NCBI GenBank assembly: GCA_000230955.3
Contig: CP007060.1
Coordinates: forward strand, 1,860,001 to 1,924,000
Direction: 5' to 3'
Length of the DNA: 64,000 nt
Source: Halobacterium sp. DL1
Lineage (GTDB): Archaea; Halobacteriota; Halobacteria; Halobacteriales; Halobacteriaceae
Shown here: positions 1 through 64,000 of the stretch, in pieces
How the letters are laid out: every line of letters begins with the position of its first letter
Numbering within the stretch: position 1 is the stretch's first letter
Program-made: the position numbers and the translations under genes
Notes under the pieces: generated by a model
Databases searched by the model: none
What the model saw: only the letters and a program-made list of their open reading frames with translations
Told to the model about the DNA's origin: nothing

Positions 1-170
1 ACGACGGTTGCCATGCCGGCTGTCTGCCGGGAGAAGCCCAGCGACATCAGCCCTTCTGTACCGTACGCGAGACTGTACCCCACGACCATGATCAGCCCGA
101 ACGCGCCGACGCCGAGCGCGGCCTGTCCGAGGAGTGCGCTCGGAACGAGGTCGATTACTTTTCTGAACAC
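1..170 (-). CDS. partial membrane protein, N-terminal end
   Basis: The 5' end of a minus-strand gene that runs off the left edge. Translation from a GTG at 170 gives about 56 residues beginning VFRKVIDLVPSALLGQ, followed by one clear hydrophobic segment (ALGVGAFGLIMVVGYSLAY) that would cross the membrane. The family cannot be identified from this fragment. The start is chosen because a G-rich stretch lies just upstream and the frame stays open to the edge. No function is assigned. Confidence 0.55.
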   Translation of the reverse strand, partial: MFRKVIDLVPSALLGQAALGVGAFGLIMVVGYSLAYGTEGLMSLGFSRQTAGMATV

Positions 171-246
171 ACCCCCACCCTGACTACCAATCAATAATAA
201 ACCCCTACGGTAGCTGTAAGCTGTGCGACTACTCGTCGTGCTCGGG

Positions 247-393
247 CTACCGCTTCGTCTGCACGTTCGTGCTCCCGCAGTCCGGGCACTGCGTCATCGT
301 CCCGAGCGTCGGGTGCGTCGCGGTTTCCCAGTCGTCTCGGGCCTCGGAACGCCCGCAGCTGGCACACCGGAGTGTCGGCATTGATTTGGCCAT
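247..393 (-). CDS. small zinc-ribbon protein
   Basis: A 48-residue protein, MAKSMPTLRC..., with two CxxC knuckles (CASC and CPDC) about 25 residues apart, which is the layout of a zinc ribbon. It ends in a short basic tail. A second in-frame ATG at 381 would remove four residues, and either start keeps both knuckles. Many haloarchaeal genomes carry such tiny zinc-finger proteins of unknown function, probably in nucleic-acid or protein binding. It is divergent from the helicase gene at 512. The longer ORF reading back into the helicase on this strand is an antisense shadow. Confidence 0.6.
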   Translation of the reverse strand: MAKSMPTLRCASCGRSEARDDWETATHPTLGTMTQCPDCGSTNVQTKR

Positions 394-511
394 GTGTGCC
401 ACTTCGTCACACGCGGCAAAATAGTTCCCGGCGGACAGACCCGGTGGCGAGCGCGAACCGACGCCGACGAAAGCCGTAACCCGTTTTCCCGCTCGCGCCC
501 TACGCCGGGTA

Positions 512-2311
512 GTGACCGACATCTCGAAGGAGGCGTTCCACGACGCCCTCGAATCCGTGGGGCGCCCAGTCGCCACCGCCGCACAGGTCGCGCGGGAACT
601 GGGGTGCACGCAGGCCGAGGCCGCCGATGCGCTGGAGGAACTCGCGGAGCGCGGCGACGTCGAGCGGGCGGGCGTGGAGTCCGACCCCGTGGTGTGGTAT
701 CCGCGGGACTGGCTCGAACTGACCGACCGCGAGCGCGTCGTCCCGTTCCCGGGGCGCCGGGAGATCATCGTCGACCAGCCGGCGCAGTTCACGCGCGCCC
801 AGCTCTCCCGGTTCGCGCACCTCGAGGACACGACGCGAACGGGAAGCTACCGCTACGTGGTCCGCGAGGAGGACGTGTGGGCGGCGCCGTTCGAGTCCCT
901 GGAAGCCCTCCTGGATGCGATGCGCCGCGTGCTCCCGCGGGAGGTGCCCGGCCTCGAGGACTGGGTCGAGGAGCAGTGGACGCGCGCGACCAGGTTCCGC
1001 CTGCGAACCCACGACGACGGCTACGTCGTGCTCGAGGCCAAGAGCGAGAGTCTTCTCGGGAACGTCGCCGAGCAGAAACTCGCGGACGACGTGCTCCGCG
1101 CGAAGATCTCGGACACCGAGGCGTGGGTCGCCGAGGAGAAGGTCGCGGAACTGAAGCGCACGCTGTACGAGGCGGGCTACCCTGTGCGCGACGACCGCGA
1201 CCTCGAAACGGGCGACCCCCTCGACGTCACCCTGAACCTCGAACTCCGTGACTACCAGGCCGACTGGGTCGAGCGATTCGTCGACGCCAACTCCGGCGTG
1301 CTCGTCGGACCGCCGGGTGCGGGGAAGACGGTCGCCGCGATGGGCGCGCTGGAGGCCGTCGGCGGCGAGACGCTTGTGCTGGTCCCGAGTCGCGAACTCG
1401 CCGCGCAGTGGCGCGACGAACTGCTCGCGCACACCTCGCTCACCCCCGACCAGGTGGGCGAGTACCACGGCGGCAGCAAGGAGGTCCGGCCCGTCACCAT
1501 CGCCACGTACCAGACCGCGGGGATGGACCGCCATCGCCACGTCTTCGACGACCGGGAGTGGGGGCTCATCGTCTACGACGAGGCCCACCACATCCCGAGC
1601 GAGGTGTTCCGGCGCTCGGCGGACCTCCAGAGCAAACACCGCCTGGGGCTGTCGGCGACACCAGTACGGGAGGACGACAAGGAGATGGACATCTACACGC
1701 TCATCGGGCCGCCCATCGGCACCGACTGGGACGCGCTGTTCGACGCGGGCTACGTCGCGGAACCGGAGGTCGAGATACGCTACGTGCCGTGGCTGGACGA
1801 CGACGCGCGCTACGAGTACGCCAGCGAGAGCGGCCACACGCGCCGCCGGCTCGCCGCAGAGAACCCCGCGAAAGACGAGGAGGCGCGACACCTCCTGGGC
1901 CAGCATCCCGACAAGCAGGCGCTCGTGTTCGTCGACTACCTCGAACAGGGCCGGCGCCTCGCGGAGGCACTCGACGCGCCGTTCGTGAGCGGGGAGACCC
2001 GTCACGTCGAGCGCCAGTCGCTGTTCGACCAGTTCCGGACCGGCGCGCTGGACACGCTCGTCGTCTCCCGCATCGGGGACGAGGGCATCGACCTGCCGGA
2101 CGCCGAACTCGCAATCGTCGCGTCGGGCCTCGGTGGCAGTCGGCGCCAGGGCGCCCAACGCGCCGGCCGCACGATGCGTCCGGGCGGCCAGTCGCTGCTG
2201 TTCGTGCTGGCGACCCGCGGCACCGAAGAGGAGGACGACGCGCGCAACCGGATGCGCCACCTCGCGGCGAAGGGCGTGCGCGTCACCGAGTCCGGGAGCA
2301 GCCGTGACTGA
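512..2311 (+). CDS. XPB/Rad25-like superfamily 2 DNA helicase
   Basis: A 599-residue SF2 helicase. The N-terminal 60 or so residues look like a winged helix (AQVARELGCTQAEAADALEE). Walker A (GPPGAGKT) is near residue 267, the DEAH box (VYDEAHH) near residue 356, then LSATP, and the C-terminal RecA domain carries the arginine motif in QGAQRAGRTMRPGG. The overall arrangement resembles archaeal XPB (Rad25) helicases, which unwind DNA 3' to 5' in repair or transcription-related roles. The GTG start at 512 is the first in-frame start before the conserved N-terminus. The next gene overlaps its 3' end by 8 nt, so the two are probably co-translated. Confidence 0.85.
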   Translation: MTDISKEAFHDALESVGRPVATAAQVARELGCTQAEAADALEELAERGDVERAGVESDPVVWYPRDWLELTDRERVVPFPGRREIIVDQPAQFTRAQLSRFAHLEDTTRTGSYRYVVREEDVWAAPFESLEALLDAMRRVLPREVPGLEDWVEEQWTRATRFRLRTHDDGYVVLEAKSESLLGNVAEQKLADDVLRAKISDTEAWVAEEKVAELKRTLYEAGYPVRDDRDLETGDPLDVTLNLELRDYQADWVERFVDANSGVLVGPPGAGKTVAAMGALEAVGGETLVLVPSRELAAQWRDELLAHTSLTPDQVGEYHGGSKEVRPVTIATYQTAGMDRHRHVFDDREWGLIVYDEAHHIPSEVFRRSADLQSKHRLGLSATPVREDDKEMDIYTLIGPPIGTDWDALFDAGYVAEPEVEIRYVPWLDDDARYEYASESGHTRRRLAAENPAKDEEARHLLGQHPDKQALVFVDYLEQGRRLAEALDAPFVSGETRHVERQSLFDQFRTGALDTLVVSRIGDEGIDLPDAELAIVASGLGGSRRQGAQRAGRTMRPGGQSLLFVLATRGTEEEDDARNRMRHLAAKGVRVTESGSSRD

Positions 2312-2570
2312 CGACCGCCTCCGGGAACTCCACGACCACCTGGCCGCGACGGGCGAACTGCCCGTAGAGCGCTCGGCGAGCCACTACCTCGGGGAGGCCG
2401 AAGCCGTGGTGGCCGACGCGCTGAAACCTGGAACGGACGACGAGGTCGTCCAGAAACGCGTCGAGCAGGCCCGCGAACTGCTCTCGAACGTCGAGGGAAC
2501 CGGGGACGAGCGGGCGGACGAGCACGTCGAAGCGGCGCGAGCGTGCTGTGCGGAGTTACTCGACGAGTGA
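2304..2570 (+). CDS. small haloarchaeal protein coupled to the helicase
   Basis: An 88-residue, acidic, probably all-helical protein starting at a GTG that overlaps the helicase stop by 8 nt. The sequence (VTDDRLRELHDHLAATGEL...) has no metal-binding motif, signal peptide or membrane segment. The in-frame reading continues upstream into the helicase gene, but that part is a shadow. Translational coupling suggests it works with the helicase; its function is unknown. The acidic composition and high GC in third codon positions support it as a real gene. Confidence 0.65.
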   Translation: MTDDRLRELHDHLAATGELPVERSASHYLGEAEAVVADALKPGTDDEVVQKRVEQARELLSNVEGTGDERADEHVEAARACCAELLDE

Positions 2571-2626
2571 CATTATTCCCGAGGCGACCACCCTCGAACT
2601 ATCATCACTGAGAGACGGAGCCCACA

Positions 2627-2635
2627 TTTTAAATA
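2627..2635 (+). promoter_or_regulatory. TATA box of the transducer gene
   Basis: TTTTAAATA in an otherwise GC-rich intergenic region, 44 nt before the ATG at 2679. This places a transcription start near 2660 and gives a short leader of about 20 nt. Confidence 0.55.
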
Positions 2636-2678
2636 GGAGGTTCGTCATCTCTCGCCTAGTCAGAGTGACCGCAGCAAT

Positions 2679-4337
2679 ATGTTCGAATTTTTAACAAGTG
2701 TGGTCGCCGGCGTCACCGGCTCGGCGAACAGCGCCGACGCCGACAGCACGGCGGGTGCAGGTGCCGGACCGGGTACCGACCAGGACGGAGATGACCACGA
2801 CCCCGAGGCGTGGCGGGAGCGAGCGACCGTCGGCTCCGTCGTCGAGAGCATCATGGACGGGATGGGGTACCCCATCTTCATCGTCGACGACGAGGGCTAC
2901 TTCACGAAGCTCAACGAGGAGGGGCGGGAACTGTTCGACCGCGAGCCGGGGGAACTGTACGGGGACTGCCTCTTCGACTACGACGAGGCGGACAACTCCG
3001 TGATGCGGAAGGTTCTCGACACCGGCGAGGCGGTCCGGAACCTCGAGGACACGGTCAGCGTGGACGGCGATGAGGTCCCCGTCAACCGCACAGTCATGCC
3101 GTTCTTCGGCGCGGACGGCGAGGTCGTCGGCGCCCTCGAGATAAACGAGGACATCTCCGAGCGCGTCGAGTTGCGGGAACGCGAGGAGCAACTCGAGGCC
3201 TACCAGAGCGAGGTTGTCGACGAACTCAAGAAGAGCCTCGACGCACTCTCGCAGGGCGACTTCACCGTCGAACCGTCGGTTCGCGAACCCGACGCCGACT
3301 TCGAGGCCATCAAGAACGTCTACCGGGAGTTCGACGAGATGGCGTCAGACCTCGACCACGCGGTGCGGACCACCCGCGAGTCGCTGCGGACCGCCCGCGA
3401 CCACGCCGCCGAACTCGACGACATCGCGGAGACGCTGAGCGACGCCAGCGAGGAGGCCAGTTCCGCTATCGGCGAGATCGAGGCGTCAAGCGACCAGGTC
3501 TCGGAGGTCGCCCAGCAGCAGACCGAGCGCACGGAGCGCGCCGAGGCGAACGTCTCGGAACTCTCCGCCACGGTCGAGGAGATCGCGGCGACCGCCCAGG
3601 AGATCGACCGCCTCGCCGAGGACGCCAACGACCTCGCCTCCGAGGGGACCGACGACGCCGAGGACGCCATCGAGCGCATGGAGCGCGCGATGGAGGCCTC
3701 CGAGCGCAACATGGAGGTCGTCCAGTCCCTCGAGGAGCGGATGGACACCATCAACGAGATGACGGAGATGATCGACGAGATCGCCGACCAGACCAGCCTC
3801 CTCGCGCTCAACGCCAACATCGAGGCGGCCCGCGCGGGCGAGGACGGCAGCGGCTTCAAGGTCGTCGCCGACGAGGTGAAGTCCCTCGCCGAGGAGTCAA
3901 AGGAGGCCGTCGCGGAGATCTCCGAGATCGTCGACGACCTCAAGGAGGGCATCGACACCACCGCCGAGGCCATCGACGACAGCAACGAAGAGGTCAAGCA
4001 GGGCGCCGACGCCGTCGAGGACGTGGTCGACCGCATCGACGAGATCGACGAAGCCATCTCCGAGACGAACCACGGCCTCAGCGAGATCACGAGCGCCACC
4101 GAGGACCAGGCCGAGAGCGCCGAGACCGTCCACCAGCTGGTCGAGGAGGTCGCCGACTCCAGCCGCGACGTCAGCGGCCGGATGCAGCAGGTCGCCGCGG
4201 GCGTCCAGCAGCAACGAGAGTCCGTCTCAGACGTCGCCGACCAGTCCCGCGACGTCGACGACATCGCCGACGACATGGCCGAGAGCCTCACCGACTTCCG
4301 CCTCGACGAGGACGAGGCGGCGACCGTCGACGAGTAG
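2679..4337 (+). CDS. soluble PAS-containing methyl-accepting transducer (Htr family)
   Basis: A 552-residue chemotaxis/phototaxis transducer. A low-complexity acidic N-terminus is followed by a PAS domain (about residues 50-165, around GYPIFIVDDEGYF) and then a long coiled-coil signalling domain. The conserved hairpin tip is near residues 366-407 (ADQTSLLALNANIEAARAG), which is the CheA/CheW contact. There is no membrane segment or HAMP anchor, so it should sense an intracellular or diffusible cue through PAS. Glu/Gln-rich heptads flanking the tip are likely methylation sites. It is monocistronic with its own TATA box. The ligand cannot be read from the sequence. Confidence 0.9.
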   Translation: MFEFLTSVVAGVTGSANSADADSTAGAGAGPGTDQDGDDHDPEAWRERATVGSVVESIMDGMGYPIFIVDDEGYFTKLNEEGRELFDREPGELYGDCLFDYDEADNSVMRKVLDTGEAVRNLEDTVSVDGDEVPVNRTVMPFFGADGEVVGALEINEDISERVELREREEQLEAYQSEVVDELKKSLDALSQGDFTVEPSVREPDADFEAIKNVYREFDEMASDLDHAVRTTRESLRTARDHAAELDDIAETLSDASEEASSAIGEIEASSDQVSEVAQQQTERTERAEANVSELSATVEEIAATAQEIDRLAEDANDLASEGTDDAEDAIERMERAMEASERNMEVVQSLEERMDTINEMTEMIDEIADQTSLLALNANIEAARAGEDGSGFKVVADEVKSLAEESKEAVAEISEIVDDLKEGIDTTAEAIDDSNEEVKQGADAVEDVVDRIDEIDEAISETNHGLSEITSATEDQAESAETVHQLVEEVADSSRDVSGRMQQVAAGVQQQRESVSDVADQSRDVDDIADDMAESLTDFRLDEDEAATVDE

Positions 4338-4410
4338 TCGCCTCGGTCACCACTCCCGTCACTGCATAGTTCTCACGCGCGAGACCGCAAACGCGACCCA
4401 GGGTTTCCCC

Positions 4411-4427
4411 GTGTCACGCTGTGACAC
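4411..4427. promoter_or_regulatory. perfect 7-3-7 inverted repeat
   Basis: GTGTCAC-GCT-GTGACAC, a perfect 7-bp inverted repeat with a 3-nt centre, 18 nt upstream of the ATG of the frameshifted zinc-finger gene and about 75 nt after the transducer stop. The half site GTGTCAC recurs at 4652 downstream of the small gene. It could be a repressor operator or part of a transducer terminator; the lack of a T-run favours an operator. Confidence 0.4.
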
Positions 4428-4445
4428 ATCTCGTGCGGTGCGACA

Positions 4446-4612
4446 ATGAGTGTGATACAGAAATTCAGATCGGCGCTGCCCGTAGACGAGGAGGAGAGTG
4501 TCCGCGATACGTACGAGTGCCAGCAGTGCGGAACACGTTCGAATCTGCGAAGACGCCAGACCGTGCCAAGTGCGTGGAGTGCATGTCAGAGGACGTGCGG
4601 ACCACCGACTGA
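4446..4612 (+). pseudogene. frameshifted small zinc-finger protein (DUF7129/rubrerythrin-like type)
   Basis: From the ATG at 4446 the frame reads MSVIQKFRSALPVDEEE, then YECQQCGT, and then loses the family pattern. From 4535 the frame one base back reads TFESAKTPDRAKCVECMSED and stops at 4612. One extra base between GGAAC and ACGTTC (about 4534) would give a continuous protein of about 55 aa with paired CQQC and CVEC knuckles and the phrase CGTTFES. That matches small haloarchaeal zinc-binding proteins as I remember them. The gene therefore looks inactivated by a one-base deletion, or contains a sequencing error. A different ORF starting at 4421 contains only the second half and is not believable alone. 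Confidence 0.65.
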
Positions 4613-4826
4613 CACCGCTCGCTAGCTGACCTGCCTCAATCCCCAGTTCTATCGTGTCACACACGGGTCCCGAAGACGGGACTCCGTCTGCTACTCGCAC
4701 GGACAACGGTGAGAGTGGCGCCCAACGGAGCGCCAGAAGAGCGTCGGAGAGACTGACTACGCTACTCGTCGCCGCGCGGGACACCGCCAGACTCGCTCCG
4801 CTAGCCCGACGAGTCCTGCGCTCGTG

Positions 4827-6257
4827 TTACTCGCGCGGGACCCCGTTGTCGTACCGGGGCAGGTAGTCGCGGCCGCCCGCGTCGACCTGCAGTTCGTCGT
4901 CCTCGACGACGACCTCGCCGCCGACGATGGTGTGGGTCGGGAGGCCCGTCAGTTCCTCGCCGTGGAACGTCGAGTAGCGGGGCTCCATCGTGTGGTAGAA
5001 GTCGTCGTCCACGACCTTGCTCTTGTCCAGGTCGACGATGACCATGTCGGCGTCCGAGCCCTCCGCGAGTGCGCCCTTCCGGGGGTAGAGGCCCCAGCGC
5101 TTGGCGTTGTTCTCGGCGCAGATTTCGACGAGACGCTCCATCGAGATGCGGTTCTTGTTGACGCCCTCGCTCATCATCACGGGGAGGAAGTACTCGATGC
5201 CGTTGTTGTCGCCCGGGATGGCGTCCCAGATGTCGCCGTGCTTGCCCGTGTCCTTCTCCTTGAACTCGAGTTTGTGCGGGCAGTGGTCGGTGCCGAGGTA
5301 GTCGACGGTGCCGTTGCGGAGGCCCTCCCAGAGGCGCTTCTGGGACTCCTCGCCGCGGAGCGGCGGGCTGATCTTCCCCCACGTGCCGAGTTCCTCGTCG
5401 TGTTTCGTGTGGCTGAGGAACGCGGGCAGCGTCTCCGCGTGGACGTTGACGCCCTGGTCCTGCCAGCGCTCGCAGATGTCGACGCCCTCGCCCGTGGACA
5501 TGTGGACGATGTACGAGCGGGAGTCCGTGTACTCGGTGAGGCGAGCAATCTGTTCTATCTGCATCGCCTCGCAGATGTTCGGCGCGGACTCGCTCCACGC
5601 TTCGAGGTCGTTGCGGCCCTCCTCCTGGAGCTCCTGGCGGCGCTCGTAGGCGAGGTCCTCGTTCTCCGCGTGGAACATCACGACGCCGTCGTTGATCTCG
5701 GAGACCTTGTCGAGCACCTTGTAGGTGCGGCCGGCGTCGGAGTGGTCGATGCCGAGTTCGGGGCTGGCGTGCTTGTACCAGTTGAAGAAAATCTTGTACG
5801 AACGGATGCCCTCCTCGGCCAGACCCTCGATCTCGTCGACGTGGTGGTCCTGGTGGACGATGGCGTGATACGCGAAGTCGATGTAGGAGTTCTCCTCGCC
5901 GGCCTGCCGGAAGAAGTCCATGTCGGGCAGGTAGGGGTCCGGCTGGAGGAGGAAGTTCACGACGCTGGTGACGCCGCCGTGGACCGCGCCGCGGGTCTCC
6001 GTCTCGAAGTCGTGTTCGAGGCCCTCGTGGTAGTCGAACTCGTAGCGGGAGAGCCCCCAGTGGACGTGCGGGTCGATGAACCCGGGAATCAGGTAGTTGC
6101 CTTCCGCGTCGATGGTTCGTTCGGCGTCGGGGAGGTTCGCCTCCGTGCCGACGTTCACGATCTTTCCGTCGCGCGACGCTACACCACCGTCGATGGTGCC
6201 GGACGGCGTGACGACGCGCGCATTGACGACTCTCAGGTCTGCGGACTGCGTGCCCAT
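4827..6257 (-). CDS. dihydropyrimidinase/hydantoinase-type amidohydrolase
   Basis: A 476-residue cyclic-amidohydrolase family enzyme (dihydropyrimidinase, hydantoinase, allantoinase, dihydroorotase group). The binuclear zinc site is complete: His64 and His66 in DPHVHW, the Lys155 that would be carboxylated (SYKIFF), His196 (FHAENE), His252 (IVHMS) and Asp324 (GTDHCPH). Known members open cyclic amides such as dihydrouracil, hydantoin or allantoin; the sequence alone does not choose between them. It is monocistronic with a TATA-like box at the leaderless distance. Its neighbours (nucleobase permeases, molybdenum hydroxylase, cytosine-deaminase family) suggest a role in N-heterocycle breakdown. 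Confidence 0.85.
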   Translation of the reverse strand: MGTQSADLRVVNARVVTPSGTIDGGVASRDGKIVNVGTEANLPDAERTIDAEGNYLIPGFIDPHVHWGLSRYEFDYHEGLEHDFETETRGAVHGGVTSVVNFLLQPDPYLPDMDFFRQAGEENSYIDFAYHAIVHQDHHVDEIEGLAEEGIRSYKIFFNWYKHASPELGIDHSDAGRTYKVLDKVSEINDGVVMFHAENEDLAYERRQELQEEGRNDLEAWSESAPNICEAMQIEQIARLTEYTDSRSYIVHMSTGEGVDICERWQDQGVNVHAETLPAFLSHTKHDEELGTWGKISPPLRGEESQKRLWEGLRNGTVDYLGTDHCPHKLEFKEKDTGKHGDIWDAIPGDNNGIEYFLPVMMSEGVNKNRISMERLVEICAENNAKRWGLYPRKGALAEGSDADMVIVDLDKSKVVDDDFYHTMEPRYSTFHGEELTGLPTHTIVGGEVVVEDDELQVDAGGRDYLPRYDNGVPRE

Positions 6258-6278
6258 ACCAGAGAAATCGCGTTCCCC

Positions 6279-6290
6279 AACTTAAGTTTA
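6279..6290 (-). promoter_or_regulatory. TATA box of the amidohydrolase gene
   Basis: On the minus strand the AT-rich block TAAACTTAAGTT is centred about 27 nt upstream of the ATG at 6257. This is the spacing expected for a leaderless haloarchaeal transcript and supports that start. Confidence 0.5.
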
Positions 6291-6359
6291 CGCATGCCGG
6301 GAGTCACCGGATTCCGAACCTATACGTGAACGTGGGGGTAATTCACGGCCGTCAGCCCA

Positions 6360-7499
6360 ATGGAGAGAGCCATCACTATCGCCGGCGCCGGCATGACCCG
6401 CTTCGCTTCGGACGCGGACGCCGACGTCAGGACGCTGCTGGAGCGCGCGGGGACGCGCGCGCTCGACGACGCGGACGTCGCGGGCCACGAACTCGACGCC
6501 GTGCACGTGGGGAACATGGCCGCGGAGGCCTTCGAGGACCTCTCGGGCCTCCACAACGCGCTCGCCGCGAGCCTCGGCGCCTACGGCGCGCAGGCCGACC
6601 GCGTGGAGAACACGAGCGCGAGCGGCGCGAGCGCGTTCCAGCGCGGCCTCCAGGCCGTCGCTTCTGGCGCCGCGGACACCGCACTCGTCGCGGGCGGCGA
6701 ACGCATGTCCAGCGCCAGCACGGAGACAGCCACGGGCGTCATCGGGAGCATCGTCCACCCGGAGGAGTACGAGTACGGCGTCACGCTGCCGTCGTTCGGC
6801 GGCCTCGCGGCGGACGGCTACCTGCGCCGGTACGACGCGCCGTACGAGGCGCTCGCCACGGTTGCCGCGAAGAACCACGCGAACGGCGCGAACAACGAGT
6901 ACGCGCAGTTCCAGAAGGAGATAACGGTCGAGGACGCCGTCGAATCACCCAGGATCGCCGACCCGCTCAGACTCTACGACTGCTGTCCGACCAGCGACGG
7001 CGCGGCGGCGCTCGTCCTGCAGGCCGAGGGCGGCGACGTCGCCGTGCGGGCCTGCGAGAGCGCGGTCGGCACGCACGCCGTCGCCGAGCGAGACGACCCA
7101 CTGGAGATAGCGAGTGTGGCGACGGCCGGCGAGCGCGCGTTCGCCGCCGCCGACCGCGACCAGGGGGATATCGACGTGGCCTGCATCCACGACGCGTTCA
7201 CGGTCCTCGAACTGCTCGAACTGGAGGAACTGGGCTTCTACGACGAGGGCGAGGCGTGGCGGGCGACGATGGACGGCGAGACCCGCCTCGACGGGGACCT
7301 GCCGGTGAACCCCGGCGGCGGCCTGAAGGCCCGCGGCCACCCGCTCGGCGCGACCGGCGTCTCGCAACTCGTCGAACTCGTCTGGCAGTTGCGCGGTGAG
7401 GCCGACGGCAGACAGGTTGACTGCGAGACGGGACTGGCGGTGAACGTCGCGGGCTTCGGGAACAACGCTGTCTGCTCGATACTAGAGGAAAACACATGA
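6360..7499 (+). CDS. thiolase alpha subunit, haloarchaeal Ser-type
   Basis: A 379-residue thiolase of the SCP2-like/archaeal class. Thiolases condense or cleave 3-ketoacyl-CoA. The usual nucleophilic Cys position is Ser86 here (ENTSASGAS; the DNA codon is AGC). His278 (CIHDAF) and His327 (GHPLGATG) are present, and the C-terminal CxG motif is replaced by NVAGFG. Haloarchaeal beta-ketothiolases with a Ser-His-His triad and a separate OB-fold subunit have been reported in Haloferax mediterranei PHA synthesis; this pair matches that layout. The stop overlaps the next gene by 4 nt. It could act in PHA or mevalonate precursor supply or in beta-oxidation. Confidence 0.85.
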   Translation: MERAITIAGAGMTRFASDADADVRTLLERAGTRALDDADVAGHELDAVHVGNMAAEAFEDLSGLHNALAASLGAYGAQADRVENTSASGASAFQRGLQAVASGAADTALVAGGERMSSASTETATGVIGSIVHPEEYEYGVTLPSFGGLAADGYLRRYDAPYEALATVAAKNHANGANNEYAQFQKEITVEDAVESPRIADPLRLYDCCPTSDGAAALVLQAEGGDVAVRACESAVGTHAVAERDDPLEIASVATAGERAFAAADRDQGDIDVACIHDAFTVLELLELEELGFYDEGEAWRATMDGETRLDGDLPVNPGGGLKARGHPLGATGVSQLVELVWQLRGEADGRQVDCETGLAVNVAGFGNNAVCSILEENT

Positions 7500-7804
7500 C
7501 TGCGACCGAGTGCGAGAGCTGCGACGAGGCGTGGGCGTACGACCGGGTGCGCTGCCCGAACTGCGGCGGCGAGGAGTTCGAGTCGGTCGAACTCGGGGCG
7601 GGCGAACTCGTCGCGACCACCGTCTCGCGGGTGACGCCGCCCGGGGTGCGCGAGCCGAACCCCCTGGGCATCGCTCGCTTCGGCGACGTGGCACTGACGG
7701 CGCAACTGGTCGACGAGGAACTGGACGCGGGCGACGAGGTGGTGCTGGCTGGCGACTACCAACTGCGCGACGGGCACCGCGGACCGCGACTGGAGCAGGC
7801 GTAA
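7496..7804 (+). CDS. DUF35 OB-fold/zinc-ribbon thiolase partner (beta subunit)
   Basis: A 102-residue protein with an N-terminal rubredoxin-like zinc ribbon (CESC...CPNC) and a C-terminal OB-fold strand pattern, the DUF35 (acyl-CoA-associated) architecture. In archaea these proteins form complexes with thiolase-like subunits. The start codon overlaps the thiolase stop (ATGA), so the two subunits are translationally coupled and probably made in equal amounts. Confidence 0.85.
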   Translation: MTATECESCDEAWAYDRVRCPNCGGEEFESVELGAGELVATTVSRVTPPGVREPNPLGIARFGDVALTAQLVDEELDAGDEVVLAGDYQLRDGHRGPRLEQA

Positions 7805-7852
7805 TCGACGGTAGCGACCCGGCGCTGACTGGAGAACAGCGGCCCGATTTAC

Positions 7853-8260
7853 TCACTCCAGGCCGATGGTGTCTGCCAGCCGGTCCTGGCACTCCCTGGG
7901 GTGTTCCGGGTGGACGGCGACGGGTTTCGCCTTGTCCTCGACGTGGATGACGAGGACCCGCCGTTTGCTGTACGTCCGGTAGAGGCTGAACACCCCGACC
8001 GCGGCGAACGCAAGCCCGACGAGGGGGTTCCTCGTCATGACGACGTAGGCACCCACGGCGATCAGGACCAGGCTCATCACGGCGACGTCCCACTCCAGGG
8101 TCCGCAGGTCGATTTTCAGGATGGCGTCGTTGTGTATCTTCACTCGTTCGTCGTCGCGTTGCACGAACACCGCGTCGTCGGAGTACCCGATCCAGCCGCC
8201 GGTTCGCAGCGACATGCGGGTAATCTCGGTGGTCCGGCGTTCCTGTCCCTGTTCGGTCAT
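7853..8260 (-). CDS. small two-helix membrane protein
   Basis: A 135-residue protein with a polar N-terminal domain of about 58 residues (MTEQGQERRTTEITRMSL...), two adjacent transmembrane segments (around AVMSLVLIAVGAYVV and PLVGLAFAAVGVFSLY), a basic loop and a charged C-terminus. The N-terminal part resembles a small PH-like or beta-rich domain. Family and function are not recognised. It lies between the convergent thiolase operon and the NCS2 permease gene, both more than 45 nt away. Confidence 0.65.
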   Translation of the reverse strand: MTEQGQERRTTEITRMSLRTGGWIGYSDDAVFVQRDDERVKIHNDAILKIDLRTLEWDVAVMSLVLIAVGAYVVMTRNPLVGLAFAAVGVFSLYRTYSKRRVLVIHVEDKAKPVAVHPEHPRECQDRLADTIGLE

Positions 8261-8308
8261 GGTCGAAAGAAACTGTAGTCGTTCTTTTGCGTTGCGGAAC
8301 CGCGGACG

Positions 8309-9895
8309 TCAGTCGTCCGCGAGTTCTTTGTTGGCGGGTTCGCCACCCCCCATGAACCGCTCGTGGTACGGCTCGAAGGCGTCCTCGTCCTCGGTGATGT
8401 CCTCCCAGGCGGTGAGGCCGCGTTCCTCCGCGGTTCCGGGGATGGTGTTGTCGAGGATGAACGCGGCGATGCCGCCGACCGCGATCTCCGTGCCGAGGAT
8501 GATGCTGATGGTGGTCGCGACCTCGGGGATGCCGAGGACGGAGCCGAGCACCGGCACCTGCGAGAAGCCGGCTTCGAAGGACAGCCCCTCTGCACCCTGG
8601 ACGCTGGAGACGTACTGCGGGATGGAGAGGCCCGCGAAGAGGCCGAACCCGAGCACGAACACGTTACGGTTCTGGTTCAGGTCGACGTGCTGGAGCTGCG
8701 AGAGCCCGACGCCGACGATCTGTGCGAACATCGCCAGGAACAGGCCGCCGACGATGGCGTTCGGAATCGTCGTGACGAACGCGCCGAAGTAGCCGACGTA
8801 GCCGACGACGATCATCACGACGGCACCGATCTGGACGACGTAGCGGGACGCGACGCCGGTGATGCCGATGGCGCCGACGTTCTCCGTGTAGGACGTGGAG
8901 CCGTTGCCGGTCCCCATGATGCCCGCGAAGACGTTGCCGAGGCCCTCCATGCCGAGGCCGTGGTTGATGCGCTTCTTGTTCGGCGCACCCTCACCAGCCA
9001 TCCGCGCGACGGAGTGGTAGTCACCGAAGCTCTCGATGGCCGACGCGAGCATCCCCGCGACCATGCCTGCCGCGAACGACGGCGTGAACAGGGGTGCCCC
9101 CCACTGGAAGGGCACGATGGGGCGGAATAGGGGTGCCTCGCTGATGGCGGAGAAGCTCACAATCTCGACGATGCCCGCAACGGAGAGTACCGCTGCGAGG
9201 AGGTAGGCGAGCCCCAATCCGAGAAGAACCGGGAACAGCTTGAACGCCCGCGAGTAGTCGTCGAGGTACTGCGAGAACAGCACGATGAGCACGAGCGTCA
9301 GGCCCGCCAAGTACCAGTTCTGGGACGCAGTCGTGATCTGGGGGACGCCGATGAGCGCCAACCCAATTAGCGCGATGACCACGGAGATCGTCAGCGGCCC
9401 GATGTACTTCTTGAGTTTCCCGAAGACGCCGAAGTAGCCGATGAGTACCTCAATCGCACCGGCGATGATGATGGCGCCCTGCAGTTCGCGCATCATGACG
9501 GTAGAACTCGCGCCACCGTCGGCGCCGCCGAGCACGACGATGATGGCGATTGCCGGGCCGAGCATCGAGAACGTCCCCCCCTGAACGATCGGGTACTTGT
9601 TGCCGATCGTAGTCTGGGCGAGCGTCGCGATGCCGGAGACGACGAAGAACGTCCCGATGAGTTGCGCCGTTTGGGATGCGTCGAATCCGAGGAAGCCCGC
9701 GAGTACGAGCGGGATGGCGACCGTCGCGCCGATCATCGTCAACCAGTGCTGGGTTCCCAGCAGGATTGACAGACCGAGCGGAGGCTTGTCATCGATGCCG
9801 TACTCGACCATCGAGGCCTCGCTTCCACCGTCTGTTATCATCTCGGAGTCGTCCGAGCGCTGCGGTTCTCTTGTTTGGTCAGTGTCTGATGTCAT
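8309..9895 (-). CDS. NCS2 (xanthine/uracil) permease
   Basis: A 528-residue nucleobase transporter of the NCS2 (nucleobase:cation symporter 2, UraA/UapA) family. After a 45-residue acidic cytoplasmic N-terminus there are about 13-14 hydrophobic segments. Family hallmarks visible are the first helix with LGTQHWLTM, the central SFGDYHSVARMAG stretch and GTGNGSTSYTENVGAIGITGVASR. It should import a purine or pyrimidine with H+ or Na+; the exact substrate is not predictable. A GGAGG ribosome-binding site sits at 9903-9907 and a TATA box near 9980, giving a leadered transcript. It is divergent from the CocE gene. Confidence 0.9.
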   Translation of the reverse strand: MTSDTDQTREPQRSDDSEMITDGGSEASMVEYGIDDKPPLGLSILLGTQHWLTMIGATVAIPLVLAGFLGFDASQTAQLIGTFFVVSGIATLAQTTIGNKYPIVQGGTFSMLGPAIAIIVVLGGADGGASSTVMMRELQGAIIIAGAIEVLIGYFGVFGKLKKYIGPLTISVVIALIGLALIGVPQITTASQNWYLAGLTLVLIVLFSQYLDDYSRAFKLFPVLLGLGLAYLLAAVLSVAGIVEIVSFSAISEAPLFRPIVPFQWGAPLFTPSFAAGMVAGMLASAIESFGDYHSVARMAGEGAPNKKRINHGLGMEGLGNVFAGIMGTGNGSTSYTENVGAIGITGVASRYVVQIGAVVMIVVGYVGYFGAFVTTIPNAIVGGLFLAMFAQIVGVGLSQLQHVDLNQNRNVFVLGFGLFAGLSIPQYVSSVQGAEGLSFEAGFSQVPVLGSVLGIPEVATTISIILGTEIAVGGIAAFILDNTIPGTAEERGLTAWEDITEDEDAFEPYHERFMGGGEPANKELADD

Positions 9896-9902
9896 ACATT
9901 AT

Positions 9903-9907
9903 CCTCC
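9903..9907 (-). promoter_or_regulatory. Shine-Dalgarno of the NCS2 permease
   Basis: GGAGG on the minus strand, 7 nt before the ATG at 9895. This fixes the start and is unusual in a window where most promoters point to leaderless transcripts. Confidence 0.55.
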
Positions 9908-9976
9908 GTCCTGGTGTGGCTTGGATTCCGTGTGGAGTGCTGCCATACCGGGCACGTACCTTTCTCTACAAACATC

Positions 9977-10030
9977 CATTATAAAACTGCCGCCATTTCA
10001 GATAGAGGACGTGCCACTATCGGGCAGTTT
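9977..10030. promoter_or_regulatory. divergent promoter with 8-bp inverted repeat
   Basis: A TATA box for the permease (minus strand GTTTTATAATGG, 9977-9988) overlaps the left arm of a perfect inverted repeat, AAACTGCC at 9984-9991 and GGCAGTTT at 10023-10030, with 31 nt between the arms. The repeat lies between two divergent genes and is a candidate operator for both. Confidence 0.35.
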
Positions 10031-10070
10031 CGGGGGAAACGTATTTGCAGATGCTACCAGTCGTTGACGT

Positions 10071-11999
10071 ATGCCGAGCACCAGCGAACCAGCGTACAGT
10101 GTCCACGCCGACCTCGACGTGATGATCGAGGCACGTGACGGCACTGGACTGGCGACAGACATCTACCGACCGGCCGACCCGGACACCCGCGAACCCATCG
10201 AGGAACCCCGGCCCGTCATCCTCGACCGCACGCCGTACGACAAGACTGGCGGCCGGACTCGTCACGGGGAGTGGTACGCCTCGCGGGGGTACGTCATCGC
10301 CATCCAGGACGTGCGCGGCCGCTTCGACAGCGAGGGCGAGTTCTTCATCAACAAGAACGAGGCCGAGGACGGCGCCGACACCGTCGAGTGGCTCGCCGAC
10401 CAGGAGTTCTGCGACGGCAACGTCGTCACTCTCGGCACGTCCTACGGTGCGTGGGTGCAGAACGCGCTCGCCACGCAGGACCCCGACGGCCTCGCCGGGA
10501 TGTTCGTCAACATGGGCGCCGCCAACGGCCGGAAGAAGACGTTCCGCCACAACGGCGCCTTCGAGCAGCGGTGGCTGTCGTGGGCGCTGACGCTCGGCGC
10601 AGGGTTCTCCCACGAGTCCCTCGCCGACCCCGACGTCCAGCAGGTGTTCGCGGACGTGGACGTCCGCGAGGTGTTCGAGAACGGCCCCATCCAGCGGGGC
10701 GAATCGGCGCTCGCGGAGTTGCCCCAGTACGAGGACTGGGCGTTCGAGATCATGACCACGGCGTCGGCGAGCGACGACTACTGGCAGAACCCGAGCGTCA
10801 ACTTCGAGCGCTACTACGACCAGAGCGCGGACGTCCCGACGGTCTACTCCGGCGGGTGGTACGACTCCTACACTGGCGCGACCTGCGACAACTTCGTCGG
10901 CCTCGCCGACCGGAAGGACAGCGACCACTACCTCCTGATGGGGCCGTGGACCCACCTCGCGCGCCTCCCGGGCGGCCACGACCACAGCGAGAACCTCCTG
11001 TTCCCGCCGCTAACGTGGGAGCACCCGACCGCCGGCGACCTGGCGTTCGGGGAAGACGCGACGATGAACTACCGCGAGACCCGCAAGCAGTTCTTCGACC
11101 AGTACGTCCTGGGCGAGGATTCGTGGGACCTCCCCCGCGTCCAGTACTTCCTGATGGGCACGGGCGACGGCCACCAGACCGAGGAGGGCAACCTGTTCCA
11201 CGGCGGCGAGTGGCGCAGCGCCGAAGAGTGGCCGCCCGAGGGCACGGAGATGACGAAGTTCTACGCGCACGACGACGGCACGCTCTCCACCGAGAAGCCT
11301 GCCGCCAGCGAGTCGTACACGTCCTACCAGTACGACCCCGAGGACCCGGTGCCGACCATCGGCGGCAACACCTCCTCCTATCTCACCTACGAGCCACGCG
11401 AGGAGTCCGTCGAGGCGTACCCGCTGGGCGACAGGAACATAGTCGACTTCGCGGGCCGCGGCGGCTACGACCAGCGCACGGACGAGGACACCTTCGGCGC
11501 CAGCGAGCCGTACGGCCCCCTCAGCCAGCGCGACGACGTCGTCGTCTTCCGCACGCCGCCGCTCGAGGAGGCCGTCGAGATCGCGGGCCCCATCCGCGTC
11601 CGTGTCTTCGGCGAGACGGACGCGCCGGACACGGACTTCACCGCGAAGCTAATCGACGAACACCCCGAGTCCGATGACTACCCCGACGGCTACGACCTCA
11701 ACCTCTCGGACTCCATCTGCCGCGCGCGCTTCCGGGGCTACCGCGACGAACCCGACTTCGTCGAACCCGGCGACGTCTACGAGTTCTACATGGAGCCCTA
11801 CGACACCGCGAACCGGTTCAAAGCGGGCCACCGCATCCGCCTCGACATCTCCTCGTCGAACTGGCCGCGCTTCGACGTGAACCCGAACTCGGGCGGCCCG
11901 CTGTACACTGACGACGACTACCAGGTCGCGGAGAACACCGTCCACCACTCTGCGACGCACCCGACGCACGTCGAACTCCCCCTCCAGCCGACGAACTGA
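10071..11999 (+). CDS. CocE/NonD family hydrolase (X-Pro dipeptidyl-peptidase type)
   Basis: A 642-residue serine hydrolase of the CocE/NonD family. An alpha/beta-hydrolase N-terminal domain has the nucleophile elbow GTSYGAW with Ser124, and the C-terminal jelly-roll domain typical of X-Pro dipeptidyl-peptidases and cocaine esterase follows (about residues 400-640). Known members hydrolyse acyl esters, beta-lactam-like or amide bonds. No signal peptide is present, so it is cytoplasmic. It is divergent from the NCS2 permease, which suggests it acts on an imported compound, but the substrate is unknown. Confidence 0.85.
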   Translation: MPSTSEPAYSVHADLDVMIEARDGTGLATDIYRPADPDTREPIEEPRPVILDRTPYDKTGGRTRHGEWYASRGYVIAIQDVRGRFDSEGEFFINKNEAEDGADTVEWLADQEFCDGNVVTLGTSYGAWVQNALATQDPDGLAGMFVNMGAANGRKKTFRHNGAFEQRWLSWALTLGAGFSHESLADPDVQQVFADVDVREVFENGPIQRGESALAELPQYEDWAFEIMTTASASDDYWQNPSVNFERYYDQSADVPTVYSGGWYDSYTGATCDNFVGLADRKDSDHYLLMGPWTHLARLPGGHDHSENLLFPPLTWEHPTAGDLAFGEDATMNYRETRKQFFDQYVLGEDSWDLPRVQYFLMGTGDGHQTEEGNLFHGGEWRSAEEWPPEGTEMTKFYAHDDGTLSTEKPAASESYTSYQYDPEDPVPTIGGNTSSYLTYEPREESVEAYPLGDRNIVDFAGRGGYDQRTDEDTFGASEPYGPLSQRDDVVVFRTPPLEEAVEIAGPIRVRVFGETDAPDTDFTAKLIDEHPESDDYPDGYDLNLSDSICRARFRGYRDEPDFVEPGDVYEFYMEPYDTANRFKAGHRIRLDISSSNWPRFDVNPNSGGPLYTDDDYQVAENTVHHSATHPTHVELPLQPTN

Positions 12000-12029
12000 G
12001 GAGCGAAGGAAAAGCGGGCTGTACTTCTT

Positions 12030-13178
12030 TCAGAACGTCTCGGAGTCGTGCGTGCCGACGATGCCGGGACGTTCGAGACCGTAGTGGCCGACGACCTGCA
12101 CCACCATCGCGGCGATGATGCCGTTGAGCGCAGCGATACCGGGAATCAGCTGTGGCGCACCGACCCCGGGGATGACGGCACCCGCAGTGAGCGCGGCGAC
12201 GACGCAGCCGAGGACGTACGCGACAACCGGGACGACCCGCACGCTCGCGAAGTCGACGGACTCCATCCGCGGGATGTTCAGCCGCCAGCAGAGCAGCAAG
12301 TCGGCGATGAGGACGCCGCCGAGCGGCGGGACGTACTGGCCGAGCGTCGAGAGCCACGGGATCAACAGGTTCGCGACGCCGAACAGGGCGAGCGCGATAC
12401 CGATGGCCCCGCCCGCCAGCACGAACGGACGCTTCCGGTCGTAGTCGAAGGCCTCGCTACCCGCGACGCCGAACGCGTACGCGGCGTTGTCGTTCGTCGT
12501 CCAGATGTTGAGGATGAGCGCGATGAGACCGACCGCTGCGAGCCCCTGGACGGCGAGCACCTCGTAAAGGTCCCCGCCTGTGTCGGCGTAGACGGCGCCG
12601 CCCACCGCCCCGCTGACGAACAGGAAGCTGTTGCCGATGAGGAACGCGATGAGGCCGGCCCAGAACCCGGTGCGCCGCGAGGAGGCGAATCGGGCCCAGT
12701 TCGGCGCCTGCGTGCCACCCGAGATGAACGTCCCGACGACGATGGTGACGGCGGCACCGAACGTCATCGAACCGGCGCTCCCAGTCGTCTCCATCAGGCC
12801 GCCGAGGCCGCCGGCGTCCTGGAGCGCGATGCCGATGGACAGAACGCCGACGACGACGAGGACGGGGACGGCTACTAGCGAGAGTTTCTCCATGCCCTCG
12901 TAGCCGAAGTACGCTGTCGCGAGGTGGAACAGCCCCCAGAGGAGGATGAGCGCGGACACCCACGTGGGCGTGTTGACGCCGAAGAACTTCGCGGTCGGGA
13001 TAGCGACGAGCGGGATGGTGACGCCGAACCAGCCGACCTGCGTCCCGCCGAGCAGGAGGTCGGCCCACTTCGCGCCGAGGCGGCCGAACGTGTACCGGGA
13101 GAGCAGTACGGTGGTGAGCCCGGTCTGTGCCCCGATGGCGCAGAGGGTAGCGACGTAGATGCCGAGTATGGCGCTGCC
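12030..13178 (-). pseudogene. codB: cytosine permease remnant (codB), N-terminus deleted
   Basis: Reads as a 382-residue NCS1-family permease that aligns with E. coli CodB from about its residue 60: ILGIYVATLCAIGAQTGLTT, LLGGTQVGWFGV, then GTFISGGTQAPNWARF and LNIWTTNDNAAYAFG. The first helix and a half, with the N-terminus and promoter, are absent. Upstream of 13178 the reading frame simply passes through the opposite strand of the codA remnant, so the 624-residue ORF seen there is not a natural protein. No start codon lies near the break. Conserved C-terminal residues are otherwise intact, so the loss looks recent. Confidence 0.8.
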
Positions 13179-14123
13179 CACGGCGTCACGCGCGTTCGAA
13201 CGCACGCCGACACCACAGAGGAGTCGCTCACGGCCGTCGAAGCACTGCTCGACCTCCGCGACGAAGTCGACGACCTGGTCGACCTGCAGGTCGTCGCGTT
13301 CCCCCAGGACGGCGTCTACACGGACGACCACCACGAGGACTTGCTCCGGGAGGCCGTGGAGATGGGGGTCGACGTCGTCGGCGGCATCCCCCACAACGAG
13401 CACACGCGCGAGGACGGCGTGAAAGACGTGAAGATAGCCTTCGACCTCGCAGAGCGCTACGACCGCCGAATCGACCTCCACATCGACGAGACGGACGACC
13501 CTGGGTCGCGGTTCACCGAGGTGCTGGCGAGCGAGGCCATCAAGCGAGACATGGGCGACCGCACCACCGCCAGTCACACGACGGCGATGCACTCCTACCC
13601 GAACTCGTACGCGAGCAAAGTCACAGCGCTGCTCGCGGAGTCCGGCGCCACCGTCGTCACCAACCCGCCGGACAACAGCGTGCTCCAGGGGCGGTACGAC
13701 GACTACCCGCGACGGCGCGGCCACACCCGCATCGACGAACTGCGCGAGGCGGGCGTGTCCGTCGGCGTCGGCCACGACTCCGTGATGGACCCCTGGTACC
13801 ACTACGGCGTCGGGGACCCGCTCGACGCCGCGTTCGTCCTCCTCCACTACGCCCACATGAGCGGCCGCGGCGACGTCGAACCCATCTGGGACATGCTCAC
13901 GCACGCGAACGCCGAGGTGTTCGGTGTCGACGCCTACGGCCTCGCCGAGGGCAACGAGGGGTCACTCGTCGTCTACGACAGCCCCGACGGCTTCAACGCC
14001 CTCCGCACACAGGCACCCCGCCGCCTCGTGCTCAGGGACGGCCGCCCCATCGCCCGCACGGAACCCGCGACCACGACAGTCAGCCGCGAGTCCAGCGACG
14101 TCGACGTCGACTTCCACCGCTGA
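13179..14123 (+). pseudogene. codA: cytosine deaminase remnant (codA), N-terminus deleted
   Basis: About 314 residues matching the C-terminal three quarters of CodA, beginning abruptly at HGVTRVRTHADTTEESL (near E. coli CodA residue 115). It retains DLHIDETDD, ASHTTAMHSY and GHDSVMDPW, which hold some of the metal and catalytic residues, but has lost the N-terminal HxH metal ligands and the start. The upstream frame is the antisense of the codB remnant. The gene cannot make an active deaminase. An intact family member lies convergently at 14139-15374. Confidence 0.8.
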
Positions 14124-14138
14124 CCAGCGGCCACCCGA

Positions 14139-15374
14139 CTACGCCACCACCGCCGACCGAATCTCGTTTTCCGCGACCACGCTGCCCTCGTGGAGCACGT
14201 AGCGCGGCGCCACGCCCTCCCGGAGCGCGTCCGTCGGGGTCTCGACACTCGGCGGGAAGACGTTGACTGTCGCCGGTGCGCCCGCTTCGAGGCCGTGGTC
14301 GATGCCCATCACGTCCGCGGCGTTTCTGCCGACCATGTTCCACGCAGCCTGGCGCTCGGCGGGCGTCTGAAGGTGGGCGGCGTGCGCGGTGAGCAGTGCC
14401 GTCTCCAGCATGCTCGCGCGGCCGTACGGGTAGAAGCCGTCGCGGATGCAGTCCTGGCCCGTTGCGACCGTGAGGCCGGCCGCGCGGAGTTCGTCGACCC
14501 GCGTGATGCCGCGGCGCTTCGGGTGGCTGTCGTGGCGGCCCTGAAGCAGCAGGTTGGTCGGCGGGTTCGTCACCATCTTGACGCCGGCCTCAGCGAGCAG
14601 GTCGACGACCCGAGCGGCATGTGCGTCGTCGTAGGCGGCCAGTGCGCACGTGTGGCCGGCGGTCACGTCCTCGACGCCACGGTCGATAGCCTCCGCGGCG
14701 AGGTACTCCAGGGAGCGCGCGGTCGGGTCGTCGGTCTCGTCGACGTGCATGTCCACTGGGACGCCGTATTCGGTGGCCAGGTCTAGGCAGGCGTCGACGT
14801 GCTCTTGGGTGTCGGCGTCGCTGCGTTCGTTGGCCGGCATCCCGCCGATGGCGTCCGCGCCCTCCGCCAGTGCGTCCACGAGCAGCTCCGCCGTGCCGGG
14901 GTCCCGAACGACGCCCTCCTGGGGGAACGCGACCACCTGCACGTCGGCGACGTCGCTCCACGCCTCGCGGGCCTCGACGACGCCGCGGAGCGGTGTGAGA
15001 CCGCCGATGGTGTCGACGTCGACGTGCGTGCGGAGTCGGGTGCAGCCGTTCCGGACGTGGGCCTCGATGGCTCGTCCGGCGCGCTCTCGGACGTCCTCGA
15101 CCGTGTACTCCCGTTTCCTGTCGTGGATGTTCGCGATGGCCTCGCCGAGCGTCCCGCTCTCGTTGTCGGGGAGTTCGTCGGCGATGTACGCCTTGTCGAG
15201 GTGCACGTGGCAGTCGACGAACCCGGGCGCGAGGAGGCCGCCGTCGGCGTCGAGTTCGCGTGCTGCGTCGGCACTCGTGCTGTCGAGGGAGGCGATAGCG
15301 TCTCCGTCGATTGCGACGTCCGCGGTTCGGCCGTCGGGTAGGCGAGCGTTCCTGACGAGGAGGTCGTGTGCCAT
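14139..15374 (-). CDS. cytosine deaminase-family amidohydrolase
   Basis: A 411-residue amidohydrolase of the CodA/N-acyl-D-amino acid type with a complete mononuclear metal site: HVHLDKA (His56, His58), DMHVDETDD, AGHTCAL and TGQDCIRD. It shares the CodA-like phrases RLRTHVDVD and VQVVAFPQEG. It probably hydrolyses an exocyclic or cyclic amidine of a nucleobase-like ring; cytosine, isocytosine or a related heterocycle are all possible. It starts at ATG 15374, with an upstream TATA-like TTAAGG. It ends 16 nt from the convergent codA remnant and may partly replace its function. Confidence 0.8.
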   Translation of the reverse strand: MAHDLLVRNARLPDGRTADVAIDGDAIASLDSTSADAARELDADGGLLAPGFVDCHVHLDKAYIADELPDNESGTLGEAIANIHDRKREYTVEDVRERAGRAIEAHVRNGCTRLRTHVDVDTIGGLTPLRGVVEAREAWSDVADVQVVAFPQEGVVRDPGTAELLVDALAEGADAIGGMPANERSDADTQEHVDACLDLATEYGVPVDMHVDETDDPTARSLEYLAAEAIDRGVEDVTAGHTCALAAYDDAHAARVVDLLAEAGVKMVTNPPTNLLLQGRHDSHPKRRGITRVDELRAAGLTVATGQDCIRDGFYPYGRASMLETALLTAHAAHLQTPAERQAAWNMVGRNAADVMGIDHGLEAGAPATVNVFPPSVETPTDALREGVAPRYVLHEGSVVAENEIRSAVVA

Positions 15375-15559
15375 GGTTGCCCATGGCCCACTGGTTCCTT
15401 AACTGCTCGCCGACCGGGACTCCGTGGGACGGGCTAGCAAAACGCTTAATAGCTGGCTAGAGCGTATTTCACAATCGTCCGACCGGATTACCGGATATCC
15501 ACGTGAGATACATGTGCAGGTATCGTTCACCCCCTGACGAGAGAGGCGCCCCGCACGCC

Positions 15560-15565
15560 GGAGGT
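15560..15565 (+). promoter_or_regulatory. Shine-Dalgarno of the molybdenum-hydroxylase FAD subunit
   Basis: GGAGGT, 8 nt before the ATG at 15574. It supports that start and a leadered transcript. A TATA-like GCTTAATAG lies at about 15444-15452, roughly 100 nt before the predicted ATG region. Confidence 0.5.
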
Positions 15566-15573
15566 CGGCCGCC

Positions 15574-16470
15574 ATGAAGCCGGCCACCTTCGAGTACCAC
15601 CGACCGTCGTCCGTCTCCGAGGCCACGGAGCTGCTGGCGGACCTCGGCCACGACGCCGAACTGCTCGCCGGCAACCAGAGCCTCGGCATCATCATGGCCA
15701 ACCGGCTGGCCACGCCCGACCACCTCGTCGACATCAACCGCGTCGACGAACTGTCCGGCGTCTCCATCGACGACGACGAGGTCGAGGTGGGCGCGATGAC
15801 GACCCACCGCGACCTGGAGTTCGCCGACGACCTCCGCGACGTCGTGCCGATGCTCCCCCAGTCCGCCGAACAGATCGCCGGTCCGAGCGTCCGCAACCGG
15901 GGGACACTTGGCGGGAGCGTCGCGGAGGCCGACCCCGCCGGCAACTACCCCGCGGCGCTGGTCGCCCTCGACGCCGACCTCCACATCGTCTCCGAGGACG
16001 ACGGCGAGCGCACCGTGCCCGCCCGCGACTTCTTCATCGCGTACATGTTCACCGACCTCGGTCCGGAGGAACTCGTCACGGGCGTCTCCGTATCCCGGGA
16101 GCCGTTCCCGGTCGAACGGACGGGGATGGCCTTCGAGAGTCTGAAGCGCGCCGCCCAGACGTTCCCGACCGTGAGCGCCGCGACCGCAGTACGCGTGGAC
16201 GACCCGGACGCTGCGGACCCCGAGATCGAGGAGGCGCGTGTCGCGCTGGCGAACGTCGCGGACGTCCCGCTCCACGTCCCCGACGCCGAGGCGGCCGTCG
16301 AGGGAACCACCCTCGACGAGGACGCACTCGACGAGGCCGAGGCGGCCGCGAACGACGCCGCCGACCCCTCCCCCGAGATGCACGCCGACGAGGAGTGGAA
16401 GGTCGAACTGGCCGGCGAATACACCCGTCGTTCCCTGCAGGCAGCACACAAACGAGCTACCAATGATTGA
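15574..16470 (+). CDS. molybdenum hydroxylase FAD-binding subunit (CoxM/XdhB type)
   Basis: A 298-residue FAD-binding subunit of a xanthine-oxidase-family enzyme. The N-terminal PCMH FAD domain shows LLAGNQSLGIIMANRLATP and the second FAD loop IAGPSVRNRGTLGGSVAEADPAG (split over residues about 107-130). The C-terminal CO-dehydrogenase-flavoprotein domain follows. It passes electrons between the 2Fe-2S subunit and an acceptor. The stop overlaps the next gene by 8 nt. The partner 2Fe-2S and Mo subunits are encoded on the opposite strand from 17054 to 20092, so the enzyme is assembled from two convergent operons. Confidence 0.9.
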   Translation: MKPATFEYHRPSSVSEATELLADLGHDAELLAGNQSLGIIMANRLATPDHLVDINRVDELSGVSIDDDEVEVGAMTTHRDLEFADDLRDVVPMLPQSAEQIAGPSVRNRGTLGGSVAEADPAGNYPAALVALDADLHIVSEDDGERTVPARDFFIAYMFTDLGPEELVTGVSVSREPFPVERTGMAFESLKRAAQTFPTVSAATAVRVDDPDAADPEIEEARVALANVADVPLHVPDAEAAVEGTTLDEDALDEAEAAANDAADPSPEMHADEEWKVELAGEYTRRSLQAAHKRATND

Positions 16471-16966
16471 GTTCTCAGGCGAATTCGAGTCGGATCACGA
16501 ACCGGAAGAGCTGTGGAAGTACTTCACCGACCCCGACATCCTGGCGCAGTGCGCGCCGGGCTGTGACCACATCGAGCAGCACTCGGAGTCGGAGCTGTCG
16601 GCCACCGTCGCCGTCGGCGTCGGCAGCGTCAAGCCGACGTTCGACGTCGACATGACCGTCGTGGAGGCCGACGCGCCGAACCGTCTCGTGATGCACGCGG
16701 GCGGCGACGCGTCCCGGAACTCCTTCGAGACCGTCGCGGAGATGGACCTCCTGGAGAACGAGGCGGGCGGCACCACGGCGACCTGGCACGCCGAGACGAA
16801 CGTCTCGGGGCTCATCGCGAGCCTCGGCCAGCGCGCGCTCGGCAGCGTCGCCGAGCGCCTCGTCAACAACTTCTTCGACGACCTCGAGGAACTCGCAGAC
16901 GAGGGCGTCCCCGCGGAGTCGAAGATCAGCGCGAAGCCGGACGCGACGGCCAGCCTGGACGAGTAA
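16463..16966 (+). CDS. CoxG family protein (SRPBCC fold)
   Basis: A 167-residue protein of the CoxG/SRPBCC superfamily, beginning MIEFSGEFESDHEPEELW with the typical CAPGC segment (ILAQCAPGCDHI). In carboxydotrophic bacteria CoxG helps anchor or recruit the molybdenum hydroxylase to the membrane. Here it is translationally coupled to the FAD subunit (8-nt overlap), so it most likely serves the same enzyme. Lengths of 150-230 residues are usual for the family. Confidence 0.85.
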   Translation: MIEFSGEFESDHEPEELWKYFTDPDILAQCAPGCDHIEQHSESELSATVAVGVGSVKPTFDVDMTVVEADAPNRLVMHAGGDASRNSFETVAEMDLLENEAGGTTATWHAETNVSGLIASLGQRALGSVAERLVNNFFDDLEELADEGVPAESKISAKPDATASLDE

Positions 16967-17053
16967 CGCGGCCCCCCAGTCCGTTTTCCGTTCTCCTGTT
17001 TCGACAGCGACTGCTGTCCGAAGTTTCGGTCGAACGCAGAACGGAGGGTAGGG

Positions 17054-19522
17054 TTACTCCGCGTCGCGGAGCCGTTTGCGGACGCGGTGGGGCGTCATCG
17101 GAATCTGGTCGGTCACGAACTGCTGGTCCTCGAGCGCCGCGTTGATCGAGGAGGCGATGGCCGCGGGGCCGTCGATCATGCCGCCCTCTCCGGTCCCCTT
17201 CGCGCCGGTGACCGTGAACGGCGACGGCGTCTCGGAGTGCTCCAGTTCGACGTCGGGCATGTTCTTCGTCGACGGGAGGAGGTACTCGAACATCGTGATG
17301 GCCTGTGGCTGGCCCTCGTCGTCGTACTGGAACTCCTCCATGAGCGCCGCGCCGAGGCCCTGGGCGAGGCCGCCGTGGGCCTGCCCGTCGACGATGGTGG
17401 GGTTGAGGCGTGTGCCGCAGTCCCGCAGCGAGTAGAACTTCAGGATGTCGACCTCGCCGGTGTTCGTGTCCACCTCGACGATGGGCGCGTTCGCGGCGAA
17501 CGCGGCCGTCGGGTAGACCGGGAACTTCCGGGTGAGCGCCTCGTCGAACTCGGGGAGGCTCGTCGTCGGGTGCTCGTAGTCGTAGCTGACCCGGGTGAGT
17601 CGCTCGTTCTTCTGCCCCGAGTCGAGTTCCGCGAGTTCCGCGAGCGTGAGCCGTTCCGAGCCGTCGGCGCGCTCGACACCACCGTCGCGGTAGACGACGT
17701 CGTCGACGTCGCAGCCGAACTCGCGCTGAGCGGCGAGCTTCCGACAGTTCTCGCGGAGCTTCTCGGCGGCGCCATCGGTGGCGCCCGACAGCATCACGGC
17801 CATCCGGGAGGCCGCAGTGCCGTACTCGGTCGGCGCGGTGACGCTGTCGAGGTAGCCGACCTCGATGTCGCTCGGGAGCACGCCGAGGCCGTCGGCGAGC
17901 AGCTGGGTGACGAGCGTCTGGTGGCCCTGCCCGGAGGTGTCCGTCGCGAGGTACGACTGGACTGTGCCGTCGTCGAGCAGTTCGATGCGGAAGTGCTCGG
18001 GGAGTTCGGAGACGTCCTCGCGCTCACGGGCTTCGAGGGCGTCCTTGTCGGTGCGCTGGCGGTCCGTCCAGTCCGAACCGGAGACGCCGGGTTCGATGTG
18101 GACGGTGGGGCTGTAGCCGCGGTACTTCCCCTCCTCGCGCTTCTGCTCGACGACGTCGGGGTCGAGCAGGCCGCCCTCGCAGACCTCCCGTTCCTCGACG
18201 ATCTCCTCGATGCGGTCGAGGGCCGCCGGGAAGTCACCGGAGTCGTAGATGTTGTGCGTCGGGAGGCGGAACGGCATGTCCTCGGGCTGGATGAGGTTCA
18301 GCCGCCGGAGGTCAGAGGCCTCGACGCCGAGTTCGCGGGCCGCCTCGTCGACGACCATCTCGAGGGCGTGGAGGTGCGGGGGCACGCCGAAGCCGCGGTA
18401 GGCGGTCTGGGCGGTCTTGTTCGTGAGCGCGACCTCGTAGTCGTAGCGCACGTTGTCGATGTCGTAGGCGTTCGTCACCACGGACAGCGGCTTCAGCGCC
18501 TGGTTGACGGGGTAGTGGGGGAACGCGCCGAAGTCGTCGACGAACCACGTGTCGAGGCCCTGGATGGTGCCGTCGTCGTCGTAGGCCAGCCGGACGCGGT
18601 AGTCGCGGTCCGAGGAGTGCATGTCCCCGCCTTGCAGGTTCTCGACGCGGTCCTCGACGAACTTCACGGGGCGACCGTCGAGCTGATGGGACGCCATCGC
18701 GGCCAGCGTGCAGTAGCGGTGGATGGCGATCTTCGTCCCGAAGCTCCCGCCGACGTCCGGCGGCACCTCCAGATTCACCTTCTCCGGTGGGTAGCCCAGC
18801 GGCTCGTAGATGGTGTCGTCGACGAGCGTGTGGAGCTGGATGTTGCAGTCGATGTCGAAGGCGTCGCGGTCGGTGTCGTAGGTCGCGACGACGCCCGCCG
18901 TCTCGAGGGGAACCCCGGAGATGCGGCCCCAGGAGTACTCCCGTTCGATGACGTTGTCCGCGTCCTCGAAGGCGCCCTCGACGTCGCCGAAGTCAAGCGT
19001 CTCGCTGTCGGCGACGTTCGACCCGTAGTGCTCGTGTACCAGCGTCTCGTCCTCGCGGGCCTCCAGCGGGTCGACCACGGGGTCGAGCTGGTCGTATTCG
19101 ATGTCGACGAGGTCGACGATGTCCTCCGCGGCGTAGCGGTCCTTCGCGACGACGGCGACGACCGGTTCGCCGACGAACCGGACCTTGTCGTCGGCCAGCG
19201 ACCACTCCTCGAACCCCTTCAGGCCGCAGGGCATCGGCTCGTACTCCGCTTTCAGCGTGTCGATGGTGAGCGCGAGGAGGCAGTCCGGGTGGTCCTCGGC
19301 GGCGCTCGTGTCCACGTCCTCGATGTGGGCGTGGGGGTGGACGCTGCGCACGAGCGCCATGTGGACGGTGCCCTCCGGCTCGATGTCGTGGATGTACTCG
19401 GCCTCCCCGGTGAGGATGCGGTGGTCCTCGACGCGTTCGAGGCCCGAACCGACGAACGATTCGCGCTCGACGTGCGTGTCAGTCTCGGTGCCCGGTTCGG
19501 TCGGGGACTCGGCGCCGGACAT
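17054..19522 (-). CDS. molybdenum hydroxylase large (Mo-pterin) subunit
   Basis: An 822-residue molybdopterin-binding subunit of the xanthine-oxidase/CoxL family. Key motifs are DVGGSFGTK (near residue 255), AYRGFGVPP (near 374) and the catalytic-glutamate loop GTGEGGMIDG (near 775). The active-site loop is AYRGFG rather than the AYxCSFR of true form-I CO dehydrogenases, so oxidation of CO is not expected; purine, nicotinate, aldehyde or another N-heterocycle is more likely. It abuts the 2Fe-2S subunit gene directly (stop and start adjacent). Position among nucleobase permeases supports a heterocycle substrate. Confidence 0.9.
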   Translation of the reverse strand: MSGAESPTEPGTETDTHVERESFVGSGLERVEDHRILTGEAEYIHDIEPEGTVHMALVRSVHPHAHIEDVDTSAAEDHPDCLLALTIDTLKAEYEPMPCGLKGFEEWSLADDKVRFVGEPVVAVVAKDRYAAEDIVDLVDIEYDQLDPVVDPLEAREDETLVHEHYGSNVADSETLDFGDVEGAFEDADNVIEREYSWGRISGVPLETAGVVATYDTDRDAFDIDCNIQLHTLVDDTIYEPLGYPPEKVNLEVPPDVGGSFGTKIAIHRYCTLAAMASHQLDGRPVKFVEDRVENLQGGDMHSSDRDYRVRLAYDDDGTIQGLDTWFVDDFGAFPHYPVNQALKPLSVVTNAYDIDNVRYDYEVALTNKTAQTAYRGFGVPPHLHALEMVVDEAARELGVEASDLRRLNLIQPEDMPFRLPTHNIYDSGDFPAALDRIEEIVEEREVCEGGLLDPDVVEQKREEGKYRGYSPTVHIEPGVSGSDWTDRQRTDKDALEAREREDVSELPEHFRIELLDDGTVQSYLATDTSGQGHQTLVTQLLADGLGVLPSDIEVGYLDSVTAPTEYGTAASRMAVMLSGATDGAAEKLRENCRKLAAQREFGCDVDDVVYRDGGVERADGSERLTLAELAELDSGQKNERLTRVSYDYEHPTTSLPEFDEALTRKFPVYPTAAFAANAPIVEVDTNTGEVDILKFYSLRDCGTRLNPTIVDGQAHGGLAQGLGAALMEEFQYDDEGQPQAITMFEYLLPSTKNMPDVELEHSETPSPFTVTGAKGTGEGGMIDGPAAIASSINAALEDQQFVTDQIPMTPHRVRKRLRDAE

Positions 19523-20092
19523 CTACTCGCCACCCCCGGTGCGGTCCTCGATGTCGTCGCTCGGTGCGTCGAGCATCGCGCCCGCCGCACCGTCGAGTTC
19601 GTCGGCGGCCCGGTCGACCGCCTTGTAGATGTTCTGGTAGCCCGTGCAGCGACAGATGTTGTCCGCAAGTCCCTCCTTGACCGCCTGCTTGTCCGGGTCC
19701 GGGTTGCGGTCGAGGAGTTCCTTGGTGGCCATCACGAACCCGCTGGTGCAGAAGCCACACTGGAGGGCGTGCTCCTGGTGGTAGGCCTCCTGAATGGGGT
19801 GGAGTTCGCCGTCCGACGCCAGTCCCTCGACGGTCGTCACCTCGGCGCCGTCGACCTGGACGGCGTAGGTGAGACAGCTCTTCGTGCTCTTCCCGTCGAC
19901 GAGCACCGTACAGGCGCCGCAGACGCCGTGCTCGCAGCCGACGCGGACGCCGCGCTGCCCGCACTCGCGACGGAGGAAGTCCGAGAGCTTCAGGCGGGGC
20001 TCCACGGTCGTCGATATGGTCTCGCCGTTCACCGAGAGCGTGAGCTCCTCGGTCGGACGGTCGAGACTCTGTGAACTGCTCTCACTGCTCAT
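19523..20092 (-). CDS. molybdenum hydroxylase 2Fe-2S subunit (CoxS/XdhC-small type)
   Basis: A 189-residue iron-sulfur subunit with both clusters: plant-type ferredoxin ligands CEHGVCGACTVLVDG...C and the C-terminal helical-domain ligands CGFCTSGF with CRCTGY. It carries electrons from the Mo site to FAD. An ATG at 20104 (MNVYMSS) is also in frame, but the TATA box at 20121-20130 would put the transcript start near 20099, so the ATG at 20092 (MSSESSS) is preferred. A C-terminal acidic tail of about 30 residues is typical of halophiles. Confidence 0.9.
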   Translation of the reverse strand: MSSESSSQSLDRPTEELTLSVNGETISTTVEPRLKLSDFLRRECGQRGVRVGCEHGVCGACTVLVDGKSTKSCLTYAVQVDGAEVTTVEGLASDGELHPIQEAYHQEHALQCGFCTSGFVMATKELLDRNPDPDKQAVKEGLADNICRCTGYQNIYKAVDRAADELDGAAGAMLDAPSDDIEDRTGGGE

Positions 20093-20120
20093 GTACACGT
20101 TCAAAAGTAGTGGCTGTTCA

Positions 20121-20130
20121 TTATAGTTTC
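20121..20130 (-). promoter_or_regulatory. TATA box of the 2Fe-2S/Mo subunit operon
   Basis: Minus-strand AAACTATAAT, with its centre about 34 nt upstream of the ATG at 20092. It predicts a start of transcription between the two possible ATGs and so argues for the shorter protein. Confidence 0.5.
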
Positions 20131-20222
20131 GTTGAGAACGCCACCAGAACGCCGGGAGGCGAACGAGTCGGGCGAGCGAACGAACCCCGCTTAGCTAGTG
20201 AATCTGACAGTCCGACGCGCGG

Positions 20223-21371
20223 TCACGGCGTCGGGTCGGTGCGCGGGTGGATGGGGCCGGACTGTTCGCGGAGTCGCCCACCCTCAGCGTCGTTCGCGAC
20301 GGCCAGCGCCTCCGCGACGACGCTCAGTGCGATGCCCGTCGGGCTGCCATCCCCGAGGTCGAGGCCCACCGGCGTCGATACGCGGTCGAGTTCCTCGGGC
20401 GTGAACGTCGCCCCCTCCGCGGCGGCCGCGTCCCGGATCTCCTCGAAGCGCTCCCGGGGACCCATCAGCCCCACGTAGGGCACGTCGGTCTCCCGGAGCA
20501 GTTCCTCGAGTGCGAGTTGGTCGTCGATGAGGTTGTGTGACATGAGGACGGCGTACGTGCGCTCGGGAGCTTCGACTGCGTCCCCGATATCGTCAGGGTG
20601 CGTGCCGACGACGCGGTGGGCGTGCGGGAACGCGTCCTCGTCGGCGCGGGCACCCCTGGCTGACGCCACAGTCACCCTGAACCCGGCCTCCGCACCGAAC
20701 CGGGCGACAGCGTGGACGTCGTTCTGCGCGCCGAACAGCAGGAGGTCGGGCGCGGGTTCGACGCCGTCGACGAACACGAGCAGGTCGCCCGCCTCGCGCT
20801 CGACGGTCACGCCGCCGCTCGACCCCGACTCGCGGGCGTCGGCCGCGGCGTCGCGCAGGTCGTCGAGCGCGTCGTCCGGGAGTCCTGGCCGGTCGTCCCC
20901 GGTTCGGAAGCCTTCAGCCGTGAGGACGCTGCGCGCGCCTACGGGGACGGCCTCGTCGTCGCTCTCGACGACGGTCAGTACCGTCGCCGGTTCGCGCTCC
21001 GCGAGCGCGTCCAACAGCGGGTCGTAGGAGTCGTCGAGCGGTTCGACGAGCACGTCGATGATGCCGTTGCAGCCGAGGCCCAGCCCCCACTCGTCCTCGT
21101 CCATCAGGTCGAACGTCTCCACGGCCGCAGCCCCCGTCTGGCGGGCGTCGGCGGCGAGTTCGGCGACCGGTCCCTCCAGGCAGCCGGCGGTGATGGCGCC
21201 GAGCGCGTCGTCGTCGGCGGGCGCGAGCAGTTTCGCGCCGGGCCGGCGGTAGGCCGACCCCTCGACGCCCACGACGGTTGCGACGGCCGCCGTCGCGTCG
21301 GTCTCCCGGAGGCTCCGGAGTCGGTCGTGGAGGTTGCGGTCTGTCACGCTCCACGGGTCGTCGGAGTCCAT
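20223..21371 (-). CDS. XdhC/CoxI family molybdenum-hydroxylase maturation factor
   Basis: A 382-residue two-domain protein: N-terminal XdhC/CoxI domain (VVGVEGSAYRRPGAKLL, ITAGCLEGPVAE, LGLGCNGIIDVLVEP) and C-terminal XdhC_C Rossmann domain (LLLFGAQNDVHAVARFG, LMSHNLIDDQLALEELL, YVGLMGPRERFEE). Family members bind Mo-pterin cofactor, promote its sulfuration and insert it into xanthine-dehydrogenase-type enzymes. The ATG at 21371 (MDSDDPW) is chosen over a start 13 codons upstream. It lies just downstream of the MFS gene and upstream of the 2Fe-2S gene on the same strand, consistent with serving that enzyme. Confidence 0.85.
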   Translation of the reverse strand: MDSDDPWSVTDRNLHDRLRSLRETDATAAVATVVGVEGSAYRRPGAKLLAPADDDALGAITAGCLEGPVAELAADARQTGAAAVETFDLMDEDEWGLGLGCNGIIDVLVEPLDDSYDPLLDALAEREPATVLTVVESDDEAVPVGARSVLTAEGFRTGDDRPGLPDDALDDLRDAAADARESGSSGGVTVEREAGDLLVFVDGVEPAPDLLLFGAQNDVHAVARFGAEAGFRVTVASARGARADEDAFPHAHRVVGTHPDDIGDAVEAPERTYAVLMSHNLIDDQLALEELLRETDVPYVGLMGPRERFEEIRDAAAAEGATFTPEELDRVSTPVGLDLGDGSPTGIALSVVAEALAVANDAEGGRLREQSGPIHPRTDPTP

Positions 21372-21485
21372 GCCAACGCCTTCCACCCGCGCACACTTAG
21401 ACGTATCCACGAATTCGGCGCGACGTACCCACTGACGGTTACGGTCGCTTCACAGGGTGTTCGGTTTCGGCCACGAGAACGGGCG

Positions 21486-22688
21486 TCAGTCGGCCAGCGT
21501 GACCTCGGGGGCGCCGCCGATGGCGCGCCGCCAGAGCGCCCAGATGCCGACGACGGTGACGCTCATCGCCGCGAACCCCGTCGCGTACGTCGCCGTCGCC
21601 GCCACGAGTTCGCCAACGAGCCACGGGTAGGCGAGCGCACCGGCGTTGCCGACGGCGAGCATCACGACCAGCGTCACCCCCGCGTCGTCGGCGAGGTTCG
21701 AGAACGCGAGCGCGAACAGCGGCCCGAACGGGACGCTGAAGCCGAAGCCGGTCCCCGCGACAGCGACGACGAGCAGCGCCGGAGCGTCGTAGTGGACGCC
21801 CGCGGCCATCCCCGCGAGCGCCGCGGCGAGACCGAGCAGCGACCAGCGGACCACCGCGCGTTCACCCATCCGGGCCGCCAGCATCCCGCCGAGCGCGCGG
21901 CCGACGACGGTGGTCGCCGCGAACGCGAGCAGCGTCGCAGTCGCAGGCACCCCCGGAACCCCCTCCAGCGCGTCGACGTACCACGTCGTCGCAACGATGA
22001 GGAAGCCGAAGGTAGCCATGTTGCCGAGGCCGAGCGCGAGCCCCACCTGCGACCGGAGCGGCGCGAGGTAGGCGCGGAGCGGTACCACCGGTTCGCTCTG
22101 CCCCCTGTCGAGGAACGGCGCGCCCGCGGCGCCGACTGCGACGACGACGGCGACGGCGAGCATCGCCGCCTGGACGCCAACGTACTCGAACGCCGCGGAG
22201 GCGACGGCGAGCGCGACGGCCAGCCCCAGCGTGAACAGCGCGCCGAGCAGCCCTTGCGCGGTCGCCACGAGGTCGCCGGGGGTGCGCCGTCCGACGTGTT
22301 TCATCGCGCCGACGAACGCCGCGCCCTGGCCGATACCGAGCAGTCCACGCGCCGCGAGCGTGGTTCCGACGCTTCCGGTCGCCGAGAGTGCGACGGCGGC
22401 CGCGCCGGCGAGCAGGCCGACGGTCGCCACCAGCGCGGAGCGCCGGGTCCGCGTGAGTCGGTCGGCGGGCGCAACGACGACGAGCTGCCCGAGCAGGAAC
22501 AGCGTCATCCCGAGGCCCGCGACGCCGGGCGCCACGCCGCGTTCGAGGAGTCGCGTGACGGCGGCGCCGTAGCTCCCGACCGCCAGCCCCATGCCGAAGA
22601 GACCGACGCCGAGCACCGCGAGCGCACGGTTCGGGAGGCCAGCCGGGAACACGGCCGCCAGCGCGCGGCGCGACAGGTCGTCGTTCAC
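21486..22688 (-). CDS. MFS transporter
   Basis: A 400-residue major facilitator superfamily protein with about 12 hydrophobic segments. The loop between helices 2 and 3 has the family pattern APADRLTRTRRSALV. The GTG at 22688 (VNDDLSRRALAAV) is preferred: it gives the normal MFS length and leaves 80 nt for the divergent promoter region shared with OsmC, whereas an upstream ATG at 22745 lies only 25 nt from the OsmC start. The substrate is unknown; the closest patterns are drug or metabolite efflux/uptake transporters. Confidence 0.8.
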   Translation of the reverse strand: MNDDLSRRALAAVFPAGLPNRALAVLGVGLFGMGLAVGSYGAAVTRLLERGVAPGVAGLGMTLFLLGQLVVVAPADRLTRTRRSALVATVGLLAGAAAVALSATGSVGTTLAARGLLGIGQGAAFVGAMKHVGRRTPGDLVATAQGLLGALFTLGLAVALAVASAAFEYVGVQAAMLAVAVVVAVGAAGAPFLDRGQSEPVVPLRAYLAPLRSQVGLALGLGNMATFGFLIVATTWYVDALEGVPGVPATATLLAFAATTVVGRALGGMLAARMGERAVVRWSLLGLAAALAGMAAGVHYDAPALLVVAVAGTGFGFSVPFGPLFALAFSNLADDAGVTLVVMLAVGNAGALAYPWLVGELVAATATYATGFAAMSVTVVGIWALWRRAIGGAPEVTLAD

Positions 22689-22769
22689 GACTTCCGGTCG
22701 GTCGTCCCCGTTCAAAACAGTTTGTGCCCCGGCACGAACGTTCATCCGCCAGTGGTCCCGAGTAGGGGT

Positions 22770-23294
22770 ATGCCACTCGACTGGGACCTGCAGAAGGCCG
22801 TCTGGGAGGAGTTCGAGACGCTCGCGGACGCCGACCGCGTGCCGACCGGCGAGAACCGCGTGGAGACCGAACTCGTCGAGAACTACCACGGCCGCGGGAC
22901 CGCGCGCGACTTCGAGTTCGAGTCCGACGAACCCGCGTCGATGGCCGGCGGCCAGAACCGCGGTCCGCGACCGCTGGAGTACTTTCTCGCGGGGTTCGCG
23001 TTCTGCCAGCAGGTCGTGCTGGCGAAGCACGCGCTCGCCATGGGCGTCGAGGTGGACGACGTGCGCGTCGAGGTGGAGGGCGACGTGGACCCCCGTGGCG
23101 TCCTCGGCATCGACGACGTCGACTCTGGCTTCGACGGCGGCCTCAGGCAGGTCACGCGCATCGAGAGCCCGGCGACCGAGCGTGAAGTCAAGCAACTCGT
23201 GGCGACTGCGGACGAGAACTGCCCGGCCAGCGCCTCGCTCGCGGTGCCGGTCGACCGCGAACTCTACCTGAACGGCGAGCGCATCGATGCCTGA
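22770..23294 (+). CDS. OsmC family protein
   Basis: A 174-residue OsmC/Ohr-fold protein. The motif RGPRPLEYFLAGFAFCQQVVL and the later ADENCPASASL carry the two cysteines expected for thiol-dependent peroxidase activity. Characterised members reduce organic hydroperoxides, and many others have unknown substrates. The ATG at 22770 follows a GTAGGGG stretch. Together with the ADH downstream on the other strand it suggests local oxidative or aldehyde stress handling, but this is inference. Confidence 0.8.
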   Translation: MPLDWDLQKAVWEEFETLADADRVPTGENRVETELVENYHGRGTARDFEFESDEPASMAGGQNRGPRPLEYFLAGFAFCQQVVLAKHALAMGVEVDDVRVEVEGDVDPRGVLGIDDVDSGFDGGLRQVTRIESPATEREVKQLVATADENCPASASLAVPVDRELYLNGERIDA

Positions 23295-23306
23295 GCGCCC
23301 CCTGCG

Positions 23307-24353
23307 TCAGGGCTCCAGAATAGTCATCCCGTGGGTGTCACCCGACCTGAGCGCCTCGTGGACCTCCGGGACCTCGTCCAGTCCGACTGTCTGGGTGTAC
23401 TCGGCCGTGACGCGGTCGTCCGCGAGCAGGCGGGCGGCCCGCACCACCTCGTCCTTCGTCGCGTAGCGGGAGCCGACGAGGCTCGCTTCCTTCACGACGA
23501 ACTCCTTCAGCAGCGGCGCGAACGAGCGCTCGTGGTGGGTGGTCAGCGAGACGACGTCGCCGCCCAGCGCGAGCGCGTCCCACGCGTCCCGGAGCGTATC
23601 GATGTCCCCGACCGTGTCCACGGCGACCATCGGTCCCTCGCCGTGGGGCGTCGCTGCTCGTGCGCGCTCGGCGAAGTCGTCGCCGCGAGCGTCGATGGGC
23701 GTGACCGCGTCGCTGGTGACCTGGTCGACGTACGCCAGGCGGTCCTCGTCGACGTCGGCAGCGAGTACGTGTGCGCCGCGGCGAGCGGCGAGTTGCGAGA
23801 GGTGGACGCCGATGCGGCCCGCAGCGCCGACGACGAGCACGGTGTCGTCGTCGCGGACGCCGGTGCGCTCGCAGACGTGCAGCGGCGTGGCGAGGCCGTC
23901 GGCGGCCACCGCTCCGTCCACGAACGTCGCTTCGTCGGGCAGCGGGAGGACGTTCGATTCGGGAATCGTCGTCGCCTCCGCGTACGCGCCGTCTCGCTGG
24001 ACACCGAACCACCCCCCGAAGTTCGTGCACTGGTTCGTGTCGCCGCGCCGGCAGCGATCGCAGTGCCCGCAGGTGAGGTAGAAGTACGCGAGCACGCGGT
24101 CCCCGGCCTCGAAGTTGGTGACGCCGGGACCCGTCTCCGCGACGACGCCCGCGAACTCGTGGCCCGGAATCCGCGGGACGTGCTCGTCGGCGTCGCTGAG
24201 TCCGCCCTGTACCGCGTTCTCTATCGTCCGCGTGACGCCGCAGGCGCGAACGTCGACGAGGACTTCGCCCGCATCCGGCGTCGGTCGCTCGACCGTTCTG
24301 ACGTCGAGTTCGCCGCCCCACTCGTCGAGGACAACGGCGTTCATGGTCGACAT
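23307..24353 (-). CDS. zinc-dependent alcohol dehydrogenase (MDR family)
   Basis: A 348-residue medium-chain dehydrogenase/reductase. The catalytic domain has ACGVTRTIEN, PGHEFAGVV and the structural-zinc lobe CGHCDRCRRGDTNQC (four cysteines), and the NAD(P) domain has VLVVGAAGRIGVHL. It oxidises an alcohol or reduces an aldehyde. The substrate is not identifiable. ATG 24353 (MSTMNAV) is used; a second ATG at 24344 is also possible. An upstream extension of the frame has no family similarity and is not part of the gene. It is divergent from the second NCS2 permease. Confidence 0.85.
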   Translation of the reverse strand: MSTMNAVVLDEWGGELDVRTVERPTPDAGEVLVDVRACGVTRTIENAVQGGLSDADEHVPRIPGHEFAGVVAETGPGVTNFEAGDRVLAYFYLTCGHCDRCRRGDTNQCTNFGGWFGVQRDGAYAEATTIPESNVLPLPDEATFVDGAVAADGLATPLHVCERTGVRDDDTVLVVGAAGRIGVHLSQLAARRGAHVLAADVDEDRLAYVDQVTSDAVTPIDARGDDFAERARAATPHGEGPMVAVDTVGDIDTLRDAWDALALGGDVVSLTTHHERSFAPLLKEFVVKEASLVGSRYATKDEVVRAARLLADDRVTAEYTQTVGLDEVPEVHEALRSGDTHGMTILEP

Positions 24354-24445
24354 ACCGCAGTCGTTGCTCGCGGCGGTAGTTAGGTGTTCGGCCGTGCGGG
24401 CGTCTGCCGTTGTATTCGGCCGAGTAGGGGCGAAATTCGCCCAAA

Positions 24446-24454
24446 TATTTAAAT
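24446..24454 (+). promoter_or_regulatory. TATA box of the second NCS2 permease
   Basis: TATTTAAAT, centred 28 nt upstream of the ATG at 24478. This is the standard leaderless spacing and fixes the start inside a longer open frame. Confidence 0.65.
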
Positions 24455-24477
24455 CGTGGGTCGTGGTGGGTACCCCC

Positions 24478-25872
24478 ATGCCAGACGGTAATACAGAGGC
24501 AGAACAGAGCAGAGGTAACGGACTAGTCCGGTACGGCATCGAAGACAGACCCGAAAACGGCGAGGCAGTCGCGCTGGGCATCCAGCACCTCCTCGCGATG
24601 TTCCTCTCGACAGTGGCGCTCCCGCTGGTCATCGCCAGCGCCATCGGCCTCGGGTCCGCGGACATCACCTTCATCGTTCAGATGGCGCTGCTCGTCGCCG
24701 GTATCGCTACCCTCGTCCAGGTGTTCCCCATCGGTCCGGTCGGCGCCCGCCTCCCCATCGTGATGGGGACCAGCGCCATCTTCGTGTCGCCGCTCATCGA
24801 CATCGGCAGCACGTACGGGCTGGCCACCATCTTCGGCGCCGTCATCATCGCGGCGCCCGTCGAAGTGGTCATCGGCTACTTCTTCGACGACGTCGAGGAC
24901 TTCTTCCCGCCGCTGGTCACTGGCATCGTCGTGATGCTCGTCGGCCTCACGCTCATCCCCATCGCAATCCAGTACTCCGCCGGTATCCCCGGCACGGACG
25001 CCTTCGGGAGTCTGGAGAACCTCGGGCTCGCGGCGCTCGTGCTCGTCGTCGCGCTCGTCACCAACCAGTTCTTCGGCGGCTTCATGCGCTCGGCGAGCGT
25101 CCTCATCGCCGTCGTCGTCGGCTACCTCGCGGCCATCCCGCTGGGCCTGCTCGACCTCTCGGCGGTCGGTTCGGCCGCGTGGTTCTCGTTCCCGACGCCG
25201 CTCAAGTACGGCATCGCCTTCGAACCCAGCGCCATCATCCTGGCCGCGTTCGCGTACATCATCACCTCGATGGAGACCATCGGCGACGTCGCCGGCACCA
25301 CCGAGGCGGTCGGCCGCGACCCCACCAGCGAGGAGACCAAGGGCGGCCTCATCGCGGACGGCGTCATGTCCGCGTTCGCGGGCTTGTTCAACGCGTTCCC
25401 GAACACCTCCTTCAGCCAGAACGTCGGGCTCATCAGCTTCACAGGCATCGCCAGCCGGTTCGTCGTCGGCATCACCGGTGTGTTCCTCATCGTCCTCGGC
25501 CTCGTGCCGAAGGTCGCTGCGGTCGTCTCCGCGATGCCCAACCCGGTGCTCGGCGGCGCCGCCGTCGTGCTCTTCGGGATGATCTTCTCCATCGGCCTCC
25601 GCATCATCACCCGCGGGTCGGACCTCTCGCAGCGTAACCTCACCATCATCGCGACCTCCATCGTCCTCGGCGTGGGCGTCGAGTGGCGCTCCGACGCGCT
25701 CGCTCAGCTTCCCGACGACATCCAGGTGCTCGCGACCTCCGGACTCATCGTCGGCGGCGTCACCGCGCTCGTGATGAACGCCGTTCTGCCCGAGGACGCC
25801 GCACCGATGGGCGAGGGCGCAGTCGGCGACCCGGTCGCTGGCGAGGACCCCGAGACCCGCACCGACGACTGA
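24478..25872 (+). CDS. NCS2 (xanthine/uracil) permease, second copy
   Basis: A 464-residue NCS2 family transporter beginning MPDGNTEAEQ. It has a first helix with LGIQHLLAM, a central SMETIGDVAGTTEAVGRDPTSEETKGGLIADG region and NTSFSQNVGLISFTGIASRF, which are family hallmarks, with roughly 13 membrane spans. The SMETIGD pattern resembles xanthine/urate-type (UapA, XanQ) members more than UraA, so a purine is the better guess. It has its own TATA box and is followed by a hairpin plus T-run terminator. Upstream codons of the open frame (from 24115) are not translated if the transcript is leaderless. Confidence 0.9.
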   Translation: MPDGNTEAEQSRGNGLVRYGIEDRPENGEAVALGIQHLLAMFLSTVALPLVIASAIGLGSADITFIVQMALLVAGIATLVQVFPIGPVGARLPIVMGTSAIFVSPLIDIGSTYGLATIFGAVIIAAPVEVVIGYFFDDVEDFFPPLVTGIVVMLVGLTLIPIAIQYSAGIPGTDAFGSLENLGLAALVLVVALVTNQFFGGFMRSASVLIAVVVGYLAAIPLGLLDLSAVGSAAWFSFPTPLKYGIAFEPSAIILAAFAYIITSMETIGDVAGTTEAVGRDPTSEETKGGLIADGVMSAFAGLFNAFPNTSFSQNVGLISFTGIASRFVVGITGVFLIVLGLVPKVAAVVSAMPNPVLGGAAVVLFGMIFSIGLRIITRGSDLSQRNLTIIATSIVLGVGVEWRSDALAQLPDDIQVLATSGLIVGGVTALVMNAVLPEDAAPMGEGAVGDPVAGEDPETRTDD

Positions 25873-25883
25873 CGGAGCGACCG

Positions 25884-25910
25884 TCGAAAAAACGAAATCC
25901 GATTTTTCGA
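25884..25910. terminator. bidirectional terminator between permease and cyclase genes
   Basis: TCGAAAAA at 25884-25891 and TTTTTCGA at 25903-25910 form an 8-bp inverted repeat with T-runs on both strands. It sits between the 3' ends of two convergent genes, so it can end transcription from both sides. Confidence 0.55.
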
Positions 25911-25923
25911 ACCGCCTGCGGCG

Positions 25924-26688
25924 CTACTCCTCGGTGAACGCGACGACCCGCGAGACGGAGGACTCGCCGCCGCGGAACCGCCACGGGAACGTGCCGATCT
26001 GTACGCGCTCGTTGAGCAGCTCCTCGGGCACCTGGGCGTTCTCGACGTGGACGATTCCCTCCGGGAACAGCTCCGTGTGCATGAGCTGGTAGCCCTCGGG
26101 CGGGAAGATCTCGTCGAGGTCGTCGACGCCGTGCTTCTCGCGCGCCTCTGCGGCGAGTTCCGGGCGGACGTCGCGGACGATCGTGTTCATCGGGTGGTCT
26201 GCGCTCCCGCAGTCCAGGATGAGGTAGTTGAGGTCCATCTCCTTGCACCAGTCGGCGAACTCCTGGTTCGGGCCGGGGTGCTTGCAGAAGAACGAGTGGG
26301 GGTCGGCCTCCTCGCGGTGCCACGCGTACTTCTGGTAGCCCGTGTGGATGAAGAGGATGTCTCCCTCCTGGACGTCGCAGACGTCCTCGATCATGTCCGA
26401 GGTGTAGACGTCGTAGTCGCCCACCTTGTCGGAGATGTCCGCGACGACCGCGTCGCTGACGAGCTCGTCGAGGGGCATGCTCTCGATGTCCCGCCCGTGG
26501 GCGATGAAGTGCTTCTCGCCGTCCAGGTGGGTCCCGGTGTGGTTCATGAACTCGATCTTCTGGCCGTTCACCTTCTCCGTGTCCAGTGACTTCTCGTACC
26601 AGATTTTCGGGTTGTCGTACGTTGGCCACGCGGGCGTGTCCTGTGACCACGGCTGCGTCAGGTCGTGCATCTCGTAACCGTCGAGCAT
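25924..26688 (-). CDS. cyclase family protein (kynurenine formamidase/isatin hydrolase type)
   Basis: A 254-residue metal-dependent hydrolase of the cyclase family. The metal site HTGTHLDGEKH is visible at His50, His54, Asp56 and His60. Characterised relatives hydrolyse N-formylkynurenine or isatin, i.e. cyclic or formyl amides. The ATG at 26688 (MLDGYEMHDL) is chosen because a TATA-like CTTATG at 26713-26718 gives leaderless spacing; the longer ORF adds only nine residues. It could open a ring made by the nearby molybdenum hydroxylase, which is inference. Confidence 0.85.
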   Translation of the reverse strand: MLDGYEMHDLTQPWSQDTPAWPTYDNPKIWYEKSLDTEKVNGQKIEFMNHTGTHLDGEKHFIAHGRDIESMPLDELVSDAVVADISDKVGDYDVYTSDMIEDVCDVQEGDILFIHTGYQKYAWHREEADPHSFFCKHPGPNQEFADWCKEMDLNYLILDCGSADHPMNTIVRDVRPELAAEAREKHGVDDLDEIFPPEGYQLMHTELFPEGIVHVENAQVPEELLNERVQIGTFPWRFRGGESSVSRVVAFTEE

Positions 26689-26868
26689 GCACCAAAGGTG
26701 GCGGGACACCCTCATAAGAATTGGCCATTGGGCAGTTGACAGGGTGCTCCACCGCTCGTTACCAAGACTTCGGGCGCGGGAGCGAGCAGTCGGTCGATTG
26801 GCGCGTCGAACTCCGGTCGCCTACGAGAATCCGGGTGCCAGGCGGATGCCGAGCGGGTGCCGAAGCGC

Positions 26869-28071
26869 TCAGTCCTCGCCGAACACGCCGGCGTCCGCGA
26901 GCGCGTCTATCTCCGCCTCGCTGTAGCCGAGTTCCTCGAACACCTCGCGGTTGTGTTCGCCGAGTTCCGGCGGCGGCGAGCGGAACCCGCTCTCGCTCTG
27001 CTCGTAGTTCAGCGGGTGTTCGATGACGGGGATGGTCTTGCCGCGGGCCTCCATCTCGCGGACGACGCCGCGAGCCTCGGTCTGCTCGTTGTGGAGCGCC
27101 TCTTCGACGGAGTAGACCGGACCGGCGGGGATGCCGGCCTCCTCGACGAGGACGTCCATCCAATCCTCGGTTGTGCGCTCGCGGAGCACGCCCTCCAGTT
27201 CGGCCTCGAGTTCGTCCATGTTTTCGACGCGGTCGGCGTTCGTCTCGAAGCGCTCGTCCTCGGTGAGTTCCGGGCGCTCGATGGCCTCGCAGAAGAGGCG
27301 CCAGAGCTTCTGGTTGAGGCAGGCGACGTTGATGTGGCCGTCGGCCGTCTCGAACGTCTGGTAGGGTGCGAGTACCGGGTCCTTCGTCCCCATGCGCTGG
27401 GGCTCCTCGCCGACGAACGCCTTCCCGGCCTGCTTGGTGAGCCACGGGAGCGCGGCGTCGAGCATCCCGAGTTCGACGTAGTCGCCCTCGCCCGTCCGCT
27501 CGCGGCGGTAGAGCGCGTTCACGATGCCGAACGCCGACCACATCGCCGTGATGAGGTCGGTCTGGGGGAGGCCGACCTTCACGGGTCGGCCGTCGGCCTC
27601 GCCGGTGACCGACATGATGCCGCTCATCCCCTGGACGAGCAGGTCGTAGCCGGGGCGCTGGCTCCACGGGCCGGTCTGTCCGAACGCGGAGATGGCGCAG
27701 TAGACGACCTCCTCGTTGACGCCGCGGATGTCGTCGTACGCGACGTTGAGTTTCTCGGCGGTTCCGGGGCGGTAGTTCTGGATGAAGACGTCGGCCTCCT
27801 CGGCGAGGTCGTACAGCGCCGCCAGCCCCTCCTCGGTCTTCAGGTTCAGTTCGATGCTGCGCTTGTCGTAGTTCACGGTCCAGAAGTACGGCGACTCGCC
27901 GTCCACGAACGGCGGACCGGAGTGGCGGTTGTCGTCGCCAGCGTCGGGGCGTTCGACCTTGATGACGTCCGCGCCCTGGTTCGCGAGCATCAGCGAGCAG
28001 AAGCCGCCCGTGACGAACGTGCTCAGGTCGAGCACCGTCACGCCGTCGAGTACGTGTCCGTCTGTAGCCAT
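26869..28071 (-). CDS. CaiB/BaiF family (class III) CoA-transferase
   Basis: A 400-residue family III CoA-transferase. The N-terminal Rossmann-like part shows GVTVLDLSTFVTGGFCSLMLANQGADVIKVE (split by residues about 8-40) and the catalytic aspartate region follows in ELGMLDAALPWL. Such enzymes move CoA between organic acids (formyl-, oxalyl-, carnitinyl-, succinyl-CoA types). The ATG at 28071 has a TATA box (TGATTTATGC, 28096-28105) at leaderless distance. It is divergent from the IclR regulator, which is therefore a good candidate for its control. Confidence 0.85.
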   Translation of the reverse strand: MATDGHVLDGVTVLDLSTFVTGGFCSLMLANQGADVIKVERPDAGDDNRHSGPPFVDGESPYFWTVNYDKRSIELNLKTEEGLAALYDLAEEADVFIQNYRPGTAEKLNVAYDDIRGVNEEVVYCAISAFGQTGPWSQRPGYDLLVQGMSGIMSVTGEADGRPVKVGLPQTDLITAMWSAFGIVNALYRRERTGEGDYVELGMLDAALPWLTKQAGKAFVGEEPQRMGTKDPVLAPYQTFETADGHINVACLNQKLWRLFCEAIERPELTEDERFETNADRVENMDELEAELEGVLRERTTEDWMDVLVEEAGIPAGPVYSVEEALHNEQTEARGVVREMEARGKTIPVIEHPLNYEQSESGFRSPPPELGEHNREVFEELGYSEAEIDALADAGVFGED

Positions 28072-28389
28072 CACCAGCCACGAGGGGGACTGGCTGCATA
28101 AATCATTGCCGTGGCGGGCGCCGCCGGCGAGCAGAGACTGACAGGAGTTCGAGGACCGTAACGTTCAACGATGCCGAACGATGATTCATTCAATCGTGCG
28201 GAGTTAATTCGCCAACAGAGCGAGAAAACCAGCTGAAGAAGCCAAATAGCCAGAAAACACCGAGTTCGGAGCCCATATTATCGTTCGTTATGGTGGGTTT
28301 ACGCACTGTTTCGTCAGCATTCGAGGACGACTATCCCACATCACTGAACACAAGTATTACATAGACGAACGGCCTCTATCCGTCTACGC
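28072..28389. other. divergent intergenic region between CoA-transferase and IclR genes
   Basis: 318 nt without a gene. It contains the CoA-transferase TATA box (28096-28105, minus) and the IclR TATA-like box TATTACATAG (28355-28364, plus). It also has two direct AACGATG repeats near 28166-28180 and the related inverted element ATCGTTCG near 28281. These spaced repeats are candidate operators for an IclR-type regulator. The AT content is higher than in the flanking genes. Confidence 0.45.
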
Positions 28390-29154
28390 ATGCCCGACGC
28401 GGACTCCCCGACGGTGAAATCCGTCGAGACGACGTTCAGGATCATCGAGGCGCTGCACGAGCACGGGGGCGCCGGCGTCACCGAACTCGCGAACGAACTC
28501 TCCGCCCCGAAGAGCACGGTCCACAACCACCTCCAGACGCTCGAGGGCAACGAGTACGTCGTCAACGACGACGGTACGTACCGCGTCGGCAGTCGCTTCC
28601 TGGAACTCGGCGCCCACGCCCGCGACCGGCGGGACATCTACGAGGTCGCGCGCCCGGAGGTCGACCGCATCGCCGAGGAGACCGGCGAACTCTCCGGGGT
28701 CGTCGTCGAAGAGCACGGCCGCGGCGTCTTCCTCCACCGCGCGAAAGGCGAGAACGCGGTCCACGTCGACACCTACGCGGGCAAGCGCATCTACCTCCAC
28801 GGCGCGGCGCTCGGGAAGGCCGTGCTCGCCCACCTGCCCGAGGCGCGCGTCGACGACATCGTCGAGCGCCACGGCCTCCCCGTGCTCACCGAGAACACAA
28901 TCACGGACTGCCAAGCGCTCCGGGAGGAACTCGCCGAGATTCGGGAGACTGGTATCGCCTTCGACGACGAGGAGCGCCTCGACGGGCTGCGGAGTGTCGG
29001 CGCCGCCATCACCAGCGAGGACGGCGACGTGCTGGGCGCGGTCAGCGTCGCGGGCCCCACGAGTCGCCTCCGCGAGGAGCGCTTCCGCGAGGAACTTCCG
29101 GCGGTCGTCCGGAGCGCGGTCAACGTCATCGACCTCAACGTGACCTACTCATGA
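28390..29154 (+). CDS. IclR family transcriptional regulator
   Basis: A 254-residue IclR-type repressor or activator. The N-terminal winged helix spans about residues 10-75 (VTELANELSAPKSTVHNHLQTLE) and the effector-binding domain residues 90-250 (GKRIYLHGAALGKAVLAHLPE, GIAFDDEERLDGLRSVGAAI). IclR regulators usually control adjacent catabolic operons in response to small acids or aromatic or heterocyclic metabolites. It is divergent from the CaiB-type gene and sits at the edge of the catabolic region. A TATA-like box 30 nt upstream supports this start. A palindrome follows the stop codon. Confidence 0.9.
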   Translation: MPDADSPTVKSVETTFRIIEALHEHGGAGVTELANELSAPKSTVHNHLQTLEGNEYVVNDDGTYRVGSRFLELGAHARDRRDIYEVARPEVDRIAEETGELSGVVVEEHGRGVFLHRAKGENAVHVDTYAGKRIYLHGAALGKAVLAHLPEARVDDIVERHGLPVLTENTITDCQALREELAEIRETGIAFDDEERLDGLRSVGAAITSEDGDVLGAVSVAGPTSRLREERFREELPAVVRSAVNVIDLNVTYS

Positions 29155-29513
29155 CTGTTACAGACGTACGTCCGTAACTCCGACGAATTACCAGAAACCG
29201 GTAAGGACGTAAAACTAGCCAGTATTGTTACCTTACCCGTGGGAAAGCGGGCATTTCGACGAGTCCGCCGTTAGGCCATAAATTCGCCGCTTTAGACGGT
29301 TTCCCTGTGTTCACACTCGTGAACCGTTTGTAACAGTAAACTACCCCGTTCACGAGCGTTAGCGCGGTTTTATCCGGTTTCACAGCGGGAGTAGGAAGCA
29401 TCCGTTTCGCGGATTTTCCCAGTTCACGATACTGTTTCGATTTCTTATACGGTTCCGCGAGCAGCCCACGGCAGGGGACAAGACATAACGGGTGGGCCGC
29501 GTTCGTCTATAGC
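29155..29513. other. 359-nt intergenic region upstream of moeA
   Basis: No gene is visible. It holds (1) a 22-nt near-perfect palindrome at 29157-29178, directly after the IclR stop; (2) GTTCACGA three times: inverted at 29317-29324 and direct at 29348-29355 and 29422-29429, the first being half of the palindrome GTTCAC-ACTC-GTGAAC at 29309-29324; (3) a TATA-like TTATAC at 29445-29450, which would give moeA a leader of about 40 nt. The region looks like a heavily regulated promoter rather than a lost gene. Confidence 0.5.
29157..29178. repeat. 22-nt palindrome with one mismatch
   Basis: GTTACAGACGT-ACGTCCGTAAC, 11-bp arms with one mismatched pair, starting two bases after the IclR stop codon. 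It lacks a T-run, so it is more like a protein-binding site than a terminator. Confidence 0.45.
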
Positions 29514-30728
29514 ATGGACCACGACCACGCGGACATGCTGTCCCGCGACGACGCCGTCGAGCGCGTGCTCGACCACCGCGAGACCACAGTGGACCGCCTC
29601 GGCACGGAAACGGTGGCGCTCGACGACATCGCGGGTCGGGTGCTCGCGACCGACGTCGAAGCGACGGCGGACCAGCCCCCGCACAGCCACGCGACGATGG
29701 ACGGGTTCGCCTTCGACGCGAGTGCCGACTACCCCTACAAGGTCGTCGACCGCGAGGTGTTTCCGGAGGACGACCCGGGGACGCTCGACGCCGACGAGGC
29801 GGTCCGAATCGCGACCGGCGCGCCGCTCCCGGCGGGCGCCAACGCCGTGCTGAAAGTCGAGGAGTCGACAGTCGAGAACGGTGAACTCCGGGGGACCGAC
29901 CTCGAACCCGGGACGTACGTCTACGAGCGCGGCAGCAACGTCGAGGCCGGCGAACGGCTGTTCACCGCGGGCGAGGTGCTGTCGCCGAAGGACGCGATAT
30001 TCCTGCGGGACCTCGGCGTGGAGGACGTGGCGGTGCGCGAGCGGTTCTCGGTGGGTGTGCTGGCGACCGGGACCGAGATCCACGAGGGACGCATCGACGA
30101 CCTGGACTCCCCAATGCTCGCGGGCCTCGTGCAGTCGTGGGGCCACGACGCGACCCACGAGGGCAGCGTCCCCGACGACTACGAGACGGTCGAGGACCGC
30201 ATCTCGGAACTCGCCGACGAACACGACGTCCTCCTGACCACGGGCGGCACGAGCGTCGGCAAGAAGGACTACGTCATCCGCGCGCTGGACACCCTCGGCG
30301 AGGTTCGGTTCCACCGCGTGGCCGTCCGGCCGGGCAAACCCATCGCGCTCGCTGCCCTCCCGGACCACGACGCGACGGTGTTCGCGATTCCCGGCAAACC
30401 CGTCGGCGCACACACCATCTCGTCGCTCGTCGCTCGCCCGTTCTTCACCGGGCGCGCGGACCTCCCGACCGTTCCCGCGACGTTCACCAACGACGTCGGC
30501 CTCGGCCCGGAGGGCTTCGAGTACGCGGTTCCGGTCACACTGGACGGCGGTGAGGCCACGCCGCTCGGGCACGCCGACTCGGCGCTCTCCGTCTACGAGG
30601 AGACGTTCGACCCCAGCGTGCTGTCGTCGAGCACGCGCGCGACCCGGGCCGACGGCTTCGTGCTCACCGAAGCAGGGCTGAGCGCGGGCGAGGAGGTGCG
30701 GGTCGTCCCGTACCCCGTCGTGGAATGA
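29514..30728 (+). CDS. moeA: molybdopterin molybdenumtransferase MoeA
   Basis: A 404-residue MoeA, which inserts molybdate into adenylated molybdopterin in the last step of cofactor synthesis. Domains are visible in order: the N-terminal lid with HATMDGFAF (about residue 61), IATGAPLPAGANAV, the MoaB-like domain GVLATGTEI with LTTGGTSVGKKDYV and RPGKPIALA, IPGKPVGAH in place of the usual GNP motif, and the C-terminal beta-barrel domain. It is followed with a 4-nt overlap by a MocA-like gene, so both cofactor genes form one operon next to the Mo-hydroxylase cluster. Confidence 0.9.
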   Translation: MDHDHADMLSRDDAVERVLDHRETTVDRLGTETVALDDIAGRVLATDVEATADQPPHSHATMDGFAFDASADYPYKVVDREVFPEDDPGTLDADEAVRIATGAPLPAGANAVLKVEESTVENGELRGTDLEPGTYVYERGSNVEAGERLFTAGEVLSPKDAIFLRDLGVEDVAVRERFSVGVLATGTEIHEGRIDDLDSPMLAGLVQSWGHDATHEGSVPDDYETVEDRISELADEHDVLLTTGGTSVGKKDYVIRALDTLGEVRFHRVAVRPGKPIALAALPDHDATVFAIPGKPVGAHTISSLVARPFFTGRADLPTVPATFTNDVGLGPEGFEYAVPVTLDGGEATPLGHADSALSVYEETFDPSVLSSSTRATRADGFVLTEAGLSAGEEVRVVPYPVVE

Positions 30729-31372
30729 GCCTCCCAGTCGTCGACCCGCCGGCCGAGCGGACAGGGCGTTCGCGTGTCGCGGGCGTCCTGCTGGCGGCGG
30801 GGACGAGTTCCCGGTTCGGCGAGGCGAACAAACTGCTCGCCGAAGTGGACAGGGCGGACGGCTCCGCGGAGAGCGGCGGGAAGGAGGGGGAACCGATGGT
30901 CCGCCGGAGTGCGGAGACGGTGCTCGCGGCAGGCATCGACGACGTGCTCGTCGTCGTCGGCTACGAGGCCGACCGCGTCCGTGAGGCGCTGGCTGGACTC
31001 GACGTCTCGTTCCTGGAGAATCCCGAGTACGAGACGGGGCAGGCGTCGTCCGTGCGTGCAGGCGTTCGGGCGCTCGGCGACGTGGACGCCGCCGTGTTCG
31101 CGCTCGGCGATATGCCCTACGTCGACGCCGAGAGCATCCAGGCGCTGGTGGCTGCCTACGAAGACGGGACGGCCACCGCGCTCGCCGCTGGCAACGAGGG
31201 AGAGCGAGGAAATCCGGTGCTGTTCGACGCGATGCACTTCCCCGCGCTCGCCGACAGCGACGGCGACACGGGCGGGAAAGAAGTCTTGTTCTCGGCCGAC
31301 GACGCGGCCGTCGTGGAGACGGGCGACCCGGGCGTGAGGCGGGACGTCGACCGGCCAGACGAGTTCGCCTGA
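30725..31372 (+). CDS. MocA-like molybdopterin nucleotidyltransferase
   Basis: A 215-residue NTP transferase of the MobA/MocA family. The NTP-binding signature is AGVLLAAGTSSRFGEANKLLA (about residues 19-39), and FALGDMPYVD carries the metal-binding aspartate. MocA makes molybdopterin cytosine dinucleotide, the cofactor form used by many bacterial xanthine-oxidase-family enzymes. The ATGA overlap with moeA and the nearby hydroxylase fit that role. The alternative is a related sugar nucleotidyltransferase, which is less likely here. Confidence 0.8.
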   Translation: MSLPVVDPPAERTGRSRVAGVLLAAGTSSRFGEANKLLAEVDRADGSAESGGKEGEPMVRRSAETVLAAGIDDVLVVVGYEADRVREALAGLDVSFLENPEYETGQASSVRAGVRALGDVDAAVFALGDMPYVDAESIQALVAAYEDGTATALAAGNEGERGNPVLFDAMHFPALADSDGDTGGKEVLFSADDAAVVETGDPGVRRDVDRPDEFA

Positions 31373-31412
31373 ACCGCGGGCGTTATGCGGTCGGCGGGCG
31401 CAGTTCCGGGCG

Positions 31413-31811
31413 ATGACCGAGTTCCCGTACACGACCACCGTCGACGTCCGCTACCAGGACCACGACGAGATGGGGCACGTCAACAACGCCACCTACGTCA
31501 CGTACATGGAGGAGGCGCGGACGAAGTACCTCCGGGACGAACTCGGCGTCCCGGCCGACGAACTGAGCATGGTCGTCGCGCACATCGAGGTGGACTTCGT
31601 CCGGTCGGTCCAGTACGCCGATGAGGTGACGGTAGCGGTGTCCGTCACCGACCTCGGGGAGTCGAGTTTCACGATGGCCTACGAGCTGCGCGACGGCGAG
31701 GGGGTCGTGGCCGAGGGCGAGACGGTGCAGGTCGTCCTCGACCCGGAGACGGGGACGAGCACGCCGATTCCCGAGGCGTGGCGCGAGTCAATCCGCGTAG
31801 TCGAGGGTTGA
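31413..31811 (+). CDS. hotdog-fold acyl-CoA thioesterase (4HBT family)
   Basis: A 132-residue hotdog thioesterase. The active-site region VRYQDHDEMGHVNNATYVTYMEEAR is the 4-hydroxybenzoyl-CoA thioesterase signature (residues about 12-36, catalytic Asp near residue 15). It hydrolyses an acyl-CoA; the acyl group is unknown. Its last 24 nt overlap the 3' end of the convergent DICT gene. Confidence 0.85.
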   Translation: MTEFPYTTTVDVRYQDHDEMGHVNNATYVTYMEEARTKYLRDELGVPADELSMVVAHIEVDFVRSVQYADEVTVAVSVTDLGESSFTMAYELRDGEGVVAEGETVQVVLDPETGTSTPIPEAWRESIRVVEG

Positions 31812-32558
31812 GGACCGCGTCGACGGGAACGCTCCGAGTCGGTCAAGGATGGTGTCGACGATATCTTCGTCGAACGTCCAGAACCCGTAGAACTGGTCGC
31901 GCTCGCGTTCCTCGGCGAGCAGCGCGCGCTTCTCCGCGTCCCGTTCGGCGTCCAGCACCACGAACCACGTCGACCTGATTTCGTCGTCCTCGTACTCGTG
32001 GAGGTCGTGGACCTCGCTCGGAACGCGCCAGTCCGGCTCCCCGTAGAGGTGGGTGTCGACGCCCGCTCTCGCCAGCCGGTCGTAGAGGGTGTACTGCGGT
32101 TTGAGGTTCGAGAACGCCTGGAAGCCGGCGTGGAGGCTGCCGCCGTGTCGGTAGGCGAACTCCTCGATTTCCCGGGAGGCGATGGTCATTCGCCGCCAGC
32201 CGTAGTCCGTGAACACTGTATGGTCGATCTGCTGGAGCAGGTCCGGATACTCGATCTCGTCGGGGTCTGTGAGGTCGAGTAGCTCGGAGTTGGGTCGGAT
32301 CACGCGGTAGAGGGACGACAAACTCGTCGCGGCGACGAACTCGTCGCGGTCGTGGAGCACGAGGAAGTTCCGCGGGCGGCCGTCGTCGGTGGTCGCGCGC
32401 CTGAGGTCGACGCTCTGCACCTCGAAGTACTTACGAACGTCCCGGCGGATGCCGTCGCCAGCGTCGTCGTTGTACAGCGTGAGCGTGAGCCCGCGCTCCC
32501 CGACCAGGTCGACGATGTCCGGAAGCGCCGGCACGGCGTCGGTCTCGGATCCCACCAT
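31788..32558 (-). CDS. DICT-domain protein
   Basis: A 256-residue cytoplasmic protein matching the DICT sensory domain family, which in bacteria occurs with diguanylate cyclases and two-component proteins and in haloarchaea mostly alone. It is alpha/beta in character with no metal motif or membrane segment. The pattern FLVLHDRDEFVAATSLSSLYR and TIASREIEEFAYRHG is typical. A TATA box (minus-strand GATTTTTTTATAGG near 32584-32592) is correctly placed for a leaderless start at 32558. Its ligand and partner are unknown. Confidence 0.75.
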   Translation of the reverse strand: MVGSETDAVPALPDIVDLVGERGLTLTLYNDDAGDGIRRDVRKYFEVQSVDLRRATTDDGRPRNFLVLHDRDEFVAATSLSSLYRVIRPNSELLDLTDPDEIEYPDLLQQIDHTVFTDYGWRRMTIASREIEEFAYRHGGSLHAGFQAFSNLKPQYTLYDRLARAGVDTHLYGEPDWRVPSEVHDLHEYEDDEIRSTWFVVLDAERDAEKRALLAEERERDQFYGFWTFDEDIVDTILDRLGAFPSTRSSTLDYAD

Positions 32559-32583
32559 CTCTACCGGTGGTTGTGACGGCGAG

Positions 32584-32596
32584 CCTATAAAAAAAT
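32584..32596 (-). promoter_or_regulatory. T-run serving as DMT terminator and DICT TATA box
   Basis: On the minus strand a run of seven T followed by ATAGG lies 44 nt after the stop of the DMT gene and about 27 nt before the DICT start. It can act as a poly-T terminator for the first and as a TATA box for the second. Confidence 0.45.
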
Positions 32597-32639
32597 CAGT
32601 TTGCGGCGGCTGCTGCGCGACGTCTCGTGGTGTAGCCGG

Positions 32640-33530
32640 TTACGTCGCCCGCCCGGTGGCGGTGAGCGCGATGCCGAAGAGGATGATGGCGCCGCCGGCG
32701 ATGGTGAACTCCCCGGGAACCTCGCCGAAGATGGCGAGCGCGAGCAGCGCGGCACCGACGGACTCCCCGAGCAGGGAGACGCTGACGACGCTGGACTCGA
32801 CGTACTTCAGCGCCCAGTTGATGAGCGTGTGGCCGAACAGCCCCGGCCCGACGGCCATCGCCGCGAACAGCGCCCACTCGTGGGCGGGGTAGTCGACCAG
32901 CGGCAGTCCGCGCGCCACGGCGACAGCGAATAGGACGGCCGTGCAGACGCCGTAAACGACGAAGACGTACGGTGCGAGCGACAGCCGCTGGCGCACGGAG
33001 CGGCCGGCGAGCACGTAGCCCGCTGCGGCGGCCGCCCCGAGGACTGCGAGCGCGTTGCCGAGTTCGGGGTTCGGCCCCACTGTCGCGCCGCCGAGAAACT
33101 CTCCCGCAGACAGGAGCACCGACCCGGCGATGGCGACGAGAATGCCGCCGACGATGCGAGCGCTCGCGCGCTCGTCCAGCAGCAACCACGCGCCGACGGC
33201 GACGAACGCCGGTTGCGTCTGGACGAGCGTCGCCGACGCCGCGATGCTGGTGTAGTCGATGGAGGCGAACCACGACGCGAAGTGCAGCGCCAAAAGCGCC
33301 CCCGAGAGGGTGACGAGCGCCCAGTCGCTGCCCGAGACTGACGCGAACTGGTCGCGCTCGCGGGCCGCGAACGGCGCTACGAGCGCGGTCATGAACAGCA
33401 CGCGGTAGCACGCCTTCACGAGGCTCGGGGCATTGCTGAGGTCGACGAGCACCGCGCTCGTGCTGACCGCCACCACCGCGACGGCGACGCCCACCATCGG
33501 CGGTACCGGCAAGTCGTCTGGACTGTTCAC
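32640..33530 (-). CDS. EamA/DMT family transporter
   Basis: A 296-residue drug/metabolite transporter with ten predicted membrane spans in two EamA repeats (about residues 10-145 and 155-290), with the typical AFVAVGAWLLLDERAS and LGESVGAALLALAIFGEVP phrases near the end of each repeat. It is probably an exporter of an amino acid or other small metabolite; the substrate is unknown. It starts at ATG 33530 (MNSPDDLPVPP). Confidence 0.85.
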   Translation of the reverse strand: MNSPDDLPVPPMVGVAVAVVAVSTSAVLVDLSNAPSLVKACYRVLFMTALVAPFAARERDQFASVSGSDWALVTLSGALLALHFASWFASIDYTSIAASATLVQTQPAFVAVGAWLLLDERASARIVGGILVAIAGSVLLSAGEFLGGATVGPNPELGNALAVLGAAAAAGYVLAGRSVRQRLSLAPYVFVVYGVCTAVLFAVAVARGLPLVDYPAHEWALFAAMAVGPGLFGHTLINWALKYVESSVVSVSLLGESVGAALLALAIFGEVPGEFTIAGGAIILFGIALTATGRAT

Positions 33531-33635
33531 GAACTGTGGTGGCGGGGGCCGCCGTTAGGCGTTGCGCTCGCGGCCAGACGGCCGCGCCACCAATGCGCCG
33601 AGAAATCGTGGACGGCTGGGCCTAGAACGCCGTGG

Positions 33636-33887
33636 CTAGCGGTTCTGAAGGGTCGACCGAACCTTCGCGACGGAGCCGTCGCAGTTCGAACACGTCTCCT
33701 TCTCGGTCGCGACGTAGACGGTGTCACAGGACGGACAGTGGAAGAGCCCGGAGCGTGACTGCTCCTCGGCAGTCTCGGACTGTTCCTCCGCTTCCTCCCG
33801 CGATTTCAGGGCCTGCGCTGCCCGCTGGTCGGCGGTGGTCTTCTCGCTCCGCAGCCGGTCGACGGCCGCCGAGAGCTTAGCAAACAC
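33636..33887 (-). CDS. small coiled-coil plus zinc-ribbon protein
   Basis: An 83-residue protein from the GTG at 33887 (VFAKLSAAVDRLRSEK). A helical, Glu/Gln-rich segment of about 45 residues is followed by a zinc ribbon (CPSCDTVYVATEKETCSNC). The phrase SGLFHCPSCDTVYV is characteristic of a small haloarchaeal zinc-finger family of unknown role. The upstream open frame to 34019 looks non-coding. Confidence 0.65.
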   Translation of the reverse strand: MFAKLSAAVDRLRSEKTTADQRAAQALKSREEAEEQSETAEEQSRSGLFHCPSCDTVYVATEKETCSNCDGSVAKVRSTLQNR

Positions 33888-34128
33888 GCGCCCGCTCCCC
33901 CCGGTTAGAACTGGTCTCGATTCCCGGCGTCTGGCCGATCTGTACGTCCCCAACGGTGTCCGGAGTGCACCCTGACATAACCCTGGCCATACCACAGCCA
34001 CGGTCTGAACATACTTCAACTACCGGCCTAGTCAAGTAGAATTAGTCGCCCGCATAACCCGGTTATCGGGCCGCTATCCCGTGTTTTCCGGACCGCCGCC
34101 ACCCCCAATCTGTTGGAGCGGCTACTGC

Positions 34129-34686
34129 TTACTCGATGTCCTCGGGCGTCTCGAAGTCGTGGAACTCCTCGCCCGCCTCCTTCGAGAGGATGTTGAGCGC
34201 GGCAGCGGCGCCGTCGCCCGCGGCGATGACCGCCTGCCACTCCCCGGCGCGCACCATCGCGCCCGTCGCGTAGGCGTCTTCGACGCTCGTCTCCATGCTC
34301 ACGTCGACGCCGACGACGCCCTCCTCGGTCATCGCACACCCCAGTTGCTCCGCGAGGTCCAGGTCGTCGCCGGTCGCGAGGACCAGGTAGTCCGAGTCGT
34401 ACTCGTCGGCTTCGGTCAGAACTTCGAAGCCGTCGTCGTGGACGTTGACGCCCGTGACCGCCTCGCCCTGGTGGCGCTCGGCGCCGAAGCCGTCGACCTG
34501 TTCGCGGACGTCCTCGACGTACGCAGTTCCGTCGATGGAGTCGATGCCCGGGTAGTTGAACAGGTGGGCCTTGTGCATCCACGTCTCGTCGGTGTCGAAC
34601 ACCGTGGTGTCGAGGCCGTTCTTCGCGGTGAATAGTGCCGCGCTCAGTCCCGCTGGACCGCCGCCGACGACGGTGACGTGTGCCAT
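34129..34686 (-). CDS. minimal thioredoxin-reductase-like flavoprotein
   Basis: A 185-residue FAD-binding protein related to thioredoxin reductase. The N-terminal GGGPAGLSAALFTAKNGL is the dinucleotide-binding loop, and the C-terminal ETSVEDAYATGAMVRAGEWQAVIAAGDG (residues about 133-160) is the second FAD motif. The NADPH domain and the redox CxxC of real thioredoxin reductases (about 310-330 aa) are missing; the two FAD halves are joined directly. Proteins of this size occur in haloarchaea as annotated NAD(P)/FAD oxidoreductases. How it is reduced is unknown. Confidence 0.75.
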   Translation of the reverse strand: MAHVTVVGGGPAGLSAALFTAKNGLDTTVFDTDETWMHKAHLFNYPGIDSIDGTAYVEDVREQVDGFGAERHQGEAVTGVNVHDDGFEVLTEADEYDSDYLVLATGDDLDLAEQLGCAMTEEGVVGVDVSMETSVEDAYATGAMVRAGEWQAVIAAGDGAAAALNILSKEAGEEFHDFETPEDIE

Positions 34687-34717
34687 GACTGCACGGTGGG
34701 CTCTGAGGCCGATAAAC

Positions 34718-35191
34718 CTACGGCCGTTCGAGAATCTCGCGGGTTCGTCGGTGGCGGTAGCGGAACATGGGCTCGAAGAACAGCCCCGCCAGTTCGTCCG
34801 CGACGCCGCCGACGGGCGTGCGGTACTCGACCCGGTCGCGGGCCAGCGTCTCGTCGCCGTCGGCGTAGAACGAGTGTGTATGCTCCCACTCGGGGAACGG
34901 GCCCTCCTCCATCACGTCGGCGAAGTAGGCGTGGCCGTCCCCCTCCTCGCGCTCGATGATGCGGGACACCCAGCGCTGACGGGGTCCCACCCCGAACGGC
35001 CGAACAGACATCCGGATGCGGGTGCCCGCGGTGAGCACGTCCCCCTCGCTGCCCTCCGGATACTGGACCGCCTCGACGCGGAGGTTCGCCCACCGCGGCG
35101 TGAGCGCCTGGAGTCCGTCGATGGTTGAGTGGAACTCCCAGACGTCCTCGAACGGGGCGCGGACGCGGAGTTCACGCTCGAACGTCGCCAT
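34718..35191 (-). CDS. SRPBCC/START-like ligand-binding protein
   Basis: A 157-residue protein of the polyketide-cyclase/SRPBCC superfamily: MATFERELRVRAPFEDVWEFHSTI at the start, a long beta-sheet middle with RQRWVSRIIEREEGD, and a C-terminal helix FFEPMFRYRHRRTREIL. These proteins bind hydrophobic ligands; cell-division-inhibitor SulA-like annotations are common in the group. It starts at ATG 35191. A longer ORF reading upstream is antisense to the aminotransferase. Confidence 0.75.
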   Translation of the reverse strand: MATFERELRVRAPFEDVWEFHSTIDGLQALTPRWANLRVEAVQYPEGSEGDVLTAGTRIRMSVRPFGVGPRQRWVSRIIEREEGDGHAYFADVMEEGPFPEWEHTHSFYADGDETLARDRVEYRTPVGGVADELAGLFFEPMFRYRHRRTREILERP

Positions 35192-35290
35192 GGGTGCGGT
35201 TGGGGCGGTGGACGCAAAACTCCGGCGGCGTGCGCCCGCGTGGCTTGGTACGGTGCTGGAACGCCGGCAAGTGTTGTCGACCGACGAATG

Positions 35291-35298
35291 GTTATACC
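35291..35298 (+). promoter_or_regulatory. TATA box of the aminotransferase gene
   Basis: GTTATACC, centred 27 nt upstream of the ATG at 35321, giving a leaderless transcript and deciding the start within a longer open frame. Confidence 0.6.
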
Positions 35299-35320
35299 GA
35301 CGAACCCCTTTCCTCGCGCT

Positions 35321-36463
35321 ATGCCATCGGAGCGCGCAACCGACACCACGCCGTTCGCGGCGATGGACGTGCTCGAGCGGGCGAGCGAACTCGAGGGTGT
35401 CGTCCACATGGAAGTGGGCGAACCCGACTTCCGGCCGCCGGAAGCAGCGACGGATGCAGCGGTTGCAGCACTCCGGGCAGGCGACGACGACTACGGCACC
35501 TCGCGCGGCACGGCGTCGCTCCGCGAGGCGATCAGCGACTACTACGCTGAGACGTACGGCGTCGACGTGCCGACCAACCGCATCATCGTCACGCCCGGGT
35601 CCTCGCCCGCGCTCCTGCTCGCGCTCCTCTCGATTGTCGACCCCGGCGAGGAGGTCGTGCTGACGGACCCGTACTACGCCTGCTACCCGAACTTCGTGCG
35701 ACAGGCCGAGGGCCAGGTCAGAACGGTCGAACTCGACCCGGCCGACGGCTTCGAACCGAGCGTCGACGCCTACGAGCAGGTCGTCGACGACGACACCGCC
35801 GCGATGCTGCTGAACTCCCCCGCGAACCCGACGGGCGCCGTCACGAGCGGGGAGACGCTCTCGGACCTCGTCGACCTGGCCAACCGCACCGACACGATGG
35901 TCGTCTCCGACGAGGTGTACCACGGCCTCGCGTTCGACGCCGAGGAGCACTCCGTCCTGGAGTACACCGACGACGCGTTCGTCCTCGACGGCGTCTCGAA
36001 GCGCTACGGAATGACCGGGTGGCGCCTCGGCTGGGCGGTCTGTCCGCCCGAGTACGTCGAGGCCATCAACCGCCTCTCCCAGAACGTGCTCATCTGCGCA
36101 CCGCCGTTCGTGCAGGCGGGCGCCGAGGCCGCCATCCGCGAGGGGACCGAGCAGTTGGCGGAACACCGCGAGGCGTACCGCGAACGCCGCGACCTCCTGC
36201 TCGAGGCGGCCGAGCGCTGGGGGTTCGACGTCGGCTACACCCCGGAGGGCGCCTACTACCTGCTGCTCGACGTCTCGGACCTCGGAGACGCCTTCGACGT
36301 CGCGGACGTCTTCCTGGAGGAGGCCGGCGTGGCGATGACGCCCGGCCCCGACTTCGGAGACGGGGCGACGGACTACCTGCGCGCGTCGTTCGCGAGAAGT
36401 ACGGAGGACGTGCGCGAGGCTATCGAGCGCATCGACGAACTGCTCGCGACGACCACTACTTGA
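35321..36463 (+). CDS. pyridoxal-phosphate aminotransferase (class I/II)
   Basis: A 380-residue fold-type I aminotransferase of the aspartate/alanine group. Visible are NSPANPTGAV, SDEVYHGLAF and the PLP-lysine segment DGVSKRYGMTGWRLGWAV, with the substrate-carboxylate arginine in YLRASFARS. The product is probably an amino acid made from a 2-oxo acid. The adjacent Lrp regulator is encoded convergently with an 8-nt 3' overlap. Confidence 0.9.
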   Translation: MPSERATDTTPFAAMDVLERASELEGVVHMEVGEPDFRPPEAATDAAVAALRAGDDDYGTSRGTASLREAISDYYAETYGVDVPTNRIIVTPGSSPALLLALLSIVDPGEEVVLTDPYYACYPNFVRQAEGQVRTVELDPADGFEPSVDAYEQVVDDDTAAMLLNSPANPTGAVTSGETLSDLVDLANRTDTMVVSDEVYHGLAFDAEEHSVLEYTDDAFVLDGVSKRYGMTGWRLGWAVCPPEYVEAINRLSQNVLICAPPFVQAGAEAAIREGTEQLAEHREAYRERRDLLLEAAERWGFDVGYTPEGAYYLLLDVSDLGDAFDVADVFLEEAGVAMTPGPDFGDGATDYLRASFARSTEDVREAIERIDELLATTTT

Positions 36464-36884
36464 GCCGTTCCTGCAGGAAAGAAGGGTGGGCGGCGGTGAC
36501 GCCGTCGATGCCCAGCACGTCGTCGCTGATGACGCCGCCGAGTTCGTCGCCGTCCGCAGCGCGGACCTCGGCCATCAGCATGTGGTCGCCACTGGAGGTG
36601 TAGAGCGCCCGCACGGCGTCCAGTTCTTTCAGATCCCGGGTCGCCTCCACGTAGCGCTCGGAGGCCACGTCGATGCCCACGAGAGCGATGCTCTGGCCCG
36701 ACAGTTTCTTCGGGTCCACGTCGGCAGAGTAGCCGACGATGACGCCCTCCTCCTCGAGTTTGTCGATGTACTTGCGCACCGTCGGCTTCGAGACGTCGGC
36801 CCGCGCGGCGATGTCCGCGTACGACGCCTGCGCGTCCTCCTCGAGGGCGGCGAGGATTCGGTCTTCCGTCGATTCGGTACTCAC
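36456..36884 (-). CDS. Lrp/AsnC family transcriptional regulator
   Basis: A 142-residue Lrp-type regulator starting at GTG 36884 (VSTESTEDRILAAL). The helix-turn-helix is near residues 20-45 (ASYADIAARADVSKPTVRKYID) and the RAM effector domain covers residues 65-135. Haloarchaeal Lrp proteins control amino-acid and central-metabolism genes. An AT-rich stretch (GATATTTTTTC near 36905-36918) gives TATA spacing. Lying between an aminotransferase and porB, it may regulate either neighbour. Confidence 0.9.
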   Translation of the reverse strand: MSTESTEDRILAALEEDAQASYADIAARADVSKPTVRKYIDKLEEEGVIVGYSADVDPKKLSGQSIALVGIDVASERYVEATRDLKELDAVRALYTSSGDHMLMAEVRAADGDELGGVISDDVLGIDGVTAAHPSFLQERLK

Positions 36885-36991
36885 AGACAGTAGTTTGGCG
36901 GCTTTGAAAAAATATCTTCCGAATCGGAAAGTGATGGCTCGTCCGGTGCCAGTCCACTCTCCTCGGGGAGCCGCTCCCCGGTACTGCGGGG

Positions 36992-37930
36992 CTACTTGTG
37001 GCGGTCGATGAACTCGTAGGACCGCTCCCACTCCTTGTCGTCGTCGAAGTAGGCGCCGGCGAGCGGTTCCTCGGGCATGTCGCCACGGGACTGCTTCTCC
37101 TGCTGGTAGGAGTTGCGGCCCTCCTGCTTGTAGTAGCGGCCAGTCAGCACGGTGCCCTCGTGGAGCGCGTCCTCCGTCTCGTACATCATCTCCGAGGCCT
37201 CGCGCCGGTCGGAGACGTCGAAGTCGTAGTCGTCGGAGTCCTGGACGTCCACGTACGGGACGTACTGCTTGGCGTCCTTGTTCCACGTCGGGCACTGGGT
37301 CAGGAAGTCGACGTGCGAGAAGCCGTCGTGCTCCATCGCCTCGACGAGGATCTCCTGTGCCTGGTTCGGGTTGACCGCGGCCGTCCGCGCGACGTAGGAG
37401 GCGCCAGCCGAGAGGCTCATCGAGAGCGGCCGGATCGGGTCCTTCGCGGAGCCGTGGGGCTGGGTCTTGGACTTGTGGCCCTTCGGGGAGGTCGGGGACG
37501 TCTGTCCCTTCGTCAGCCCGAAGATCTCGTTGTTGAACACGATGTACGTGATGTCGTGGTTCTCACGCGCCGTGTGCATGAAGTGGTTGCCACCGATGCC
37601 GTAGCCGTCGCCGTCGCCGCCGGCCGCGACCACTTCGAGGTCGTGGTTCGCCAGCTTCGCGGCGCGGGCGACCGGCAGGGAACGACCGTGGATCGTGTGG
37701 AAACCGTAGCTGTCGAAGTAGCTGTTGAGCTTCCCCGAGCAGCCGATGCCCGTACAGAGCAGGATCTCCTCTGGGTCCTTGCCGAGCTCCGCCATCGCGC
37801 CCTTCAGCGCCTTCAGGACGCCGAAGTCGCCACAGCCAGGACACCACGTCGGCTGCGGTTCGACGCCGGGCGTGAACTCGTCTCGTTCGACCTCCCGTTC
37901 CTCACCGATAGCGCTGAATGCCTTGCTCAT
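36992..37930 (-). CDS. porB: pyruvate:ferredoxin oxidoreductase beta subunit
   Basis: A 312-residue TPP-binding beta subunit of a 2-oxoacid:ferredoxin oxidoreductase. PTWCPGCGDFGVLKAL and CTGIGCSG hold the cysteines of the 4Fe-4S site, and GGDGDGYGIGGNHFMH with FNNEIFGLTKGQ is the TPP/Mg site. It oxidatively decarboxylates pyruvate to acetyl-CoA, reducing ferredoxin. The length equals that I recall for Halobacterium PorB. Its ATG lies 2 nt after the porA stop (37933), so the two are co-translated. The alternative is a 2-oxoglutarate enzyme (KorB), which is usually shorter. Confidence 0.85.
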   Translation of the reverse strand: MSKAFSAIGEEREVERDEFTPGVEPQPTWCPGCGDFGVLKALKGAMAELGKDPEEILLCTGIGCSGKLNSYFDSYGFHTIHGRSLPVARAAKLANHDLEVVAAGGDGDGYGIGGNHFMHTARENHDITYIVFNNEIFGLTKGQTSPTSPKGHKSKTQPHGSAKDPIRPLSMSLSAGASYVARTAAVNPNQAQEILVEAMEHDGFSHVDFLTQCPTWNKDAKQYVPYVDVQDSDDYDFDVSDRREASEMMYETEDALHEGTVLTGRYYKQEGRNSYQQEKQSRGDMPEEPLAGAYFDDDKEWERSYEFIDRHK

Positions 37931-37932
37931 GG

Positions 37933-39819
37933 TTAGTCACCTGCCGCGTGTTCGAGGGTGGTCTGAGCGGTCGGGAGTTCGCCGCCACCGTCCTGTTCGA
38001 TCTCGACGGCTTCCACGATCTCCGCGGGCTCGAACGGGTTGCCGTTGTACTTCAGGAGACTGGAGAGCTTCCCGCCGAAGGTCCCGGCCTCCTTCTGGAT
38101 GAGGCCGCGGAACTGCTTGGTCGCGGACATCTCCACGACGATGGCCTCGTCGACGCTCTCGACGAACGCCTGTACCTCCTCGGCCGGGAACGGCGCGAGG
38201 TCGCTGACGCCCAGCGCCTTCACGCTGTTGCCGTCGTCGTTGAGGCGTTCGACGGCCTCCTCGACGGTGCCCTGCTGGCTGCCCCAGACGATGAGACCGA
38301 AGTCGGCGTCCTCGTCACCGTAGACGACCTGCTGCTCGCGCTCGTCGAGGTCGGCGCGGATGGACTCCAGCTTCTGGATGCGTCGGTCGACCTGCATCTG
38401 GCGGTTGTCGGGGTCCTCCGCGATGTGGCCGTTCGGCCAGTGCTCGTTGCCGGAGGCGAGGTAACGGCCGCCCTTCTGGCCGGGAATCGATCGCGGGCTG
38501 ACGCCGTTGTCCGTCTGCTGCTGGAAGCGGTGGAACTTCCCCGTGTCGTCGTGGGGCGCCTCCGCCAGTTCGTCCTCCGTGAGCGTGCTCCCGAGCGTCG
38601 GGTTCGGCTCGCGGTCGAAGAAGGAGGCGTCCACGTTCCGGTACTCACCGGAGAGCTTCTGGTCGAAGACGACGATCGAGGGGATCTGGTACTCCCAGGC
38701 GATCTCGAACGCCGCCCGCGTCTGCTCGTAACACTCCTTCGGGTCGCTGGGGCCGAACGCCACGCGGTGGCTGTCGCCCTGGCTCGTGTAGAGGATGTGT
38801 TCGAGGTCGGCCTGCTCGGGCTTCGTCGGCATCCCCGTGGAGGGACCAGCGCGCATCGCCTCGAGCAGCACGAGCGGCGTCTCGGTCATCTCGGCGAGAC
38901 CGAGCGGCTCGCTCATCAGCGCGAAGCCGCCGCCCGACGACCCGGACATCGCCTTCACGCCAGTGTGCGAGGCGCCCACTGCGAGCGCCGCCGCCGCAAT
39001 CTCGTCCTCGACCTGCTCGGAGATGCCGCCCATGTCCGGCAGGAGGTTCGTCATGATGGTGAACACGTCAGTCCACGGCGTCATCGGGTATCCGGCGATG
39101 AACCGACAGCCGGCGTCGATGGACGCGTACGCGATGCCGTGGCTCCCGGAGACGAGCACCTGCTCTTCGTCGTGCTCGCCCTCGGGCACGCGCAGGTCGT
39201 GGGAGAACTCCATCTCGCTGACCTGGTCGTAGGCGTCGTGGAGGACCTCGAGGTTCTGGTCGAGGATATCGCCGCCCATCGCGTCGCTCATCAGGTCCTC
39301 GATGTGGTCGAGCTCCATGCCGGTGAGCGCGGCCGTCGCGCCGACGCCAGCCGTGTTCCGCATGACCTCTCGGCCGTGCTCCTTGGCGATGCCGCGGAGG
39401 TCGAGCGGATAGACGTGCCAGCCGTTCTCCTCGGCCTGCTCCTCGAGGCCGTCGACGTCGTCCTCGTCGAGGAGTCCCTCGTCGTAGACGATGATGCCGC
39501 CCTCGCGGAGGTCGTCGAGGTTCTCCGTCAGCGGCTTCACTTCTTCGTCGCCGTAGACGGCGTCGTCGGTCGGGTTCCGGGCGAACGAGTCGCCCAGTGC
39601 GAGGAGGAAGTTGTAGCCATCCCCGCGCGAGGTTACGTTGCCATCCTTCGCCCGGATCTCCACGAACGTGTGGCCGCCGCGGATCCGGGAGGGATAGTGA
39701 CGGTGCGTGAAGACGTCGAGCCCCGAGCGCATCAACGCCTTCGCGAAGTTCTGACTCGTGGAGTCGATTCCGTCGCCGGAACCGCCCGCCACTCGCCAGA
39801 TGAGTTCGTCGTTAGTCAT
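37933..39819 (-). CDS. porA: pyruvate:ferredoxin oxidoreductase alpha subunit (gamma-alpha fusion)
   Basis: A 628-residue fused subunit. The gamma domain (about residues 1-190) has VAGGSGDGIDSTSQNFAKAL and SRIRGGHTFVEIR, and the alpha/pyrimidine-binding domain (about 205-560) has GSHGIAYASIDAGCRFIAGYPMTPWTDVF (residues about 215-245) and MSGSSGGGFALMSEPLGLAEM. The size matches Halobacterium PorA. Together with PorB it feeds acetyl-CoA and reduced ferredoxin into metabolism. An inverted repeat lies 70-90 nt upstream of the start. Confidence 0.85.
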   Translation of the reverse strand: MTNDELIWRVAGGSGDGIDSTSQNFAKALMRSGLDVFTHRHYPSRIRGGHTFVEIRAKDGNVTSRGDGYNFLLALGDSFARNPTDDAVYGDEEVKPLTENLDDLREGGIIVYDEGLLDEDDVDGLEEQAEENGWHVYPLDLRGIAKEHGREVMRNTAGVGATAALTGMELDHIEDLMSDAMGGDILDQNLEVLHDAYDQVSEMEFSHDLRVPEGEHDEEQVLVSGSHGIAYASIDAGCRFIAGYPMTPWTDVFTIMTNLLPDMGGISEQVEDEIAAAALAVGASHTGVKAMSGSSGGGFALMSEPLGLAEMTETPLVLLEAMRAGPSTGMPTKPEQADLEHILYTSQGDSHRVAFGPSDPKECYEQTRAAFEIAWEYQIPSIVVFDQKLSGEYRNVDASFFDREPNPTLGSTLTEDELAEAPHDDTGKFHRFQQQTDNGVSPRSIPGQKGGRYLASGNEHWPNGHIAEDPDNRQMQVDRRIQKLESIRADLDEREQQVVYGDEDADFGLIVWGSQQGTVEEAVERLNDDGNSVKALGVSDLAPFPAEEVQAFVESVDEAIVVEMSATKQFRGLIQKEAGTFGGKLSSLLKYNGNPFEPAEIVEAVEIEQDGGGELPTAQTTLEHAAGD

Positions 39820-39887
39820 AGTGAATCTGGCCCTCGTCTGGACCGTTACCCGAGGTTGGTACGTTGGCTACTAAATCGTTTGCCATC

Positions 39888-39908
39888 CATTATCATGGAA
39901 AGATAATG
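39888..39908. promoter_or_regulatory. 7-7-7 inverted repeat upstream of porA
   Basis: CATTATC-ATGGAAA-GATAATG, a perfect 7-bp inverted repeat with a 7-nt centre, 69-89 nt upstream of the porA start and just upstream of a TATA-like AACGATTTAG (minus strand, about 39871-39880). The position fits an activator or Lrp-type regulator site. Confidence 0.45.
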
Positions 39909-39999
39909 AAGGTCTGCCGTAGACGCGGCGGAGACCCTGATTTCGGAGTGGCTGGCCGGTAACTCACCGGCCATAATATCCTCAGCGCCGTTCCTGAAA

Positions 40000-40008
40000 T
40001 TTTATATA
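40000..40008 (+). promoter_or_regulatory. TATA box of the PKD protein gene
   Basis: TTTATATAC, centred about 32 nt upstream of the GTG at 40037, preceded by a GAAA element like a BRE. It supports the GTG start and leaderless transcription. Confidence 0.6.
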
Positions 40009-40036
40009 CCATATCGAACATTCAACTATTCGTAGT

Positions 40037-43000
40037 GTGAAAGCAGACTGGCTGCTGGCCGTGCTCGTACTACTCGCGGCCGCGACTACACCGGGAATCG
40101 CCACCTCGAACGAACCCCCGCTCGCCGACGCAGGCCTCGACCAGACCACCACTCGCGGATCCACCGTCTACCTCGACGGGGGTGGCTCCCGCGACCCGGA
40201 CGGCGTCGTCTCTAGCTACGAGTGGACCGTCACCACTCCGGCCGGGACGGCCACGACCCTCGACTGCGGGAACTGTGAGCGATCGCAGTTCCAGGCAACC
40301 AGCGTCGGTACGTACGAGGTGACGCTCCAGGTGACCGACGATGATGGCGCGACGGCGACGGACACCCTCTACGTGACCGTCGAACCCGGGGCTCCACCCG
40401 ACGCGTCACTCGCGGGTCCCAGTCGGCTCACGACGGGTGCACGGGGTGAGTTCACCGCGGACATCACCGCCGGCGCAGCACCACTCGAGCGCGCCATCTG
40501 GTACGTCGACGGGGAGCAACGTTTCACGTCGTCCCTCGACGACTCAACGGCTGCGCCGGAACACCGTGTTCGGTTCCCGACGACGGGCACTCACGAGGTG
40601 ACAGTCGTCGCGGTCGATGCCGACGGTCAGCGGGCCGAGGCCACACGGACTGTGGCGGTCACACGGCCCACTACGCCACCGTCCTCGCCGACGGGAGGGT
40701 CCAGCGGTTCGTCAGCAGAGACCGACACCATCGACGGTCCTCGCGTACTCACCGAGAGCGACGACCTCCGTGGCGAGTACGTCCTCAGTGGGACTGCGAG
40801 CGGGAGCTGGCACGTCGACGGACAGCGGGTCGCAACGGGTGACTCGGCCTCGCTCGCGTTCACCCCTGGGAGGCACGGACTGTACGCAGTTCCGAACGGT
40901 GGCTCCTCGGGTGTGGCGACTTTCCCCGACGGTAGTCGGACTGTCGTGGCGGACCCCGCCCCAGACGTCTCCGAGCTCGACATCGAGAACGGCAGTATCG
41001 TCTCTCTAGACGTGCAGGCGACCGACGCCCTCGGGAATCTCGAGTCACTCGTCATCAGCGTCGACGGTCAACCCGTCGAGACACTCACCACGGGGAATTT
41101 CCGGAACGACCGGACCGGTAGGAGTCTGAGCACTGTGAAGCGTCTCAGTTCGCTCGACCCTGGAAAACACATCGTGACGGTGGAGGCCCGCGACCGTCGC
41201 GGGCAGATCGAAACTGTCGTTCGGACGGTGACTGTCCCCGGACCTCCGAGGGTCGTCTCTGCCGGGTTCGTTCAGGAGGGGCCGCTCGACCAGTATCACC
41301 CGCGAATCCACGAGTCACGGTACATGGCGACGTATCGTGTTGTGATTGACTTGAACGGGGTATCCACAGATGCAGTTAAATCTCGGGTAAAATTGACATA
41401 TACTGGTGAAGAGTCGGAGATTCGGAGAGAGACCAGATCAAATGGTGACATTCTAGTCATAGAGAAGAATGCGTATAACCGGAATTTAGGAGAGATAAAA
41501 GGGAAGGCAGGAATCCACTTCATATCGGGAGAACCAATACTGACAGATATCTCAACAATAAAGGTGACTCCTTCACCACCCGAGATTCGCGTCTCAGTTG
41601 TCACTCCCCAGGCGGATGACGGCCCTGCTAGACCTGGAATTGAGTTCGACGCGAGTAATTCGTTCGATCCCGACCAAACGAAATTAGATTACGATTGGTA
41701 CGGAGTTGATGGAGATCACACAGAAGGTCCACAAGCGACCCTGGATTCGTTCAAGCTCGCAAAGTTGGAGCTTACGGATTCGCACGAGCAAACGAGTAGT
41801 ACGAATGGCCTCTTGAGGTGGTTCGCCCCGGACCTGCGCAGCGCCCAGATTACTAATCGAGGACCATTCTATCCGAACGAGACGGTCACGTTCTCGGTGC
41901 GGTCAAAACTCTTCCACTTCTCCAAGCCGACGTACGGAGATTCGGTGTCTGTCAACCTGAACGTCGACGAAGGACGGGTACTGCGAAAAGAGCTGTTGAG
42001 GGGTAGAAGTGACGAAATCGGCGCCCCGGACGCGGAGCCGAGTTCACGCCAGTATCGATGGACTGTGGCAGTCCCAGCACGAGCATTCGTCGAGAATGAT
42101 GAGCCGTTGATAGTTAGCTCGTATCCGACCGAACACCCGACTGTCGAGTACGAATCTCCTCTTCCAGAACCGTCGGTGTACGTACTGGTGAAAACCGAAC
42201 TGCGTGATGTGGCGACGTCCGTCAGCTACCTCGTCGAACGGCCGGAATACAAGTCGCGGACTACCGCCAACGAGGAGTATCGCGACACGCTTCTCGAAAA
42301 CGGCTACGACGTCGCGTTAGTAACCAACAGTGGCCGTGAGTACCTCATCGAAGAGCGCGTCAAAGTCGAGGAGGCCGAGTACGACGTCGAACGCCAGCAG
42401 TTCCGGCAACGAGGCCGTCGTAGCGACTTCCTCGAACTCCATCCTGACTGGTCCGACGCAGGCTCGAGGATGGAGACTCGCAGATGGACGACGACCGAAC
42501 GTGAGTGGCGATCCAGCCGAAGTGGCTCCGGGACGTTCACCGGTGAGACCCGTCGCAAACTCGTAGAACGCGGTGCGTATCGAACCCAGAAGCAGTTCCG
42601 GTACGAGGAGACCGAGACCTACGAGACGACAGAGACCTACGAAGACACGTACACTACTACCGAAACGGAGGTTGTGACACGGGAGCGGTGTACTGCTTTC
42701 GGCTGTGTCCCTTACCAGACGACGGTCACCGAAACGGAACACCACACTGTGACACGAACGCGGGCTGTAACCCGGACGAGAACGGTGGAGAAGACGTACT
42801 GGTCGGAGGTCCCCCGGGACTGGTCACACGAGTACACCGGCAGGAAGCGTCAGATTACGCTCAGGGAACCTGAGTACGAACGACAGTACGAGTTCGAATT
42901 CGAGAAGAGGCATTCGGAGACAGTGTACGTCTACCTGGCCGAAAACCGAACGAAAGTCGAACCAGCAGCGTACGAGTGGCAAATCGAGAGGACGGTGACG

Positions 43001-43330
43001 AGACGGTCGGTGGCCGAAGTTGAGGCGATGGCTCCGAATACGCGTATCGGTGCGAGTCGTCCGACAAAGGAGTGGGTACTCGAGAAGCAAGTTGGGACCG
43101 AAGTGGTGACGCTAGATCACACCAAACCAGAGTGGGACGTCCTCGAAACGATCGGACGAGGAGAAGCCACGATTGTCGAGCAGTACGTACGCCACCAAGG
43201 GAAGCAGACCTTTGGTCGACATACTCGAGAGCGACAAATCGAGGTTAACCTTACGTCCCGTGGGTTTTTACCAGAGGAATCGGTTAGAAATATAGTAATC
43301 GAGGAGATGAAGCCAAACAATGAGGAGTAG
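40037..43330 (+). CDS. large secreted PKD-domain protein with Thr/Glu-rich stalk
   Basis: A 1097-residue exported protein. A signal peptide (KADWLLAVLVLLAAATTPGIA) leads to a PKD domain (about 28-120, with YEVTLQVTDDDGATATD near its end), a second PKD-like domain (about 125-210), a Ser/Gly/Thr-rich linker, and Ig-like segments to about 600. A long charged C-terminal region follows that contains ETETYETTETYEDTYTTTET and TVTRTRAVTRTRTVEKTY near residues 860-920. No C-terminal membrane anchor is seen. Residues about 430-600 use AT-rich, rare codons (AGA, ATA, TTA), unlike both ends. It overlaps the next gene by 11 nt. Probably a surface or adhesive protein; exact function unknown. Confidence 0.75.
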   Translation: MKADWLLAVLVLLAAATTPGIATSNEPPLADAGLDQTTTRGSTVYLDGGGSRDPDGVVSSYEWTVTTPAGTATTLDCGNCERSQFQATSVGTYEVTLQVTDDDGATATDTLYVTVEPGAPPDASLAGPSRLTTGARGEFTADITAGAAPLERAIWYVDGEQRFTSSLDDSTAAPEHRVRFPTTGTHEVTVVAVDADGQRAEATRTVAVTRPTTPPSSPTGGSSGSSAETDTIDGPRVLTESDDLRGEYVLSGTASGSWHVDGQRVATGDSASLAFTPGRHGLYAVPNGGSSGVATFPDGSRTVVADPAPDVSELDIENGSIVSLDVQATDALGNLESLVISVDGQPVETLTTGNFRNDRTGRSLSTVKRLSSLDPGKHIVTVEARDRRGQIETVVRTVTVPGPPRVVSAGFVQEGPLDQYHPRIHESRYMATYRVVIDLNGVSTDAVKSRVKLTYTGEESEIRRETRSNGDILVIEKNAYNRNLGEIKGKAGIHFISGEPILTDISTIKVTPSPPEIRVSVVTPQADDGPARPGIEFDASNSFDPDQTKLDYDWYGVDGDHTEGPQATLDSFKLAKLELTDSHEQTSSTNGLLRWFAPDLRSAQITNRGPFYPNETVTFSVRSKLFHFSKPTYGDSVSVNLNVDEGRVLRKELLRGRSDEIGAPDAEPSSRQYRWTVAVPARAFVENDEPLIVSSYPTEHPTVEYESPLPEPSVYVLVKTELRDVATSVSYLVERPEYKSRTTANEEYRDTLLENGYDVALVTNSGREYLIEERVKVEEAEYDVERQQFRQRGRRSDFLELHPDWSDAGSRMETRRWTTTEREWRSSRSGSGTFTGETRRKLVERGAYRTQKQFRYEETETYETTETYEDTYTTTETEVVTRERCTAFGCVPYQTTVTETEHHTVTRTRAVTRTRTVEKTYWSEVPRDWSHEYTGRKRQITLREPEYERQYEFEFEKRHSETVYVYLAENRTKVEPAAYEWQIERTVTRRSVAEVEAMAPNTRIGASRPTKEWVLEKQVGTEVVTLDHTKPEWDVLETIGRGEATIVEQYVRHQGKQTFGRHTRERQIEVNLTSRGFLPEESVRNIVIEEMKPNNEE

Positions 43331-44264
43331 TCAACTGTTCACGCTGATTGTTGTGGTGCTGCTCATAGCTACGAGTCCCGTGCTCGTAGGTGGCTCTAGT
43401 AAGCAGTCCGGGAACCCGTGTAACGGCGCTGAAAAGAAGATCGTCGTAGACAAGGATCCCACGTTCAATTCACACGTCAAGTATACCTTCCAGTTCTCGC
43501 CAGAAAAGAACCAGTATTGTGTTCTAGTTGCAAACAAAGGAGAGCACAAAACTGCGAGTGCTTTTGGAGCAACCGTGGATGATAGGACTGCTGCGCCTGA
43601 AATGCCGACACTTCAGCCCGGTGAGTCGAAATTCGTAGTGAAGAACGTCACAGAACACCTCGACGTCAAACGGGACAACCACACAGTCACTCTAGGCGTG
43701 TTCGAAACAACGTACGTCTACAACTTCACACAGGAGATGAATGCCAGCGACCCCGACGTTCCAGCACCTTACATCGAGAACGTCGAGGTCGTCCGGTACG
43801 ACGAAAACAGTTCGACGGCGCTCAAAGTCGCCGTCCGGAACCCGACGAAGCGGGGGTACGGGATTTACGTCCAGGCGAAAACGTTCGAGACGAAGAACGT
43901 GGACGATATCGGCGCACCGCAGGAGAACGAGACGCGCGTGTTCACGCTACCACTGAAAGAGGCCAGCGGCGACGTCGTCGCGGGGAAGGTTCGAGTCTTC
44001 GACAACGTGGGAGAACCCGAGGGCAAGTTCGACCAGAAGGAGTTCCTGGCGAAACCCGGCAACGACACCAAGGCGTGGGACGACGAGTTCGAGACAATGC
44101 CGGGTGTCGGCGACAGCCCCGACTACAGCAACGAGTCGGCTCGACAGTACCGCGACGGATACGTGGACGACGACTACCTCTCTCCCCGCAATCAGAAGAT
44201 TGGAGCGGGCCTCACAGTGGCCCTCCTGTTCGTCGGCGTCCTCTGGCGCCGTCGCCGTCGATAA
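43320..44264 (+). CDS. membrane-anchored surface protein, partner of the PKD protein
   Basis: A 314-residue protein with a signal peptide (MRSSQLFTLIVVVLLIATSPVLVGGS), an extracellular beta-rich body with several NxT/NxS sequons, and a single C-terminal membrane helix followed by a string of arginines (GAGLTVALLFVGVLWRRRRR). The tail resembles sorting tails but lacks the PGF motif of archaeosortase substrates. The start overlaps the preceding gene by 11 nt, so the two are co-expressed and may form a surface complex. The first 350 nt are lower in GC than the rest. Confidence 0.7.
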   Translation: MRSSQLFTLIVVVLLIATSPVLVGGSSKQSGNPCNGAEKKIVVDKDPTFNSHVKYTFQFSPEKNQYCVLVANKGEHKTASAFGATVDDRTAAPEMPTLQPGESKFVVKNVTEHLDVKRDNHTVTLGVFETTYVYNFTQEMNASDPDVPAPYIENVEVVRYDENSSTALKVAVRNPTKRGYGIYVQAKTFETKNVDDIGAPQENETRVFTLPLKEASGDVVAGKVRVFDNVGEPEGKFDQKEFLAKPGNDTKAWDDEFETMPGVGDSPDYSNESARQYRDGYVDDDYLSPRNQKIGAGLTVALLFVGVLWRRRRR

Positions 44265-44268
44265 ACCG

Positions 44269-44484
44269 TCAGCGGTCGATACCGCCTTGCTCCGATATCT
44301 GCAGGATGTTCCGCATGTTGAGGTAGACGTGTTGGGGGTCTGTGTCCTCGCTGTCGTCGTAGATATCGCTGACGCGGTGGACGAGCGCGGCGATGCGCTC
44401 GGCCTCTTCGGTCTCTTTCTCTCGGAGTTCGTCGGCGACGGCGCGGAGCGCGTCGCGTTTCTCGGTGTCGTCGAAGTCAGTCAT
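44269..44484 (-). CDS. small conserved haloarchaeal protein downstream of mrp
   Basis: A 71-residue helical acidic protein, MTDFDDTEKRDALRAVADEL..., with no known motif. Its ATG at 44484 overlaps the mrp stop by 8 nt, so it is translated with Mrp. A start three codons upstream is possible. The coupling suggests a link to Fe-S cluster handling, but this is inference. Confidence 0.65.
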   Translation of the reverse strand: MTDFDDTEKRDALRAVADELREKETEEAERIAALVHRVSDIYDDSEDTDPQHVYLNMRNILQISEQGGIDR

Positions 44485-45511
44485 CGCTGACACTCCGGCG
44501 GTTGACGAACCCGAGCATGTCGGCGGTCTCTGCGGCGAACTCGCGGAACGACTCTCCGGTCTGGTTGTCGTCGTCGAGGACCACGGGTTGGCCTTCGTCG
44601 CTACCGGTGCGGACGCTCGGGTCGAGCGGGATAGAGCCGAGGAACGGGAGGTCGTTGTCCTCGGCGAACTGCTCGCCGCCGCCGCTGCCGAAGATGTCGT
44701 GGTCGCCGCCGCAGTCGGGACAGACGAACGTGGCCATGTTCTCGACGATACCGAGGACCGTGGTGTCGTGGCGGCCGAACATACGCAGCCCCTTCCGAGC
44801 GTCGTCGACGGCCACGTCCTGCGGGGTGGTGACGACGACGGCGCCGGTGAGCGGGACGGTCTGGAGGAGCGTGAGCTGCGTGTCGCCGGTGCCCGGCGGG
44901 AGGTCGACGACGAGGTAGTCGAGGTGGCCCCACTCGACGTCTTCGATGAGCTGGGTGAGGACCTTGTGGACCATCGGGCCGCGCCAGATGACGGGGTCGT
45001 CCTCGCCGATCATGAACGCCATGCTCATCAGCTTCATCCCGTACTTCTCCGGCGGGACGATGGTCTCGTTCTCGGTGGCCTGCGGGTGGTCGTCGGCGTC
45101 GACCATCCGCGGGACGTTGGGGCCGTAGATGTCTGCGTCGAAGAGACCGACGCGGGCGCCGCGGTCGGCGAGACCCGCGGCGAGGTTGACGGCGACGGTA
45201 GACTTGCCGACGCCGCCCTTCCCGGACGCGACAGCGACGACGTTCTTGACGCCAGGGAGAACGTCCTGGCCGTTGCGGTCGGGGATGGCCGCGGTGAGGT
45301 CCGACTCCAGGCCGGCGTCGGCGAGCACCTCGCGCACGCGGGCAGCGATGTCCGTCTCGGCGGGGGAGTACGGCGCGCCGAGCGCGAGCGAGATGGTGAC
45401 CGTGTCGCCGTCCACGTCGAAGTCGTTGACGAGCCCCAGCGAGACGATGTCGTCGCCGAGCGCGGGGTCCTCGACGTCCCGAAGGAGCTCCCGCACGTCG
45501 TCTTCGTTCAT
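44477..45511 (-). CDS. mrp: Mrp/ApbC/NBP35-type Fe-S cluster carrier ATPase
   Basis: A 344-residue P-loop ATPase. An N-terminal MIP18/DUF59 domain (about 1-85, DPALGDDIVSLGLV) is followed by the ATPase domain with the deviant Walker A SGKGGVGKST (about residue 102) and the Fe-S-binding CPDCGG (about 272). Family members assemble and hand on Fe-S clusters. The ATG at 45511 has a TATA-like CTTATCGG at 45535-45543. A longer reading upstream is antisense to moaA. Confidence 0.9.
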   Translation of the reverse strand: MNEDDVRELLRDVEDPALGDDIVSLGLVNDFDVDGDTVTISLALGAPYSPAETDIAARVREVLADAGLESDLTAAIPDRNGQDVLPGVKNVVAVASGKGGVGKSTVAVNLAAGLADRGARVGLFDADIYGPNVPRMVDADDHPQATENETIVPPEKYGMKLMSMAFMIGEDDPVIWRGPMVHKVLTQLIEDVEWGHLDYLVVDLPPGTGDTQLTLLQTVPLTGAVVVTTPQDVAVDDARKGLRMFGRHDTTVLGIVENMATFVCPDCGGDHDIFGSGGGEQFAEDNDLPFLGSIPLDPSVRTGSDEGQPVVLDDDNQTGESFREFAAETADMLGFVNRRSVSDD

Positions 45512-45619
45512 GGCTGCGAGTAGGACGTGGCGTGCCGATAAGGGTTGTGTCGAACGGCTGTCGGTGCGTCCGATCGAGTAACCACATTTGGTTACGAATG
45601 GGCCGTTTCCACCCGCGGA

Positions 45620-45626
45620 TTTAAAC
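45620..45626 (+). promoter_or_regulatory. TATA box of moaA
   Basis: TTTAAAC, centred 27 nt upstream of the ATG at 45650; leaderless promoter. Confidence 0.6.
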
Positions 45627-45649
45627 GTCTCTGCGTGGGACGTTAGGCC

Positions 45650-46609
45650 ATGCTCTCGGACTCGTTCGGGCGTGAGGTGTCCGGCGTCCGCGTGTCCCTC
45701 ACTGACCGGTGCAACTTCGACTGCGTCTACTGCCACAACGAGGGACTCGGGGACACGCGGGGCCCGATGGACCCCCGGGACCACGAGATGAGCGCGGACG
45801 ACGTGGTCCGGTTCCTCGATGTCGCCGCCGAGTTCGACGTGGAGGCGGTGAAGCTCACCGGCGGGGAACCGATGCTGCGCGACGACCTGGAGGAGATAAT
45901 CGAGCGGACGCCCGACTCGATGGAGGTGTCGATGACGACCAACGGCACCTTCCTGCCGGGGCGGGCCGAGGACCTCGTGGACGCCGGGCTCGAACGGGTG
46001 AACGTCTCCCAGGACGCCCTGGACGCCGAGGACTTCAAGGCGCTCACGAAGAGCGGGACGTACGAGCGCGTCCTAGAGGGCGTCCGGGCGGCCGTCGACG
46101 CCGGCCTCGACCCCGTGAAGCTGAACATGGTCGTCTTCCGGAAGACGGCTGGCTACGTCCCGGAGATGGTCGACCACGTCGCGGAGAACGACGCCCTCCA
46201 GTTACAGCTCATCGAGTACATGCCGGAACTCGCCGGCCACCCGGAGTGGGCGGTGGACATCGAGGACGTCCACGACTGGCTCGCCGAGCGCGCCGACCGC
46301 GTGGAGACGCGAGAGATGCACGACAGGCGGCGCTACTGGGTGAACGGCGGCATGGTCGAGATCGTCGACCCCGTGGGGAACGAGGAGTTCTGTGCGAACT
46401 GCCACCGCGTGCGCGTCACCCACGAGGGCTACCTCAAGGGCTGTCTGAACCGCAACGACGACCTGCGGTCGATGGGCGAGATGACGAAACCGGAGATCCG
46501 CGAGGCGTTCCGGGAGACGATCGAGAACCGGGTGCCGTACTACGGCGAGTACATGGTCGAAGACGGGGATGGTGGCTGGGAAGTGAACGACGACTACATC
46601 GAAGTGTGA
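45650..46609 (+). CDS. moaA: GTP 3',8-cyclase MoaA (molybdenum cofactor synthesis)
   Basis: A 319-residue radical-SAM enzyme that turns GTP into the cyclic pyranopterin precursor. The SAM cluster motif CNFDCVYC is near residue 21, [10 protein letters not shown] binds SAM, and the C-terminal cluster has [19 protein letters not shown] (about residues 251-269). The usual C-terminal GG peptide is absent; the protein ends YIEV. Its product is used by the MoeA and Mo-hydroxylase genes 15-30 kb upstream. Confidence 0.9.
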
Positions 46610-46648
46610 GGGACGGCGCGGGGTGTCGGTGGGCCAGCCTTTCGTGAT

Positions 46649-46658
46649 GTTTAAGTAC
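46649..46658 (+). promoter_or_regulatory. promoter of the tRNA-Ser/ribosomal operon
   Basis: GTTTAAGTAC matches a haloarchaeal TATA box. Transcription would start near 46680, about 60 nt before tRNA-Ser, and could read into the ribosomal protein genes. Confidence 0.5.
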
Positions 46659-46742
46659 GGGCCGCGATTTCTCTCAGACGCAGTCACTGTAGGGGCCCAG
46701 GCCCCGAGTCCGGAAGGGCGAAGATACACCAACGAAAGTCGT

Positions 46743-46825
46743 GTCGTGGTAGCCTAGCCTGGTCAAGGCGCAGGGTTGCTAACTCTGTGGCGTAAGCCTC
46801 CGGGGTTCAAATCCCCGCCACGACG
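46743..46825 (+). tRNA. tRNA-Ser (GCT)
   Basis: An 83-nt tRNA. The acceptor stem GTCGTGG pairs with CCACGAC, the D arm is GCCTAGCCTGGTCAAGGC, the anticodon stem-loop CAGGG-TTGCTAA-CTCTG has anticodon GCT at 46778-46780, a long variable arm (GGCGTAAGCCTC) is typical of class II tRNA-Ser, and the T arm is CGGGG-TTCAAAT-CCCCG. Discriminator G. No encoded CCA. Confidence 0.95.
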
Positions 46826-46847
46826 CCTTTCCGCAAGACACCAAATC

Positions 46848-47363
46848 ATGAGTTCGGAAGAACAACAGGACGCGGACGAGGACATTCGATACTTCGTCCG
46901 CATCGGTCAGACAGACCTCGACGGGACGAAGACCGTCGAACGCGCCCTCGCGGAACTCGACGGCGTCGGCCGTCGCGTAGCGCGAGTCATCGCGGACGAC
47001 TCCGGCGTCAACCGCTCGGCGACCATCGGCCGCCTCGACGACGACGACATCGACAGCGTCAAAGAGGCAGTCGACGGGTTCACCGAGCACGCACCGGAGT
47101 GGCTCGCGAACCGCCGAAACGACTTCTACTCGGGCGAGACCCGGCACATCACGGGGAACGACCTCGGTCTCACCCGCGACCAGGACATCAACCGCATGCG
47201 GATGATCCGTTCGTACAAGGGCATCCGTCACGAGCGCGGACAGAAGGTCCGCGGTCAGCGCACGAAGTCCACCGGTCGTACCGAGGGCACCATCGGCGTC
47301 AACGTCGAGGCTATCAAGGAAGAACAGGCAGCAGAAGAAGCGGCGGAGGGTGATGAGGAATAA
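46848..47363 (+). CDS. rps13: 30S ribosomal protein uS13
   Basis: A 171-residue uS13. The core begins at [22 protein letters not shown] and ends with the basic tRNA-contacting tail [21 protein letters not shown], with haloarchaeal acidic additions at both termini. It lies 22 nt after tRNA-Ser and overlaps rps4 by 1 nt (TAATG). The tRNA-Ser-rps13-rps4-rps11-rpoD order is conserved in haloarchaea. Confidence 0.97.
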
Positions 47364-47875
47364 TGGCGCTTCCAGGCGAGAACACCAAGTTCTACGAGAC
47401 GCCGAACCACCCCTACCAGGGCGAACGCATCGCGGAGGAGTCCGACCTCGTCTCGCGATACGGCCTGAAGAACAAGGAGGAGTTCTGGCGCGCGCAGTCT
47501 AAACTGCGCAACTTCCGTCGCGAGGCGCGACGGCTGCTCGGCGAGACCGGCGAGGTCTCCGGCGAGGAGTTCGTCAGCCGCCTCCAGCGCATCGGGATCC
47601 TCTCCAACGAGGAGAGCCTCGACGACGTCCTGTCGCTCGACGTGACGGACGTCCTCGAACGACGCCTCCAGACCGTCGTCTACCGCGACGGCCTGGCGAA
47701 CACGGTGGGGCAGGCCCGCCAGTTCGTCAACCACGGCCACATCACGGTCGACGGCGCTCGCGTCACCGCACCGTCGTACACGGTGCCGGTCGACGAGGAG
47801 ACCGCCATCGAGTTCGACGAGCGCAGTGACCTCACCGACGAACTGCACCCGGCTCGCGCCGGTGCACAGGAGTGA
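47363..47875 (+). CDS. rps4: 30S ribosomal protein uS4
   Basis: A 170-residue uS4 that binds 16S rRNA and nucleates 30S assembly. The S4 RNA-binding domain is seen in [33 protein letters not shown] (residues about 95-127). It starts at the ATG overlapping the rps13 stop. Confidence 0.97.
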
Positions 47876-47882
47876 CATAAGC

Positions 47883-48266
47883 ATGGCTGACGACACCAAA
47901 TGGGGCATCGCGCACATCCACGCCTCGTTCAACAACACCATCATGACGGTCACCGACGAGACGGGCGCAGAGACGCTCGCAAAGTCGAGTGGCGGTTCCG
48001 TGGTGAAGCAGAATCGGGACGAGGCGTCGCCGTACGCCGCGATGCAGATGGCAGAACAGCTCGCAGAGAACGTCCTGGACCAGGGCATCGAGAAGGTGCA
48101 CGTTCGCGTGCGCGGTCCGGGTGGCAACCTGCAGCGGAGCCCGGGTCCGGGCGCGCAGGCCGCCATCCGGGCGATGGCGCGCGCCGGCCTCGAGATCGGC
48201 CGCATCGAGGACGTCACCCCGGTCCCCCACGACGGGACGCGACCACCGAAGAACAGCGGGTACTAA
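47883..48266 (+). CDS. rps11: 30S ribosomal protein uS11
   Basis: A 127-residue uS11. The core [21 protein letters not shown] and the C-terminal RRPK-like end [16 protein letters not shown] are clear. The ATG at 47883 lies 7 nt after the rps4 stop; upstream codons in the same frame belong to rps4 in another frame. Confidence 0.97.
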
Positions 48267-48268
48267 CC

Positions 48269-49012
48269 ATGAGTACGGACTTCGACGTCGAATTCATCGA
48301 ACGCGGCGACCGGGAATCCCTGTTCGTCGTCCGCAACATCACGCCGGCGTTTGCGAACGGCATCCGGCGAGCAATCCTCGCCGACGTGCCGACGCTCTCC
48401 ATCGAGGACGTGCGGTTCGTGGAGAACTCCAGTGTGATGTTCGACGAACAGATCGCGCTCCGTCTCGGGCTGGTGCCGCTGACCACGCCCGACGACTTCG
48501 CGGTGGGCGACACCGTGACGCTCGCGCTCGACGTCGAGGGTCCGGGCACGGCGTACTCCGGCGACCTCGTCAGTTCCGATCCGGACGTCGAGGCCGCCGA
48601 CAAGAACGTCCCCATCATCGAGCTCAAAGACGACCAGCGTCTCGAGTTCGAGGCCGACGCGGTGTTGGCCCACGGCCGCGACCACGCCAAACACCAGGGC
48701 GGCGTCGCTGTCGGCTACCGACACCTCCAGCAGGTGGACGTGGTCGGGGACCGCGGTGAGTACGCGGACGACGAGCCAGAGATGATTCGAGGCGTCGTGG
48801 AAGACGACGGCGAACTCGTGCGGACCGAGGAGTTCGACAACGACCTCACCGAGCGCTATCCGGAGCAGGAGGTCGAAATTTCGGACGTCCCCGGCGCGTT
48901 CGTCTTCCACGTCGAATCCGACGGCTCGATGCCCGTGAGCGAACTGGTGCTCCGGGCGGTCGACACCCTGGTCGACCGCGCGGACGAACTCGAACAGGCA
49001 GTCCAACTGTAA
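48269..49012 (+). CDS. rpoD: RNA polymerase subunit Rpo3 (RpoD)
   Basis: A 247-residue archaeal Rpb3/alpha homologue. The signature [21 protein letters not shown] is the conserved alpha motif, and the middle insertion domain is short and lacks cysteine ligands for the Fe-S cluster found in some archaea. It starts at ATG 48269, 2 nt after rps11. Confidence 0.95.
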
Positions 49013-49139
49013 CAAATGTCCAATCCGACCCCTACTACCGCGCCGGCGTCCGTCCCTGCCCCGGGACCCACGGGTCCGGCAATCGAAATCGGTAAGAAGG
49101 GTCGGGGGCAACTGAGAAGCGTAGCGCCACCGAGGCCGT

Positions 49140-49224
49140 GCAGGGATAGCCAAGTTAGGCCAAAGGCGCAGCGTTCAGGGCGCTGTCCCGTAGGGGTTCG
49201 CAGGTTCAAATCCTGCTCCCTGCA
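49140..49224 (+). tRNA. tRNA-Leu (CAG)
   Basis: An 85-nt class II tRNA. Acceptor GCAGGGA pairs with TCCCTGC, the anticodon loop is TT-CAG-GG with CAG at 49176-49178, a long variable arm is GTCCCGTAGGGGTTC, and the T arm is GCAGG-TTCAAAT-CCTGC. Discriminator A. It lies between rpoD and rpl18e, as in other haloarchaea. Confidence 0.95.
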
Positions 49225-49257
49225 CTCGCTTTCTCACGATTTCCAGGAGTTAGGAGC

Positions 49258-49611
49258 ATGAGCAAGACAAGTCCGAGACTCAGCAGTCTCATCGCCGAAC
49301 TGAAGTCCGTCGCCCGAGATTCGGGCGCGGACGTCTGGCACGACGTCGCGGGTCGGCTGGAGAAGCCGCGCCGCACGCACGCCGAGGTGAACCTGAGTCG
49401 CATCGAACGATACGCGAACGAGGACGAGACGGTCGTCGTCCCCGGCAAGGTGCTGGGGTCCGGCACGCTTCGAAAATCCGTCACCGTCGCTGCCGTGGAT
49501 TTCTCCGGCAGCGCGGAGACGAAGATCGAGCACGCCGACGGCGACGTCGTCCATCTCGAACAGGCAGTCGAACAGAACCCAGACGGCAACGACGTACGGG
49601 TGATCCGATGA
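49258..49611 (+). CDS. rpl18e: 50S ribosomal protein eL18
   Basis: A 117-residue eL18, an archaeal/eukaryotic ribosomal protein of the 50S subunit. It begins [20 protein letters not shown], with [13 protein letters not shown] in the middle. The ATG follows tRNA-Leu by 33 nt, and the stop overlaps rpl13 by 4 nt. Confidence 0.95.
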
Positions 49612-50045
49612 GTCTCGCAGAATTCGACGCCGACGTGGTCGTCGACGCCCGGGACTGCATCATGGGTCGCGTGGCGAGCAACGTCGCCGAACGCGCACTC
49701 GCCGGCGAGACGGTCGCCGTCGTGAACGCCGAGCAGGCGATCATCACCGGCGCGCGAGACGACATCCTCGGGACGTACAACAAGCGCGCGGAGCTCGGCT
49801 CCGACAGCGGTCCGTACTACCCGAAGCGCCCCGACGGCATCTTCAAGCGCGCCGTCCGCGGCATGCTCCCGTACAAGGAGCAGGCCGGCCGCGAGGCGTT
49901 CGAGAACGTCCGCATCTACGTCGGCAACCAGACCGGCGAGGACGGCGAGGTGCTCGAGGGGACGTCGCTCGACCGACTCTCGAACATCCGCTTCATCACC
50001 CTCGCCGAAGTCTCCGAAGAACTGGGGGCAAACGTCACATGGTAA
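49608..50045 (+). CDS. rpl13: 50S ribosomal protein uL13
   Basis: A 145-residue uL13. [19 protein letters not shown] at the N-terminus and the [21 protein letters not shown] segment are family signatures. The stop overlaps the rps9 start by 7 nt. Confidence 0.95.
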
Positions 50046-50437
50046 CCAACACGTCAGGCAAGAAGAAGACGGCTGTCGCTCGCGCCACCGTGAGCGACGG
50101 GAAGGGTCGCGTGCGAATCAACTCCACGCCCGTCGAGCTCGTCGAACCGGAGATGTCCCGCTTCAAGATGCTGGAGCCGTTCCGCATCGCCGGCGAGGAC
50201 CTCCGCGACGGGGTCGACGTCGACATCGACGTCTCGGGCGGCGGCTTCGCGGGTCAGGCAGACGCGGTCCGCACCGCCATCGCCCGCGGGCTGGTCGAAC
50301 ACCTCGGCGACGCGGAGCTCCGCGACGCCTACCGGGAGTTCGACCGCAGCCTGCTCGTCAACGACGTCCGCCAGAGTGAATCCAAGAAGTGGGGCGGCCC
50401 CGGTGCCCGCGCCCGCTACCAGAAGTCCTACCGCTGA
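50039..50437 (+). CDS. rps9: 30S ribosomal protein uS9
   Basis: A 132-residue uS9. The N-terminus [13 protein letters not shown] and C-terminal tail [15 protein letters not shown] (which reaches the P-site tRNA) are clear. It starts at the ATG overlapping rpl13. Confidence 0.95.
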
Positions 50438-50449
50438 GGTGATCGAGCT

Positions 50450-50650
50450 ATGATGGTACCAGTCCGGTGTTTCACGTGCGGTAACGTCGTCGGCGAGTAC
50501 TGGGAAGAGTTCAAGGCACGCGCCGACTCCCACGACGGCGACGAGGACCCAGCGGACGTGCTGGACGACCTCGGCGTGGACCGGCACTGCTGTCGACGGA
50601 TGTTGATCTCCCACCAGGACCTGGTCGACGTGGTCTCCCCCTACCAATGA
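50450..50650 (+). CDS. rpoN: RNA polymerase subunit Rpo10 (RpoN)
   Basis: A 66-residue Rpb10 homologue with the zinc-binding pattern CFTCG (N-terminus) and HCCRRMLI (C-terminus). Two adjacent ATGs are possible. Its TGA overlaps the rpoK ATG by 3 nt. Confidence 0.95.
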
Positions 50651-50826
50651 GCGAACTACAGCACTTCAATCGATACGAGAAGGCACGCATCATCGGTGCG
50701 CGAGCACTGCAGGTGTCCTACGGGGCGCCCGTCCTGGTCGACACCGACCAGACGGAGCCCATCCTCATCGCGGCCGAGGAGTACGACGCCGAGGTGCTCC
50801 CGTTCACGGTCCGGAGGGAGAACTGA
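50647..50826 (+). CDS. rpoK: RNA polymerase subunit Rpo6 (RpoK)
   Basis: A 59-residue Rpb6/omega homologue: [25 protein letters not shown] is the family core. It starts at the ATG overlapping rpoN and ends directly before the eno start, so rpoN-rpoK-eno-rps2 are translationally linked. Confidence 0.92.
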
Positions 50827-52023
50827 ATGACGCGCATCGAGGCCGTCCGATTCCGCCCGGTGCTCGACTCCCGCGGCAACAAGACCGTGGAGGCCGAGGT
50901 CACCACAGAGAGCGGCGGGTTCGGCCGTGCTATCGCGCCGTCGGGCGCGAGCACGGGCGAGTACGAGGCCGTCGAACGCCCGGTCGACGAGGCCATCGCG
51001 GCGGCCCGTGAACACGTCGCCCCGCGCCTGAAGGGCCGGGAGTTCGCCGGCGACCAGCGCGGCGTCGACTCGGCGCTGCGCTCGGCCGACGGCACGGAGG
51101 ACTTCTCCGAGATCGGCGCCAACAGCGCCGTCGCCGTCAGCATGGCGACCTCGAAGGCCGCCGCGGACGTCCTCGGTGTGCCGCTGTACCAGCATCTGGG
51201 TGGCGCGTTCCGCGGCCGGAACTTCCCGGTTCCGCTGGGGAACGTCGTCGGTGGCGGCGCACACGCCGCCGACGCGACCGCCATCCAGGAGTTCCTCGCG
51301 GCCCCCGTCGGCGCGCCGAGCGTCCGACAGGCCGTCTTCGCGAACGCCGCCGTCCACGAGCGCGTCGGCGAACTGCTCGACGAGCGCGGTGTCCCCGCGG
51401 CGAAAGGGGACGAGGGCGCGTGGGCGCCCTCGGTCGACGACGCCACCGCCTTCGAGGTCGTCTCCGAGGCCGTCAGTGAGGTGGCCGACGAGTTCGGCTT
51501 CGACATCCGCATGGGCCTCGACATGGCCGCCGCGGAGTGCTTCGAAGGTGGCGAGTACGTCTACGGCGACGAGACCCGCTCGACCGACGAGCAGATCGAG
51601 TACGTCGCCGGCCTCGTCGACGAGTACGACCTCGCGTACGTCGAGGACCCCCTCGACGAGGACGCCTTCGAGGCGTTCGCCGAACTCACCGACAGGGTCG
51701 GCGACCAGACGCTGGTCTGTGGCGACGACCTGTTCGTGACGAACACCGAGCGCCTCGGACGCGGCATCGACGAGGGCGCGGCCAACAGCATCCTCGTCAA
51801 ACCCAACCAGATCGGGACGCTGACCGAGGCGTTCGACGCCATCGAGCTCGCGACCCGGAACGGCTACGACGCCGTGGTCTCCCACCGCAGCGGCGAGACC
51901 GAAGATACGACCATCGCACACCTCGCCGTCGCCACCGACGCCCCGTTCATCAAGACGGGCGCGGTCGGCGGCGAGCGCACCGCCAAGCTGAACGAACTCA
52001 TCCGCATCGCGGACGAAGCATGA
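50827..52023 (+). CDS. eno: enolase
   Basis: A 398-residue enolase (2-phosphoglycerate to phosphoenolpyruvate). [16 protein letters not shown]-like [22 protein letters not shown] and the C-terminal catalytic [19 protein letters not shown] are present. Its position inside a ribosomal/RNA-polymerase operon is a known archaeal arrangement. The stop overlaps rps2 by 4 nt. Confidence 0.97.
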
Positions 52024-52769
52024 GCGAGAACGAATCCGACACAGAGGCCGAACTCGAGGACGCCCCCGAGGAGCAGGAGCAGCCTGCCTCCGAGGAGGGC
52101 GCCGAAGGCGAGGTCCAGACAGACGAACAGTCCGCCGAAGAACCGGAGCCGGAGTCCACGGCCACCGAGGACGTGATGTCCGACGAGGAGGCCGACCTCC
52201 TCATCCCCGTCGAGGACTACCTCGGCGCCGGCGTCCACATCGGTACCCAGCAGAAGACCAAGGACATGGACCGGTTTATCCACCGGGTCCGTACCGACGG
52301 TCTCTACGTGCTCGACGTCTCGAAGACGGACGAGCGCATCCGCACCGCTGCGGACTTCCTGGCGAACTACGACCCCGAGCAGATTCTGGTCACGTCCAGC
52401 CGCCAGTACGGTCGCTTCCCCGCGGAGAAGTTCGCGGAAGCGGTCGGCGCGCGCGCCCGGACCGGCCGGTTCATCCCGGGAACGCTGACGAACCCGCAGT
52501 ACGACGGCTACATCGAGCCGGACGTGCTGGTCGTCACCGACCCCATCGGTGACGCGCAGGCAGTCAAGGAGGCCATCACGGTCGGCATCCCCGTGATCGC
52601 CATGTGCGACTCGAACAACCAGACGAGCAACGTCGACCTCGTCGTTCCGACGAACAACAAGGGGCGGCGCGCGCTGTCGGTCGTCTACTGGTTGCTCGCC
52701 AACGAGACCCTCGACCGGCGCGGCGCGGAGCCGACGTACGCCCTCGAGGACTTCGAGGACGGCCTCTAA
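52020..52769 (+). CDS. rps2: 30S ribosomal protein uS2
   Basis: A 249-residue uS2. A haloarchaeal acidic extension of about 55 residues precedes the core ([22 protein letters not shown]). The core ends [27 protein letters not shown], the standard archaeal S2 C-terminus. It is the last gene of the ribosomal operon; about 125 nt separate it from the convergent lipoprotein gene. Confidence 0.96.
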
Positions 52770-52895
52770 CCCCGTTTCCGACGTCGACGCAGTACCTTTC
52801 TCGAACTGGCGTCAGTACGCTTCGGCAGTGGCGACGCCGTCGCTGTGCGAGAACAGGCGAGGGGACCGAACGGGGAACGACGGTTTGGTGCCGGG

Positions 52896-53456
52896 TCAGT
52901 ACCCGCCGCCCGCGTCGTCCGTCGTCGTAGTCGTCGAATCCGTCCCGCCAATCTGGGAGCCGTCGGGCGCCAACAGGAGCCATACGCCTCCAACGCCCTG
53001 TCCGTTGGTGTCGCCAGGAGCGCTGTCGCCGGCGAAGTAGTACAGCGGTTTACCGGCGGCGGTCACCTGCGTCGACCCGTCGTCGCGTTCTGTCGTGCCC
53101 AGTGTCGCGGTCACGCCGCTCACTGCGGTCGGTTCGCCGTCGACTGTAAGCGGCGGCCAGTTGTCCGCACAGCCGTCGTAACAGGTCGACGTGCTGCCCT
53201 CGTCCTCCGTGAACAGATAGAGGCTCAGTCCCTCACTGTCCACGAGGACGTCGCCGTACTCGTCAGTCGACCGGACGGCGACGGTGGCGTTCCCGTCCAT
53301 CGAGTCGGTGGTCGTGGCCGCCGACCCCGTCGTCTCCGTCGCCTGCGCTGTTGTCGTGGTTTCCTGGTCGTTGCCGCCGGTCCCGGTCGTGCAGCCGGCG
53401 AGAACTGCCGCCACACTGGCTGCGGAGGCGGTGAGGAATCGTCTGCGGTTCGTCAT
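52896..53456 (-). CDS. exported lipoprotein with secreted repeats (PF03640 type)
   Basis: A 186-residue Tat-exported lipoprotein. The Tat motif NRRRFL and the lipobox LAGC are at the N-terminus, followed by a Thr-rich linker and two copies of the Lipoprotein_15 repeat: LVDSEGLSLYLFTEDEGSTS with CYDGCADNWPPL, and AAGKPLYYFAGDSAPGDTNG with GVGGVWLLL. The binding partner of such repeats is not known; some are near redox or cell-surface genes. It lies between housekeeping clusters. Confidence 0.85.
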   Translation of the reverse strand: MTNRRRFLTASAASVAAVLAGCTTGTGGNDQETTTTAQATETTGSAATTTDSMDGNATVAVRSTDEYGDVLVDSEGLSLYLFTEDEGSTSTCYDGCADNWPPLTVDGEPTAVSGVTATLGTTERDDGSTQVTAAGKPLYYFAGDSAPGDTNGQGVGGVWLLLAPDGSQIGGTDSTTTTTDDAGGGY

Positions 53457-53589
53457 ATCTAGAACTGCGCGCGACTCCGAGAAAGAGATTTACCGAACTC
53501 TGTGCAGAAAGTCACCAGAATCTCCGAGAACTGCCAGCGCGTCCCGCTCACTGGCGAGCGGGGGACCGGCGGCCAGCGACCGGCCGTGG

Positions 53590-54405
53590 CTACCGCGCGA
53601 CCAGACCGAGGTAGCCGTCGAGGCCCTCGACGAACCGGACGCGGCGGCCGAACCACTCCCGGCCGTCGCCGAGGGGGTGCTGGTGGCGCGCGTCGTCGAC
53701 GTCCGCACTCAGCAGGACGGTGGCGGGACAGGGCCCGAACTCGGCGACGCGGTCGGCGACGCGGCCGCCGTCCGGTTCACAGAGGACGACGTCCTGGCCG
53801 GGGAAGCACGCCAGGTCGCCGTACTCGTCGTCGTAGTCGTACTCCGGGGAGGGGAAGCGGTAGAGGCGCTCGAAGCGGTCGACGGTGCGTTCCATGTCGT
53901 CGGTGGCGAGGACGACCCACGCAATTCCGGACACGGGCGACCCGTACAGTTCGCTGTCGGGGACGCGGTACTCGCGGGGCGTGCGGTCGCTGACGACGAA
54001 CGGGAGGAGGTGTTCGTCGGGCGGCCCGAGGAAGGCGTTGTCCCACTCGACGACCGTGCCGTCGGGGCGTTCGCGGCTCCCGCGGGAGGGGCCGTGGACC
54101 TCCACGTCGTGGTCGATGAGCCGCTGACACTCGGCGTGGACGCTGCCGGACTCGACGCACCAGTCGCTGGGGCCGCCCAGGGGGTCGCCGTACTCGAAGA
54201 ACTCGCCCCACCACGCCGGGTCCGACCGAGTGGGCGCGACGAGTTCGAGGTAGGAGCCGTCCGGGAGGACGAGCGCCGCCATCTCGGTGCCCGCGTCGGG
54301 GTGTTCCCCGCCGTAGTCGGGGTCGAACCCCGCCGACTCGAAGCGCTCGACGATGGCGGTCAGGTCGCTGGCGGCGAACGGCACGTGGTCGATGACCGGG
54401 CGCAT
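53590..54405 (-). CDS. VOC/glyoxalase-like domain protein
   Basis: A 271-residue protein of the glyoxalase-like (VOC) superfamily, with two beta-alpha-beta modules (MRPVIDHVPFAASDLTAIVERF at the start and GIAWVVLATDDMERTVDRF in the second half). Possible metal ligands are His and Glu in YLELVAPT and related strands. Function is unknown; members include dioxygenase- and lyase-like enzymes. The ATG at 54405 is preferred to a start nine codons upstream. Confidence 0.75.
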   Translation of the reverse strand: MRPVIDHVPFAASDLTAIVERFESAGFDPDYGGEHPDAGTEMAALVLPDGSYLELVAPTRSDPAWWGEFFEYGDPLGGPSDWCVESGSVHAECQRLIDHDVEVHGPSRGSRERPDGTVVEWDNAFLGPPDEHLLPFVVSDRTPREYRVPDSELYGSPVSGIAWVVLATDDMERTVDRFERLYRFPSPEYDYDDEYGDLACFPGQDVVLCEPDGGRVADRVAEFGPCPATVLLSADVDDARHQHPLGDGREWFGRRVRFVEGLDGYLGLVAR

Positions 54406-54554
54406 GGTCGCCCGTTCGCCGCCCGTGCACATAAGGTCGGGGCGGAACGGTCCGTTCGAGTGGACTGCTCAGCCCTGCTCGCAGGTGAGCGACCCGCCGC
54501 TATCGCTCGCGGTGTTCCGGAACATCTGTTACCTCGGGGGTCACACCGGGAGGT

Positions 54555-55541
54555 ATGCCAACGACTTCGAGTGCGCCGGGGAAGGTGTACCTCTTCGGCG
54601 AGCACGCCGTCGTCTACGGGGAGCCGGCGGTGCCCTGCGCCATCGAGCGCCGGGCGACCGTCACCGTCTCCGAACGCGACGACGACCGCCTGCGGGTGTC
54701 CGCGGACGCGCTCTCGCTCGACGGATTCACCGTCGAGTACAGCGACTCTGACGACGAGGCGCCGGACGTGAACGTGCCGACGCCGCTCGTCGAGGCGGCG
54801 ACGGGGTACGTCGACGAGGCAGTGTCGCAGGCGCGGGACGCGGCCGACAGCCAGCACGCGGGCTTCGACGTGGAGATAGTCAGCGAGATTCCCCTCGGCG
54901 CGGGCCTCGGGTCGAGCGCGGCCGTCGCGGTAGCGGGTATCGACGCCGCGACGCGGGAACTCGGCGTCGAACTCGACGCACGGGAGGTCGCAGAGCGCGC
55001 CTATCAGGTCGAGTACGAGGTCCAGGAGGGACAGGCGTCCCGCGCCGACACGTTCTGCTCGGCGATGGGCGGCGCGGTGCGCGTGGAGGGCGACGACTGC
55101 ACCACCCTCGAGGCGCCCGACCTGCCGTTCGTCGTGGGCTACGACGGCACCAGCCACGACACCGGCGAGCTGGTCGCGGGCGTGCGCTCGCTCCGCGAGG
55201 AGTTCGGCTTCGCGGCGGACACTGTAGAGGCAATCGGTGACCTCGTCCGGGAGGGCGAGCGCGCGCTCGCCGACGGCGACGTCGAGACGCTGGGCCGCCT
55301 GATGGACGTCAACCACGGCCTCCTGTCGGCGCTCGGTGTGTCCGCGCGTTCCCTCGAAAACATGGTGTGGGCGGCCCGGGAGAGCGGCGCGCTCGGCGCG
55401 AAACTGACTGGCGCCGGCGGCGGCGGGAGCGTCGTCGCGCTTGACCCCGAGGACGGCTCTGAGACCGCTCTCTCGCTCACGCCTGACTGCGAGGAGGCGT
55501 TCCGCGCTGCGCTCGCCACGGAGGGCGTGCGCGCAGAATGA
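54555..55541 (+). CDS. mvk: mevalonate kinase
   Basis: A 328-residue GHMP kinase that phosphorylates mevalonate. The start SSAPGKVYLFGEHAVVYGEPA, the ATP loop PLGAGLGSSAAVAVAG (about residue 113) and the C-terminal KLTGAGGGGSVVAL are family marks. It opens the isoprenoid gene set and overlaps the next gene by 4 nt. Confidence 0.95.
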   Translation: MPTTSSAPGKVYLFGEHAVVYGEPAVPCAIERRATVTVSERDDDRLRVSADALSLDGFTVEYSDSDDEAPDVNVPTPLVEAATGYVDEAVSQARDAADSQHAGFDVEIVSEIPLGAGLGSSAAVAVAGIDAATRELGVELDAREVAERAYQVEYEVQEGQASRADTFCSAMGGAVRVEGDDCTTLEAPDLPFVVGYDGTSHDTGELVAGVRSLREEFGFAADTVEAIGDLVREGERALADGDVETLGRLMDVNHGLLSALGVSARSLENMVWAARESGALGAKLTGAGGGGSVVALDPEDGSETALSLTPDCEEAFRAALATEGVRAE

Positions 55542-56275
55542 CGGTCGTCCTGAAACTCGGCGGCAGCGTCGTCACCGAGAAGGAGCGCCGAGAGACGGTC
55601 GACGACGAGCGGCTCGCCGACCTGGCGATGGAAGTGGGAGCGGCAGACGTCTCGGACCTCGTCGTGGTCCACGGCGCCGGGAGCTTCGGTCACCCACACG
55701 CCGCCGAACACGGCGTCTCTACCAGCGACGGGACGACTGACCCGCAGGCGGTCCGGGACATCGCGGGGACGATGGAGCGCCTGAACACCGCCGTCGTCGG
55801 GGCGCTCGCGGAGGCGGGTGTGCCCGCGGTTCCCGTCCACCCGTTCTCCGCCGGGCATCGCGACGCGGCGGCCGACCTCCACCTGCCGACAGCCCACGTC
55901 GCCGCGATGCTCGACGAGGGATTCGTCCCGGTGATGCACGGAGATATCCTCGCACACGCGGGCAAGGGCGCGACGATCCTGAGCGGCGACGAACTCGTCA
56001 CCCACCTCGCCGCGGGTCTGGACGCCGACCGGCTCGGCCTCTGCTCGACGGTTCCCGGCGTCCTCGACCAGTCCGGCGAGGTCGTCCCAACCATCGAGAG
56101 CTACGACGACGTCGCGGCGGCCCTCGGCGGCAGCGACGCCACCGACGTCACCGGCGGCATGGCGGCGAAGGTGCGAGCGCTCCTCGACGCGGAGTCGTCC
56201 GCCTTCGTCTTCGGCCCGGCGAACCTGGAGGCGTTCCTCGCCGGCGAGGACGCCGGAACGAGAATCGAGGGGTAG
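55538..56275 (+). CDS. isopentenyl phosphate kinase
   Basis: A 245-residue amino-acid-kinase-fold enzyme that makes isopentenyl diphosphate in the archaeal (modified) mevalonate pathway. VVLKLGGSVVTEKERRET and VHGAGSFGHPHA (with the His that binds isopentenyl phosphate) are visible. It is co-translated with mevalonate kinase (4-nt overlap). Confidence 0.92.
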   Translation: MTVVLKLGGSVVTEKERRETVDDERLADLAMEVGAADVSDLVVVHGAGSFGHPHAAEHGVSTSDGTTDPQAVRDIAGTMERLNTAVVGALAEAGVPAVPVHPFSAGHRDAAADLHLPTAHVAAMLDEGFVPVMHGDILAHAGKGATILSGDELVTHLAAGLDADRLGLCSTVPGVLDQSGEVVPTIESYDDVAAALGGSDATDVTGGMAAKVRALLDAESSAFVFGPANLEAFLAGEDAGTRIEG

Positions 56276-56491
56276 GCCCGTCTCGCTCCGTGGGATTGTG
56301 GTCGTCTCCCGCGATTTGGGGCCACCGGCAATCCCTGCTGTTTTTAACAACGCGGGTACAACGATGACCAAGAGCAGCGTCGCGGGCGTTCACGCGACGG
56401 CGGCTAACGGCCGCAAGATGCCGTAGATCGCCGTCGCCAGTCCGCGGCTGTTTAGAGACGCGCAAGACAGCGGGTTTCAGTGATTCCAACC
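56276..56491. other. leader region upstream of RNase J
   Basis: About 215 nt without a gene. A TATA-like TTTTTAAC lies at 56341-56348, about 145 nt before the RNase J ATG, so the mRNA may carry a leader of roughly 120 nt. That leader can form GTCGCG...CGCGAC and GCGGC...GCCGC stems (56377-56415). A shorter promoter near 56447 (GTTTAGAG) is an alternative. No tRNA or known RNA is recognised. Confidence 0.4.
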
Positions 56492-57838
56492 ATGGAAATC
56501 GAAATTGCAACCATCGGCGGTTACGAGGAAGTCGGGCGACAGATGACGGCGATCCGAGCGGGTGACGACATCGTCATCTTCGACATGGGCCTCAACCTCT
56601 CGCAGGTCCTCATCCACGACAACGTCGAGACCGAGAAGATGCACAGCCTCGACCTTATCGACATGGGCGCCATCCCCGACGACCGGGTGATGAGCGACCT
56701 CGAGGGCGACGTGAAGGCCATCGTGCCGACCCACGGCCACCTCGACCACATCGGCGCGCTCTCGAAGCTCGCCCACCGCTACAACGCGCCCATCGTCGCT
56801 TCGCCGTTCACCACGGAACTGGTGAAAGGTCAGATCGAGGGCGAACAGAAGTTCGGCGTCGACAACGAACTCGTGAAGATGAGCGCCGGCGAGACGATGC
56901 AGATCGGTGACCGCTGCGAACTCGAGTTCGTCCACGTCACGCACTCCATCATCGACGCCATCAACCCCGTCCTCCACACGCCGGAGGGCGCCATCGTCTA
57001 CGGCCTCGACAAGCGCATCGACCACGACCCTGTCCTCGAGGACCCCATCGACATGAAGCGGTTCCGCGAGATCGGGCGCGAGGACAACGGCGTCCTTTGC
57101 TACATCGAGGACTGCACGAACGCCGGCAGGAAGGGCCGCACGCCCTCCGAGAGCGTGGCGCGGCGCCACCTCAAGGACGTGATGCAGAGCGTCGAGGACT
57201 ACGACGGCGGCATCGTCGCCACGACGTTCTCCAGTCACGTCTCCCGGGTCTCCTCGCTCGTGGAGTTCGCGAAGGACATCGGCCGCGAACCCATCCTGCT
57301 CGGCCGCTCGATGGAGCACTACTCGGGCACCGCCGAGCGCATGGGCCGCGTGAACTTCCCGGACGACCTCGGGATGTTCGGCCACCGGAAGTCCGTCGAC
57401 CGCGCGTTCAAGCGCGTGATGAACGAGGGCAAGGAGAACTTCCTCCCCATCGTCACCGGCCACCAGGGTGAACCCCGCGCGATGCTCACCCGGATGGGTC
57501 GCGGCGAGACTCCCTACGACATCGAGGACGGCGACAAGGTCATCTTCTCGGCCCGCGTGATTCCGGAGCCGACCAACGAGGGCCAGCGCTACCAGTCCGA
57601 GCGCCTCCTCCAGATGCAGGGCGCCCGCATCTACGACGACATCCACGTGTCGGGCCACCTCCGCGAGGAGGGCCACTACCAGATGCTCCAGGCGCTCCAG
57701 CCGCAGAACGTCATCCCCGCCCACCAGGACACGAAAGGGTTCGCGCCGTACACCGACCTCTGCCGGAGCCAGGGCTACAAGCTCGGCCGCGACCTGCACA
57801 TCACGCAGAACGGCAACACCATCCAGCTCGTCGAGTAG
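56492..57838 (+). CDS. rnj: ribonuclease J (5'-3' exoribonuclease)
   Basis: A 448-residue beta-CASP metallo-beta-lactamase ribonuclease. Metal-site motif [10 protein letters not shown] is near residue 78, followed by [13 protein letters not shown] and the beta-CASP segment [14 protein letters not shown] and [17 protein letters not shown], with a C-terminal [15 protein letters not shown] and PAHQDTKG. It probably degrades RNA 5' to 3' as in other haloarchaea. The ATG at 56492 is preferred to a GTG four codons upstream. It is followed directly by idsA. Confidence 0.9.
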
Positions 57839-58885
57839 ATGTCCCGGAACGCCCGCGAGGAGGCGGTGCTCTCCGCGGTCCGCGAGCGCCGCGAACTGGT
57901 CAACGCCGCCATCGACGAGGACCTCCCGCCGAAGCGCCCGGAGCGCCTCTACGAGGCCTCCCGCTACCTCCTGAAGGCCGGCGGGAAGCGCCTCCGACCC
58001 GCGATGCTGCTGTTGACCGCCGAGGCCCTCGCCGACGTCGAGGCGGGGGACGCCGACTACCGGGCGTTCCCGGACCTCACGGGTGAGACGGTGGACGTCA
58101 TGTCGGCCGCCGTCTCCATCGAGGTCATCCAGTCGTTCACGCTCATCCACGACGACATCATGGACGACGACGACCTCCGTCGCGGCGTGCCCGCGGTCCA
58201 CCAGGAGTACGACACGGAGACCGCCATTCTCGCCGGCGACACGCTCTACTCGAAGGCGTTCGAGATCATGATGCGGACCGGGGCGCCGCCCGAGCGCGGC
58301 CTCGGCGCGATGCGGACGCTCGCCGAGACCTGCACCCACATCTGCGAGGGGCAGGCCCTCGACGTCGACTTCGAGACCCGCGACGACGTGGTGCCCGACG
58401 AGTACATGGAGATGGTGGAGCTGAAGACCGCGGTGCTGTACGCCGCGGCCGCCAGCATCCCCGCCATCGTGCTCGGCGCCGACGACGACACCGTCGAAGC
58501 GCTGTACGAGTACGGCCTGCGGGTCGGGCAGGCGTTCCAGATCCACGACGACGTCCTCGACCTCACGCAGTCCTCCGAGGAACTCGGCAAGCAGCGGGGC
58601 TCCGACCTCGTCGAGAACAAGAAGACCGTCATCACCCTCCACGCCCGCGACCAGGGCGTCGACGTCGCGGGCCTCCTCGACGCAACCGACCCGGAGGACG
58701 TGACCGACGACGAGATCGAGGACGCGGTCGCCGAACTCGAGGCCGTGGGCAGCATCGAGTACGCCCGCGACCTCGCCGAGGACCTCGTCGCCGAGGGGAA
58801 AGACCACCTCGACGTCCTCCCGGACAACGAGGCCCACCGGCGCCTCGAACAGGTCGCGGACTACCTCATCGAGCGGACCTACTAA
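57839..58885 (+). CDS. idsA: geranylgeranyl/farnesyl diphosphate synthase
   Basis: A 348-residue trans-prenyltransferase that makes the C15/C20 (or C25) isoprenoid diphosphates for ether lipids. The first aspartate-rich motif is LIHDDIMDDDDLRRG (residue about 102) and the second is FQIHDDVLDLTQSSEELGKQ (residue about 234). The start codon immediately follows the rnj stop. It completes the mvk-ipk-rnj-idsA set. Confidence 0.93.
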   Translation: MSRNAREEAVLSAVRERRELVNAAIDEDLPPKRPERLYEASRYLLKAGGKRLRPAMLLLTAEALADVEAGDADYRAFPDLTGETVDVMSAAVSIEVIQSFTLIHDDIMDDDDLRRGVPAVHQEYDTETAILAGDTLYSKAFEIMMRTGAPPERGLGAMRTLAETCTHICEGQALDVDFETRDDVVPDEYMEMVELKTAVLYAAAASIPAIVLGADDDTVEALYEYGLRVGQAFQIHDDVLDLTQSSEELGKQRGSDLVENKKTVITLHARDQGVDVAGLLDATDPEDVTDDEIEDAVAELEAVGSIEYARDLAEDLVAEGKDHLDVLPDNEAHRRLEQVADYLIERTY

Positions 58886-58904
58886 ACGAGGACCTTTTTA
58901 CTTC

Positions 58905-59068
58905 GGTGGGTTTCCTCGGTCGCTTCGCTCCCTGCGGGAACCCACCTCGCAAAAAGCTACGCTAAAAACTCCCGCGAGCCTCCGGCTCGCGGTGAAACGC
59001 GCGGCGAGGCCGCGCGTATGCCATTCCGCGACAGCGAGTTCAGCTCACGACAAATCCCAACGGATTTG
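58905..59068. repeat. four tandem hairpins between idsA and gltX
   Basis: Four inverted repeats follow one another: 58905-58915 with 58936-58946 (11 bp, one GU pair), 58972-58980 with 58984-58992 (9 bp, CCGCGAGCC/GGCTCGCGG), 58997-59005 with 59009-59017 (9 bp, ACGCGCGGC/GCCGCGCGT), and 59051-59057 with 59062-59068 (7 bp, CAAATCC/GGATTTG). The first pair is followed by AAAAAGC and CTAAAAACT. A T-run (CTTTTTAC, 58892-58899) after idsA is a likely terminator before the first stem. Confidence 0.7.
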
Positions 59069-59093
59069 CCTGCCTCGGGCGAACTCAAAACCA

Positions 59094-60854
59094 ATGGACG
59101 ACGAGATTCGCGAGCGCGTGCGACGAGAGGCCGAGGTGGCGGCCCTCTTCAACGCGCTCAAGCACGACAGCGACGCGCAGGTCGGCGCCATCATGGGGCC
59201 GATGATGGGCGAGAATCCCGAGTTCCGCGAGCACGGCGACGAGATTCCGGGCGTCGTCTCGCCGGTCATCGCGGACGTCAACGGGATGGACCGCGAGGAG
59301 AAGCGCGAGCGTCTGGGTGAACTCGCGCCCGAGCGCCTCGAGGAACTCGACGCCGAGGACGAGGAGGACGACCAGGTGCTGCCGGACCTCCCGAACGCCG
59401 AGGCGTACGACGAGATCCGGATGCGGTGTGCGCCGAACCCGAACGGCCCGTGGCACATCGGCCACTCGCGGATGCCGGCGGTCATCGGGACGTACGCCGA
59501 GGAGTACGACGGTGAGTTCATCGTGCGCTTCGACGACACCGACCCGGAGACCAAGCGCCCGCTCCTGTGGGCGTACGACGAGATTCTCGACGAGATAGGG
59601 TACCTCGGGTTCGAGCCGGCCGACGTGTACCGCGCCAGCGACCGCCTCGACGTCTACTACGAGCACGCCCGTCAGCTGATCGGGATGGGCGGCGCGTACA
59701 CGTGTAGCTGTCCGGCCGGGGAGTTCTCCGAGCTGAAGAACGGCGGCGAGGCCTGTCCGCACCGCGAGAAGGACCCGGCCGTCGTCGCCGAGGAGTTCGA
59801 CGCGATGGTCGACGGCGACTACAACTCCGGGGAGATGGTGCTGCGCGTGAAGACCGACATCGAGCACAAGAACCCCGCGCTCCGGGACTGGGTGGCGTTC
59901 CGCATCATCGAGACGCCCCACCCCCGCGAGGAGGCCGCAGCGTACCGCTGCTGGCCGATGCTGGACTTCCAGTCGGGCGTCGACGACCACCTCACTGGCG
60001 TCACGCACATCATCCGCGGCATCGACCTGCAGGACTCCGCGAAGCGCCAGCAGTTCGTCTACGACTACTTCGACTGGGAGTACCCCGAGGTCATCCACTG
60101 GGGCCACGTGCAGGTCGACGCCTACGACGTGAAGATGTCGACGTCCACCATCGGCGAGCTCATCGACGCGGGCGAACTGGACGGCTGGGACGACCCGCGC
60201 GCGCCGACGCTACCGAGCGTCCAACGCCGCGGCATCCGCGGGCAGGCGCTCGTGGACGCGATGACCGAACTGGGGACGTCGACGAGCAACGTCGACCTCG
60301 CGATGTCCTCGGTGTACTCGAACAACCGCGACCTGGTGGACGACGAAGCGCCCCGCCAGTTCTTCGTGCGGGACGGCTTCGACGACCGCGGTAGCGGCGC
60401 CGAGGAGCAGTTCGACGCCACCGAGGTGCCGCTGTCGGGCGGCCCCGACAGCGCACACCCGCTCGTCCACCCCGACCACGAGGACCGCGGAGAGCGGAAC
60501 ATCCCGGTCGGCGACGCCGTCCTCGTCGAGGAGCGCGACCTCCCAGCGGCCGGCGACCGACTCTGGCTGAAGGGGTACGGGCCGGTCGAGTTCGACGGCG
60601 ACGAATTCGACTACCTCGACGAGGCCGACATCGACGTTGTGCGCGAGGAGGGCGTGGACGTGGTCCACTGGGTGCCCGCCACGGAGAACGTCCGCGTGCG
60701 GATGCGCACCCCGAACGGCGACGTCTCCGGCTACGCGGAACCCGGGTTCTCCGACGTCGACCCCGACGCTGTGGTGCAGTTCGTGCGCGTCGGCTTCGCG
60801 CGCTGCGACCGCCACGACGACGCGGAGTCGGTAGCCTACTACGCCCACCCGTAG
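59094..60854 (+). CDS. gltX: glutamyl-tRNA synthetase (archaeal type)
   Basis: A 586-residue class I synthetase of the archaeal/eukaryotic GlxRS type, probably nondiscriminating and followed by Glu-to-Gln amidation. The HIGH motif is WHIGHSRM (about residue 123) and KMSKS is VKMSTST (about 344). The ATG at 59094 is chosen over a frame running back to 58992, because the earlier part encodes the hairpin region. The C-terminal beta-barrel anticodon domain is present. Confidence 0.93.
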   Translation: MDDEIRERVRREAEVAALFNALKHDSDAQVGAIMGPMMGENPEFREHGDEIPGVVSPVIADVNGMDREEKRERLGELAPERLEELDAEDEEDDQVLPDLPNAEAYDEIRMRCAPNPNGPWHIGHSRMPAVIGTYAEEYDGEFIVRFDDTDPETKRPLLWAYDEILDEIGYLGFEPADVYRASDRLDVYYEHARQLIGMGGAYTCSCPAGEFSELKNGGEACPHREKDPAVVAEEFDAMVDGDYNSGEMVLRVKTDIEHKNPALRDWVAFRIIETPHPREEAAAYRCWPMLDFQSGVDDHLTGVTHIIRGIDLQDSAKRQQFVYDYFDWEYPEVIHWGHVQVDAYDVKMSTSTIGELIDAGELDGWDDPRAPTLPSVQRRGIRGQALVDAMTELGTSTSNVDLAMSSVYSNNRDLVDDEAPRQFFVRDGFDDRGSGAEEQFDATEVPLSGGPDSAHPLVHPDHEDRGERNIPVGDAVLVEERDLPAAGDRLWLKGYGPVEFDGDEFDYLDEADIDVVREEGVDVVHWVPATENVRVRMRTPNGDVSGYAEPGFSDVDPDAVVQFVRVGFARCDRHDDAESVAYYAHP

Positions 60855-60933
60855 GCTCCCGTCGGCGGGACTCTTCGTTCGGCTGACACTGTCTAGCAGG
60901 AACTACTTTGATGGTGGCCCCGCGTGACCGGGT

Positions 60934-61224
60934 ATGGTTCAACAGTCGCTCGTCGAGGGACTCTCGGTGGTGGGGCTCTCGATGTCCCTGCCGCTGTTCG
61001 CGGTGGCGGTCAGACAGTTCTACGGGTCCGCGTTCGGCAACGTGCTCGCTGCGATCGCGGTGACAGTGGCTCTCGGTCTCGCGAGCACGCTCGTCGGATC
61101 GGCGCCCATCCCGGCGCCTACCGCCCGAGCCATCGTCCTGGTGCTCCTGGGTGCCGCCGCGGCGCTTTCGACGGCGAGCGCCGTGCAACTGGTCCGGATG
61201 ACGAGTGGCCGGTGTTCGCTATGA
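60934..61224 (+). CDS. small membrane protein, first gene of a five-gene operon
   Basis: A 96-residue protein with three hydrophobic helices (VVGLSMSLPLFAVAV, VLAAIAVTVALGLAST and AIVLVLLGAAAALSTA). No motif is recognised. Its TGA overlaps the next ATG by 4 nt. Together with the next three genes it forms a set of small polytopic membrane proteins. Confidence 0.7.
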   Translation: MVQQSLVEGLSVVGLSMSLPLFAVAVRQFYGSAFGNVLAAIAVTVALGLASTLVGSAPIPAPTARAIVLVLLGAAAALSTASAVQLVRMTSGRCSL

Positions 61225-61556
61225 GCGAGGCGTTCGACCTCCTCCTCGTCGCCGAGTCAATCGTCATCGCCGCGTCCGGCAGTGTCGTCGCGGTCACTGC
61301 GGCGACCAACCGCGACGTCGTGCTCTACCCGTACGCACTGGTTCTTGCGGGGATGGGTCTCGTCGTCGGCGGAGCGGCGACGGTGCTCGCCGTCGACGCG
61401 ACGGCGGCACACGACGCGTTCGTGCTGGCTGCCGCCGTCCCGTTCTGTCTCGCGGGGTGGCGCATTGCGACAGACGCCGTGACCAGGAGCGACCACGGCC
61501 CCTACGTATCGCCCCGAGACACGGCAAGCGACGGCTTCGGAGGTGAGCGGGAGTGA
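61221..61556 (+). CDS. small membrane protein, second in the operon
   Basis: A 111-residue protein with three hydrophobic helices (ESIVIAASGSVVAVTA, YPYALVLAGMGLVVGGA and FVLAAAVPFCLAGW) and a charged C-terminal tail of about 25 residues. Family unknown. Overlaps both neighbours by 4 nt. Confidence 0.7.
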   Translation: MSEAFDLLLVAESIVIAASGSVVAVTAATNRDVVLYPYALVLAGMGLVVGGAATVLAVDATAAHDAFVLAAAVPFCLAGWRIATDAVTRSDHGPYVSPRDTASDGFGGERE

Positions 61557-61840
61557 ACGTCTTCGACGTCCTCCTCTACCTCCAGGCTGGATTCATGTTC
61601 GCCGCCCTCCCGCTCAGCCTCATCGCCGCGTACGGGTTCCGCGGGACGCCGTGGGGCCGCGTGCTCGCACCGCTTCCCGTCATGGAACTCGCGTTCGCCG
61701 CCGCGCTCGCCATCACCATCCTCGGGGGTAGCGGAGACTGGCTGGTCGTCGAGATGGTCGCCTACGGCGTCGGCGTCGTCTCCGTCAGTCTGGTCGCCTT
61801 CCGCCTCGCTCGCATCGTGAGTGGAGGTGCCCGGGCGTGA
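61553..61840 (+). CDS. small membrane protein, third in the operon
   Basis: A 95-residue protein from a GTG start, with three hydrophobic helices (FDVLLYLQAGFMFAALPLSLI, LPVMELAFAAALAITIL and VEMVAYGVGVVSVSLVAF). Overlaps the previous and next genes by 4 nt each. Function unknown. Confidence 0.7.
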   Translation: MNVFDVLLYLQAGFMFAALPLSLIAAYGFRGTPWGRVLAPLPVMELAFAAALAITILGGSGDWLVVEMVAYGVGVVSVSLVAFRLARIVSGGARA

Positions 61841-62196
61841 ACGTCGTGGAAGCAGCGTACACGGGGATGTCGGCACTGCTGGTGCTCTCCGCCGCAGTGC
61901 TCATCTACCCGGCGGCCCGCGGGTTCCAGGTGCTGGTCTACCGGCGTGCCGTACTGTATCTCGGGACGAGCGTCGTGCTGTTCGTCGGTGGGTGGGTCGG
62001 GGCCGACCTCCTCTACTTCGGGCTGGTCGGCTCCCGGGCGCCGTACGTCGTCTCGTTCGTCGTGCTGACCGCGGCGGCCGCACTCCACTTCGTGGCAGTC
62101 TGGCTGTTCGTCCGCGACTTCGTCGACATCGAACCCGGGTCCATCAGCATCGAGACAAGTGACGTCGAGGGGGGATTCGCCGATGACGCCGAGTGA
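61837..62196 (+). CDS. small membrane protein, fourth in the operon
   Basis: A 119-residue protein from a GTG start with three hydrophobic helices and an acidic C-terminal tail of about 25 residues. The order (LLVLSAAVLIYPAARG, YLGTSVVLFVGGWVGADL and YVVSFVVLTAAAALHFVAVW) resembles its upstream neighbours. Overlaps the following ATG at 62183 by 14 nt. Function unknown. Confidence 0.7.
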   Translation: MNVVEAAYTGMSALLVLSAAVLIYPAARGFQVLVYRRAVLYLGTSVVLFVGGWVGADLLYFGLVGSRAPYVVSFVVLTAAAALHFVAVWLFVRDFVDIEPGSISIETSDVEGGFADDAE

Positions 62197-62731
62197 GGGC
62201 GAACTCCGTCCGGAGACACCGGGGGAACTCGACGGCGTCGCGGCGGGCGAGCAGGCGCTCGTCGCGCTCCCGGGGACGAAGTTCAAGTACGAGATGCTCC
62301 CCGAACGCGCCTTCGAGAACCTCCTGGTGGTGTCCATTGGCCGGAGTCCGACGCAGATAGAGCGGGCCCTCGAACAGCGCGGCGTCCCCACGCGGAACGT
62401 CGGCGTCGTCCCCATCACCGGGTCGTCCGTCAACTACGAGGGACCGATGTGGACGTCGAACCGCGTGAGTCCGATGGACTTCACGGGTATCAGCATCGAG
62501 TTCAACCGCGGGTTCGGCCACCTGAAACCCGGTACCGGGTGGGTGCTCGTGGACAGCGTGAGCATCCTGTTGATGTACGCGGAGGTGAACCGGGTCTACC
62601 GCCTGCTGGACTCCATCGTCGGCACGTGTCGCACCCGCGACGTCACTGGCGTGTACACCGTCGACGGCAACGCGGTGACGCCGGAGACGCTGAACCGGTT
62701 CCGGGGGCTGTTCGACGAGTTCGTGGAGTGA
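62183..62731 (+). CDS. soluble RecA-like fold protein, last gene of the operon
   Basis: A 182-residue soluble protein. The pattern ENLLVVSIGRSPTQIERALEQRG and WVLVDSVSILLMYAEVNRVYRLLDSIVGTC resembles the DUF7504/DUF835-like haloarchaeal families, which look like degenerate RecA-type folds, but a Walker A is not visible. It is the only soluble member of the operon and so a good candidate for its cytoplasmic sensor or effector. Confidence in the family assignment is low. Confidence 0.65.
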   Translation: MTPSEGELRPETPGELDGVAAGEQALVALPGTKFKYEMLPERAFENLLVVSIGRSPTQIERALEQRGVPTRNVGVVPITGSSVNYEGPMWTSNRVSPMDFTGISIEFNRGFGHLKPGTGWVLVDSVSILLMYAEVNRVYRLLDSIVGTCRTRDVTGVYTVDGNAVTPETLNRFRGLFDEFVE

Positions 62732-62743
62732 CGGGCGCCGACG

Positions 62744-63217
62744 CTACGCGAACTGCACCCACACCATCACGGCGAGGATGGCGACAGTGAGCACGAGTTG
62801 CATCGCAGAGGACGCGAGCACGCCGACCGTGGCGTACGCTGCGCGGCGCGCGCTCTCCTCGACGTCCCGGTCCTCGTACAGTTCGAGTGCGAAGACGGTG
62901 CCCGCCACGCCGACGAGCAGACCGATGGGGCCGGTCGGAATCATCAACGCGAACCCGACGATTCCCGCGGCGATGGCGGTCTTCGTGTCGGTCCCGCCGG
63001 CGCGGGCCCCGACGAACCCCGCGAGCCAGTCGACGGCCACGGCGAGCAGCGCGACGAGTACGAGACCGGCGAGCAACAGCGGGCCCGGTCGGCCGGTCTG
63101 CCACCAGTAGACGAGGACACCGGCGAGCGAGAGGAGACCACTTGGCAGCAGCGGGAGCACACTCCCGACGACGCCGAGGGCCAGCAACACGAACGCGAGC
63201 GCGACGAGCACCTCCAT
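62744..63217 (-). CDS. DUF456 family membrane protein
   Basis: A 157-residue protein with five or six hydrophobic segments. The pattern GVVGSVLPLLPSGLLSLAGVLVYWW and GIVGFALMIPTGPIGLLVG is typical of DUF456. Function unknown. It is convergent with the preceding operon. Confidence 0.8.
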   Translation of the reverse strand: MEVLVALAFVLLALGVVGSVLPLLPSGLLSLAGVLVYWWQTGRPGPLLLAGLVLVALLAVAVDWLAGFVGARAGGTDTKTAIAAGIVGFALMIPTGPIGLLVGVAGTVFALELYEDRDVEESARRAAYATVGVLASSAMQLVLTVAILAVMVWVQFA

Positions 63218-63241
63218 GTCCGCTCGTTCGGCCGTCTGCCC

Positions 63242-64000
63242 CTAATCCTCGTCGGTGAATCGGGCCAGTTCGGCGCGCGCCGCGTCGTCGCCGTACGCGA
63301 CGACGAGCGGCCGGAGCGCGTCGCCGAGGGCGCGCATCGCCTGCCCCGTCGAGTGGAAGCCGAGTTCCGCGACGACGTCGCTCCACGGGCGGGCCTGCAG
63401 GAGTTTTCGTACGAGCAGGCGCTCCTCGCTTGCGGAGAGCAGGGCGGCGTCGCCGGCGACGAGGTGGTAGCGGGCGAGGCGCCGGAACGGTCCGGGGTCG
63501 ACGCTGTACATCCCGGGACCGTGCGCGGCGCCCGCGACGACCCGCCACTCGTCGGCCGAGAGGTCGAGGCCGGGGTCGGCGTCGCACGCACGCAGCGCCG
63601 CTCGCGCGACGTCCGTGTCGAGGTCCCGCAGTGGGTCGGAGAGCACGCTCGCGCTCCGCCGGGCGAACCAGGCCGCGTGGCGGTCGTGGAGCGCGCGGCC
63701 GGCGTCGGTGAGCGGTGCGAGCATCACCGCGGAGTACTCGCCGCTGGTGTCGTTGCGCGTCGTCGAGAGGTGGACCGTCGAGTAGCCGTTGTCGGCCCAG
63801 AACGACAGCAGTTCCGGGGTGGCGCCGTAGCCCACGCCGAGCCAGTCTGCTTCACCCTCGAACTCCCCGCGGACCGCCGAGAGGAGCCGCGAACCGAGGC
63901 CGCGCTCGCGGACCGCGTGGTGGGTGGCGATGCGCATCACGCGCCAGCCGACGGGGACGGCGGCGTCCTCGTCGCGCAACTGGCTGGTGAGCACATCCGG
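63242..64000 (-). CDS. tmcA: tRNA(Met) cytidine acetyltransferase, C-terminal part
   Basis: The last 252 or so residues of TmcA, which acetylates cytidine 34 of the elongator tRNA-Met anticodon. The reading continues to the window edge (PDVLTSQLRDEDAAVPVGWRV). The GNAT acetyl-CoA loop RIATHHAVRERGLGSRLL and the tail domain (SDVVAELGFHSTGQAMRALG) are clear. The 5' part lies outside the window. Confidence 0.85.
   Translation of the reverse strand, partial: PDVLTSQLRDEDAAVPVGWRVMRIATHHAVRERGLGSRLLSAVRGEFEGEADWLGVGYGATPELLSFWADNGYSTVHLSTTRNDTSGEYSAVMLAPLTDAGRALHDRHAAWFARRSASVLSDPLRDLDTDVARAALRACDADPGLDLSADEWRVVAGAAHGPGMYSVDPGPFRRLARYHLVAGDAALLSASEERLLVRKLLQARPWSDVVAELGFHSTGQAMRALGDALRPLVVAYGDDAARAELARFTDED

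Follow-up and report, generated by a model that had tools for sequence, protein, structure and literature searches.

In the window, which is the whole stretch of 64,000 nucleotides of Halobacterium sp. DL1 analyzed here, an intact divergent codB–codA pair has very probably been turned into two truncated genes lying head to head by a single, probably repeat-guided deletion of 657 bp, through which codB would have lost 74 codons, codA 115 codons, and the pair its promoter region of 90 bp. The initial annotation had proposed that one deletion joined the two divergent genes, and this is borne out by the comparison with a relative, since a loss of 657 bp converts the arrangement of that relative into the one of the window.

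When the 2.1-kb region was used as a query against the genomes available for the genus, 13 in number, strong matches were obtained in only one other genome, G012. This genome holds an intact head-to-head codB–codA pair, the starts of which lie 90 bp apart, so that the intact relative that had been recommended for comparison is available. The gene neighbourhood is the same; in equal order and orientation, both genomes encode an NCS2 permease, a CocE-type hydrolase, CodB, CodA, a second amidohydrolase, and FAD-binding and molybdenum-binding oxidoreductase subunits. Positions 282323–283478 of contig C1 of G012 correspond to 12030–13185 of the window with 88% identity, and positions 284122–285073 to 13172–14123 with 89% identity; both pieces align without gaps and overlap by 14 bp at the join. 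The two alignment registers are offset by exactly 657 bp and switch within 13172–13185 with no extra base. Calculated per 100 bp, the left register shows 84–94% identity as far as 13129, and from 13230 onwards the right register shows 83–96%. The segment of G012 that is absent from the window is composed of 222 bp of codB (codons 1–74), 90 bp of intergenic DNA, and 345 bp of codA (codons 1–115).

From this alignment, the remnants meet almost exactly, as had been noted before, and the placement of the join at 13178/13179 was about right, the actual position being about 13175–13185, i.e., at or a few bases to the right of it. For CodA, the estimate of about 115 lost residues was correct, while that of about 60 for CodB is to be raised to 74, which is the only numeric correction. 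The missing 657 bp include the start codons of both genes and the promoter region that they share, in line with the earlier reading, and neither filler nor a mobile element is found at the join in the alignment with G012. The features are compiled in Table 1.

Table 1. Features at and beside the codB–codA join (positions in the window).
Feature	Position	Strand	Remarks
Predicted codB pseudogene, NCS1 cytosine permease without first 74 residues and without start/promoter	12030..13184	-	corresponds to residues 75-458 of G012 CodB
Deletion junction with probable direct repeat GCC(C/G)ACGGC(G) at 13176-13185	13172..13185	.	657 bp of G012 missing, no filler
Predicted codA pseudogene, cytosine-deaminase-type amidohydrolase without residues 1-115 and without start/promoter	13185..14123	+	profile and G012 comparison
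Intact paralogous amidohydrolase, neighbour outside the event	14139..15374	-	about 41% identical to CodA; also in G012

The codB remnant encodes the C-terminal 384 residues of the permease, which are 91% identical to the matching part of G012 CodB, and is recognized by the Pfam profile Transp_cyt_pur (E 6.5e-18) from profile position 51. In the codA remnant, 312 C-terminal residues are left, which are 91% identical to G012 CodA from about residue 116 to 427; the remnant matches Amidohydro_3 (E 5.1e-34) from profile position 171. Upstream of the remnants, no codons of either N-terminus are present. The neighbouring amidohydrolase of the same family had already been described as intact; it also adjoins the intact pair in G012 and is therefore not a later replacement for codA.

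The genome of the window comprises 3.16 Mb in 2 contigs and is 99.8% complete. Elsewhere in this genome, only short weak matches to the missing 657-bp segment are found and, hence, relocation of the segment was rejected; a second CodB was not found in the genome either. The junction is shared by none of the other relatives examined. These data bear on the question of whether the assembler has collapsed two short similar stretches, with both genes being intact in the living cell. The location of the join at a short near-repeat and the remnants' lack of any sign of decay would fit such an artefact; however, a repeat of 9-10 bp is far below any assembly overlap length, the genome is 99.8% complete in its two contigs, and the missing bases occur nowhere else in it. 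A wrong join at a 10-bp near-repeat is thus unlikely, and we give it only a small probability.

At the breakpoint, the window follows codB through the serine codon AGC at 13173–13175 and codA from 13176 on. This serine codon is common to the window and G012, with tyrosine being found in most outgroups. Bases 13176–13184 (GCCCACGGC) encode A75-V76-G77 of CodB on the minus strand and A113-H114-G115 of CodA on the plus strand. The codA sequence at the break is GCCCACGGCG, which is likewise the sequence of the window. On the codB side, the plus strand of several haloarchaeal relatives often reads GCCGACGGC, with one mismatch to the codA sequence. G012 has CCCGACAGC at this site, which departs from codA at three third codon positions within 9 bp, all of these changes being silent, and does not constitute a perfect repeat; because of this, and since the undeleted ancestor of the window lineage is lost, the repeat on the codB side was taken from the other relatives. 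The few bases of microhomology suspected at 13170-13185 probably correspond to a repeat at 13176-13185. On these grounds, short direct repeats probably guided the deletion.

The following course of events is the most likely one. The ancestor would have possessed an intact divergent codB–codA pair, with CodB importing cytosine or a similar base and CodA deaminating the same compound. Illegitimate recombination or end-joining would then have taken place between two short imperfect direct repeats of about 9-10 bp, one of them at codB codons 75-77 and the other at codA codons 113-115, so that the promoter region of 90 bp would be removed in full, together with 74 codons of codB and 115 of codA. 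Loss of the two genes in separate steps, for instance by excision of an insertion element together with its flanks or by two successive deletions, would be compatible with one and the same end state, but neither filler nor a trace of an element nor an offset is seen, and one event accounts for everything; such a stepwise course is improbable.

The polarity of the change can be read from the distribution of the pair in haloarchaea. Intact divergent codB–codA pairs are found in at least 15 other haloarchaea (loci L035, L036, L042, L044, L049–L051, L053, L055, L057, L059, L060, L062, L063, L066, L068, L073, and L077, among others), with starts mostly 80–180 bp apart and nearly all N-termini of full length. 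Since the pair is intact and divergent across this group, the intact state is ancestral and the window represents a deletion. With the thresholds used, a CodA match is found in 32 genomes of the 392 in the order and in 4 of the 26 in the family, and this patchiness is in keeping with an accessory function subject to frequent gain and loss. In two genomes of the same family, G015 and G018, the CodA and CodB matches have statistics equal to those of the Halarchaeum records L059 and L060, which points to Halobacteriaceae as the family.

Several loci deviate from the common pattern. In Halobellus rarus (L041:2724-7281), the divergent starts are about 1.9 kb apart compared with roughly 0.1 kb in most others, and the gap may hold some insertion. 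The CodB match is interrupted in L065:2396-3657, which derives from a MAG, with residues 77-131 missing, and in L047:4596-5902, with residues 195-225 unmatched; these may be further codB copies that are damaged or divergent. The locus L149:3258-4545 of another haloarchaeon, G081, considered as a second truncated codA, was rejected as such, for it holds a full-length codA in which a frameshift is located near residues 122–129, unrelated to the junction of the window. It is either an independent pseudogene or a sequencing error, and no CodB match lies beside it in the 8 kb fetched.

Loss of function is judged from the residues that are missing. In CodA, for which the numbering of the E. coli enzyme (1k6w) is used, we take H61, H63, H214, and D313 to be the metal ligands and E217 and H246 to be catalytic. 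H214, E217, H246, and D313 are kept in the remnant, while H61 and H63 are deleted, and the set expected of a functional cytosine deaminase is therefore incomplete. A functional NCS1 permease of the CodB type would have 12 transmembrane (TM) helices and a Na2 site built from TM1 and TM8. With residues 1-74 deleted, the codB remnant is devoid of TM1 and of the start of TM2; in a solved CodB-type protein, half of the sodium site is made up of TM1 main-chain carbonyls, those of Gly29 and Phe32 (PMC9379551). Given the loss of metal ligands, the TM1 sodium site, both starts, and the promoter, both remnants are almost certainly non-functional pseudogenes and would no longer be expressed.

As a separate observation, haloarchaeal CodA carries a serine at position 314 beside D313 (intact G012 CodA, L033:5791-7071; window, 13779-13781). 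The best-matching solved chain, 1r9z, has serine at 314, too; it is the engineered E. coli CodA mutant D314S, in which the preference for 5-fluorocytosine is altered. The true substrate of haloarchaeal CodA with Ser 314 may be other than cytosine.

By the deletion, antisense frames are fused in phase with the remnants, giving open frames of 624 amino acids at 12030-13904 (minus strand) and of 399 amino acids at 12924-14123 (plus strand). It could be argued that the truncated genes are still used, either as a short CodB starting from GTG 13181 or with the chimeric frames expressed as new proteins, all the more as each strand has an open frame running through the join and omega is of the purifying type. 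Yet the promoter is gone, as are catalytic metal ligands and the sodium site of TM1, omega mostly reflects the time before the deletion, and the antisense frames that make up the extra parts are open and in phase in intact G012 already, for which reason the long frames were rejected as a sign of function. Continued use is thus exceedingly improbable. The same holds for the idea that a selective advantage of losing base uptake and deamination, e.g., as an escape from toxic base analogues, led to fixation of the deletion, and that the fused antisense and sense frames gave a new expressed protein. An annotation pipeline could nevertheless call the two chimeric frames as proteins, and annotators should be aware of this.

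That the deletion is probably recent had been suggested from the good preservation of the remnants, and the comparison with G012 points in the same direction. The 696 codons of the remnants contain neither frameshifts nor stops. Their dN/dS against G012 is 0.15 for codB and 0.11 for codA, compared with 0.075–0.175 for five intact neighbours, at a dS of about 0.38 for both. Branch lengths were estimated from amino-acid and nucleotide data; when outgroups are included, the branch of the window receives 8 amino-acid changes and that of G012 receives 15, and in amino-acid branch length the former is the shorter and not the longer one. According to a rough Poisson calculation, which assumes that the neutral rate equals the synonymous rate, it is unlikely that the remnants were unconstrained for a share of the branch exceeding about 5–10%. 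As dN/dS resembles that of intact neighbours and no excess change has accumulated on the branch of the window, a deletion that is recent on a relative scale is supported.

Summarizing, we regard the event as well resolved but ordinary, namely as the recent loss of a dispensable gene pair for nutrient use by a deletion that is probably of a known haloarchaeal type. It provides an example, resolved to the base, of the loss of accessory catabolic genes in haloarchaea; since codB and codA share a divergent promoter, one deletion, probably between short repeats, would inactivate transporter and enzyme at once.

By profile and sequence, the remnants belong to the same families as E. coli CodA (1k6w) and Proteus CodB (7qoa). 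In E. coli, codBA is a co-directional operon; haloarchaeal codB and codA are, in contrast, divergent, and in the window both are truncated. Repeat-mediated deletions between direct repeats of 4–20 bp have been described for Haloquadratum walsbyi (C23/HBSQ001) and Halobacterium salinarum (R1/NRC-1), with sizes from 10 bp to 34 kb; in several cases, the repeat is imperfect in the strain not affected by the deletion (PMC3119063). The present locus has the undeleted relative and the insert-free join of such deletions, and resembles them also in the probable short repeat within that range, the size, and the imperfect repeat in the unaffected relative. It differs in the head-to-head joining of divergent genes, in a perfect repeat that is deduced, and in the comparison being one of species rather than strains. 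Microhomology-mediated end joining occurs in Haloferax volcanii (PMC7521656) and likewise leaves short homology at a simple deletion junction, although evidence for a targeted double-strand break, as in that system, is not seen in the window.
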